42,067 bases of DNA from Candidatus Eiseniibacteriota bacterium (GTDB lineage: Bacteria > Orphanbacterota > Orphanbacteria > Orphanbacterales > Orphanbacteraceae). The position numbers were made by a program, and so were the translations under genes. Every line of letters starts with the position of its first letter. Within the stretch, counting starts at the first letter, position 1. The stretch lies in contig JAJRWB010000027.1 of NCBI GenBank assembly GCA_024276995.1, positions 1 to 42,067 on the forward strand, in the 5' to 3' direction. Positions 1-42,067 of this stretch are shown piece by piece. Below the pieces are notes generated by a model, which saw nothing but the letters and a program-made list of their open reading frames with translations, had not been told where the DNA came from and ran no database searches.

Positions 1-267
1 CTTGGTCGCTTTCTTCTTCGTGGCTTTCTTGCGAGCTTTCTTCTTGGTCGCTTTCTTCTTCGTGGCTTTCTTGCGAGCTTTCTTCTTGGTCGCTTTCTTC
101 TTCGTGGCTTTCTTGCGAGCCTTCTTCTTGGTCGCTTTCTTCTTCGTGGTTTTCTTGCGAGCTTTCTTCTTCGTGGCTTTCTTCTTCGTCGCTTTCCGGC
201 GAACCGTCTTCTTCTTCGCTCCCGCTTTCACGCGACGCCTGGTTGAAGTTTTCTTCTTCGTAGCCAC
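1..267 (-). CDS. Histone H1-like lysine/alanine-rich DNA-binding protein (C-terminus off the left edge)
   Basis: The visible 89 codons encode an extremely basic protein built almost only from Lys, Ala, Arg and Thr. It opens VATKKKTSTRRRVKAG and continues into repeats of the KKKATKKKARKKAT kind. This composition is that of bacterial H1-like proteins (Hc2 of Chlamydia, BpH1 of Bordetella), which bind DNA or RNA non-specifically and compact the nucleoid; a role here is inferred from composition alone. The start is GTG at 267, with AAGGAGG at 276-282 eight bases upstream. A strong sigma70-like promoter at 462-491 would give a leader of about 190 bases. No globular N-terminal domain precedes the basic repeats, so this is not an HU with a basic tail unless one lies beyond the edge. 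The frame stays open to base 1, so the gene is partial. Confidence 0.8.
   Translation of the reverse strand, partial: MATKKKTSTRRRVKAGAKKKTVRRKATKKKATKKKARKKTTKKKATKKKARKKATKKKATKKKARKKATKKKATKKKARKKATKKKATK
5..172 (-). repeat. Four tandem copies of a 42-bp coding repeat
   Basis: Units lie at 5-46, 47-88, 89-130 and 131-172. The first two are identical; the third and fourth differ at one to a few bases. Each unit encodes 14 residues of the H1-like protein (alternating ARKK and ATKKK blocks). The array runs in frame and ends in degenerate Lys-rich sequence at about 173-260. Such arrays change length by slippage or unequal exchange, so copy number may vary between strains and may be collapsed in an assembly. 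Confidence 0.9.
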
Positions 268-842
268 CTTGATTGCCTCCTTAGTTTCGAAGGTTAACGA
301 TCCAACCTTCCGCACCGTTCGAATTCTTCCAAAGAGAACTTCACAACCCCACACCCGCCCGCTGAACTTTTATCTCAAAAACGCCGAGTTTTAAGATCGA
401 CGAGGTTGCGATTTCTTCGACCCGGTCCTCCCTTCGAGGCTAATCCTGAAAATTCAAGCCCAATATATGGAATTGAAGAAAACGCTGTCAACTTGTTTTC
501 ATCGTTTTTCACTTTTTTTTGTCCCGGCAAAAACCGCGACTCATCGCTCGGCCGGTGTATTTCGATTCATGAACAAACCAAATCGATCCGTGCTTTCTTG
601 AAGTCGACCGGTTCCCGGACGAACATCGATCGAACCACGGTTCGACAGATTCGCGAAAAAGATGAGTCGTTTCGTGAAGAACGGCGTGATCCGATTTTCA
701 TTGAAGCGGATGTCCGTTCGCGGAGAAGGAAATCGGCGAGGGCGACACGGAAGAAGCGACACACCGAACCCCGCCGAGTTTTCCGCGGGACGGATCGCAT
801 CGGCGGGGATCGGCTGTTTCGGTTCGATCGGCGGTCCGCCGG
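268..842. other. 575-bp gap: leader and promoter of the H1-like gene, otherwise nothing recognised
   Basis: The half next to the H1-like gene (about 280-560) is clearly more AT-rich than the rest of the window and holds its promoter and long leader. The other half (560-842) lies downstream of the small lipoprotein gene. Open frames exist on both strands, but none has a convincing start with ribosome-binding site, recognisable motif or the third-position G/C bias of neighbouring genes. No terminator with a T-run was seen for the lipoprotein gene. Confidence 0.6.
462..491 (-). promoter_or_regulatory. Sigma70-type promoter for the H1-like gene
   Basis: On the minus strand TTGACA (491-486) is followed after exactly 18 bases by TATATT (467-462). 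This is a perfect -35 and a five-of-six -10, placed in the AT-rich stretch upstream of the H1-like gene. Transcription would begin near 455, leaving an untranslated leader of about 190 bases before the GTG at 267. Confidence 0.7.
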
Positions 843-1049
843 TCAGGGGCAGCGCCAGTGCCCGGGCACCCAACGGTAGCCGCTTCGCTGGCCCTGCCAA
901 GTCCAGTGTCCCGACACCCATTTCGCTCCGTGGCAGGGCGCACCCTGGCGGACTTCCGCCTTCGGCGGCGGCGGCGCCGGCCGGGTGTAGGCCGCGCATC
1001 CGGCGCCGAGTCCTCCCGCGAGCAGTAACAGAACCGCGAGCTTTCTCAT
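843..1049 (-). CDS. Small lipoprotein with WVxGHW-type repeats
   Basis: This 68-residue protein begins with a signal peptide (MRKLAVLLLLAGGLGAGCAA) whose GLGAGC lipobox predicts lipidation at Cys20. The short mature part holds two related aromatic motifs, WVSGHWTW and YRWVPGHW, of the kind seen in WXXGXW (YXWXXGHW) repeat proteins, an envelope family of unknown function. The start at 1049 follows GGAGG with good spacing; the stop is TGA at 843-845. The ATG overlaps the stop of a possible mini-ORF (1046-1210) in an ATGA junction. Only two motifs are present, so this is a minimal member. Function is unknown. Confidence 0.75.
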   Translation of the reverse strand: MRKLAVLLLLAGGLGAGCAAYTRPAPPPPKAEVRQGAPCHGAKWVSGHWTWQGQRSGYRWVPGHWRCP

Positions 1050-1210
1050 TCCTGGTCCTCCGTGTCGAGCGCCTCGGGGGCGCATTTTCTCTGCGCCTCC
1101 CGGAGATGCAAGAGCCGCGCCAGCGACCGCTCGGAGGACGCGATCGCAAGCCGTTGCGTTGCATCGATCTGCCTGTACGCATCGATGATCGGACGGCGCC
1201 ATCCGCGCAG
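1046..1210 (-). CDS. Possible mini-ORF coupled to the lipoprotein gene (weak)
   Basis: A frame open from about 1216 to TGA at 1048-1046 would encode some 54 residues, mostly charged and helical (IDAYRQIDATQRLA at one end, EALDTEDQE at the other). Its third codon positions are about 80 percent G/C, like real genes nearby. Its stop overlaps the lipoprotein ATG by four bases, as in other coupled pairs here. Against it, the frame has no ATG, GTG or TTG near its upstream end (CTG at 1210 is the first candidate) and no good ribosome-binding site. It may be a short helical protein, the tail of a gene with a broken start, or chance. Confidence 0.3.
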   Translation of the reverse strand: MRGWRRPIIDAYRQIDATQRLAIASSERSLARLLHLREAQRKCAPEALDTEDQE

Positions 1211-1234
1211 GAAGAGTCATTCTGCATCCGGCCG

Positions 1235-1248
1235 GTGCAGATCTGCAC
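1235..1248. repeat. 14-bp perfect palindrome between genes
   Basis: GTGCAGATCTGCAC is its own reverse complement. It sits 27 bases downstream of the stop of the TPR glycosyltransferase gene and upstream of the small-lipoprotein region. It could be an operator or a weak hairpin; no T-run follows, so it is not an obvious terminator. Confidence 0.4.
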
Positions 1249-1274
1249 GGTCGACCGACACCGGCGATCGCGAA

Positions 1275-3125
1275 TCACCGCGAGAGGAGTTTCTCCAGGT
1301 TCGCCGCCGAGGCAGAGGAGGAAGGATTCAGTTGGACCGCCTTCCTGAGGCAGCGTTCCGCCTCGGCTCGCCGGTTCTCTTTCGCCAAGAGCACCCCGAG
1401 GGCGGCCCACGCATCGTCCCGTGTGGGATCGTATTTCAACGCGATCCGGTACTCGCTCTCGGCGCTTTCGGTTCGGCCCTCTTCCTCGTAGAGAACGCCC
1501 AAGGCATAGTGGGCGGCGGCATGAGAAGGAACGGCGCGGATGGCGCTTTGAAGGTGTTCCTTCGCCCCTTCAAGATCGGAACGTCCGGCCAGAAGGAGGG
1601 CGAGGTTGCAGTGGGCGGCGGCGTAATCTCCGGCGAGGTCGAGGGAACGGCGATATGCGGCGAGTGCGGCGGCGGTGTCGCCCCGCGCCGCGGCGAGCAC
1701 GCCGATGGCGTTCCACGGATCGGGATCGTCGTTTTCCCGGCGCACCGCTTCGCGGAACCACTTCTCAGCGGCCGGTCCGTTTCCCTCCATATAATAGATC
1801 CGCCCGAGATTGTACTCCGTGCGCACCGGGTTGTAGTGCTTCATGCCGAATGGATCGATCGCCGTGACGATGAACAGGAGAATAGCGACCGAAAGACCCG
1901 CCGCGCGACGGACCGGGCGGACGACGGGGGGGCCGAGGAAGAGGCCGGGAGCGAGGAGCACGATGAACGGCCATCCGCCGGCACGATAACGCACGGCGAA
2001 GACGGTGAGAATCACGGTGATCCAGTAACCGGCGAATCCCGCCGCGCAGAAGCGGAACGCGCCGCGGCCGGCGGCGGCGACGAGAAAACCGAAAGCGAGA
2101 GGAACGAGAAACGCCGCATTGAACAGCGCGTTTCGAAGGAGCGGCGACTGTCGCTCGAAACGACCGACGTCCTGGCTCGCGTCGATCGGGTAGTCGGACG
2201 CGAAGAGAACCGCCTTTCTCGCGAACAGGCCGAGCTGACGCCCGGGGTCGCGCCGGGCATCGTCCCACGCGGCCCGAAGAAACCACGCGCTCGAGTCGAC
2301 ACTTCCCCGCGCGCCGGCGAGTTCGGGCCACGAAACGAGTTTCTCCCACCGGTAGCCGGGCCGCACGCGGGGTGCGCCGTTCGCTCCTTCGCCGTTCCCG
2401 ATGTAGATATTCAGACCGGCGTTTCCCTGCAGCGGAAGGGGATTCTCGCTTGACGCCGCGCGAAAGGCCGAAAGAGGGGCGAGCGCGAGAACGACTCCGG
2501 CCGCCAGCGGCGCGGCGGCGCGCCATCCTCCCCGGCGCCATAGCACCGCCGCGATCAGGACCGTCGAAAGGCCCGACCCTGGATGGGTCAGCCAGGAAAG
2601 GCCGCAGAGGACGCCCGCCGCGGCCACCGTCTTCGAACCGGCGTTCCCGCGAACAATGAGAAGATAAAGAATCATCGAATGGAGGAATACCTGGAACACC
2701 ACCGGGAGAAGTTGCACCTGGAAGTAGAGAAGGACGGGCGAGGCGGCCATCAGGACGCCGGCGACATTGCCGTAACGCCTCGACACGAGTCGGACGCCGC
2801 ACGAACGGACGAGAACGGCCGATGCGGCGACGAGGAAGAGTTGGAAGAGATAGACCGTCGCCGGGACGGCGCCCGAAACGAGGACGAACGGGACGAGCAG
2901 GAGAGGATAGACGATGCCGTGTATCGACGCGGCGGCGGCGGGATGGATTCCCGCGACGATCGCCCTCGCCTCGGCGACATATTCCGCGGCGTCGATAATC
3001 GGATGGGAGAGAAAGGGATCGTCGCGGAGAAAGAGATAGTTGGCCGCGCCGCACGCGAGAGAGAAGACCACGAGAAGAAAAACGTCGCCCCTATGGCCGG
3101 GCGATTTTTCGACTCTTTCGATCAA
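1275..3125 (-). CDS. Membrane glycosyltransferase-like (GT-C/PMT-type) protein with C-terminal TPR repeats
   Basis: The 616-residue product has an N-terminal multi-spanning membrane region (about residues 15-420) followed by four to five tetratricopeptide repeats (about 430-610). These are recognisable from units such as NAIGVLAAARGDTAAALAAY and HYALGVLYEEEGRTESAESE. The membrane part resembles ArnT/PMT-type lipid-linked-sugar transferases, including an acidic first periplasmic loop (DDPFLSHPIIDAAEYV). The specific reaction cannot be read from sequence. The start is TTG at 3125 behind GGGGGGAGGG; no good ATG lies nearby. A protein of the same architecture is encoded at 24573-26561, sharing a GNAGLNIYIGNGEGANG-like loop. 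It is divergent from the NCS2 permease across 127 bp. Confidence 0.75.
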   Translation of the reverse strand: MIERVEKSPGHRGDVFLLVVFSLACGAANYLFLRDDPFLSHPIIDAAEYVAEARAIVAGIHPAAAASIHGIVYPLLLVPFVLVSGAVPATVYLFQLFLVAASAVLVRSCGVRLVSRRYGNVAGVLMAASPVLLYFQVQLLPVVFQVFLHSMILYLLIVRGNAGSKTVAAAGVLCGLSWLTHPGSGLSTVLIAAVLWRRGGWRAAAPLAAGVVLALAPLSAFRAASSENPLPLQGNAGLNIYIGNGEGANGAPRVRPGYRWEKLVSWPELAGARGSVDSSAWFLRAAWDDARRDPGRQLGLFARKAVLFASDYPIDASQDVGRFERQSPLLRNALFNAAFLVPLAFGFLVAAAGRGAFRFCAAGFAGYWITVILTVFAVRYRAGGWPFIVLLAPGLFLGPPVVRPVRRAAGLSVAILLFIVTAIDPFGMKHYNPVRTEYNLGRIYYMEGNGPAAEKWFREAVRRENDDPDPWNAIGVLAAARGDTAAALAAYRRSLDLAGDYAAAHCNLALLLAGRSDLEGAKEHLQSAIRAVPSHAAAHYALGVLYEEEGRTESAESEYRIALKYDPTRDDAWAALGVLLAKENRRAEAERCLRKAVQLNPSSSASAANLEKLLSR

Positions 3126-3252
3126 TCCGGTCCCTCCCCCCGCCGGACAGGCGCACGGGAGAGGCTAGCATCGAATCGGACGGCGGGCAATGATCGCTTG
3201 AGGTCGATCGTCTCGGACGCTATGGTCTTCCTTGCGGGGCAGGAGACCGGCC

Positions 3253-4599
3253 ATGAACCGACCGGCGACTTTTTTTCACATCGCCGAACGGGGAAGCGAT
3301 GTACGGCGCGAAGTCGTGGGCGGCGCCACCACGTTCTTCACCCTTTCGTATATCCTCTTCGTGCAGCCGGCGATCCTTTCGTCGTGCGGTATGGATCACG
3401 GCGCCGTGACGCTCGCCACGTGCGTCGCCGGCGCGTTCGCCACGCTCCTCATGGCGTTCCTCGCGAACCAGCCGATCGCCCTCGCTCCGGCGATGGGGCA
3501 CAACATCTTTTTCGCCTTCACCATATGCGGTGCCGTCGAGGCGGGAGGGTACGGCTATCCCTGGCAGAGCGCCCTCGGCGCCGTGTTCGTCTCCGGTTCG
3601 CTCTTCGTCCTCCTCAGCCTCACCGGGATACGGACGGCGATTCTCGACGCGATTCCGGCGTGTCTCCGCGTGGCGATCGCCGTGGGTATCGGGCTGCTGA
3701 TCACCCTGGTGGGACTCGAATACGCCGGCATCGTCACCTCCGCGCCCGGCACGTTCATCGGTCTCGGCGATCTCCGCTCGCCCGCTGTAATCGCCTCCCT
3801 GGCCGGCACCGCCGCCGCCCTTGCCCTCATGGGGAGAGGAGTGATCGGCGCTCTTCTTGTCGGCGTGGCGGTATCCGCCGCAACCGGATCGTTCTTCGGC
3901 CTATTCCACCTCGAGGGGATTTTCGGCTTCCCGGCGATCGCGGAGAGGGCCGCCTTCCGCTTCGACATCCTCCCGGTATTCCGCGACATCACGTTCCTCC
4001 CGATCCTCTTCGTGCTTCTCTTCCTCGACCTGTTCGATACGATCGGTACGCTCATCGGCGTGGGAGAATCGGCGGGGCTGTTGAAAGATGGAAAACTGCC
4101 GAACGCGAAGGCGGCGCTCTTCTCCGATGCCGCGGGGACCGTGGCGGGCGCCGTGCTCGGCACATCGACGGTGACCGCCTATATCGAAAGCGCGGCGGGC
4201 GTCGCCGAGGGGGCGCGCACCGGACTCGCCTCGGTGGTGACGGCGGGCCTGTTCATCGCCTCCCTCGCGTTCTACCCGCTCGTGCGCTCCGTGGGCGGGG
4301 GAATCGAAACGGCCGGCGGCGTGACGCTCTATCCGTTCATCGCGCCGCCCCTTATCGTGGTCGGCTCGATGCTCCTCCGGTCGATCCGCTCGCTCGACTG
4401 GGATGATCCCACCGAGTATCTCCCCGCCTTCATCCCGATGGTGGTGATTCCCTTCTCGTTCAGCATCACCGACGGCATCGGTTTCGGTTTCGCCGCGTAC
4501 GTTCTTCTCAAGACAACAGCCGGAAGAGCGCGGGAGGTGCACGCCGTTCTCTACGTCCTCGTGGCGCTCTTCCTCATCAAGCTCGTCTTTCTTCCGTAG
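3253..4599 (+). CDS. NCS2-family purine permease (AzgA/PbuG-like)
   Basis: The protein has about 448 residues and 12 or more hydrophobic segments. It shows features of the adenine/guanine/hypoxanthine branch of NCS2 transporters: an N-terminal TTFFTLSYILFVQP, the ALAPAMGHN segment (other members have ALAPGMGLN), the LFLDLFDTIGTLIGV stretch, and GTSTVTAYIESAAGVAEGART near the centre of transport. It would import purine bases by proton symport; the exact substrate is not decidable. ATG at 3253 follows AGGAG with seven bases of spacing; an in-frame TTG at 3232 lacks such a site. Its last 23 bases overlap the convergent gene at 4577-5548. No purine-metabolism gene is adjacent, and it appears to be transcribed alone. 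Confidence 0.88.
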   Translation: MNRPATFFHIAERGSDVRREVVGGATTFFTLSYILFVQPAILSSCGMDHGAVTLATCVAGAFATLLMAFLANQPIALAPAMGHNIFFAFTICGAVEAGGYGYPWQSALGAVFVSGSLFVLLSLTGIRTAILDAIPACLRVAIAVGIGLLITLVGLEYAGIVTSAPGTFIGLGDLRSPAVIASLAGTAAALALMGRGVIGALLVGVAVSAATGSFFGLFHLEGIFGFPAIAERAAFRFDILPVFRDITFLPILFVLLFLDLFDTIGTLIGVGESAGLLKDGKLPNAKAALFSDAAGTVAGAVLGTSTVTAYIESAAGVAEGARTGLASVVTAGLFIASLAFYPLVRSVGGGIETAGGVTLYPFIAPPLIVVGSMLLRSIRSLDWDDPTEYLPAFIPMVVIPFSFSITDGIGFGFAAYVLLKTTAGRAREVHAVLYVLVALFLIKLVFLP

Positions 4600-5548
4600 C
4601 CGCCCGCGCGGAGCGGGCGAGGATCCAGGGAAGGACGGTGAAAACGAACTGCACCACGCGCAGAAGGAGGAGAAACGATCCGAAGGAGCCTTCCTTTCCG
4701 GCGGAGCGAAGAAAGATCACGGCGAGAGCGTCCGCCACGCCGAACCCGGCGGGCGTGGGCGAGAGGAAGCCGGACATGTTAAAGAGAGTCACCGCTCCGA
4801 TCAGGAGCCCGACGGAAAGATCGATTCCGACGGAAAGGAAGATCCATCGCCAGAAGAGCAGGTCCGCCGCCACCGCGATGAAAGTGATCGCCAGGGTGAC
4901 CGCCGCGACGGGTGGACGGAAGAGCCCGCGAATCGAATCCCGCAACTCTTCGATCTCCCGGCCGATCTCGCCGCGGCGGAGGAGGAGTTTCCGCGCGAAC
5001 CGGTTGTCGGCGAACCGCTCCAGCCACCCGCCGGCACGCCGCGCCGTGCCGACCATCCATTCGTTCCGGACAAGGAGGATCACCACCGCCGCGAGGAGGA
5101 AGGCGACGAGGAGAAGCGCGGGAAGAAGGGGGAGGCGGTCCCTCTCCTTCAGCACGAAGGCGAAGGCGAACAAGGCGAGAACGAGCGTCACGAACGACTC
5201 GGCGATCCGGTCGAACGTGGTGAGCGACACGAGCGTGCCCTTCTTGCCGGCCGAAATGAAAGCGGGCATGAACTCGCCGAGCCTTCCCGGCGTGACTAGG
5301 CCGAACAGTTTCAGGTCGAAATAGAACCGGGCCACACTCCCCGGCGAAGCGTCGATCTTCGCGAGACGATGGAAATACGCCCACTTCGCCAGGCGGATTC
5401 CATGGGCGAGGAGGAACGCCGCCCCGCCGGCGAGAAGCGCCGACCACCGCGCGGAGCGGATCGCCTCGACCGACCGGCCGATTCCGAGGGCGTATTGGAG
5501 GTAGGCGAACAGGGCGAGGCCTGCGGCGATCTGGATCGCGCGCTTCAC
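4577..5548 (-). CDS. Lysylphosphatidylglycerol synthase TM-region / flippase-like membrane protein
   Basis: The 323-residue product has six to eight membrane segments and motifs of the LPG_synthase_TM family (UPF0104/AglD-like): a conserved GLVTPGRLGEF segment near residues 83-93 and SPTPAGFGVADAL near 263-275. Such proteins are often encoded beside glycosyltransferases and methyltransferases and are thought to move or modify lipid-linked molecules; there is no aminoacyl-transferase domain here. The GTG start at 5548 forms a GTGA overlap with the stop of the upstream methyltransferase and has no clear ribosome-binding site of its own, so translational coupling is likely. The 3' end overlaps the convergent NCS2 gene by 23 bases. 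Confidence 0.78.
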   Translation of the reverse strand: MKRAIQIAAGLALFAYLQYALGIGRSVEAIRSARWSALLAGGAAFLLAHGIRLAKWAYFHRLAKIDASPGSVARFYFDLKLFGLVTPGRLGEFMPAFISAGKKGTLVSLTTFDRIAESFVTLVLALFAFAFVLKERDRLPLLPALLLVAFLLAAVVILLVRNEWMVGTARRAGGWLERFADNRFARKLLLRRGEIGREIEELRDSIRGLFRPPVAAVTLAITFIAVAADLLFWRWIFLSVGIDLSVGLLIGAVTLFNMSGFLSPTPAGFGVADALAVIFLRSAGKEGSFGSFLLLLRVVQFVFTVLPWILARSARAATEERRA

Positions 5549-6207
5549 GTCCGGGAGGCGCCCGCGCCCTTGCGGGCGAGCACATAAAGGAGCATGCCGA
5601 ACCGCGCGGCGAGAAGTCTCTCCGGAGAGAAGCGGAAAGGCACGACGCTGATTCCGCCCATGCGGATCACCTCGAGCGAGCGATGAAGAGCGATGAGTTT
5701 CTTCCTGCGAAAAGGCTTTTCGTGGATCCCTTTCATGAACAATGGACGGGCGGCGGTCCACCAGGAAAAGAGATTCGGCACGAAGGTCGCCATCGTCCCG
5801 CCGGGCCGCAGCGCGCCGGTGAGATTCTCCATGATCGTCTCCTGTTCGTTTTCGACGAAGTGTTCGAAAAGCCCGTCGGTGAACACCAAGTCGAAGCGCC
5901 CGGCATGCCTCCGGGAGAACGACCGGTCGAGGAGATCTTCGGCGAGGTATTCCTCGCACCGGTTGCGCGTTGCGCGGCGGGCGATTCCGAGGGCCTCTTC
6001 CGACGAGTCGAGTGCGGATACGCGACACCCCTTCGAGAGGAAGAGACCACAGAAATATCCCGATCCGCAACCCGCATCGAGAACACGGACTCCTTCGCCG
6101 AGAAACGGGTCGAGCACCTCTTCGATCCGCCGTTTCGACCAGCTCACAGAGGTGAAACGCCCCCCGCCGGCACGGTCCCAGAAGCTGTTCCAGTCGCTCT
6201 TTCTCAT
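5545..6207 (-). CDS. Class I SAM-dependent methyltransferase
   Basis: The Rossmann-type methyltransferase motif I is plain (VLDAGCGSGYFCGLF), followed by the motif II acidic residue (VSALDSSEEAL), FDLVFTDGLFEHF and LRPGGTMATFVPN. The N-terminus (WNSFWDRAGGGRFTSVSWSKRRI) resembles methyltransferases found in glycan and lipid gene clusters. ATG at 6207 is the preferred start, giving 220 residues, because family members usually begin close to this motif; an in-frame GTG at 6294 behind an AGGGG stretch would add 29 residues. The stop overlaps the next gene (flippase-like membrane protein) by GTGA. The acceptor is unknown. Confidence 0.82.
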   Translation of the reverse strand: MRKSDWNSFWDRAGGGRFTSVSWSKRRIEEVLDPFLGEGVRVLDAGCGSGYFCGLFLSKGCRVSALDSSEEALGIARRATRNRCEEYLAEDLLDRSFSRRHAGRFDLVFTDGLFEHFVENEQETIMENLTGALRPGGTMATFVPNLFSWWTAARPLFMKGIHEKPFRRKKLIALHRSLEVIRMGGISVVPFRFSPERLLAARFGMLLYVLARKGAGASRT

Positions 6208-6359
6208 GAATCCCCGCTGGGCCGTGTTGCACGGCGCGTCGCGCAGACGATACAGGAGCCTCCCCGCCCATGTCCACCCGGGCGTACGTGTCACGCCATC
6301 CCCTTGACCGTGCCGTCGCGCACCGTTACGATCCTGCGGTGACGCGGCCCGGAGGATCC

Positions 6360-7448
6360 ATGGCTTCATCGAAGAAACGTCTGCCCCCCTTCCGCCGCGC
6401 CATCGCCCGCATCGAACCGTACCGCGTGGCCAATCCCCCCCATGAGATCAAGCTGAACCAGAACGAACCGCCGGCCGAGCTTCCACCGGCTCTGCGGAAA
6501 AGAATCGTCTCCGAACTTCTCCGGCGCCGGTGGTCGCGCTATCCCGACTACCCGCCGCGGCGGCTCACCGGGAAGATCGCCCGGTTCCACGATCTGGAGG
6601 AGGAACAGGTTCTCGTGGGGCACGGCTCGAACGAGCTGATCTACGCCGTCGCCCTCGCCACCCTCGAAAGGGGACGTACCGTCCTCCTCCCCTCCCCCTC
6701 CTACCCGGTGGCGAAGCTCGCCGCCGCTCTCGCCGGGGCGAGGCGGATCACCGTACCGCTCGACGCCCGGTTCCGCTACGACATCGGCGCCGTCATCGAG
6801 GCGATCCGCGCCGTAAAGCCGCATCTCCTCTTCTTCCCTTCGCCGAACAATCCGACCGGGAACGTTCTTTCCGCCGGGCAGGTCGAGCAGATCGCCGGCG
6901 CGACCCGCTCACTCGTCGTGATCGACGAGGCGTACCGCGAGTTCTCTTCCGTCGATCTTCTCCCGCTTCTCGATCGCTTCTCCAATCTTCTCCTCCTGCG
7001 CACCTTCTCGAAGGCGTACCGCGTGGCGGGACTTCGGATCGGGGCGCTTCTCGGCGATCCGGAAGTGCTCCACCGCGTCGAACGGGGGAAGCCGCCCCAT
7101 TCGATCGATCTCTTCTCCCAGGTGGCGGGGGAGATCGTGCTCGATGAAGGCGCGACGATCCGCCGCGGCGTCGATGCGGTGGTGAGGGAAAGGGAGAAGC
7201 TCTCCCGGATTCTCGCGAAGCTCCCCGGCGTCATCGTCTACCCGTCGGAGGCGAACTTCCTCCTCCTTCGCCTCGATGATCCGGCGAGAACATACGATCG
7301 CCTTCTCCGAAAGGGAATTCTGGTTCGCCCCGTCTTCCAGGCGGGCGGACGGCTTGCGAAGTGTCTTCGGATCACCATTGGGACGGCGTCCCAGAACCGC
7401 GCGCTCGCCGGCGCGCTCGAGTCGATCCTCGAAGGAGACGCGAAGTGA
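6360..7448 (+). CDS. hisC: Histidinol-phosphate/aromatic aminotransferase (HisC family)
   Basis: This 362-residue class I/II PLP aminotransferase has HisC hallmarks: the N-terminal IKLNQNEPPAELP (usual LNANENP region), SPNNPTGNVLS, VIDEAYREF, and the PLP-lysine segment TFSKAYRVAGLRIG. HisC enzymes convert histidinol phosphate or, in many bacteria, aromatic 2-oxo acids such as prephenate or 4-hydroxyphenylpyruvate. The start is ATG at 6360 behind GGAGG (6351-6355). The stop overlaps the GTG of tyrA by four bases. Coupling to a chorismate mutase-prephenate dehydrogenase, and no other his gene in view, suggest it makes tyrosine or phenylalanine rather than histidine, or serves both; this is inference. 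Confidence 0.87.
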   Translation: MASSKKRLPPFRRAIARIEPYRVANPPHEIKLNQNEPPAELPPALRKRIVSELLRRRWSRYPDYPPRRLTGKIARFHDLEEEQVLVGHGSNELIYAVALATLERGRTVLLPSPSYPVAKLAAALAGARRITVPLDARFRYDIGAVIEAIRAVKPHLLFFPSPNNPTGNVLSAGQVEQIAGATRSLVVIDEAYREFSSVDLLPLLDRFSNLLLLRTFSKAYRVAGLRIGALLGDPEVLHRVERGKPPHSIDLFSQVAGEIVLDEGATIRRGVDAVVREREKLSRILAKLPGVIVYPSEANFLLLRLDDPARTYDRLLRKGILVRPVFQAGGRLAKCLRITIGTASQNRALAGALESILEGDAK

Positions 7449-8542
7449 GCCGCCGGAAGCTCGACGACCTCCGCTCCGAGATCCGCGATGTCGACGACAC
7501 GATCCTCCGGCTCGCCCGGAAACGGATCGATCTGGCGAAAAAGATCGGCCTGTGGAAACTCCGACACGGCATACCGGTCCGCGATTTCGAAACCGAACGG
7601 GAAGTGCTCGCCCTCACCGCCGAGCGTTGCCGGAAGCATGGTCTCGACGAGACGCTCGGCAGGGAGATCACCCGCGCGCTTATCGGCGGCGCCGTGAAGA
7701 TCCAGGAGGAGTTGAGGGAACGGCGCTACGAAGGATCGAGGAGGAGAATTTCGATTGTCGGCGGCGCGGGAAAGATGGGCCGGTGGCTCGCCGGTTATCT
7801 CTACTCCCGGGGCCACCGCGTGACGACATACGACACCGCCGGCGCGGTGAAGGGATTTCATCATACGCGGTCGCTCGAAGGGGCGGTGAAGCGCGCGGAC
7901 ATCATCGTTCTTTCCGTGCCCCTTCACGCCGCCGCGAAAACGTACCGGCGCGTGGTAAGCCTGGAGCCCGCCGGCACGATCGTCGACTTGTTCAGCCTGA
8001 AGACACCCGTACTCGGGGAGATCGCCCGCGCCCTCGGCCGGGGGATCCGCGTAACGAGTATCCATCCTCTTTTCGGCCCCGACGTCTACCTCCTCTCCGA
8101 CAGGATTCTTCTCCTTTGCTCGTGCGGCGATACGGAGGCGGACGGCAAGGTGGCCGACCTGTTCAGCGGCACGAGCCTGGAGACGGTCGCCGTGCCCGTG
8201 GAGGAGCATGACCGGGCGATGGGAATCGTTCTCGGCCTGAGCCACGCGGTGAACATCATCTTAACCGAGGCGCTCACCCGGAGCGGACTGAACAGCGGCG
8301 AGTTGAGGAAGGTGGCGACCACGACCTACCTGAAGCAGTCGCGCACCGCTTCACAGGTGGCGGGCGAGAACCCGAGGCTCTACTACGACATCCAGCACCT
8401 CAACCGGTATTCGCCGGAAGTGTTCGAGCTTTTCCGTGAATCGTTCGAGGCGTTCCGCGCCGCCGCCACGGCGTCGCACCCGGGCGCCTTCGTAGCGATG
8501 ATGAAACGGGGGCTCTCGTTCTTCGAAGACGAAGAGGAATAG
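7445..8542 (+). CDS. tyrA: Bifunctional chorismate mutase / prephenate dehydrogenase
   Basis: The 365-residue protein starts with an AroQ-type chorismate mutase helix (LDDLRSEIRDVDDTILRLA, about residues 5-23, with RKRIDLAKKIGLWK following). A NAD-binding dehydrogenase domain begins near residue 100 (ISIVGGAGKMGRWLAGYL). SIHPLFGPDVYLLSD carries the conserved histidine of the dehydrogenase. Together the domains convert chorismate to prephenate and then to 4-hydroxyphenylpyruvate. The arrangement matches the T-protein of enteric bacteria. The GTG start at 7445 lies in a GTGA overlap with hisC, so the two are probably co-translated. A short GC-rich inverted repeat follows the stop (about 8548-8564) but lacks a T-run. 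Confidence 0.9.
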   Translation: MSRRKLDDLRSEIRDVDDTILRLARKRIDLAKKIGLWKLRHGIPVRDFETEREVLALTAERCRKHGLDETLGREITRALIGGAVKIQEELRERRYEGSRRRISIVGGAGKMGRWLAGYLYSRGHRVTTYDTAGAVKGFHHTRSLEGAVKRADIIVLSVPLHAAAKTYRRVVSLEPAGTIVDLFSLKTPVLGEIARALGRGIRVTSIHPLFGPDVYLLSDRILLLCSCGDTEADGKVADLFSGTSLETVAVPVEEHDRAMGIVLGLSHAVNIILTEALTRSGLNSGELRKVATTTYLKQSRTASQVAGENPRLYYDIQHLNRYSPEVFELFRESFEAFRAAATASHPGAFVAMMKRGLSFFEDEEE

Positions 8543-8573
8543 GAGCGGCCCCGGAGAGGGCCGGCGAAACACC

Positions 8574-9587
8574 TCAGTCGATGGTCACCCTCTCGCCGCC
8601 GCTGGCGAGCGACCTTTGAGCCGCCGCCAGTGCTTTCACCACCCGCAGTCCGTTCTCTCCATCGGTGAGAGGTCTTTTCCCCTAGCGCACGCAATCGATG
8701 AAGTGAGCGCACTCGAGTCGGAGCGGTTCGGTATTCGCGATTTTCGGCGAGAGTATATCCCCGGCACGAAGCTTCACCTGGTAGTCGGTGATCCCCCCCT
8801 CCTCGAAGAGGGTGCTCTCGAGACCCCGGTCATATATTTTCAGCCTCTGCTCGCTGTCGAGGTCGTCGTACACCGCCATCTTCTTCTCGCCCACAGCGGT
8901 GACGCGCCGCACCTTGGACGGATCGAGCCAGCTGACGTGCACGTGGGCCGCGACGCCTGAGGGATACTCGAAGTAGAGGAACACGACGTCCTCGATGCCC
9001 GGTTTGATGAACGATTCGCCCACGGCACGCACCGCCATGGGGGATTCCCCCGTAATATAGTTGACGATCGAAACATCGTGGGGCGCGAGATTCCACATCG
9101 CGTTGATGCCGGGCCGGAAGATTCCGAGGTTCACCCGCGTGGAATAGATGTAGAGGATCTTTCCGAAATCCTCCCTGCCGGTGATTTCCCTCAGTCGCCG
9201 CACGGCAGGGTTGTACTCGAAGGTATGGCCCACCATGAGGGTACGTTTCCTCTTCGCGGCGAGTTCGACGAGACGCGCCCCCTCGTCCGGGTCGAGGGTG
9301 AGCGGTTTCTCGACGAGAACGTGCTTCCCCGCCTCGAGGGCTTGTCGGGCGATGGCGTAATGGCTCTCCGCCGACGTGACGATCACAACCGCGTCGACCG
9401 ACGTGTCGGCGATGATGTCGGCTCCCTCGACGAGAGGTCGGATCGTGGGAAAGCGTCTCACCACGGCAGCCGTTTTTTTCTCGTCCCGGTCGGCGACGGC
9501 GACGAGTTCGACACCGTCGGTTCCGGCGAGATTCCGCACGAGATTCGGTCCCCAGTACCCCACACCGATCACACCGACTCTGACCAC
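8574..9587 (-). pseudogene. Gfo/Idh/MocA oxidoreductase interrupted by an in-frame TAG
   Basis: Codons 1-301 encode an NAD(P)-dependent sugar or cyclitol oxidoreductase: the GVIGVGYWGPNLVRNL Rossmann motif near the N-terminus, the signature EKPLTLD, and a C-terminal domain with LAPHDVSIVNY. An in-frame TAG at 8684-8682 then stops translation after HFIDCVR. Beyond it the same frame continues for 35 codons to TGA at 8574, encoding GKRPLTDGENGLRVVKALAA and a normal family C-terminus ending GGERVTID. Family members read CVRTGKRPLTDG-like sequence across this point, so a single residue codon has become TAG. Third-position bias is normal on both sides. It may be a sequencing error, a recent nonsense mutation or readthrough. 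ATG at 9587 is the start. Confidence 0.8.
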
Positions 9588-9736
9588 GACGCCCTCCTTC
9601 CGGTATCTCCTCGAACGCCCGGGCAGGAGTATAGCACGACGACGCGAAACTCCTCCAGATCACCCGCCCCTTGACGAAAAGTGATGGTAGTGAGAGATTT
9701 CCGAAGTCGCCGCCCCCCGTTCACGGGAGCCGTTCA

Positions 9737-10588
9737 TTGCGCCTCGCTCTTCGTCTGTGCGTCGTGACCTTCGCCCTGATCCTCCTCTACGGGATGGTGA
9801 TCGAGCCGAACCATGTCGTGGTGCGAACGGTGGAGATTCCGTCCGAGCCCCTGGCGCGCTTCTTCGACGATGCCGTGGTGGTTCACGTGAGCGACTTCCA
9901 GATGCGCCGCTTCGGCTGGAGGGAGCGGCGACTGCTCGAGTTGCTCAAGAAGATCGACCCCGACTACGTCTTCATCACCGGCGATTTCAGTCAGAAGAAC
10001 AGCCCGTATGGACCGGTGCTCGATCTCCTCGAGGCCGTTCCGGCGCGGGAGGGGATCTGGGGAGTTCTCGGCAACACCGACTACAATGGCCAGCGGGGAT
10101 ACTGCTCTCTCTGCCACGAGAAGGATGCCGCAGGAACCCTTCGCCGGAATGGTCCGATCCGAATGCTCCGCAATGAGACGATCCTTCTCGAAAGGAACGG
10201 GAAGAAGCTGAGCCTGACCGGAGTGGACGAGTACGACGGGCGGGATTGGAACAGCGGCGCGCCCGGACCGGCGGGCATCCTCCGCTCGCTTCCACGCGAC
10301 ATACCCGCACTCGTCCTCGGTCACACCCCTTTCTGCGCCGAGTTGGCCGAAAGAGACGGGGCGCTTCTCTACCTCGCCGGCGACACCCACGGCGGCCAAG
10401 TGGCGCTCCCCGACCCGATCCTCCAGAAGGTGCTTCCCGACAAGCACATGCAATACCGGACCGGACTATATTCCATCGGCTCCCTGTGGCTCCACGTCAA
10501 CCCGGGAATCGGCTGGAACGATATCCCGATCCGTATCGGCTGTCCGCCCGAGATCACCGTGCTTCGCTTTCCGGGAGAGTCGCCATGA
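9737..10588 (+). CDS. Membrane-anchored calcineurin-like metallophosphatase with altered motifs
   Basis: A membrane segment at residues 1-20 is followed by a metallophosphoesterase domain of the YaeI/YkuE/LpxG type, which acts on lipids or nucleotides at the membrane. Motifs in order are VHVSDFQ (usual DxH), ITGDFS, VLGNTDYNG (usual GNHD), VLGHTPF and LAGDTHGGQV (usual GHTHGGQ). Three metal-ligand positions therefore differ from consensus, so metal binding or activity may be changed. The start is TTG at 9737 behind GGGAG, which places the charged-plus-hydrophobic signal at the N-terminus; an upstream in-frame TTG at 9671 has no ribosome-binding site. The stop overlaps the next gene (ATGA). 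Confidence 0.75.
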   Translation: MRLALRLCVVTFALILLYGMVIEPNHVVVRTVEIPSEPLARFFDDAVVVHVSDFQMRRFGWRERRLLELLKKIDPDYVFITGDFSQKNSPYGPVLDLLEAVPAREGIWGVLGNTDYNGQRGYCSLCHEKDAAGTLRRNGPIRMLRNETILLERNGKKLSLTGVDEYDGRDWNSGAPGPAGILRSLPRDIPALVLGHTPFCAELAERDGALLYLAGDTHGGQVALPDPILQKVLPDKHMQYRTGLYSIGSLWLHVNPGIGWNDIPIRIGCPPEITVLRFPGESP

Positions 10589-11175
10589 TCTTCACGCCGG
10601 CGCCGCGCTCCCTCCTATTCCCTCCGAGATCGGGAGGCAAGGTGTGCGCGCTGCTAACGGCCCTTCTCCTCTTCGTCGTCTCGCTCTCGTGCTCCTCGAA
10701 GGAGCCGCCCACCGGGATTCTCTACGATTTCGAGAACGAGTCCGACCTCGACCGCCTCGTTTGGCGCTGCCGCGCGCGCTTTTCCCTTTCCCGGGAACAT
10801 GCCACGTCTCGAGAGCGCTCCCTCAAGTGCGAGTTCGGCCGCCTTCACTACCCCGGCGTGGCGTTCAACGACTTTCCCACAGACCTGACGGGCGCCCGGT
10901 CGCTATCGATCGATTTTTTCAACGACGCGTCGTTCCCCCTCGAACTGGTGGTGCGCATCGACGATATCGATTCGGGAGAGGAGTATGACAACCGGTACAA
11001 CGGGTCATTCACTCTCCGCCCGGGAAAAAACCGCGTGGTCATCGCCCTGAGCGACGTGCGTACCGGCCCGGCGAATCGGAGGCTCGACCTGTCGCGCATC
11101 TCCAGGTTTCTCCTTTTCCTGCATCGTCCGCCCGGGCCGTTCACCCTCTATGTCGACAGAATCGATCTGAAGTAG
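10585..11175 (+). CDS. Lipoprotein, beta-sandwich (carbohydrate-binding-like) domain
   Basis: The 196-residue product carries a signal peptide and lipobox near residues 30-36 (VSLSCSS). The mature part opens ILYDFENESDLDRLVWRC and later reads LSIDFFNDA, LRPGKNRVVIALSDV and LYVDRIDL. This pattern resembles CIA30/CBM-like jelly-roll domains that start from an E.D.D.L-type strand, but the identification is tentative. The ATG at 10585 overlaps the metallophosphatase stop by four bases, implying coupled expression. Function is unknown. Confidence 0.7.
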   Translation: MIFTPAPRSLLFPPRSGGKVCALLTALLLFVVSLSCSSKEPPTGILYDFENESDLDRLVWRCRARFSLSREHATSRERSLKCEFGRLHYPGVAFNDFPTDLTGARSLSIDFFNDASFPLELVVRIDDIDSGEEYDNRYNGSFTLRPGKNRVVIALSDVRTGPANRRLDLSRISRFLLFLHRPPGPFTLYVDRIDLK

Positions 11176-11225
11176 GATGGGCGAACGGGCCGTCCCACCG
11201 GGCGACGCGATCGCACCACCACGAG

Positions 11226-11256
11226 AAAAGGCCCGCCCCCACGAGGGGAGCGGGCC
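11226..11256 (-). terminator. Rho-independent terminator of groESL
   Basis: On the minus strand GGCCCGCTCCCC, loop TCGT and GGGGGCGGGCC form a strong GC-rich hairpin (11256-11230) followed by TTTT (11229-11226). It lies 27 bases after the groEL stop. The hairpin could also slow transcription arriving from the lipoprotein gene on the plus strand, although no T-run follows in that direction. Confidence 0.8.
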
Positions 11257-11282
11257 CGATCTATGGAGCGACTTCTTCGTTC

Positions 11283-12923
<1,641 letters not shown>

Positions 12924-12949
12924 CTATCCTTTCGTTGATCGTTTCGTGG

Positions 12950-13237
12950 TTATTCGATAACGCCGTAGACGTCGTCTTCACGAAGAATGATGTATTCCTT
13001 GTTCTCCAGCTTCAGGTCGGTGCCGGCATACGAGGAGAAAAGGATGCGGTCGCCCACGCTCAGCTGCACGGGAATCCGCTTTCCATCCTTGTCCTTCGCG
13101 CCCTCTCCCACGGCGATCACCTTCCCCTGGTTCGGCTTTTCTTTCGCCGTGTCGGGCAGGATGATGCCCCCTTCGGTCTTGTCTTCCGCCTCGAGGCGCT
13201 TCACCAGGATCCGGTCGTTCAGCGGTTTGATATTCAT
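12950..13237 (-). CDS. groES: Co-chaperonin GroES
   Basis: The product has 95 residues, typical for GroES: it begins MNIKPLNDRILVKRLEAEDK, contains the mobile loop (KTEGGIILPDTAKEKPNQG) and ends EYIILREDDVYGVIE. It forms the heptameric lid of the GroEL chamber in the cytoplasm. The start at 13237 is preceded by AAGGAG with eight bases of spacing. groEL follows after 32 bases on the same strand, so the two form the usual operon. No CIRCE element (TTAGCACTC-N9-GAGTGCTAA) was found upstream; a different hairpin with a nine-base loop lies in the leader region. Confidence 0.95.
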   Translation of the reverse strand: MNIKPLNDRILVKRLEAEDKTEGGIILPDTAKEKPNQGKVIAVGEGAKDKDGKRIPVQLSVGDRILFSSYAGTDLKLENKEYIILREDDVYGVIE

Positions 13238-13324
13238 CCCCTTGCTCCTTTCCTTACTCAGATCAGGGTATCGATTCCAATCGATCTCCGCAAAGAGCGG
13301 ACGATCGTGATTGCGGACGACGGC

Positions 13325-13349
13325 CGTGCCCGGCGAAAGGTCGGGCACG
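13325..13349 (-). promoter_or_regulatory. Inverted repeat in the groES leader region
   Basis: CGTGCCCG (13325-13332) and CGGGCACG (13342-13349) are exact inverted arms separated by nine bases. The spacing recalls the CIRCE operator of HrcA-controlled groESL operons, but the arm sequence is different. It lies 88 bases upstream of the groES start. It could be an operator or an RNA stem-loop in the leader; no clear sigma70 promoter was identified nearby to decide. Confidence 0.4.
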
Positions 13350-13470
13350 CACCGGAATTCACGCTCTTTGATAGCAAAGGGCGTACCATGGAAGCGGATT
13401 CTCCCTATTTGACTGATTTTGAAAGAATTAAGCCGATTGGCCGATTATCGGATCGTGATGGAGTCACGGC

Positions 13471-13498
13471 AAAAACTGCCAATCTGGCATATTGGCAG
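13471..13498 (-). terminator. Terminator of the second oxidoreductase gene
   Basis: On the minus strand CTGCCAAT, a seven-base loop (ATGCCAG) and ATTGGCAG form an eight-base-pair hairpin (13498-13476), followed immediately by TTTTT (13475-13471). It starts 15 bases after the oxidoreductase stop codon and separates that operon from groESL. Confidence 0.75.
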
Positions 13499-13512
13499 GC
13501 AGAGGTCCGCCG

Positions 13513-14487
13513 TTAGGATGGGGAAACGTCGAGCCAGGCGCCGCCACTCTGGCAGCACGCTTCGGCCACCGCTACGGCCGCGCGGCCGTCGGCGAGGGTG
13601 ATCGGGGGCTCGATCTCTCCCTGGCAGACGCGAAGAAAGTCGGTCATCGTCGGAACGAGGGTGCCCGGCACGTCGGGGAAGGGGAGGGGTTCGATCTTTC
13701 TCCCGCGCACCAGGCGGAGCGACGGCGGCGTACGGGAGAAGAGGATCGATCCTTTCTCCCCCGCCAGTTCGACCGTCTCGAACCGCGAGCTTCCCCAGCG
13801 CCCCATGCTGAGTGTGACCTGAACGTCCGAGTCCGTTCGAAGCACCGCGGCGTAACCGTCGTTCAGCTCGGTGCGCCGGACGAAAAGCGTGTCGCACCAG
13901 ACGCGGCGGACACGGCCCGCCACGAGATGGACGAGATCGAAATAATGTACCCCTGAATCGAGAAGGGCGCCGCCGTCGGCGAGCTTCGGGAGGTAAGCGC
14001 CCGAGGCGTCGTGGGTCCTGTCCTCCGAGCGGAGAAGAAAGGCGATCTGCCGGATCGGGCCGATCCGCGGGAGTGCGTCGAGAAGCCCGAGCACGGGGCC
14101 TTCGTACCGCGTGGTCTGCGCCACCATGACCGGAACATTACTCCTCGCGGCGGCGGCGGCGATCGCGTCGCACCCGCGAACATCGGGGGCGAGAGGTTTC
14201 TCGATGAGCACCGGCTTTCCCGCATCGAGAACCGCGCGAACGCCCTCGACATGATGATCGGAAGTGGAGACCACCACTACCGCGTCCACCGTGTCGTCCG
14301 CCGCGAGAGCCTCCGCGCTTTCGTGGTACGTCGCGCCCCACTCCGCCGCCTGCTCCCTCCCGGCTCGATGATTCCGCCGGCCGACCGCGACGAGCCGGCC
14401 GCCGACGATATCCCCGTTCACCAGGTGGCCGGCGTAGCGGACACCGTGTCGCCCGAGGCCGATCAGGCCGATGCCGAGCTCTTTCAT
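13513..14487 (-). CDS. Gfo/Idh/MocA-family oxidoreductase
   Basis: The 324-residue protein has the N-terminal dinucleotide-binding motif GIGLIGLGRHGVRYAGHLV, VVVVSTSDHHVEGVRAVLDAG, and the family signature VLIEKPLAPD. The second half carries LADGGALLDSGVHYFDLVHLVAG, which contains the catalytic-region histidine. Family members oxidise or reduce sugars, inositols or related alcohols with NAD(P); this substrate is unknown. The start at 14487 has GGGAGGG upstream and overlaps the stop of the preceding metallo-beta-lactamase gene (ATGA). Unlike the first oxidoreductase of this window (8574-9587), its frame is intact. Confidence 0.87.
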   Translation of the reverse strand: MKELGIGLIGLGRHGVRYAGHLVNGDIVGGRLVAVGRRNHRAGREQAAEWGATYHESAEALAADDTVDAVVVVSTSDHHVEGVRAVLDAGKPVLIEKPLAPDVRGCDAIAAAAARSNVPVMVAQTTRYEGPVLGLLDALPRIGPIRQIAFLLRSEDRTHDASGAYLPKLADGGALLDSGVHYFDLVHLVAGRVRRVWCDTLFVRRTELNDGYAAVLRTDSDVQVTLSMGRWGSSRFETVELAGEKGSILFSRTPPSLRLVRGRKIEPLPFPDVPGTLVPTMTDFLRVCQGEIEPPITLADGRAAVAVAEACCQSGGAWLDVSPS

Positions 14488-15254
14488 GTCGCCCTCCCCG
14501 ACTCGATCGACATGCCGTCGCGGCAGATGATCACTTCACCCTTGAATGAGCCGCCGCACTGGGCGACGATGTCGATGCCGTCCATCTCCGGGTTGAGATG
14601 GACGAGCGCCAGGCGGCGCACCGACGCTTCGGCGGCGATCGACGCCGCCCATTCGGGGGTGAGGTGGAACGGCTTTTGTGCGCCGTTCGGAAAGCTCGCT
14701 TCCGCAACGAGCAGATCGGCGCCCGCCGCCCGGCGGATCAGTTCGGCCGACAAGCCCGTGTCGCCGCTGTAGACCACTTTCGCCCCTCCCTCGTCGGTGA
14801 AGACGTATCCCACCGCGGCCACACCGTGCGCCACCGGAAAGGGCGAAATCGCAAGCTCGCCTATAACGAATTCTCCCCCTTCCCCCTCCTCCACGGAAAG
14901 GGTGAAAGCGTCGTGCTCCAGGTAGGGAGCATGGAGACGGGCCAGAGCTTCCACGTAATCCGCCGTTCCGGGCGGCCCGAAAAGCCGCAGTTCCCTGGGA
15001 CCTGTCTTCTTCGCCTCGTTTCTGAGCCGGAAGAGGAGGGGCAACAGGTCGGCGATGTGATCGGGGTGAAGGTGGGTGACCAGACAGGCGTCGAGAGTCT
15101 CCGGCGCCCTCCCCGCGCACAGAACGCCACGGAATGTGCCGCTTCCGCAATCGACCAGTACGGCCGCCTCACCGCAGCGAACGAGATGGCCCGGCGACGA
15201 TCGACCGGTGTTCGCCTTGTGGGTTCCGCTTCCGATAACAGTCCATGTGATCAA
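14484..15254 (-). CDS. Metallo-beta-lactamase-fold hydrolase (RNase Z-like)
   Basis: The 256-residue product shows the MBL-fold signature THLHPDHIADLLPLLF (HxHxDH), an earlier LVDCGSGTFRG strand, VVYSGDTGLSAELI with the bridging aspartate, and LALVHLNPE near the C-terminus. The layout is closest to RNase Z/ElaC-like and related phosphodiesterases, but specificity cannot be assigned. The likely start is TTG at 15254 behind GAGAGGGGAC; it gives an N-terminus (MITWTVIGSG) that matches the family. It is coupled (ATGA) to the oxidoreductase gene at 13513-14487. A TACAAT -10-like element at 15296-15291 could serve as promoter, but its -35 is weak. Confidence 0.82.
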   Translation of the reverse strand: MITWTVIGSGTHKANTGRSSPGHLVRCGEAAVLVDCGSGTFRGVLCAGRAPETLDACLVTHLHPDHIADLLPLLFRLRNEAKKTGPRELRLFGPPGTADYVEALARLHAPYLEHDAFTLSVEEGEGGEFVIGELAISPFPVAHGVAAVGYVFTDEGGAKVVYSGDTGLSAELIRRAAGADLLVAEASFPNGAQKPFHLTPEWAASIAAEASVRRLALVHLNPEMDGIDIVAQCGGSFKGEVIICRDGMSIESGRAT

Positions 15255-15557
15255 GTCGTCCCCTCTCTCCCGGGATGAAGCCCGGTGCGCATTGTAACCG
15301 ATTCCCCTCCCCTCCTCCAGCGGCCCGGGTAGGACCGGCGCCCCCTTGCGCACATTACTATTGTGGAAGATTCAAAGTTACACGAGGACACGCGAAAAAG
15401 CGTTGACTCACCGATTCACGGTCCTAGCTTCTGGATGGGGAGTCGGTCGGCCGGGCGTCTTCGGAGGAGATGCCGGCGGCGCCACGCCGGCCGAAATCCC
15501 CATACTCCCCGGCGGGCCTTGAACCGGAGTCGCCGGCCGGCTCCATGGAGGTGTGAG
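15255..15557. other. 303-bp divergent intergenic region
   Basis: This stretch separates the MBL hydrolase (minus) from the cytochrome gene (plus). It holds the candidate plus-strand promoter at 15403-15430 and a weak minus-strand -10 (TACAAT at 15296-15291). The remainder shows no gene with a start, ribosome-binding site or recognisable product. Confidence 0.6.
15403..15430 (+). promoter_or_regulatory. Candidate sigma70 promoter for the multiheme cytochrome
   Basis: TTGACT at 15403-15408 (five of six) and TAGCTT at 15425-15430 (weak -10) are 16 bases apart, upstream of the cytochrome start at 15558. The leader would be about 120 bases. Confidence 0.4.
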
Positions 15558-16616
15558 ATGGTGGTCGCGGAACAAAGACTCGGAGGAAGTTCTATCCTGC
15601 GACTCGGATCGATTCTTATCATTCTGGCGGCATTCCAGTTCCTGGGATGTTCCGACACGACAAACGTCGAAAACATCACGAATGTCGAAAATGTCTCCGG
15701 TTTCGACTGTGCCCACTGTCACGCAGACATCGAGGCTAAATGGAGCGGGAGTTCCCACGGAGATACGCAGGCCGACGTGGCGATGGAACTCGCCGAGGAG
15801 CGCTCCGGCGAAACACCGGAAGAGGTGCTCCACGGCGACGATCCGGAAAACTGCATCGCCTGTCACGGCGCGCTGGCCGTGACGGTCGGCGACTCGCTGA
15901 CGGAAGAGGAGGCGCTCGCCCACTTCTTCAGCACCGAGAACGGAGTGTTCACGGAAAACACGGAGGCTCTCGACACCGGGGAATGGTCGCACGTCGGCTG
16001 CGAGGTGTGCCACAACGTCCCCGAGCATCGTCCCTCCACCGCCCCCGTCCTCTCGATCTTCGACTCTCCCACCGCGGAATACGCGGCCGTGTCGGGGGCG
16101 AGCGAACTGTGCGGCCAGTGCCACGGCTCGCTTCGCTTCGACACCGACCACCAGACGTACGACCAATGGAAGAGCAGCCTGCACTCCGCCACCCAGAAGG
16201 ACGTTGCGGACAGCCTCGCGGCGGGATACGCCGGTCAGACTCCCTACGATGTGCTCCACGGGGAGAATCCGGCGGACTGCATCGCCTGCCACGGCCCCAC
16301 GTCGATCCTGGCGAACGGGGGAATGACGGAAGAGGAGGCGCTAGGCTACTTCTTCACCACCGAGGGCGGGAAGTTCACCGCCAACACGACGGTGGCGCAT
16401 ACCGACGAGTGGCCGAATGTCGCTTGCAATGCCTGCCATGATCAGCACGCCCCCGGACCGCTCCCTTCGTTCTTCAACTCCACCACCGGAGAGTTCGAGG
16501 CCATGGCGAGCGGCGAGGCGCTGTGCGCCAACTGCCACGACAGGAGTTTCTCCGATCCCGATCATCCCTTGATGTCCGGAAAGGGAAAAGGAGGGGCGAA
16601 GGCCTGCGGGCGGTAG
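15558..16616 (+). CDS. Lipoprotein multiheme c-type cytochrome with seven CXXCH motifs
   Basis: The 352-residue protein has a signal peptide with a lipobox (FQFLGCSD near residue 30) and seven CXXCH haem-attachment motifs: CAHCH, CIACH, CEVCH, CGQCH, CIACH, CNACH and CANCH. Two tandem modules of about 140 residues repeat the pattern VLHG-[DE]-[DN]-P-x-[ND]-CIACHG, then TEEEAL, then FTxNT, then a C-x-x-CH, so the gene arose by internal duplication. It would sit on the membrane and pass electrons in the envelope, for example to a terminal reductase; no catalytic domain is visible. ATG at 15558 follows GGAGGTG. A strong terminator follows the stop, so it is probably expressed alone. Confidence 0.88.
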   Translation: MVVAEQRLGGSSILRLGSILIILAAFQFLGCSDTTNVENITNVENVSGFDCAHCHADIEAKWSGSSHGDTQADVAMELAEERSGETPEEVLHGDDPENCIACHGALAVTVGDSLTEEEALAHFFSTENGVFTENTEALDTGEWSHVGCEVCHNVPEHRPSTAPVLSIFDSPTAEYAAVSGASELCGQCHGSLRFDTDHQTYDQWKSSLHSATQKDVADSLAAGYAGQTPYDVLHGENPADCIACHGPTSILANGGMTEEEALGYFFTTEGGKFTANTTVAHTDEWPNVACNACHDQHAPGPLPSFFNSTTGEFEAMASGEALCANCHDRSFSDPDHPLMSGKGKGGAKACGR

Positions 16617-16655
16617 CGACCGGTCGCTCCGGCGGGACAAAGATCGATCGGAAGG

Positions 16656-16692
16656 GCGGCCGTCTCCACCGGAGGGGACGGCCGCGGCTTTT
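16656..16692 (+). terminator. Rho-independent terminator after the cytochrome gene
   Basis: GCGGCCGTC (16656-16664) pairs with GACGGCCGC (16677-16685) across a 12-base loop, followed by GGC and TTTT (16689-16692). It lies 40 bases after the cytochrome stop. Confidence 0.8.
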
Positions 16693-16731
16693 CCCGCATG
16701 GTTGCCGTTTCACGTTTTCACCTGTAGAATC

Positions 16732-16920
16732 ATGCGGGCCGATACCGCACCTTTTCGCGAGGAGTTCTCCTTGGCCGACGGGAAAGAGGTTCCATCCGGG
16801 TACCAAGAACTCTCGGAGCTTCTCGACCGGAACGAACTCGACGGCGCGCCGTGGAAAGACACGTGGCCATGCCTCTCGCTCGGCTTCTTTCATCGGCTGA
16901 TCCCGGTCCGGGCGGCATGA
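16732..16920 (+). CDS. Small hypothetical protein coupled to the RF2-like gene
   Basis: The frame encodes 62 residues, MRADTAPFREEFSLADGKEV at the start and LGFFHRLIPVRAA at the end. Third positions are about 73 percent G/C, compatible with coding. Its TGA overlaps the first ATG of the RF2-like gene (ATGA, 16917-16920). It lies in the same frame as the distal half of that gene, with the middle part one frame away, so the whole region 16732-17820 could be one disrupted gene. No family was recognised and no strong ribosome-binding site precedes it. Confidence 0.4.
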   Translation: MRADTAPFREEFSLADGKEVPSGYQELSELLDRNELDGAPWKDTWPCLSLGFFHRLIPVRAA

Positions 16921-17820
16921 TCCGGATCAACCTGCGAGGGAGCGCCGCCGTGGCGGAAACGGTTCCTCTCGACGAAGACGATCTGCGCATCGTCGGCGAC
17001 GCCCCGGCGGCGAGAAAGGAACTGAAGATTCCGCCGAGTGGAATCGGCAGGATGGTCAATGCCGCCGGACAGAGAATCACGGGGCTCAATGGGAGACTCG
17101 GCTTCGACGATCTGGTCGGCGAGCGCGCTTCGATCCAGGGCCGCATGGAGGAACCGAATTTCTGGGACCGGCCGGTCGAAGCGGCATGTCGAGTGGATCC
17201 GGGAGCTGGCGGGGGTCTACCTCGGGTGGGCGAAGCGGCGCGGTTACACCGCGAAGGTGCTCGGCGAGAACCACGGCGCCGGCGAAGGTAGCTGCGCCGT
17301 GCTCCTCTTGATCGGCGGCATGAACGCCTTCGGGCTCCTTCGGAATGAAGAGGGAGTGCACCGGAAAAGGGTGGAGGAAAAGAAGAGCCTCGCACGATTC
17401 GACTGCACCGTGGCGGTGATCCCCGACGTGCAGGAGGAAAGGGAACGAGGAGCGGACATCCGTCTCAACGTGAAGAAGCTGTCGCCGGCGAGGAGGGGAT
17501 GGAGGATCCGCTCCCTTTCGCGGAGGGTCACCCTCGATTCCGCTCATGGCGAAACACGTCTCGTGTTCCTTTCCGACACCGGGCTGGCCGGCAACCGAAA
17601 ACTGGCGATCGAGTTCTTCCTCTCCTTCCTGCATCACGAGAAAGACGCGCGCGGCGCGAGAAAGAAACCTGCCGCGGGCGTCTGGGGGTCGATCGTGCGG
17701 ACGATGACGATCGGATCGAAGTCATCGGTTGTGGATCACGCCACTCGCATTTCGTTGAGAAACGTGAAGAGCTATCTTTCCGGGAAGATCGACACCCTCC
17801 TTCTCGAGAGGATCTTGTGA
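16917..17820 (+). pseudogene. Degenerate peptide-chain release factor 2 paralogue with a frame break and no GGQ
   Basis: The first frame (from ATG 16917) contains an RF2-like N-terminus, MVNAAGQRITGLNGRLGFDD then MEEPNFWDRP. After a +1 shift near 17166-17185 the second frame reads WIRELAGVYLGWAKRRGYTA and EEGVHRKR, and ends in WGSIVRTMTI and a C-terminus like RF2's. Compared with RF2, about 90 residues of the PCRF domain are missing at the junction. The SPF stop-codon-recognition tripeptide is lost, and the GGQ loop is replaced by SPARRGWRIRS. Third-position G/C bias persists in both frames, which argues that the frames were under selection until recently. The usual RF2 autoregulatory site (CTT TGA C) is absent: CTCGGCTTCGAC stands there. 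It may be a decaying prfB copy or a divergent non-catalytic protein carrying one sequence error. Confidence 0.7.
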
Positions 17821-17854
17821 AACGAGCCCCGTTCCCCGCCCCGCGGAGGCGGCG

Positions 17855-19837
17855 ATGAACGCCGCGTCACCGCGCCCCTTCGACTTCGCCGGCGCGAGCC
17901 GCAGGGAGTGGCTTGTTACCAACGGTCTCGGCGGTTTCGCGATGGGCACGGTGGCGGGCGTTCTCACCCGGCGCTACCACGGGACGCTGATCGCGGCGCT
18001 CGGTGCGCCGACCGGGAGAACCCTTCTCGCGGGCCGATCGGAGGAGGTGCTGCTCTCCGCCGCGGGGGAGATCCCCCTGCACGTCGACCGGAGGCCGGGC
18101 GGCGGGATCGAAGGAGAAGGATACCGCCGGATCCTTTCGTTTCACCTCGACCGGTCGATCCCGGTCTGGGAGTACGAGACCGGCGGCGGCATCCTCGAAA
18201 AGCGGATCTGGATGAAAGAGGGGGCGAACACGACATACGTTCGCTACCTCCTCTCCGCCGGAAGCGCCCGCGTTTCTCTTCGCGTCTCGCCGTGCGTCGC
18301 ATTCCGCGACTACCACGATCTCGCCGGCCCGATCGACCGGGAGATCGGCGTCGCCGCCGCGCCCGGCGGCCTGGAAATCTCGCTTCGCGGCGACCCATAT
18401 CTTAGAATCCTCTCCGCGGCGGGCGAGGCGAAGGCGCGCCCCGGCCGGGCGGGAGAACTCTTCCTCGCCATGGAGGCGTACAGGGGACTCGACGATACGG
18501 AGTCGCTCTTTCGGGCGGGAGACTTCCTCTTCCGCCTCCACCCGGGAGAGGCGGTAACGGTGGTGTTCACCGCCGAGGAGGAGGAAGAGATCGACGGGGA
18601 AAGCGCCCTCGCCGAACGGAGGGAGCGGGACGATCGGCTCCTTCGCCGGGCGGGGGGTCTCATCGCAGGCGCGGGAAGCCTCGCGCCTACGGTGGAGCAG
18701 CTCGTTCTCGCGGCGGACCGGTTCATGGCGAAGCGAAGCCGTCCCGGCGGCGCCCCCGGGCGCACGATCATCGCCGGCTACCCGTGGTTCACCGACTGGG
18801 GACGCGACACGATGATCGCCCTCCCGGGGATCGCTCTTTGCACCGGACGCGAAGAGACGGCGATCGAGATTCTCCGCACCTTCGCCGACCATGTCGACCG
18901 CGGCATGGTTCCGAACCGCTTTCCCGACGACGGCGAGGAAGCGGAGTACAACACGGCGGACGCATCGCTCTGGTTCTTCGAGGCAACGGCCGTCACGGTG
19001 GAGGCGACCGGTAGGACCGATTTTCTCGAAGAGATCTTCCCCGTGCTCGCCGGGATCGTGGAGCATCACGTTCGCGGCACACGGCACAACATCCACGTCG
19101 ATCTCGGCGATGGACTCCTTTACGCCGGCGAACCGGGGGTGCAGCTCACCTGGATGGACGCCATGGTGGACGAGTGGGTGGTGACGCCGCGCATCGGCAA
19201 GCCGGTGGAGATCAACGCCCTGTGGTACAACGCGCTGCGAACCATGGCCGGCTTCGCGGCGCGGCTGGGGGAACCGTTCGACTACTACGAAGAGGCCGCC
19301 GACCGCGTGGCGGCGAGTTTCGACCGCTTCTGGTACGCCGAGGGAGACTACTGCTACGACGTGATCGACTCCCCCGACGGCGATGACGACCCGACGCTCA
19401 GGCCGAACCAGATCCTCGCCGTCTCCCTCCCCTATTCGCCCCTCGACGAGGAGCGCCGGCGCGCGGTGACGGCGCGGTGCGAAATCGATCTTCTCACGCC
19501 GCACGGCCTCCGCTCGCTCGCCCCGGGCGACGAGAACTACAAGGGCCGCTACGGGGGCGACCGCCGTGCGCGGGACGGGGCGTATCACCAAGGGACGGTA
19601 TGGGGATGGCTGATCGGGCCTTTCGCCGCCGCCCATTACAGGGTACACGGCGACGCCGCCCTGGCGCGCGCGTATCTCCTTCCCCTACTCGATACGATCG
19701 ACGAGCACGGCGTGGGAAACCTGAGCGAGATCTTCGACGGCGATGCCCCGTTCACGGCGCGCGGTTGCCCGGCACAGGCGTGGACCGTGGCGGAAGTGCT
19801 CCGGCTGCTCCATCTCACGTCGCCCGGCGCCGCGTGA
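17855..19837 (+). CDS. Glycogen debranching enzyme (amylo-alpha-1,6-glucosidase, GH133)
   Basis: The 660-residue product has the GDE_N domain (about residues 10-240; REWLVTNGLGGFAMGT at the start) and a GDE_C (alpha/alpha)6-barrel (about 280-655). The barrel contains IIAGYPWFTDWGRDTMIALPG, VPNRFPDDGEEAEYNTADAS, WMDAMVDEWVVTPR, KPVEINALWYNAL and YHQGTVWGWLIGPF, which are family hallmarks including acidic catalytic residues. It removes alpha-1,6 branches from glycogen or maltodextrin in the cytoplasm. The start is ATG at 17855 behind CGGAGG. It ends 22 bases from the convergent GH172 gene. No glycogen synthase or phosphorylase is nearby. Confidence 0.9.
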   Translation: MNAASPRPFDFAGASRREWLVTNGLGGFAMGTVAGVLTRRYHGTLIAALGAPTGRTLLAGRSEEVLLSAAGEIPLHVDRRPGGGIEGEGYRRILSFHLDRSIPVWEYETGGGILEKRIWMKEGANTTYVRYLLSAGSARVSLRVSPCVAFRDYHDLAGPIDREIGVAAAPGGLEISLRGDPYLRILSAAGEAKARPGRAGELFLAMEAYRGLDDTESLFRAGDFLFRLHPGEAVTVVFTAEEEEEIDGESALAERRERDDRLLRRAGGLIAGAGSLAPTVEQLVLAADRFMAKRSRPGGAPGRTIIAGYPWFTDWGRDTMIALPGIALCTGREETAIEILRTFADHVDRGMVPNRFPDDGEEAEYNTADASLWFFEATAVTVEATGRTDFLEEIFPVLAGIVEHHVRGTRHNIHVDLGDGLLYAGEPGVQLTWMDAMVDEWVVTPRIGKPVEINALWYNALRTMAGFAARLGEPFDYYEEAADRVAASFDRFWYAEGDYCYDVIDSPDGDDDPTLRPNQILAVSLPYSPLDEERRRAVTARCEIDLLTPHGLRSLAPGDENYKGRYGGDRRARDGAYHQGTVWGWLIGPFAAAHYRVHGDAALARAYLLPLLDTIDEHGVGNLSEIFDGDAPFTARGCPAQAWTVAEVLRLLHLTSPGAA

Positions 19838-19859
19838 ACCGCGCCGGATATGCGCCCGT

Positions 19860-22406
19860 TCAGTCCGAGAGGTTGCGCAACGCGGCAACACCGCCCGGGT
19901 CGTTGACGCGAAGGGAGAACCCCCACCCGGCGATGTACTGATCGACCTTGACCACGATCTCGTTCTCCCCTTTCTCCACGTCCGCGACGAAGCGGTCATC
20001 GTCCGCGGCATACCCCCTGTGGACATGGTTCCGCCATACTTCGCGCCCATTCACCCACACGGCGAGGCCGTCGTCGCCTCCCATGGAAAAGAGCACCTCG
20101 CGCGCGGCAGGGGCGACGGCGCGCGTCGCCGCGTACGCCACGCGATGGGCGCCCCCCCCGAGGAGGGAGCGTAAATCGACATACCCGGAAGTGTCGGCCT
20201 TCGCCTCGATCCAGCGGACCGGTCTCCCTCCCAAGCCCGTGTAGGGGCCGGCGGGAACGACGCCTCCCGCGCGGCATTCCTTTTCGGGGGGAAATGCTTT
20301 CTCGAAACCGAGGTCGTACCGGTTTTCGAACGGTCCCACCACGCGCCACCGGGTAAGAAACGGACCCGCCGGATCGAGGAGAAGGCCGTCCAACAGGGCG
20401 ATCACCCTCTCTTCCCCCTTCAAAACCGGCCGCACCGGGGCCGAGGCGTCGAGGAGGAGTTCGAGTTCTCCCGCCTTGAGAAGAAGTCGCACCGGGTCGG
20501 AAAGATTCACCGGTTCGAGACGATCGGCATCGCACCGCAGACGCCGCACCAGGCTCGTCCCTTCGAAAGAAACATCCACCTCACCAAAGGTGGGGGCGCG
20601 CGCGAACACGAGACGGACGTCGTACGTTCCGGATACGGGAACATCGGCCGTCGCGCGAACCGGGCGCGAAGAACCGTCGAGGAGCGCGAGAAGCGGGAGA
20701 GAGTCCGCCGCGCCGGGCGGGTCGATCCACGCGGTCGAGAAATCGGACCAACGTGCAATCGATTTATATTGAAACGAATCGGACGGAGCCTCCGTTTTCA
20801 GCGGCCGGATGTACGCCGGGTAGAGCGGCCTGCCCGGAAGAAATGAAAGCCCGTCCGGAATAGCGCTGGTGGGCGCGCCCTCCCCCTCCTGGTACCAGAG
20901 CGCCACCGAAGCGTAGATGCACCCCTCCTCCGAATTCCTGTCGCCATGTTCGAAGGAGAACTCGATAGATGAACGGAAAGGGATCCTGTCGGGGATATGA
21001 AACCGGAACGCGGAGAAGCGGGGGGCGTTTTCACGATCCACGAAGGAGGCGCCGTGGAACGGTCGCGGCTCGCCCGCCTTCGCGAAGTACCAGCCCGAGT
21101 TGAAATAGTCCTCCGTGCCGGTGCCGCTCAAGGCGTGCTTCTCGTCGCCGTCCACCACGACCCTCTCGTCCCCCTCGAGGAAGCCCTCCTTCCCGGCGGC
21201 GATGACGCTGAGCATCGTCCCGGCGTAGAACCCCCTCCCTCGCGTGGAGAGGAGTGCGACGCGCTTCCCCTTTTCGCTCCGCTGCTCCTTCCAGAGGGCG
21301 TGGAAACGAAGACCGGTGCGCGGCGCGGTGCGATCGACAAGGAGCGCGGCATCGCATTTTCCGCCCACCGGCCCTCGAAGGGTGATCCGGGCACGGTCGA
21401 AGGGCATGGGAAACCGGAGAATGCCGCAACCGCCGGCGGCGATGATCGCGCACGACCGGACCGTGGCCGGCAGGAAAGCGCTCCCGAAAAGATCCGCCAG
21501 CGGCACTAGAACCGAAGGCTTCTCCTCGCCGTCCCACGATGCCGCGAGCGTCCATTCGCGCAGCGTCCGCGCGGGATCCGCCACGCAAAGACGAAGTTCC
21601 GCCACCGATCCGGGCGCATCGCTCTCAAAAAGAACCACCTCGTCGCCGCTCGCGTCGATCGTCGCTTCACTGCGATGCACCTCCATCGACGCCGCGCCGG
21701 GCACGGTCCACGGGGCGTTCATCGACGGGCGCGCCGGGAGAGCCGCCAAGGCGGCGCGGGCGGCCGCGAGACGGCGTTCCACGGCCGAAGCGGCGGGAAA
21801 GGAGAAGCTCTTCATCCGGCCCGCCCCGGCGAGTCGCTCCACATTGATCTGGTAGAAGCGCAGCCCCTCGGTGGCGGTAATCCGAACCGATTCGCGAAAG
21901 GGTATCGGGATGTAGGAGAAACAGACGCCGCCGAACCGTTTCGACCCGCCCACGAAAGGATCGATGAAGGGAGGGAGTTTCCCGGAAAAGAGTTCTTCCA
22001 GGGAAGCGTCGAGCGCTGGCTCGTCGGCGCCGTCGATATAGATGCGAAGGTTCGATGATCTCCCCGGCCAGGTGAGCCAGATCCGCCGCACCACGCCCGG
22101 CCCATCCGTCTCGGCGAGAACGAACTCTCCCCGGTCGTCGCGCCGGAGGGCGGAGAAGGTTCCGGCGAAACCGTCGTCGTTTCCCCCGGTACGGTCGAAG
22201 CTGGAGAAGAGAAGTTCCTTCCCCTCGCTTTGCCGGGAAAGCGCGGTCAGATCACCGTCGAGGAAGAGCCACGGATCGCCCGGCGCGTCGTCCCCCCCGC
22301 CCCGCCCGGCGCAACGACTCAGGAGAAGCGAGATGATAATCGCCGCCGCAACCCCCCAGGGGCCGCGCGTCGAACACGATCGATGAAGCGGCGTCCCCGC
22401 GACCAC
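19860..22406 (-). CDS. DUF2961 (GH172) lipoprotein with extra C-terminal sandwich domains
   Basis: The 848-residue lipoprotein (lipobox LLSRC near residue 32) contains a DUF2961 domain, recognisable from DGPGVVRRIWLTWPG, FYQINVERL, FLEGDERVVVDGDEKHALSG, GTGTEDYFNSGWYF, and FSFEHGDRNSEEGCIYASVA. Characterised GH172 enzymes cleave fructofuranoside or arabinofuranoside linkages; the substrate here is unknown. The C-terminal 250 residues form one or two beta-sandwich domains, ending in a PA14-like segment (VVGPFENRYDLGFEKAFPPE, GGDDGLAVWVNGREVWRNHV). It would act at the cell surface or periplasm. The start is GTG at 22406 behind GGGGAGG. It is convergent with the debranching enzyme and possibly linked functionally to polysaccharide use. 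Confidence 0.83.
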   Translation of the reverse strand: MVAGTPLHRSCSTRGPWGVAAAIIISLLLSRCAGRGGGDDAPGDPWLFLDGDLTALSRQSEGKELLFSSFDRTGGNDDGFAGTFSALRRDDRGEFVLAETDGPGVVRRIWLTWPGRSSNLRIYIDGADEPALDASLEELFSGKLPPFIDPFVGGSKRFGGVCFSYIPIPFRESVRITATEGLRFYQINVERLAGAGRMKSFSFPAASAVERRLAAARAALAALPARPSMNAPWTVPGAASMEVHRSEATIDASGDEVVLFESDAPGSVAELRLCVADPARTLREWTLAASWDGEEKPSVLVPLADLFGSAFLPATVRSCAIIAAGGCGILRFPMPFDRARITLRGPVGGKCDAALLVDRTAPRTGLRFHALWKEQRSEKGKRVALLSTRGRGFYAGTMLSVIAAGKEGFLEGDERVVVDGDEKHALSGTGTEDYFNSGWYFAKAGEPRPFHGASFVDRENAPRFSAFRFHIPDRIPFRSSIEFSFEHGDRNSEEGCIYASVALWYQEGEGAPTSAIPDGLSFLPGRPLYPAYIRPLKTEAPSDSFQYKSIARWSDFSTAWIDPPGAADSLPLLALLDGSSRPVRATADVPVSGTYDVRLVFARAPTFGEVDVSFEGTSLVRRLRCDADRLEPVNLSDPVRLLLKAGELELLLDASAPVRPVLKGEERVIALLDGLLLDPAGPFLTRWRVVGPFENRYDLGFEKAFPPEKECRAGGVVPAGPYTGLGGRPVRWIEAKADTSGYVDLRSLLGGGAHRVAYAATRAVAPAAREVLFSMGGDDGLAVWVNGREVWRNHVHRGYAADDDRFVADVEKGENEIVVKVDQYIAGWGFSLRVNDPGGVAALRNLSD

Positions 22407-22548
22407 TGCGACCTCCCCGGCGAAGAACTCTCTTCCGCATGCGAAGCCTACCGTATCATTTCGCCCGGTTGTCGTCGATGTGCAACGGCGCCCGCCGCCG
22501 GTCGCCGCACCCACCGGTTTCTTCCCGCACCTTCCCACATCCGCCCGC

Positions 22549-22580
22549 GAAGAAGCGGGACGCCGTTTCCGGCGTCCCGC
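22549..22580 (-). terminator. Strong hairpin terminator after the G-x-x-G-x-W repeat lipoprotein
   Basis: GCGGGACGCCG and CGGCGTCCCGC form a perfect 11-bp stem (22580-22555 on the minus strand) with a GAAA tetraloop, followed by TTCTTC. It lies 64 bases after the lipoprotein stop at 22644 and before the GH172 start at 22406. Confidence 0.6.
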
Positions 22581-22643
22581 GCGCGTTCCCGATCATCTTG
22601 CCGAAAGGAGTCTTTCGGAGAACGCGAAGGAGTGATCCCTCCT

Positions 22644-23810
22644 CTACAGGTCGGTCGCCGATGCCTCCTCGCCGCCGGCCGGGTCGGCGGGTGGAGAATC
22701 GCCGCCGTCGGGATCGAGGGAGGCGTCGCAATTCGCCCGCCATTCCCCCTGGAAGAAGCCGCGCACCGCCGGCCTGTCGAAGGAAGCGGCATCGGTGCCG
22801 TCTCCGCCCCCGCCGGCCCACGCCGGCGCCGACCACACGCCTCTCAGCGCGCCCGCCACCGAGTTGCGGCCGTGCCAGTTGCCGTGAAACGTGCCTCCCG
22901 CGCGGTCGGGGGCATGATCCCACACTCCCCGGAGAAGCCCGCGGAATTCACCACCCCGCCCGATGTACTTTCCGAAGAAGACTTGGTTTCCTTCCTCGTT
23001 CACCCCCCAATGGCCCTTCAGGAAACCGTGGGAGAGTCCGAAGCGGGAAGTCCAGCGCCCCCGGAAGATGCCGCGATCGGGACCGGTGGGCATCCATTTT
23101 CCGGAAAGGAAACCGCGCGGACAGAAATAATCCTTCACCAGGAAAGCGTGGATGGCGAACTGGTTGCCCCCCGTACCGACGTCGATCACCTCGTCGAGCG
23201 AGTCGAGATCGGTGAGAAGATAATTCACTTCGAAATCACCGAGACGGATCTTCAGTTCGTTCACCTCGCCGGTTTTCGCGGCCACGTCTCCCCGGGGATC
23301 GAAAAGCGTAAGGAGCACGCCGTCCAGGCCGGGCGCGGTACTCGATACGAGCTCGACGAGCTTCCGATCGGTGCGGGGCCTCACGATGTGATCTTCCGGC
23401 TCGAATCGGATCAGCCGCTCCACCACGATGGCGCCGTCCACCGCCAGGGCGATCGAACCGCTCCAGTCGGTCGGATCGGTGACGGACGAGTCGTATTCGA
23501 GCATTCCCCAGGTGAGCCTCACCGAGTAGACGTCGGTGTTCGCATCGGCGCCGAGGGTCAGCACCGCGGGATCCTCTCCGAAGGCGTCTTCCGCCGCCAC
23601 GCCGTCATTTTCGTTTTTCATCAACTCGGGGTCGCCGAAGCCGACTTCCTCGTCGCTCATGTTGTAGCCGCCGAAGGAGGACTCGAGATCGAGCTGTCCT
23701 CCATCATCGGCGCCGGGTGCGGTAGCCGGACCATCGTTGCTCGAACATCCGGCGAACAGGAAGAGGAGACCCACACAGACCAGAACGTTCAGCACAATTC
23801 TCACTCTCAC
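22644..23810 (-). CDS. Lipoprotein with seven G-x-x-G-x-W repeats
   Basis: A signal peptide with lipobox (LLFLFAGCSS) precedes an acidic linker and a domain of about 150 residues. The C-terminal part (about residues 230-365) carries seven short motifs of the form G-[aromatic or aliphatic]-x-G-x-W: GFLSGKW, GIFRGRW, GFLKGHW, GLLRGVW, GTFHGNW, GALRGVW and GFFQGEW. Spacing is variable, mostly 15 to 30 residues. I do not recognise a named family with certainty; the pattern suggests a repeat of one beta-hairpin per motif. The start is GTG at 23810, six bases after AAGGAGAGG; an overlapping TTG is too close to that site. It is followed by a strong terminator. Function is unknown. Confidence 0.75.
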   Translation of the reverse strand: MRVRIVLNVLVCVGLLFLFAGCSSNDGPATAPGADDGGQLDLESSFGGYNMSDEEVGFGDPELMKNENDGVAAEDAFGEDPAVLTLGADANTDVYSVRLTWGMLEYDSSVTDPTDWSGSIALAVDGAIVVERLIRFEPEDHIVRPRTDRKLVELVSSTAPGLDGVLLTLFDPRGDVAAKTGEVNELKIRLGDFEVNYLLTDLDSLDEVIDVGTGGNQFAIHAFLVKDYFCPRGFLSGKWMPTGPDRGIFRGRWTSRFGLSHGFLKGHWGVNEEGNQVFFGKYIGRGGEFRGLLRGVWDHAPDRAGGTFHGNWHGRNSVAGALRGVWSAPAWAGGGGDGTDAASFDRPAVRGFFQGEWRANCDASLDPDGGDSPPADPAGGEEASATDL

Positions 23811-24015
23811 CAACCTCTCCTTTCCATGCGGGGAAGCATGCGACCCGTCGCGGCGGGCCGTGTCCGCTTTCCTTTGCAAAGATCGTTCCCGAAGGGATGC
23901 CCGGCGTGAGGTTCGTTTTAACGTGCTGAAAGAAAAGCGGTTCCGGCCGGCCGCCGTCGCGCGGGGCGCGGCCGGACGCATCGGCACCGGCGGAGATGGT
24001 ACAACCGTGGGCACG

Positions 24016-24039
24016 CGGTCGTTCCAATCCGAACGACCG
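24016..24039 (-). repeat. Nine-bp-stem inverted repeat downstream of the PPC gene
   Basis: CGGTCGTTC (24016-24024) and GAACGACCG (24031-24039) are exact inverted arms around a six-base loop, 16 bases after the PPC/DUF296 stop. No T-run follows on the minus strand, so it is a possible 3' stabilising hairpin or weak terminator rather than a classic one. Confidence 0.45.
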
Positions 24040-24054
24040 GCGAAGAGGAAGGGG

Positions 24055-24480
24055 TCAGTGGTCCATGAGGGCGAGATCGACTTCCGGATCGATGGTTCTG
24101 TGGATCGGCACCGGGAACGGACGGAGGAAGACTTCCGCCGTCACGCTCACCACGCCGGAGAAGAGATGTCCTCCGCGGACCTTTCCCTTCGTGAAGCCGA
24201 AGATGCCGTGGAGATGGGGAAATGGTTCGCCGTCGCGAAGGGTCACGTTCCCCGAAAGAGCGAGGAGTTCCCAGCTCCCGTCGAGGGTGAATCTGTCGTA
24301 CTCTTTCCTTTCGACGTCGAAGTAGCCGAGCTCGATCTCCCTCAACGCGCCGATGCCGGTGACCGAAGCGGCGCGCATCCCCTTCTCCATCGCCACGTCG
24401 CGCAGTGCGCCGCAGATCTCCTCGCCCCTGTCGACTCTTACGCAGAAAACACCGCCCGTTCTCGATTGCCAGATCTGCAT
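24055..24480 (-). CDS. PPC/DUF296-domain protein
   Basis: The 141-residue protein is a single PPC (plants and prokaryotes conserved, DUF296) domain. Seen are VFCVRVDRGEEICGALRD, ASVTGIGALREIELGYFD, LLALSGNVT, PHLHGIFGF and GGHLFSGVVSVTAEVFL. The conserved histidines of HLHG and GGHL could bind a metal ion in the trimer. Bacterial members are usually annotated as DNA-binding by analogy with plant AT-hook proteins, but there is no AT-hook here and the role is unknown. The start at 24480 is set by AAGGAGGA just upstream. It diverges from the membrane/TPR gene at 24573. Confidence 0.85.
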   Translation of the reverse strand: MQIWQSRTGGVFCVRVDRGEEICGALRDVAMEKGMRAASVTGIGALREIELGYFDVERKEYDRFTLDGSWELLALSGNVTLRDGEPFPHLHGIFGFTKGKVRGGHLFSGVVSVTAEVFLRPFPVPIHRTIDPEVDLALMDH

Positions 24481-24572
24481 CGCTCCTCCTTTCGTCCGCC
24501 ATGAGCATAGCACACGGCGCCGGCGGGGGTGAGACCGTGTTTTCCGCTCCGCCGGCGTGTTATAAAGAAACG

Positions 24573-26561
24573 ATGAGCCTGCGGCAAAACGGCGTGACGG
24601 GATCGATCGAGGGGTCGGGGGTCTTTCTCGGAGCCCTCGCCCTCAGGGTATTCCACATCGCCGCCATCCGGTCGCTTCCATCATTCGACCATCCCTACGC
24701 CGGTCTCGACGCCGCCCTCTACGTCCGCCTCGCCAGGCTGATCGCCTCGGGCGCACTCGTCCCGGCTGAGCTCCTCCACGCGGCGCCCCTCTACGCATGG
24801 TACCTCGGCGGGGTAACGCGCCTTTTCGGCGATCCGTTTCTCGCCCCACGCCTGATCCAGGCGTTTCTCGGCGCGACGGCGGCGACGCTCCTCTACGTTA
24901 CGACGCGGCGAATCGCCGGGCCGGCGGCGGGACGCATCGCGGGAACGATCGCCGCTGTTTATCCCCCCTTTCTTCTTTACGAAGGAACCCTTCAAAGCGC
25001 GGCACTCGTTCCCTTCCTCGTATCGCTTCTTCTCTACCTGCTCGTCCGCGCCGGTTCGCCGCGGGCACACTTCCTCGGCGGGGTGGTGACGGGCATTCTC
25101 GTGATCGACAGGCCCGACGCGCTCGCCCTTCTCCTCTTCCTCCCCACCGCCGTCGCGGCCGCCGGACGGGGGAAACGGCGCGCCGCGTCGCTCGCCGCCG
25201 GCGCACTCCTCGCGCTCTCGCCCGTCACCGTTTTAAGCAGCCTTCGCGCCGGCGGTTTCGTCCCGGTGAGCGCCCACGGCGGCATTCACCTTTTCATCGG
25301 AAACCATGACGGCGCCGACGGTCGCCTCTCTCCCGTGAAAGGGATCGAGCCGACACCGGCCGGTTTCGACGTCGACGCGCGCCGCCTCGCCGAGTCGGAA
25401 ACGGGCGTGAAGATGACGCCCGCGGAAGTGTCGCGCTTCTGGTCGCGCAAGGCGATCGCCTGGATGAGCGCCCACCCGGGCCGCTTGATCGCTCTCGCGG
25501 CGAAGAAGTTCCTCCTCTTCTGGAACGACTATGAAATCCCGAACAACGAGGATCTCTATTTCCTGCGCCGTTACTCCTATCCCTTGGCGATTCCCCTGCC
25601 GCTCTTCGGCCTCGTCGCGCCGTTCGCCCTGTTCGCCCTCGTCCGGTGGACCGTCCGCGGCGGTTCTGCCGTCTTCCCGGCGGCGCTCATCGCCGCTTCC
25701 CTCGCGTGCGCGATGCTCTTTTTCGTCACCGCGCGCTACCGCCTCGGGGCGCTTCCGCCTCTTATCGTTCTCGCCTCGGCGGGCGTCGTCGCGGTGACGC
25801 GCGAGATCGCCGATCGCCGCTTCGCCGGCGCGTTTCTCCTCGTCCCGCTCGTCGTGTTCTGCAACCTCCCCGTGAGACGTTTCGATTTCGCCGCGCCGGA
25901 AAGCCGCCTCGCCGGTTCGTTTCTCGCCGCGGGCGACGTCGAAGGGGCCCGGGAACATTACCACCGGGCGCTCGACATCGATCCCGCCCGCGCGGAGGCC
26001 CTCTCCGGTCTCGCCGAGGTCTACCGGCGCACCGGCCTGGACGACCGGGCGCTCGCGATCTACCGGCGGCTGCTGGAGATTCCCGGCGCCGGCGATGACG
26101 CCCGTAACGACATGGCGACGCTCCTCGCGTCGCGCGGCGAAACGGACGAGGCGGCACGTCTGCTCGAAGAGCTGATCGATCGCGACCCCGACGACGCCGC
26201 GGCACTCACCAACCTGGCGGCCGTGCGGATCGCCGGGGGCGATCCGAAGAGCGCGGAAGCGCTCCTTCGCAGGTCGCTCCGGATCGCGCCGGAGAGCGAG
26301 GAAACACTTCTGAATCTCGCGGCGCTCCTGATCCGGGCGGGGAGAAGAAGCGAGGCATCGCCCCTCGTCGACGAGGTTCTCGTCTTGTCACCCGACTCTC
26401 CACGCGGACTGTTCAACGCGGGCATGATTCGCGCTCTCGAAGGGGACGCCCGGGGAGCGCTTCGTTTCTGGGACCGCCTCGATGCGATCGACCCCGGCTA
26501 CCCCGGTCTGGATGAGAACCGGGAAAGAGCTTTGCGCCTGCTCGAAGGAGGGGAAGGATGA
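24573..26561 (+). CDS. Membrane glycosyltransferase-like protein with C-terminal TPR repeats
   Basis: The 662-residue protein mirrors the architecture at 1275-3125. A multi-span membrane region (about residues 15-470) has an acidic first loop (DHPYAGLDAALYVRLARLIA) and the loop AHGGIHLFIGNHDGADG; TPR repeats (about 490-655) follow, with units such as ALSGLAEVYRRTGLDDRALA and LLNLAALLIRAGRRSEASP. It probably transfers sugars from lipid carriers or acts in envelope polymer assembly, with the TPRs as partner-binding modules; substrate unknown. ATG at 24573 has only a weak AAAGAA upstream. Its stop overlaps the start of a lipoprotein rhodanese (ATGA). Confidence 0.75.
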   Translation: MSLRQNGVTGSIEGSGVFLGALALRVFHIAAIRSLPSFDHPYAGLDAALYVRLARLIASGALVPAELLHAAPLYAWYLGGVTRLFGDPFLAPRLIQAFLGATAATLLYVTTRRIAGPAAGRIAGTIAAVYPPFLLYEGTLQSAALVPFLVSLLLYLLVRAGSPRAHFLGGVVTGILVIDRPDALALLLFLPTAVAAAGRGKRRAASLAAGALLALSPVTVLSSLRAGGFVPVSAHGGIHLFIGNHDGADGRLSPVKGIEPTPAGFDVDARRLAESETGVKMTPAEVSRFWSRKAIAWMSAHPGRLIALAAKKFLLFWNDYEIPNNEDLYFLRRYSYPLAIPLPLFGLVAPFALFALVRWTVRGGSAVFPAALIAASLACAMLFFVTARYRLGALPPLIVLASAGVVAVTREIADRRFAGAFLLVPLVVFCNLPVRRFDFAAPESRLAGSFLAAGDVEGAREHYHRALDIDPARAEALSGLAEVYRRTGLDDRALAIYRRLLEIPGAGDDARNDMATLLASRGETDEAARLLEELIDRDPDDAAALTNLAAVRIAGGDPKSAEALLRRSLRIAPESEETLLNLAALLIRAGRRSEASPLVDEVLVLSPDSPRGLFNAGMIRALEGDARGALRFWDRLDAIDPGYPGLDENRERALRLLEGGEG

Positions 26562-27172
26562 ACGGAAACGATGTGAAGCGGAACGCGACGCGACGGGGCT
26601 CGATCGCCGCCGGCGGCGCGCTCGTCGCTTTCCTCCTCGCCGGCGGCGCGTGCATCGGGGATGCGCCGCCCTCCTGGCCGGAGCTGCAAGAGACGATCCA
26701 CGCGCGCTTCCCCGGCGTGAAGGAGATCACCACCAAAGAACTCGCCGCGATCCTCGCCGCCGATACCTTCCCACCTCCCCTCCTCCTCGATGTCCGCACC
26801 GAAGAGGAGTACCGTGTGAGTCACCTGAAAGGCGCCGTCCGGGCGGAAAACGTGGACGACGCCTTTCGCGTACTTCGACGGGAAAGGAAAGACCGACTCG
26901 TGGTGGCGTACTGTTCCGTGGGATACCGCTCCGCGGCGCTCGTCGCCGATCTGGAGAAAAGGGGGATCACCGGCGTACTGAATCTCGAAGGCTCGATCTT
27001 CCGGTGGGCGAACGAGGGACGTCCCGTCTACCGAGACGATGGGCGGACGGAGGAAGTCCACCCTTATGATGATCGTTGGGGAACGCTCCTCGACCCGAGG
27101 TATCACCCGGAGGGGAAGCGGCGATCCGAAAGATCCGCTTCGGACGGCGATCGGTCCGAGGACCGGCCATGA
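26558..27172 (+). CDS. Lipoprotein rhodanese-domain protein
   Basis: The 204-residue product has a lipobox at residue 32 (LLAGGAC) and one rhodanese domain (about 57-155). LLLDVRTEEEYRVSHLKGA and VVAYCSVGYRSAALVADL carry the active-site Cys119, with loop CSVGYRS. Rhodaneses move sulfane sulfur; an envelope location suggests thiol or sulfur chemistry outside the cytoplasm, which is inference. The start at 26558 is in an ATGA overlap with the TPR gene and has GGAGGGGAAGG upstream. The C-terminal 45 residues are charged and unlike known domains. A five-bp GC hairpin (27175-27187) lies before the convergent sulfatase stop. Confidence 0.82.
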   Translation: MNGNDVKRNATRRGSIAAGGALVAFLLAGGACIGDAPPSWPELQETIHARFPGVKEITTKELAAILAADTFPPPLLLDVRTEEEYRVSHLKGAVRAENVDDAFRVLRRERKDRLVVAYCSVGYRSAALVADLEKRGITGVLNLEGSIFRWANEGRPVYRDDGRTEEVHPYDDRWGTLLDPRYHPEGKRRSERSASDGDRSEDRP

Positions 27173-27187
27173 TCGCCCCATCGGGGC

Positions 27188-28552
27188 CTAATCGACATAC
27201 CCCAGAGCGCGGAGCTTCTCCACCACCTCTTTTTCCATATCGACCCTCTCGCCGCTGTTCATCGAACTGTTCGTTCTCCTGAGCACGGCGCGGAGCCATT
27301 CGCGAAGGGCGCGATTCATTTCATCCGTCTTCTCCGGGTCGATCCCGACGAGGTTCCGCGTCTCCCCCGGATCGCGGTCGAGATCGAAGAGAATTCCGGC
27401 GGGGATCCCTTCGCCGAGAATATACTTGTACCGGTCCCCGATCACCGCCTTGCGGTCCTCGCCGTAGAGAAGCGCCTCGGCGAAACGGTAGCGGGGCGTG
27501 ACCGGTTTCCTCCCCTCGAGGAGGGGAACCAGCGATTCCCCGTTCAGTCCTTCCGGCGCCGGCACGGCGAGGAGATCGAGGAGGGTGGGCATCACGTCGA
27601 CGAGGCTGACACGGCTTTCGACACGCGAAACGAAACGCGCCTCCGGAACCTTTACGATAAAAGGAACGTGGATCAATTCCTCGAAGAGGGTGTGGCCGTG
27701 TTCGAATCCGCCGTGCTCGCCGAACTCCTCGCCGTGATCGGCGGCGACGACGACGACGGTGCTCCCGGTCGTTCCCGCCTTGTCGAGTCGATCGACGAAA
27801 CGGCCGAATGCCTCGTCCACCGCCGCGATTTCCGCCCTGTAGAGATCGCGGGCGAACTCGAGGGCGTCCACGTTTCCGGGCGCCTCCGAGCGCCACTTCT
27901 TCACATCCGTGAACGGGGGTGTCCGGTCGCCCTCGTAGGCAGCGAGAAAGCGACCGGCGAAAGGAGGGGGCGGATCGTAATCCATGTGGGGATCGAAGAG
28001 ATGGATCACGAGAAAGAAACGGTCGTTCTTCCTTTCGTCGATCCAGTCGCCCGCCGCATCGAAGGTTTCCGCGGCGCGCCGGATCTTCCGGTTCGACCCG
28101 CCGACATAGTCGTACGTGTCGAATCCCCTGTCGAGGCCGAGCACCGGGTCGAGGAACGCCACATTGACGAACGCCCCGGTGCGGAAGCCGGCATCGGAGA
28201 ACACTTCGGCGAGGGTGGGAACGGTGGAGCGGATCTTGGTGAAATCGGGGTAGCGACCGGATGCGCCGTGAATCGTCGGGTAGACGCCGGTGAGGATCGA
28301 CGCGGTGGAAGGAAGGGTCCATGGGGAAGTGGCGCTGCACCGGGTGAAGACGGCGGCGCCTTCGCCGAAGCGATCGAGATTCGGCGTCACCGGTCCGGCG
28401 GCGGTGACCTTTCCCACCTCGTCATAGCGGCACGTGTCGATCAACACGATCACGGCGCTTTCGACCGTCTTCCCTTTCCGTTCCCCGGCGCACGAGGCGA
28501 AGAGGAGGACGAGAGCAACGACGATGGTGGGCATGGCGGTCGCGCGGGTCAT
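27188..28552 (-). CDS. Sulfatase-superfamily lipoprotein with Thr at the nucleophile position
   Basis: The 454-residue protein has a lipoprotein signal (LVLLFASCAG) and an alkaline-phosphatase/sulfatase fold: VIVLIDTCRYDEV for the first metal site, LVIHLFDPHMDYDPP, VVVVAADHGEEFGEHGGFEHGHTLFEELIHVPFIV in sections, and LVDVMPTLLDLLAV. Where sulfatases have C-x-P-S-R (formylglycine site), this reads T79-L-P-S-T, in SPWTLPSTASILTG. Thr nucleophiles are typical of phospho- or phosphoethanolamine-transferases of the same fold, so it is probably a phosphatase or transferase and not a formylglycine sulfatase. ATG at 28552 is chosen; in-frame ATGs at 28570 and 28534 are alternatives, and none has a strong ribosome-binding site. 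Confidence 0.78.
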   Translation of the reverse strand: MTRATAMPTIVVALVLLFASCAGERKGKTVESAVIVLIDTCRYDEVGKVTAAGPVTPNLDRFGEGAAVFTRCSATSPWTLPSTASILTGVYPTIHGASGRYPDFTKIRSTVPTLAEVFSDAGFRTGAFVNVAFLDPVLGLDRGFDTYDYVGGSNRKIRRAAETFDAAGDWIDERKNDRFFLVIHLFDPHMDYDPPPPFAGRFLAAYEGDRTPPFTDVKKWRSEAPGNVDALEFARDLYRAEIAAVDEAFGRFVDRLDKAGTTGSTVVVVAADHGEEFGEHGGFEHGHTLFEELIHVPFIVKVPEARFVSRVESRVSLVDVMPTLLDLLAVPAPEGLNGESLVPLLEGRKPVTPRYRFAEALLYGEDRKAVIGDRYKYILGEGIPAGILFDLDRDPGETRNLVGIDPEKTDEMNRALREWLRAVLRRTNSSMNSGERVDMEKEVVEKLRALGYVD

Positions 28553-28725
28553 GGAGAAGAAGTACCACATCGCCGGCCGGCCGTCACCTGCCTGGAGCGC
28601 GATCCGCCGGGAGGGCGGGCGGACGGTCTTGTGTTCCGGGCGACTGTATGATACCGCATGAGTATCCATGGTCGCCGCGGCCCCGTGGAGCGGCGATTCG
28701 TTTGGCACCAGGAGGCAAGAAGATC

Positions 28726-30261
28726 ATGCGAACGTTTTTTTTCGTCACCCTCCTCTCGCTGGCGATCGCCGCAGCGTCGAGCGCCCTCGAGAAAGAGGTG
28801 ACTTCCATCGGCGGCGCGGACCTGGTGGTTTATCGCCACACTTTCGACAACGGTCTCACGCTCCTCATGATGGAGAACCATGTGGCCCCGACGGTGGGAC
28901 TCGCAACGACGTTTCGCGTCGGTTCCGTCGATGAACACGACGGCATTTCCGGGGCGACCCACATCTTGGAGCATATGCTCTTCAAGGGATCGGACCGCAT
29001 CGGCACGACCGACTGGGAACTCGAGGAACCGCTCCTCGAGAAGGTGGAAGAGCTGCGCCTGCGAATCCGCAAGGAAGAACGAAAAGGAGATCGTGCCGAC
29101 GACGGCGTTCTCGCTTCGCTCCGGAAAGAGTGGAAATCGGTGCGGGAAAAGGCGGATAAGCTCGGCCGCCCCGAGGAGATCGGAAAGATCTACACGGAAA
29201 ACGGCGGCCGCCGGTTCAATGCGGGGACGAATTACGACTACACCGTTTACATGATCTCGCTCCCGGTGAACCGGCTCGAGCTTTGGATGTACATCGAATC
29301 GGAGCGTCTCCGCGCACCGGTGCTTCGCGGATTCTACACGGAAATCGAGAACATCCGGGAAGAGCGCCTGATGAGCGTCGAGGACGACCCGCAGGGAAAG
29401 CTGTGGGAGACGGCGCTCGCCGCCGCCTACCGGGCGCACCGCTACGGTGTGGAGATCATCGGCTGGGATTCCGATCTAAGAACGATCAACCGGAGCGAGG
29501 TGGAGGATTATTTCAAAACATATTACGCGCCGAACCGGATGATCATCAGCATCGTGGGCGATATCGATCCTGAGAAGACCGTGGAAATGGTGCAGGCCTA
29601 TTTCGGTGATTTCGAGAGGATGCCCGATCCCGAACCGGTGGAGACGGTGGAGCCGGAGCAGATCGGGGAACACCGGCTGGAGGTCGAGTTCGACGCCGAA
29701 CCGTCGCTGTTCATCGGCTACCATAAGCCGGCCACCGGAGATCCCCTCAGTCCCCCCTTGCGGATGGCGAATGTGATCCTGAACCGGGGGCGGTCGAGCC
29801 GGATGACACGCAACGTGGTCCAGAAGGGGATCGCCAGGCGGATCATGTCCGACGTCGATTCGCCCGGGGAGCGCTTCCCGAATCTCTTCTTCTTCGGTGT
29901 CGAACCGCAGTCGCCCCACACGGTGGCGGATGCGGAGAACGCCATCTACGCCGAACTCGACACGATGAAGGAACGCCTCGTGAGCGAAGCCGAACTCGAC
30001 CGCGCGCGAACGTACATCGAAACCAATTACGTCCGGGAGTTCGCGGACAATCTGAACGCCGCGATCAAGCTCGGCACCGACGAGGCGGTGCTCGGAAGCT
30101 GGATGGCGCGCACGGCTGAGATCACCGCCTGCCGCGACGTGACGCCGGAGGAGATCCGCGCCGCCGCACGGAAGGTTTTTCGCCGGAAAAACCGTACGGT
30201 GGCATGGATCGTGAGACCGGAAAAGACGGTGGCCGAAGCGGATTCGGAGGTGGAGCGATGA
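28726..30261 (+). CDS. Secreted M16 zinc peptidase, catalytic subunit
   Basis: The 511-residue protein has a signal peptide (MRTFFFVTLLSLAIAAASSA) and the inverted zinc motif HxxEH at H79-E82-H83 (GATHILEHMLFKGS), with NAGTNYDYTVYMISLP and FYTEIENIREERL downstream. It belongs to the pitrilysin/processing-peptidase family. A charged coiled insertion (about residues 95-155) separates the zinc motif from the rest of the first domain, as in many bacterial periplasmic members. ATG at 28726 follows AGGAGG. The stop overlaps the start of a second M16 protein lacking the zinc motif (ATGA), so the two probably form a heterodimer that degrades peptides in the envelope. Confidence 0.9.
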   Translation: MRTFFFVTLLSLAIAAASSALEKEVTSIGGADLVVYRHTFDNGLTLLMMENHVAPTVGLATTFRVGSVDEHDGISGATHILEHMLFKGSDRIGTTDWELEEPLLEKVEELRLRIRKEERKGDRADDGVLASLRKEWKSVREKADKLGRPEEIGKIYTENGGRRFNAGTNYDYTVYMISLPVNRLELWMYIESERLRAPVLRGFYTEIENIREERLMSVEDDPQGKLWETALAAAYRAHRYGVEIIGWDSDLRTINRSEVEDYFKTYYAPNRMIISIVGDIDPEKTVEMVQAYFGDFERMPDPEPVETVEPEQIGEHRLEVEFDAEPSLFIGYHKPATGDPLSPPLRMANVILNRGRSSRMTRNVVQKGIARRIMSDVDSPGERFPNLFFFGVEPQSPHTVADAENAIYAELDTMKERLVSEAELDRARTYIETNYVREFADNLNAAIKLGTDEAVLGSWMARTAEITACRDVTPEEIRAAARKVFRRKNRTVAWIVRPEKTVAEADSEVER

Positions 30262-31733
30262 GCGGCGAAAAGAGGATCGCGCGGGCGGGAACGGTCGGAG
30301 CGGGGATGATCCTTGCAGGCCTCCTGCTCGCCGCTTCCACGTTGAGCGCCGGCGCGGTGGTCCCGAAGACCGACCGGCGAGAGATCGATATCCCCAAGAT
30401 CGAAATCGAACCGGTGAATCCGCAGGTGGCCGAACTGGCCAACGGGATCCGTCTCTTAGTCCTGAGAAACGATCGCCTCCCACTCGTCGACATTGTCGTC
30501 ATGGTGCGCACGGGGGAGCTGTACGAACCTCCCGGAAGAGCGGGCCTCGCCGACATGACCGGACGGCTCCTTCGCACCGGGGGGACCGGGAAATGGAAGA
30601 GCGTTGAAGTTGACGAGAAGATCGACGCCATGGCGGCACAGTTCCGCACGTGGATCGGCACCGAATCGGGCGGTGTCTACATGAACCTTCTCTCGGCGAA
30701 GCTCGACGAGGGAGTCGCGATCCTGGCCGAGACGCTCCGCGATCCGGCGTTCGAACCGGAAAAGATGGAGATCACGAGGGGGCAGATGCGCGAGGAGATC
30801 CGCCGGCGAAACGACGATCCCGAGCGGATCGCCAGGCGGGTGGAACTCGGCATCCTCTACGGGAAGGACCACCCGGCGGCGCGCTACGCGACATTCGAGA
30901 GCCTCGACGCGATCCGCCGCGACGACATTGTTCATTTCCACCACGCCTTCTTCAAGCCGAACAACCTGTGGATCGGCATGTCGGGGAACGTCACGGCGAA
31001 ACAGGCGCGCGCCGTGGTGGAAAAGTACTTCGCCGACTGGAAACCGGAACAGATCGTCTTTCCACCTCTTCCCGCAAGGCCGGAATCGGCGGAGCGGGGC
31101 ATGGAGGTGTATCTCGTGCGGAAGGAGACCGAGCAGAGCACCCTCCTCGCGGGTCATCTCTCTATTCGCATGGACGATCCGGACCGGGCAAAACTTCAGG
31201 TCGGCAATTTCATTCTCGGAGGCTCGTTCTCGACGTCGAGACTCTATAAAAGGATTCGTCATAGGGAAGGCCTCGCGTACTACACCGGAAGCTGGTTCAG
31301 GCCGGCGCACGCCTATGACGGGGTCTTCATGGCCGTGGCGCAGACCGCCGCGAAGAACACGGGAAAGACGCTCGGCATCATGCTCGAGGAGATCCGCAGG
31401 ATCCACGACGAACCGGTGACGGAGGAGGAACTGGAGATCGCCCGCAACTCACTGGTGAACCGGGAAGTATTCCAGTACGAGGATCCCGAAGCGATGGTGC
31501 GCCGGATGATCCGCCTCGACTACTACGGCCTTCCGGCCGACTACTATCAGCGAACACTGCGGCAATACCAGACCGCGACGGTGGAAGAAGTGCACGACGC
31601 GATGGAAAGGAAGATCGATCCCGACGGGCTGAAGATTCTCGTGGTGGGAGACGATTCGAAATTCGACATCCCCCTCGAGGACCTGGGCCACGAAGTTCAG
31701 ATCATCGATGTCGATGCGGCGGAGGGGAAGTAG
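30258..31733 (+). CDS. M16-family protein lacking the zinc motif (non-catalytic partner)
   Basis: The 491-residue product has a signal sequence (AGMILAGLLLAASTLSAGA) and an M16 fold: VAELANGIRLLVLRNDRLPL, VMVRTGELYEPPGRAGLADM, NNLWIGMSGNVTAKQARAVV and VGNFILGGSFSTSRLYKRIR. Where the active peptidase has HxxEH, this one reads ADMTGRLLRTG, so it cannot bind zinc there. It keeps the R/Y-containing C-terminal segment (FSTSRLYKRIRHREGLAYY) that completes the active site of its partner in other M16 pairs. ATG at 30258 overlaps the upstream gene and has GGAGG close by. It ends near the convergent fRMsr gene; a perfect 7-bp hairpin (31735-31752) lies between them. Confidence 0.9.
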   Translation: MSGEKRIARAGTVGAGMILAGLLLAASTLSAGAVVPKTDRREIDIPKIEIEPVNPQVAELANGIRLLVLRNDRLPLVDIVVMVRTGELYEPPGRAGLADMTGRLLRTGGTGKWKSVEVDEKIDAMAAQFRTWIGTESGGVYMNLLSAKLDEGVAILAETLRDPAFEPEKMEITRGQMREEIRRRNDDPERIARRVELGILYGKDHPAARYATFESLDAIRRDDIVHFHHAFFKPNNLWIGMSGNVTAKQARAVVEKYFADWKPEQIVFPPLPARPESAERGMEVYLVRKETEQSTLLAGHLSIRMDDPDRAKLQVGNFILGGSFSTSRLYKRIRHREGLAYYTGSWFRPAHAYDGVFMAVAQTAAKNTGKTLGIMLEEIRRIHDEPVTEEELEIARNSLVNREVFQYEDPEAMVRRMIRLDYYGLPADYYQRTLRQYQTATVEEVHDAMERKIDPDGLKILVVGDDSKFDIPLEDLGHEVQIIDVDAAEGK

Positions 31734-31734
31734 G

Positions 31735-31752
31735 GGGAAGGAACGCCTTCCC
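31735..31752. repeat. Hairpin between convergent genes
   Basis: GGGAAGG (31735-31741), loop AACG and CCTTCCC (31746-31752) form a perfect seven-bp stem between the stops of the M16 and fRMsr genes. There is no T-run on either strand, so termination is possible but not certain. Confidence 0.45.
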
Positions 31753-31760
31753 GGCGCCGA

Positions 31761-32234
31761 TCACCGCCCGCGGGAGAGAAACCTCTCCACCCGCTCGGCG
31801 ACGTCGATCAGTCCCGCGACATCGACGCCGCCGAAATCGTTTTCCACGCGGCTGTCCACGTCGAGAACGCCCCACACCGAACCGTCCGGCGAACGTAGAG
31901 GAATGACGACCTCCGAGCGCGTTTCCCCGTCGCAGGCGATATGCCCTTCGAAGCGGGAGACGTCGGAGACGACGAGAACCTCATCGCGCTCCCACGCCGC
32001 CCCACACACTCCCCTCCCCTTTCCGATGCGGATGCACGCGCTTTTTCCCTGAAACGGGCCGAGCACCAGCTCGTCGCCGATCACCCTGTAGAAACCGGCC
32101 CAGGAAAAGGGCAGTTTCTCATGGATCAGCGCCGCCACATTCGCGAGATTGGCGATCGCGTCATCCTCGCCCGCCGTGATCGCGTCGATCTCCTTCAGTA
32201 GTTCCTCGTAGGTTTTCTCTCGTTCCGCGATTAT
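31761..32234 (-). CDS. Free methionine-R-sulfoxide reductase (GAF domain), apparent ATA start
   Basis: The GAF domain contains the three cysteines of fRMsr, in SACIRI, GVCGAAW and HIACDGETRSEVVIP, spaced 10 and 24 residues apart as in the E. coli enzyme (C84, C94, C118). It reduces free Met-R-sulfoxide with thioredoxin. Family members begin about 30 residues before the first internal GTG (32138). Upstream, the same frame reads AEREKTYEELLKEIDAITAG, an expected family N-terminus. The only codon at the right distance (six bases) from AGGAGG is ATA at 32234. So either ATA initiates or ATG has been changed to ATA. A TGA lies in frame just before the ribosome-binding site. The length would be 157 residues, which is normal. 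Confidence 0.8.
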   Translation of the reverse strand: MIAEREKTYEELLKEIDAITAGEDDAIANLANVAALIHEKLPFSWAGFYRVIGDELVLGPFQGKSACIRIGKGRGVCGAAWERDEVLVVSDVSRFEGHIACDGETRSEVVIPLRSPDGSVWGVLDVDSRVENDFGGVDVAGLIDVAERVERFLSRGR

Positions 32235-32274
32235 GGCGATCCTCCTCCCTCTTGATCAGCCAAGCGAGCAACCC

Positions 32275-33714
32275 TCACGCGTCATGCAAACTGCCGACGT
32301 GCACGAGTACCGCGTCTGCGGTGCGCGCCGCCTCCTCGACGCAGGCGTTGATCGCCACGCCCCGGTACGAGTTGCCGGCGAGGAAAAGGCCGGGGAGCGA
32401 TTTCAGCCTCCTGGCGATCGCCTCGAGCCTCGCCCCGTGCCCCACGTTGTACTGGGGAATCCCCTTCGAAAAGCGGAAGATTCTCACCCATTCCGGCTCG
32501 CCGTGCAGGTCCATCACGGGGCGAAGATCGTGAAGAACCGCATCGAGGAGCGGCCCGTCTTCGAGCTCGAGCGCTCCGGCGTCATGGGCGCCGCCGATCA
32601 TGTTCCTGAGGAGAACCTTGCCCGCCGGGGCGCGCCCTTCGAATATACTTGACGTCCAAAGCGCCCCGAGGATTCGCAATCCTTCTCCCCGCGGCACGAG
32701 GAAGCCGAAACCTTCCACCGGCCGCCCCACCGAGCTTTCGTCGAAGGCGGTGCACACCACCGCCACCGGCGCCGAACGGATGGCGGCAAGCTCAATGGAG
32801 AGTTCGCCGTCGAGCCGGCCGACGATGGACGATGCGTTCCACGCCGGCGCGGCGAGCACGACGGCGTCCGCCTCCTCCCGCCCACCCTCGGTGAGAAGCG
32901 TGTACCGCTCCCCCTTCCTTTCCAGCGAACCGACGGCGCACCGGAGACGGACCCGATCGCCGAGACTCTTTTCGAGCGTGTCGATCAGCGTGGCGAGGCC
33001 GCCGCGAAACGACGTCAGCCTCCCGGAGAAGCCGCCCGCCGACCCCACCCGGGTACCCTTCCGTTTCGCCTCCTTCATCTTGTGGATCATCGCCTTCGTC
33101 AGCGTGCCGTACGTCGATTCCATGTCGAACATCTTCGGAAAGGCGCTCCTGAGGCTGAGCGAGCGCACGTCGCCGGCGAAGACGCCCGACACCATCGAGT
33201 CGACGAGCACCGCCGCCGCTTCCTTCCCGATCCGCCGACTCGCGAAAGAGAAGACCGACTCATCCGCGCCGCCGCCCGTCTTCTGGAACTGCTCGAGAAA
33301 GACGCGAAGCCTTCCCGGGAGGGAGAGCACCGGCGAGCGGAGGAAGTCGATCGGGCTCATCGGAAGGGGATGGAGCCGCCCGGAGCGAAAGAGAAAACGG
33401 TCCGAGGCGCCATCGCCGCTCGGGAGGAGGCTCTCTTCGAGGCCGAGACGTTCGACGAGATCGAGCGTGGCGGGCACGTTGTCGAGGAACCCGTTCGGCC
33501 CCCATTCCGACGTGTACCCGTCCGCAGACTCGGTGCGGATGTTGCCGCCGGCGCGCTCGGCGCTCTCGAAAAGAACGACGTCGACTTCCGCACCGCTTCG
33601 CTTCGCCCGATCGACGAGTTCGAAAGCGGTGGCGAGACCGGCGATTCCCCCACCCACCACCGCGACGCGGGGAGGATCAGATCGTTTTGGAGAAGACGGG
33701 GCCGTCATCGGCAT
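32275..33714 (-). CDS. hemG: Protoporphyrinogen oxidase (HemG/HemY type)
   Basis: The 479-residue flavoprotein begins with an FAD-binding motif (VAVVGGGIAGLATAFEL) and the FAD contact FESAERAGGNIRTE, and ends LFLAGNSYRGVAINACVEEA, a hallmark of HemY-type enzymes. It oxidises protoporphyrinogen IX or coproporphyrinogen III, usually using oxygen. ATG at 33714 or 33708 starts it; the first lies behind AGGGATAAGG. The start overlaps the 3' end of hemN by 38 bases, and hemE-hemN-hemG run in one direction as a haem operon. If coproporphyrinogen were its substrate, HemN would not be needed; the pairing favours the protoporphyrin route. Confidence 0.88.
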   Translation of the reverse strand: MPMTAPSSPKRSDPPRVAVVGGGIAGLATAFELVDRAKRSGAEVDVVLFESAERAGGNIRTESADGYTSEWGPNGFLDNVPATLDLVERLGLEESLLPSGDGASDRFLFRSGRLHPLPMSPIDFLRSPVLSLPGRLRVFLEQFQKTGGGADESVFSFASRRIGKEAAAVLVDSMVSGVFAGDVRSLSLRSAFPKMFDMESTYGTLTKAMIHKMKEAKRKGTRVGSAGGFSGRLTSFRGGLATLIDTLEKSLGDRVRLRCAVGSLERKGERYTLLTEGGREEADAVVLAAPAWNASSIVGRLDGELSIELAAIRSAPVAVVCTAFDESSVGRPVEGFGFLVPRGEGLRILGALWTSSIFEGRAPAGKVLLRNMIGGAHDAGALELEDGPLLDAVLHDLRPVMDLHGEPEWVRIFRFSKGIPQYNVGHGARLEAIARRLKSLPGLFLAGNSYRGVAINACVEEAARTADAVLVHVGSLHDA

Positions 33715-35074
33715 CCTTATCCCTGAGATACCTGTCGAAAATCATGCAGATATTGCGGATGAACAGCCGTCCCGTTCCGGTCACCTCGAGGGCATCGCCG
33801 TCCATCGTGATAAAACCATGACCCTCCGGTTCCTTCAGATCGTTCAGCTCGGCGCGGAAATAGTCCGCGAAAACGATGTCGAACCGCTTCTCCACGTCGG
33901 CGCGATCGAGGTGGAAATTGCACATCAGCCGCATGATCACATGGCGGCGGATCTTGTCGTCGTCGTCGAGCTCGAAACCGCGGTAGACGGGAAACTCCCC
34001 CGCGTCGATGGCGGCGTAGTAGCGGCTCAGTTTCTTCTGACTCTGCACGAAGGCGCCCCGCACGTCGCCGATGGCGGAGATACCGAGCCCCAGCATGTCG
34101 CTCGCCGGCTTCGTGGTGTAGCCCATGAAGTTCCGGTGAAGACGTCTTTCCTTCATCGAAATCGACAGTTCGTCCTCCGGCAGGGCGAAGTGGTCCATGC
34201 CGATCTGGAGATAGCCGGCGTCGTGAAACTCGCTCAGCGCGAGCTGGAAGAGTTCGAGCTTCACTTCCGCCGACGGGAGATCGCTTTCGTCGAAGCCTTT
34301 CTGGTTCCCCCGGATCCACGGCACGAAGGCGAACGAGTAGACCGCCACCCTGTCGGGGCGAAGTGCGATCACCCGCTTCAGGTTCTTCTCGAACGTACCG
34401 GGCGTCTGCTTCGGCAGTCCGTAGATCAGATCGAGGTTCATCGAGTGGAAGCCCGCGGCTCGGCAGTATTCATAAAGTTCCACCGTGGAACGCTCGTCCT
34501 GGTTGCGGTGGATGATCTCCTGCACTTCAGGCGTGAAGTCCTGCACACCCATACTGATCCGGTTGAAGCCGAGATCTTTCAGCAGGTCGATCTGCTCTTT
34601 CGTCGTGATCCTCGGATCGACTTCGATCGCCACCTCGGCGCCGTCGGCGATGCGGAAGCGGCCGGTCACCGCCTGCTGAAGCTCCACCATCTGGTCTGGG
34701 GCGAGGTAGGTCGGCGTGCCGCCCCCCCAGTGGTACTGCACCAACTCGCGCCTGTCGGGAAGGCGTGCGGCGAGCATCTCGATCTCCCGCTTCAAATAAT
34801 CGATGTAACGACGCGACACATCCCGCTTCTTGGTGATCACCACGTGACAGCCGCAGAAGGTGCAGCGCTCCTCGCAGAACGGAATGTGAATGTAAAGAGA
34901 GAGCGGCTCAGTGATCGCTCGGTTCGCCTCGTCGAGGGAGGCGATGTAGTTCTCGTTTCCATACCGGTCATGGAACTCCACCGCCGTCGGATACGATGTG
35001 TAGCGCGGCCCCGCCTTGTTGTATTTCTTCAAAAGATCGAGGGTCACCTTGCGATCGATCGCGCCATCGCTCAC
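33677..35074 (-). CDS. hemN: Oxygen-independent coproporphyrinogen III oxidase
   Basis: The radical-SAM enzyme of 465 residues carries the CxxxCxxC cluster motif in IHIPFCEERCTFCGC, preceded by the family N-terminus LLKKYNKAGPRYTSYPTA. Further motifs are QYHWGGGTPTYL, EVDPRITT, RISMGVQDF and MNLDLIYGLPKQT. This is the true HemN type (about 455 residues), not HemW, since the N-terminal 50 residues and C-terminal domain are present. It decarboxylates two propionates to give protoporphyrinogen IX without oxygen. GTG at 35074 is preferred because it forms a GTGA overlap with hemE; an ATG at 35086 is the alternative. It overlaps hemG by 38 bases. Confidence 0.92.
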   Translation of the reverse strand: MSDGAIDRKVTLDLLKKYNKAGPRYTSYPTAVEFHDRYGNENYIASLDEANRAITEPLSLYIHIPFCEERCTFCGCHVVITKKRDVSRRYIDYLKREIEMLAARLPDRRELVQYHWGGGTPTYLAPDQMVELQQAVTGRFRIADGAEVAIEVDPRITTKEQIDLLKDLGFNRISMGVQDFTPEVQEIIHRNQDERSTVELYEYCRAAGFHSMNLDLIYGLPKQTPGTFEKNLKRVIALRPDRVAVYSFAFVPWIRGNQKGFDESDLPSAEVKLELFQLALSEFHDAGYLQIGMDHFALPEDELSISMKERRLHRNFMGYTTKPASDMLGLGISAIGDVRGAFVQSQKKLSRYYAAIDAGEFPVYRGFELDDDDKIRRHVIMRLMCNFHLDRADVEKRFDIVFADYFRAELNDLKEPEGHGFITMDGDALEVTGTGRLFIRNICMIFDRYLRDKDADDGPVFSKTI

Positions 35075-36111
35075 CGCACACCCCATCGAGAAAGCTTGTG
35101 CACCGTCTCGACGAGGAGACGGGCGTTTTCCCACGGCGTGTCCGGCTGGATGCCGTGGCCGAGGTTGAAAATGTGGCCCCACCGTCCGGCCACGCCGTCG
35201 AGCACCGTTCTCACCTCCGCCTCCAATCGGTCGGCGGGGGAAAAGAGGGCGCACGGGTCGAGGTTTCCCTGGATCGCCATGTCCTGGCCGATCCTCTTCC
35301 ACGCCTCGCCGAGAGGGACGCGCCAGTCGACGCCGATCACGTCGGCGCCGCAATCGCTGAGAAGGTGGAGGAGTGCTCCGCCGCCGCCGGCGTAGTAGAT
35401 GCGCGGCGCGCCGAGCGGGGCGATCGCCTCCATGATCCTCTTCACATGGGGAAGGGCGAACCTTTCGAATTCACGTCCGGCAAGCAGTCCCGCCCAACTC
35501 TCGAAGAGCTGCACCGCCTGGGCGCCCGCCTCGATCTGCGCGGCGAGGTACGCCGCAGTCATATCGGCGATCTTTCCGAGGAGAAGGTCGGCCGTTTCCG
35601 GGTCGCGATAGAGCATCGAGCGGATCCCGGGGAAACCATGCTTCGATTTTCCCTCCACCAGGTAGGCCGCCATGGTGAAAGGAGCGCCGGCGAAACCGAT
35701 GAGAGGAACGCGCCCGTCGAGCCGTTCGCGAACGAGGCGGATGGCGTCGAGTACATAGGGCACCGATTCCCGGGGATCGGGAATGCGAAGCGCCTCGACC
35801 CCCTTCCGGTCGCGCACCGGCTGGGCGATCACCGGGCCGGGCGAAAAGGCGAGATCGATACCCATCCCCTCCGCCGGGGTGAGAATGTCGGCGAAGAGGA
35901 TCGCCGCATCGACGCCGATCTTCTCCACCGGCTGGATCGTCACTTCCGCGGCGAGTTCGGGCGTCTTGCACACCTCCTGGAAGCTGTGATCTCGCCGCAC
36001 TTTCATATAGTCGGGGAGGTAGCGTCCCGCCTGGCGCATGATCCAGACAGGGGTGCGCTCGACCTCCTCTCGCCGGCACGCCCGGAGAAATGTATCGTTC
36101 TTCAGCTTCAT
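35071..36111 (-). CDS. hemE: Uroporphyrinogen decarboxylase
   Basis: The 346-residue enzyme has the N-terminal RTPVWIMRQAGRYLPDY motif, TPAEGMGIDLAFSPGPV, LIGFAGAPFTMAAYLVEG, a central QLFESWAGLL, and the C-terminal FNLGHGIQPDTP. It removes four carboxyl groups from uroporphyrinogen III in the cytoplasm. ATG at 36111 matches the usual start (MKLKNDTFLRACRREEVERT), although its ribosome-binding site is weak (GGGGCGGA); an ATG at 36186 would add 25 unusual residues. It heads the hemE-hemN-hemG operon and overlaps hemN by GTGA. The 211 bp upstream separate it from the divergent MFS gene. Confidence 0.95.
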   Translation of the reverse strand: MKLKNDTFLRACRREEVERTPVWIMRQAGRYLPDYMKVRRDHSFQEVCKTPELAAEVTIQPVEKIGVDAAILFADILTPAEGMGIDLAFSPGPVIAQPVRDRKGVEALRIPDPRESVPYVLDAIRLVRERLDGRVPLIGFAGAPFTMAAYLVEGKSKHGFPGIRSMLYRDPETADLLLGKIADMTAAYLAAQIEAGAQAVQLFESWAGLLAGREFERFALPHVKRIMEAIAPLGAPRIYYAGGGGALLHLLSDCGADVIGVDWRVPLGEAWKRIGQDMAIQGNLDPCALFSPADRLEAEVRTVLDGVAGRWGHIFNLGHGIQPDTPWENARLLVETVHKLSRWGVR

Positions 36112-36322
36112 CGATTCCGCCCCGCGGCCGACAGCCGTTTCGAGGGATGATCCTTCGGCGCGTCGCTTATGAAAGTAATCTCGCATTCTTTCCACATTCG
36201 CGCAAGTTGTCCTGCCGGCCGGCCGGGGAGTTCGACGCGGCGTCGGCACCCCACGGCCGGCAAAATGATTCTCGCCGGCTGAGAGCGCGCCGGGTATCCT
36301 TCCTCCTTGGGAGGGACTGCCG

Positions 36323-37642
36323 CTGACCACTTTCGCGAAAACCGACCGTGCGTCGATCCGCGCCTGGTGCCTCTATGACTGGGCGAACTCCGCTTTCGCC
36401 ACCACTATCATGGCGGCGGTCTTTCCGATCTTCTTCGCTTCCGTCGCCGCGAAGGGCCTCCCCGGCAACCGACCGACCGTCTATTGGGGCTATATCACCG
36501 CCATCGCCCTTTTCCTCGCGGCAATCGCCTCCCCCCTTGCGGGGGCGGCCGCCGACGCCGCGGGAAGACGGAAACGGACGCTCCTTCTCGCCGCCGGCTC
36601 GGGCGCGCTCTTCACCGCCCTGCTCGCCACGGTGACCGAAGGCGCATGGCTTCGAGCGGCGATCTTCTTCTCCCTCGCCCAGATCGCCTTCGTCATCTCC
36701 ATCGTCTGCTACGACTCCCTCCTTCCCCACATTGCGCCGAAGAACCGGCTCGACTCGATCTCCGCGCGTGGGTACGCCCTCGGCTACCTCGGCGGCGGAA
36801 TCCTCCTCGCCGTCAACCTGGCGATGATCCTCTTTCCCGCGAAGTTCGGTATCCCGCCGGGGGGCGGTGCGGTGCGGATTACATTTCTTACCGTTTCGGC
36901 GTGGTGGATCGCCTTTTCGATCCCCCTCGCCCTTCGCGTGAAGGAACCGGCGCCGAGTGAGCGAGCCGGAGGGAACGGATCGGGCGACCCGGCCGGCGTC
37001 TTCCGGCGCCTCGCGGCGACGCTCGGCGAGATCGCGGCGCGAAAGGAGCCGCTCAAGTTTCTCATCGCCTTCTGGATCTACAACGACGGCATCGGGACGA
37101 TCGTCAAGATGGCGACCATTTATGGAACGGAAATCGGCATCGGCAGGAACGACCTGATCGGCGCGCTCCTCCTCGTGCAGTTCGTCGGCATTCCTTTCTC
37201 ACTCCTCTTCGGCCGTCTCGCGCACCGGATCGGCGCGCGTCCGTCGATTCTCATCGGCCTTTTCGTCTACACGCTGATCGCCGCGGGCGGCTTCTTTCTC
37301 AGCGCGCCGTGGCACTTCTGGGTCCTCGCCGGCGCGGTCGGAACGGTGCAGGGAGGAACCCAGGCGCTCTCCCGCTCCCTTTTCGCCTCCATGGTCCCCC
37401 CTTCCCGATCCGCCGAGTGGTTCGGCTTCTACAGCGTGAGCCACCGCTTCGCGGGTATCGCCGGGCCGCTCCTTTTCGCCATCGTCGGCCAGGTCACCGG
37501 CACGAGCCGCGCGGCGATCGCGGCGCTCGTCGTCTTCTTCATCGCGGGCGGGGCGCTGCTGTGCACCGTCGATCTCGACCGGGCGAAGGTGGATCCGGAA
37601 AAAGAGGCGTCCGCTGGACGGTCAGGTATTGGTGCGGAATGA
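36323..37642 (+). CDS. UMF1/Atg22-family MFS transporter, apparent CTG start
   Basis: The protein, about 439 residues, has 11-12 membrane segments. It begins with the UMF1 signature RAWCLYDWANSAFATTI, which lies upstream of the first ATG (36410), so translation must start earlier. The only initiator-like codons in frame between the last upstream non-coding sequence and this motif are CTG at 36317 and 36323; GGGAGGG lies seven bases before 36323. CTG at 36323 is chosen; a mutated ATG is an alternative. Other MFS features are LAGAAADAAGRRKR, KFLIAFWIYNDGIGTIVKMA and GGTQALSRSLFASMVP. Family members are thought to export amino acids or small molecules. The 3' end overlaps the convergent sulfotransferase by 21 bases. 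Confidence 0.82.
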   Translation: MTTFAKTDRASIRAWCLYDWANSAFATTIMAAVFPIFFASVAAKGLPGNRPTVYWGYITAIALFLAAIASPLAGAAADAAGRRKRTLLLAAGSGALFTALLATVTEGAWLRAAIFFSLAQIAFVISIVCYDSLLPHIAPKNRLDSISARGYALGYLGGGILLAVNLAMILFPAKFGIPPGGGAVRITFLTVSAWWIAFSIPLALRVKEPAPSERAGGNGSGDPAGVFRRLAATLGEIAARKEPLKFLIAFWIYNDGIGTIVKMATIYGTEIGIGRNDLIGALLLVQFVGIPFSLLFGRLAHRIGARPSILIGLFVYTLIAAGGFFLSAPWHFWVLAGAVGTVQGGTQALSRSLFASMVPPSRSAEWFGFYSVSHRFAGIAGPLLFAIVGQVTGTSRAAIAALVVFFIAGGALLCTVDLDRAKVDPEKEASAGRSGIGAE

Positions 37643-38365
37643 GCGGAGCCGTTCCAGAATCGTATCGGCGTCGTACCGGCCGACGGAGCGAAGGCGTTTC
37701 TTCGTCCACTCGAGAAGACGATACGTTCGGGGACGGCTCCTGTAGAGATCCTTTCGGCGACGGTCTTCGAGCGGCCGGCCGACGAAGCGACGGAGTCTTT
37801 CCAACTCGGCGTCGCCCGTCATGAGATCGTGATAACCCAGCAGGATGTGATCCATCGTCGTCCGCTCGAGGATCTCGAGGATGTTGCCGTTGTGCTCGCA
37901 CCAGCGGCTGAGAAAGGCCCACGCGGCGATAGGATCTTTCCACTTGTCGCGAAGCCCCTGGCCGCGGAAGCGGGGCCACCCCTCTTCGGGGGGACGGTAG
38001 ACGGCGATGATCCTGTGCTTACCCAACTCCCCCTCCCAGAGGGGATAGGTGAGACACGTTCGGGGATCCTTGAAGCCCCAGTCGCCACCGCGTCGGTTTC
38101 GATCGTCGATGTAGGCGCGCATCCTCTCGCGCTGCGCGCTGTCGGCCGCCAGGTTCCCCGGAGGTTCGAGATAGAGCACCTGATCGTCGGGCGCATGGAG
38201 GAACTCGAGGTTCAGCCTGTACGGAATGTCATCCTCGTACTTGTTACCCCTGTCGTAGCTGATCCCCTCGTCAAGATTCTCACCCATGAAGATTCCGCCG
38301 TGGTGGAGCATCTGCGAGACGAGCGTGGTGCCCGACTTGTGCATGCCCAGAACGACGTAGATCAA
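37622..38365 (-). CDS. Sulfotransferase-like protein (PAPS-dependent fold)
   Basis: The protein has 247 residues and opens with the 5'-phosphosulfate-binding loop GMHKSGTTLVSQML near residues 8-21. WGFKDPRTCLTYPLW and IAVYRPPEEGWPRF follow, with later segments typical of short bacterial sulfotransferases. Such enzymes transfer sulfate from PAPS to carbohydrates or lipids; the acceptor is unknown. The start is TTG at 38365, behind GGAGGAGG; ATG appears only later, inside the binding loop (GMHKSG), so TTG is preferred. A 28-bp perfect palindrome lies just upstream of the ribosome-binding site. It converges with the MFS gene. Confidence 0.75.
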   Translation of the reverse strand: MIYVVLGMHKSGTTLVSQMLHHGGIFMGENLDEGISYDRGNKYEDDIPYRLNLEFLHAPDDQVLYLEPPGNLAADSAQRERMRAYIDDRNRRGGDWGFKDPRTCLTYPLWEGELGKHRIIAVYRPPEEGWPRFRGQGLRDKWKDPIAAWAFLSRWCEHNGNILEILERTTMDHILLGYHDLMTGDAELERLRRFVGRPLEDRRRKDLYRSRPRTYRLLEWTKKRLRSVGRYDADTILERLRSFRTNT

Positions 38366-38381
38366 GAGAATCCTCCTCCGT

Positions 38382-38409
38382 GCGGTCCGGCGAGGCCTCG
38401 CCGGACCGC
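38382..38409. promoter_or_regulatory. 28-bp perfect palindrome in the sulfotransferase leader
   Basis: GCGGTCCGGCGAGG (38382-38395) is followed directly by its exact reverse complement (38396-38409), with no spacer. It lies 16 bases upstream of the TTG start and directly beside the ribosome-binding site (38372-38380), in the gap between divergent genes. It could be an operator for a dimeric regulator, or an mRNA hairpin that affects ribosome access. Confidence 0.55.
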
Positions 38410-38477
38410 CGGAGATCATACCAGAGCACCGCGTCGCCGGAAAGACGTTCGCCGCCCGGGGGTACGCCTCGTCGCGG

Positions 38478-38506
38478 TTGCCCGAAAAGGGCGCCTCTGC
38501 TATTCT
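38478..38506 (+). promoter_or_regulatory. Candidate promoter for the cystathionine gamma-synthase family gene
   Basis: TTGCCC at 38478-38483 and TATTCT at 38501-38506 are 17 bases apart, upstream of the start at 38571. The -35 matches at four of six positions and the -10 at five of six. The leader would be about 60 bases. Confidence 0.45.
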
Positions 38507-38570
38507 CGATGCCGTTGTCATCCGGCGGAAACAGATCCTAAGAACAGAAAGAGGAATACCGGAAAAAGCC

Positions 38571-39713
38571 ATGAAATTCGAAACGAAAGTGGTCCGCGCA
38601 GGCGTCCGACCCGACCCGACCACCGGGGCGATCGTCCCGCCGATCTACCAGAGCGCCACGTACGTCCTCGAGCAGGTAGGCAAGGATAAGGGCTTCGATT
38701 ACACCCGCTCCTCGAACCCGACGAGGCAGCTCCTCGAGACGAATCTCGCCGCCGTCGAAGGGGGGCGTTACGCCGCCTGCTTCGCGTCGGGCCTTTCCAC
38801 GGTGGACGCGATTCTTCGTCTCTTCAATCCGGGCGATCACATCGTCTCGTCGGACGACGTCTACGGCGGCGTGTCGCGCCTGTTCAACGAGATCCTCAGC
38901 CGGTACGGTCTCAAGTTCACCTACGTCGACTCGTCGGACGCGAGAAACGTCGCACGTGCGATCCGGAAGAACACGAAGATGGTCTGGATCGAAACGCCGA
39001 CGAACCCGCTCATCAAGGTGACCGACCTCGAGGCGGTGGGCGAGATCTGCCGGAAGAAGAAGGTGCTCTTCGGCGTCGACTCGACGTTCGCCACGCCGGC
39101 GCTGATCCACCCGTTCGACTTCGGCGCGGATTTGGTGATGCACTCCTCCACGAAGTACGTCTCGGGACACAACCAGGTCATCGGCGGTTACGTGGTGATG
39201 CACTCGAAGAAGATGTACGAACACTTCCGTTACATGCAAAAGTCGGTGGGCGCCGTGCCCTCGCCGTTCGACTGCTGGCTCGTCCTCACCGGCATCAAGA
39301 CGCTCTCGCTCCGCATGGCGCGGCACAGCGAAAACGCCATGGCGGTGGCGCGGTTCCTCGAGAATCATCCGAAGGTGAAGCGCATCTCCTACCCCGGCCT
39401 GGAGAGCCACCCGCAGCACGGGATCGCCCGCCGGCAGATGAAGAACGGCTACTCCGGCATGATGTCGTTCGAGCTGAAAGGGGGCCTCTCGGCGGGGAAG
39501 AAGCTGATGAACGCCGTGCGCCTTTGCTCCCTCGCCGAGAGCCTCGGCTCGGTAGAGACGATGATCACCCATCCGGCGACGATGACCCACGTGTCGGTGC
39601 CGAAGAAGGAACGTCTCGCCCGGGGACTCACCGACGGCCTCGTCCGGCTCTCGGTGGGCATCGAGCACAAGGACGACATCATCCGCGACTTGAAGAAGGC
39701 GCTCGACGCATAG
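38571..39713 (+). CDS. Cystathionine gamma-synthase/lyase (PLP, Cys/Met metabolism)
   Basis: The 380-residue enzyme has family motifs in order: VPPIYQSATYV, DYTRSSNPTRQLLETNLAAVEGG, FASGLSTVDAILRL, VWIETPTNPLIKV, the PLP-lysine segment HSSTKYVSGHNQVIGG, and THPATMTHVSVP near the C-terminus. It forms or breaks cystathionine or removes the gamma-substituent of homoserine esters. The neighbour homoserine dehydrogenase (43 bases downstream) makes homoserine, which suggests a role in methionine synthesis (MetB or MetY type); gamma-lyase activity cannot be excluded. ATG at 38571 gives the normal N-terminus (MKFETKVVRAG); an AGAGGAA lies about 14 bases upstream. Confidence 0.88.
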   Translation: MKFETKVVRAGVRPDPTTGAIVPPIYQSATYVLEQVGKDKGFDYTRSSNPTRQLLETNLAAVEGGRYAACFASGLSTVDAILRLFNPGDHIVSSDDVYGGVSRLFNEILSRYGLKFTYVDSSDARNVARAIRKNTKMVWIETPTNPLIKVTDLEAVGEICRKKKVLFGVDSTFATPALIHPFDFGADLVMHSSTKYVSGHNQVIGGYVVMHSKKMYEHFRYMQKSVGAVPSPFDCWLVLTGIKTLSLRMARHSENAMAVARFLENHPKVKRISYPGLESHPQHGIARRQMKNGYSGMMSFELKGGLSAGKKLMNAVRLCSLAESLGSVETMITHPATMTHVSVPKKERLARGLTDGLVRLSVGIEHKDDIIRDLKKALDA

Positions 39714-39756
39714 GGAAAACGACCCGAGAACACCCGGCAGGGGAGAGACGATCACC

Positions 39757-40791
39757 ATGAAAAAACTGAAAGTCGCCATCATCGGTTTCGGCACCGTCGG
39801 CCAGGGGGTGGCGGAGATCATCCTGAACAAGGCGGAGGACCTGGAAAAGAGCGACGGCGTGGCGTTCGAGGTGACCGCCGTTTCCGATATGCAGAAAGGG
39901 TCGCTCCTCGACGCGACCGGCGTCGATCTCGCCGCCGCGCTCAACGCGGTGAAAGAGGGGGGAACGCTCGAGTCGTGCGGCGGGGCGATGCCCGGGCGCA
40001 CCGCCATCGAGACGATCGCCGAATGCGACGCCGATATCGTTCTCGAGGCGACGTACACCGATATCAAGACGGGCGAGCCGGCGACGTCCCACGTGAAGGC
40101 GGCCATCGACCGCGGCATGCACGTGGCGACGACGAACAAGGGACCGGTGGTGCTCTTCGCCCGCGAACTGATCGATCGCGCCGCGGCGAAGAAGGTCCGC
40201 TTCCTCTTCGAGGGAACGGTGATGAGCGGCACGCCGACCCTTTCGTTCGCCATGAGGAATCTCGCCGGATGCGAGATCCGCGGCATCCAGGGGATCCTCA
40301 ACGGGACGACGAACTATATGCTCACCGAGATGGAAAACGGCAAGCCATACGATGAGGCGCTTGCGCAGGCGCAGGAACTCGGCTACGCCGAGGCGGTTCC
40401 CGACGCCGACGTCGAAGGCTTCGACGCCGTCGGGAAGGTGGTCATCCTGAGCAATCTCCTTCTCGGCGCAAAGATCGCGCCCGGCGACGTCGACCGGGAG
40501 GGGATCACGAAGATCACACCCGGACAGATCGCCGACGCGGCGGCCGCGGGAAAGCGGTACAAGCTGATCGGGAGCGCGAAGCGCGCGGCGGGCGGCGCGA
40601 TCGAGGCGTCGGTGAGGCCGGTGGCGCTTCCCCTGTCCGATCCGCTCGCCGGCGTGGGTGGGGCGACGAACGCCCTCACCTTCGACACCGACCTCCTCGG
40701 CCCGGTGACGGTGGTGGGCGCCGGCGCGGGCAGGACGGAGACCGGCTTTTCGCTTTACGCGGATATGATCGAAATCGCGCGAGGCGCATGA
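39757..40791 (+). CDS. Homoserine dehydrogenase, short form without ACT domain
   Basis: The 344-residue product has the NAD(P) motif VAIIGFGTVGQGVAEI, the catalytic-region VATTNKGPVVLFARELID, GTVMSGTPTLSFAM, GIQGILNGTTNYMLTEME, and the substrate-binding ELGYAEAVPDADVEGFDA. It ends at the close of the catalytic domain; no C-terminal ACT domain follows, so threonine feedback through that domain is absent. It reduces aspartate semialdehyde to homoserine. It probably forms an operon with the PLP enzyme upstream (43 bases) and possibly with the aldehyde dehydrogenase downstream (40 bases). The symbol hom would be usual for this activity. Confidence 0.92.
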   Translation: MKKLKVAIIGFGTVGQGVAEIILNKAEDLEKSDGVAFEVTAVSDMQKGSLLDATGVDLAAALNAVKEGGTLESCGGAMPGRTAIETIAECDADIVLEATYTDIKTGEPATSHVKAAIDRGMHVATTNKGPVVLFARELIDRAAAKKVRFLFEGTVMSGTPTLSFAMRNLAGCEIRGIQGILNGTTNYMLTEMENGKPYDEALAQAQELGYAEAVPDADVEGFDAVGKVVILSNLLLGAKIAPGDVDREGITKITPGQIADAAAAGKRYKLIGSAKRAAGGAIEASVRPVALPLSDPLAGVGGATNALTFDTDLLGPVTVVGAGAGRTETGFSLYADMIEIARGA

Positions 40792-40831
40792 TATTTCACA
40801 CTTCAGATGACCCGGCTCGGAGAACAAGAAA

Positions 40832-42067
40832 ATGAAAATGCTGATCGGCGGGGAGTGGCAGGATCGAGACGAGAAGATCGACGTCCTCTATCCCTTCGAC
40901 AATTCCGTGATCGATACGGTTCCCTCGGGGAACGAGGAAGACGCCCTCGCCGCGGTGGAAAGCGCGTGCAGGGGATTCGAAATCATGAAACGGATGGCGA
41001 CCCACGAGCGCGTCGCGATTCTGCGCAAGACCGCGGCCATCGTGGAGAGCCGACAGGAGGAGTTCGCGAAAACGATCGCCTCGGAAGGGTCGAAGACGAT
41101 TCACGAGGCGCGCAAGGAGGCGTTTCGCTGCGCCAACACCCTTTCGTGGGCGGCGGACGAGGCGCGGCACATCGAGGGGGAGACGATCTCCTTCGACTCG
41201 GTGCCGGGAAGCGAGAACCGGATCGGCTACTATTACCGCTTCCCGATCGGCGTGATCCTCGCCATCACCCCGTTCAACGATCCGCTGAACCTGGTGGCCC
41301 ACAAGCTCGGTCCGGCGATCGCCGCGGGGAACTCGGTGGTGCTCAAACCTGCTACGGTGACGCCCCTTTCGGCGCTCAAGCTCGCCGAGGCGTTTCTCGA
41401 AGCGGGGCTGCCGCCGGAGGCGCTCAACGTGATCACGGGCCATGGCTCGAAGATCGGCGACGTACTCGTCAGCGATCCGCGTGTACGCATGGTTTCGTTC
41501 ACCGGCGGCCCCGAGGCGGGCGAGCGGATCGCGGCGAAGGCGGGGATCAAGAAGATCGGCATGGAACTCGGTTCCAACTCGCCGGTCATCGTCATGGCGG
41601 ACGCCGACATGAGCCTCGCCGTCGAGTCGTGCGTATCGGGGGCGTTCTGGGCGGTGGGGCAGAACTGCATCGGCGTGCAGCGGATCTTCATCGAGAAGGG
41701 CGCTTTCCATTCGTTCCGCGACGCCTTCGTGGAGAAGACGAAGAAGATCCGCGTCGGCGCCCAGCTCGATGAGAAGAGCGACATGGGGCCGATGATCACC
41801 GAACGGGAAGCGATCCGCATCGAGTCGTGGGTGAACGACGCCGTCGAAGCGGGGGCGAAACTCCTCACCGGCGGGAAGCGGAACGGCTCGTGCTACGACC
41901 CGACGGTGCTCGTCGATGTGCCCGAGGGTGCCCGCGTCGGTTGCGAAGAGGTGTTCGCTCCCGTGGTGATACTCTACCCGTTCGACGACCTCGACGACGC
42001 GATCCGCATCGCCAACGACACGCCGTACGGCCTTCTCGCGGCGATCTTCACGACGAACATCGACGTC
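40832..42067 (+). CDS. NAD(P)-dependent aldehyde dehydrogenase (C-terminus off the right edge)
   Basis: The 412 visible codons begin MKMLIGGEWQDRDEKIDVLY and include GVILAITPFNDPLNLVAHKLG, VVLKPATVTPLSALKLAEAF, VSFTGGPEAGERIAAKAG, the catalytic glutamate in KKIGMELGSNSPVIV and the catalytic cysteine in FWAVGQNCIGVQRIF. It belongs to the ALDH superfamily, closest in layout to lactaldehyde/succinate-semialdehyde or GAPN-like members. Specificity is unknown; with homoserine dehydrogenase 40 bases upstream, a semialdehyde substrate is possible but unproven. ATG at 40832 (or 40838) follows GGAG. The frame is open to the last base, so about 60-70 C-terminal residues are missing from the window. Confidence 0.88.
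   Translation, partial: MKMLIGGEWQDRDEKIDVLYPFDNSVIDTVPSGNEEDALAAVESACRGFEIMKRMATHERVAILRKTAAIVESRQEEFAKTIASEGSKTIHEARKEAFRCANTLSWAADEARHIEGETISFDSVPGSENRIGYYYRFPIGVILAITPFNDPLNLVAHKLGPAIAAGNSVVLKPATVTPLSALKLAEAFLEAGLPPEALNVITGHGSKIGDVLVSDPRVRMVSFTGGPEAGERIAAKAGIKKIGMELGSNSPVIVMADADMSLAVESCVSGAFWAVGQNCIGVQRIFIEKGAFHSFRDAFVEKTKKIRVGAQLDEKSDMGPMITEREAIRIESWVNDAVEAGAKLLTGGKRNGSCYDPTVLVDVPEGARVGCEEVFAPVVILYPFDDLDDAIRIANDTPYGLLAAIFTTNIDV

What the first reader, a model, noticed from the sequence alone, without database searches (positions are those of the whole stretch)
16917..17820. Release-factor-2 paralogue without SPF or GGQ and with a frame break
The gene keeps the RF2 N-terminus, the WAKRRGY segment, EEGVHR and the WGS...R C-terminal region, but has lost the stop-codon recognition tripeptide, the GGQ peptidyl-hydrolysis motif, about 90 residues of PCRF domain and the RF2 autoregulatory frameshift site. 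Coding bias is still strong in both frames. A catalytically dead release factor could bind ribosomes or RNA in a new role; the plant plastid protein PrfB3, which lost release motifs and stabilises an mRNA, is a precedent. Alternatively it is a prfB copy in decay.
Basis: partly seen in the sequence, partly recalled or inferred. Interest (0 to 1): 0.68.

Follow-up and report, generated by a model that had tools for sequence, protein, structure and literature searches.

The report
Broken Hsp100–dead release factor fusion
The odd release-factor gene is a broken leftover of a much larger gene whose intact relatives, found in four other bacterial groups, join a protein-unfolding motor to a release factor that can no longer release; this combination appears undescribed and hints at a motor that may be aimed at ribosomes.

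Summary
In detail: 16833-17820 encodes RF2-like sequence without SPF or GGQ, in two frames, with about 87 codons missing at ~17184. The family call was incomplete. The 5' part is not an RF2 N-terminus: it is the end of an Hsp100/Clp D2-small domain plus linker (tblastn 2.6e-14). The fragment belongs to a family of Hsp100 (D1+D2 AAA+)–pseudo-RF2 fusion proteins, 940-1369 aa, some with N-terminal TPR repeats. I found intact members in four other phylum-level groups. They form one clade with the window fragment (97/93), apart from canonical RF2. The RF-like part is under purifying selection where testable (dN/dS ~0.19). No member has SPF, or GGQ at the catalytic loop. D1 Walker B is degenerate in all, and 20 of 21 keep an xGF tripeptide where ClpC docks ClpP. 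Genomes carrying fusions also keep canonical release factors and ClpP. In this genome the gene has lost ~950 upstream residues and ~87 internal codons, so it is most likely a pseudogene; no close relative keeps it. No family model, Burroughs & Aravind's RF survey section, or paper found here describes the fusion. Likely role (inferred, ~35%): a ribosome-aimed unfoldase feeding ClpP. Side finding: a related RF-less 610-aa Hsp100 is conserved in this family.

The parts
16702..16730 (+). sigma-70-like promoter (TTGCCG-17-TAGAAT) upstream of the remnant
   Evidence: consensus scan, 1 found versus 0.0 expected in shuffles; functional role inferred
16833..16926 (+). remnant of the end of an Hsp100/Clp D2-small domain (RRAVERHVAMPLARLLSS...MIRINL), frame 3
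   Evidence: tblastn of fusion protein L096 aa 953 onward, E=2.6e-14 for 16833-17183; score 168 versus max 58 in shuffles
16927..17040 (+). remnant of the linker between AAA+ motor and RF2-like domain, frame 3
   Evidence: same alignment to L096/L099; boundary placed from the L096-RF2 alignment, where RF2 similarity begins at L096 ~aa 1026 of the ORF
17041..17183 (+). start of the RF2-like helical/PCRF domain up to ...EEPNFWDRPVEAA, frame 3
   Evidence: alignments
17184..17193 (+). deletion and frame-change junction; about 87 codons present in L096 are missing
   Evidence: L096 match ends at aa 1072 in frame 3 and resumes at ~1160 in frame 1
17185..17820 (+). RF2-like C-terminal part (domains 2-3 and C-terminal segment) without SPF and GGQ, frame 1, to the stop codon
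   Evidence: tblastn E=3.4e-51 to L096, which is 44% identical; Pfam PCRF 3e-9; AlphaFold2 model pLDDT 86.7 matching RF1/RF2 in the PDB, E 1e-10

Best explanation
The window holds a decayed remnant (pseudogene) of a gene for an Hsp100-pseudo-release-factor fusion: probably TPR repeats, AAA+ D1, AAA+ D2, and a C-terminal RF2-like domain without stop-codon recognition or peptidyl-hydrolase motifs. Two losses made it: the upstream ~950 codons, and ~87 codons plus frame at ~17184. Identity of the remnant is shown by sequence. That it is non-functional is inferred from the damage. In the intact relatives the most likely mechanism (inferred, about 35%) is this: the RF2-like domain keeps the release-factor fold and docks on ribosomes or an RF partner without triggering release, and so brings a hexameric unfoldase to them. 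The unfoldase is powered by D2 and carries a ClpC-type loop for ClpP, so it would extract the nascent chain or another component and hand it to ClpP. The confidence below is for the identity and decayed state of the remnant, not for the mechanism.
For: Remnant: the two pieces match consecutive parts of one intact protein, L096 aa 953-1072 and ~1157-1368, and sit with L096/L099 at 100/100 in the tree. Family: AAA_2, ClpB_D2-small and PCRF on single ORFs; about 45 genomes of one family plus members in f55, f126, f143, f248, f277 and f301; RF-like parts of the 22 fusions tested form one clade 97/93 and their D2 domains one clade 90/90. Selection: median dN/dS 0.19 for the RF-like part over 275 non-independent pairs. 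Motifs: no SPF in any member and no GGQ at the loop; D2 Walker A/B kept in all but one; D1 Walker B DE lost in all; [LIVMW]GF at the ClpP-loop position in 20 of 21, with L132 having GGF, aligned to ClpC and absent from ClpB. Full-length model of L034 matches ClpC-ClpP structures best. ClpP and GGQ-bearing RFs present in all 13 fusion-bearing or window genomes tested.
Against: No expression or biochemical data. The window copy could still make a short protein, since 211 codons stay open. Ribosome binding by the RF2-like domain is untested, and the loss of SPF weakens decoding-site contacts. The ClpP-loop tripeptide alone does not prove ClpP binding. Neighbouring genes give no translation-related context. 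MAG assembly error at the deletions cannot be excluded. The fate of the 5' start is unclear: 16731-16832 has no similarity to fusions above shuffles.
Confidence: 0.8

Rival explanations
1. The window gene is a functional short RF2-derived protein that was reduced to its C-terminal part and binds ribosomes or RNA without releasing.
For: 211 codons remain open with strong coding bias; in genome G142 a similar RF-like part stands alone in a 397-aa ORF with no AAA+ part detected in the surrounding 9 kb.
Against: Frame break inside the conserved fold, ~87 codons of the PCRF domain missing, no homologue in the six other genomes of the family, and a 5' piece in another frame that is leftover Clp sequence.
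Confidence: 0.1
2. It is an intact fusion gene or a milder lesion, mis-assembled in this metagenome-derived contig.
For: The genome is a draft (81 contigs); deletions can arise at assembly; intact relatives exist.
Against: The AAA+ part does not appear elsewhere in the genome: only ClpC, ClpB and the RF-less 610-aa Hsp100 match; flanking genes are intact on both sides.
Confidence: 0.1
3. In intact relatives the RF2-like domain is not for ribosome docking but is an adaptor for another substrate, for example RF1/RF2 partners such as PrmC or RF3, or a structural add-on of a ClpB-like disaggregase.
For: SPF and GGQ loss and divergence of domain 3; invariant positions are mostly fold-defining (W, G, E.G.HR, D); D1 Walker B is degenerate, so the motor differs from ordinary ClpC or ClpB.
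Against: The release-factor fold is kept and selection on the domain is strong; the tRNA-mimic fold has no known role away from the ribosome in bacteria (general knowledge).
Confidence: 0.35

Closest known systems
Bacterial release factor 2 (RF2, prfB; TIGR00020)
   Same: RF2-like helical start, PCRF domain, EGVHR and WGS...R segments; predicted fold matches RF1/RF2 structures.
   Different: No SPF, no GGQ, PF00472 does not detect the domain; it is the C-terminal part of an AAA+ protein; TIGR00020 scores 76-138 bits against a cut-off of 370.
Hsp100/Clp unfoldases ClpC, ClpA, ClpB
   Same: D1 + D2 AAA+ and D2-small domains, and a ClpC-like xGF loop.
   Different: No Clp N-domain or ClpB-type middle domain seen; D1 catalytic DE lost in all members; TPR N-terminus in some; RF2-like C-terminus; far below the ClpA and ClpB equivalog cut-offs.
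Vms1 with Cdc48/p97 in eukaryotic ribosome quality control
   Same: Functional analogy only: a release-factor-type domain working with an AAA+ unfoldase on stalled ribosomes (described in PMC6514570).
   Different: Unrelated release-factor fold and a different AAA+ family; Vms1 is considered catalytically active, these RF domains are not; the partners are separate proteins there.
PrfB3, plant plastid RF2 relative
   Different: Not fused to an AAA+ motor (general knowledge).
ArfB/YaeJ and prfH/RFH
   Same: Bacterial RF paralogues with specialised roles (PMC6514570).
   Different: Both keep the catalytic glutamine and lack any AAA+ fusion.

Membership tests
RF2 (prfB) | SPF stop-codon recognition tripeptide | tested here: not met
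   absent in the window and in 24 fusion sequences
RF2 (prfB) | GGQ motif in domain 3 | tested here: not met
   RRGW in the window and other residues in all relatives at that position; the one GGQ string, in L095, lies outside the loop
RF2 (prfB) | RF fold (PCRF domain and superdomain 2/4) | tested here: met
   PF03462 hits; AlphaFold2 model matching RF1/RF2 in the PDB
RF2 (prfB) | curated prfB score | tested here: not met
   76-138 bits against a cut-off of 370
Hsp100/Clp (ClpC/ClpA class) | two AAA+ modules with D2-small in intact relatives | tested here: met
   only the D2-small end survives in the window
Hsp100/Clp (ClpC/ClpA class) | catalytic Walker B in both D1 and D2 | tested here: not met
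   D2 kept in all but L132, D1 lost in all
Hsp100/Clp (ClpC/ClpA class) | ClpP-docking [LIV]GF loop | tested here: met
   LGF/IGF/VGF/MGF/WGF in 20 of 21 members, aligned to ClpC
Hsp100/Clp (ClpC/ClpA class) | stimulation of ClpP degradation | not testable with these tools
   needs biochemistry
Hsp100-pseudo-RF2 fusion family (this report) | RF-like part in one clade with the fusions, apart from RF2 | tested here: met
   22 sequences including the window, support 97/93; L132 left out for its long branch
Hsp100-pseudo-RF2 fusion family (this report) | intact AAA+ motor in the same ORF | tested here: not met
   absent in the window; remnant only

The most novel reading that the evidence does not exclude
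Bacteria of several phyla encode a single-protein ribosome-docked unfoldase: a release-factor-shaped domain that occupies the ribosome without releasing the chain, fused to an Hsp100 motor that extracts the stalled chain or dismantles the complex and passes it to ClpP. It would be a bacterial analogue of the Vms1/Cdc48 arrangement, in one polypeptide.
Probability: 0.3. Interest if true: 0.9.

Novelty: new variant of a known kind. Interest (0 to 1): 0.64.

Why it matters
The window copy itself is a broken gene and matters little. The family it points to is conserved, apparently of single origin and spread across distant phyla. It joins the two halves of a quality-control process, ribosome recognition and protein unfolding, in one chain. 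It gives a direct test of whether release factors have been reused as ribosome-targeting modules for unfoldases, and a candidate for a ribosome-rescue or nascent-chain degradation route that current lists of bacterial rescue systems do not include.

Tried and rejected
1) Simple prfB paralogue or prfB decay: rejected, because the 5' piece is Clp-derived and the RF part clusters with fusions, not with own prfB. 2) Single-base sequencing frameshift: rejected, since ~87 codons are missing at the frame change. 3) Retained original 5' end at 16731-16832: tested by local alignment in three frames against three fusions, no score above shuffles. 4) Split gene with the AAA+ half elsewhere: the 610-aa Hsp100 on contig 70 is a separate, conserved, RF-less protein that keeps its own D2-small end. 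5) Operon context: genes next to the fusions in different groups share no common function; only close relatives keep a neighbour, such as an OTCace-family gene in L093/L131 and DUF6029 in L094/L095. 6) Viral occurrence: none in viral contigs. Plasmid hits at 1e-20 are ordinary Clp proteins; none covers 80% of the query. 7) The first tree contained spurious 'RF1' rows and did not resolve the fusions; it was cleaned and rebuilt.

Full report
What is in the window. The strand carries an RF2-like coding remnant. In frame 3, 16833-17183 encodes RTRRRAVERHVAMPLARLLSS...MIRINL...EEPNFWDRPVEA. In frame 1, 17185-17817 encodes HVEWIRELAGVYLGWAKRRGY...GLLRNEEGVHRK...WGSIVRT...LLLERIL and ends in a stop. 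Neither GGQ nor SPF occurs in any frame of 16701-17900. Codon-position composition is coding-like in frame 1 and weaker in frame 3. Upstream lies a multihaem cytochrome gene, downstream a glycogen debranching enzyme gene. A sigma-70-like promoter lies at 16702-16730. The window is a whole contig of a 3.76 Mb, 81-contig genome.

What it is related to. The genome has ordinary prfA, prfB and an ArfB-like gene. Searching related genomes with the frame-1 protein returned mainly prfA/prfB, plus one hit in a 951-aa ORF of another phylum. That ORF holds AAA D1, AAA_2 (D2), ClpB_D2-small and PCRF on one chain. It is nearly universal in its family: about 45 genomes, 44-100% identical over the C-terminal part. 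A profile search over 386 diverse genomes found further members as long ORFs: 1035 aa in f248, 1350-1366 aa in f126 and 1369 aa in f143. Phylum-level searches added f277 and f301. The f126 and f143 members carry TPR repeats at the N-terminus. The closest member to the window is L096 (record 'bacterium isolate GMC4.maxbin2.282'), 44% identical over the RF2-like part; a second MAG, L099, is 70% identical to L096.

The window as a remnant. L096 aligns to the window in two pieces: aa 953-1072 at 16833-17183 (E 2.6e-14) and aa ~1149-1368 at 17158-17814 (E 3.4e-51). The first piece includes the end of the Clp D2-small domain, so the gene was a fusion. The upstream ~950 residues (TPR, D1, most of D2) are absent, ~87 codons are missing at ~17184, and the frame changes there. 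No other copy exists in the genome and none in the six other genomes of the family. The deletions, not the missing motifs, are what make this copy a probable pseudogene; the missing motifs are shared by the whole family.

The family. All fusion sequences lack SPF, and GGQ at its position is replaced. D1 keeps Walker A but has lost the Walker B DE in all (ED, RD, PR, PD); D2 Walker A and B are kept except in L132. At the ClpP-loop position 20 of 21 have [LIVMW]GF and L132 has GGF; this aligns with ClpC's loop and is absent in ClpB. In a cleaned tree the 22 RF-like parts tested, window included, form one clade (97/93) apart from RF2; L132 was left out of that tree for its long branch. D2 domains also form one clade (90/90). 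The RF-like part evolves under purifying selection in the best-sampled family: median dN/dS 0.19 by a simple NG86 count, 275 non-independent pairs. Every fusion-bearing genome checked has ClpP and at least one canonical GGQ release factor; the single match in G484 comes from an 85%-complete genome.

Structure. An AlphaFold2 model of the window's 17185-17817 product, built with an alignment of relatives, has mean pLDDT 86.7 and matches RF1/RF2 in the PDB (best E 2.2e-10, TM up to ~0.73). A model of the full L034 fusion (pLDDT 83.8, pTM 0.53, so domain arrangement is uncertain) matches ClpC in ClpC-ClpP complexes best.

Function. Shown: domain content, motif loss, single clade, selection, co-occurrence with ClpP and RFs. 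Inferred: the RF2-like domain aims the motor at ribosomes or an RF partner without release; D2 powers unfolding; the xGF loop docks ClpP. I put the combined mechanism at about 35%. Gene neighbourhoods do not help.

Known or not. NCBIfam has no model that covers the fusion; all hits are far below cut-offs. The bacterial section of Burroughs & Aravind 2019 (PMC6514570), a survey of release-factor families, describes RF1, RF2, ArfB and prfH only and no Clp fusion; the word 'Clp' does not occur in the main text. Literature searches found nothing, but only open-licence PMC papers are held.

Limits. I could not check reads. The dN/dS test covers only one family, not the window gene, which has no close relative.

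Noticed in passing
L141 / G000 contig 70:42605-44422 (-): A 610-aa Hsp100-like protein with D1 and D2, no N-domain and no RF domain, D2 Walker B NG instead of DE and a PVGF loop, is conserved (60-74% identity) in five of the six other genomes of this family, with a fragment in the sixth; its D2 is sister to the fusions' D2 (99/95, long branch).
   Followed up: partly
L063:4091-5281: In genome G142 the RF-like part stands in a 397-aa ORF with no AAA+ part detected in the surrounding 9 kb: another decayed copy or a stand-alone form.
   Followed up: partly
L097:1-726: Genome G221 has a second RF-like fragment of the family at a contig end, so it may carry two fusion genes.
   Followed up: no
L155:531-2507: A 659-aa RF-less Hsp100 in family member G003 keeps D2 DE and an LGF loop, another divergent paralogue.
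   Followed up: no
L153:1831-5355 and L154:548-3487: Large ORFs in two family members (1175 aa, and 980 aa cut by a contig end) seem to combine a Clp-like AAA+ part, a receiver-like middle and an FtsH-like AAA+ protease part; read from the sequence only.
   Followed up: no
window 1263-1811 (-) and 25914-26558 (+): TPR-repeat proteins in the window: the second confirmed by Pfam, the first only by weak similarity to the fusions' TPR part.
   Followed up: no
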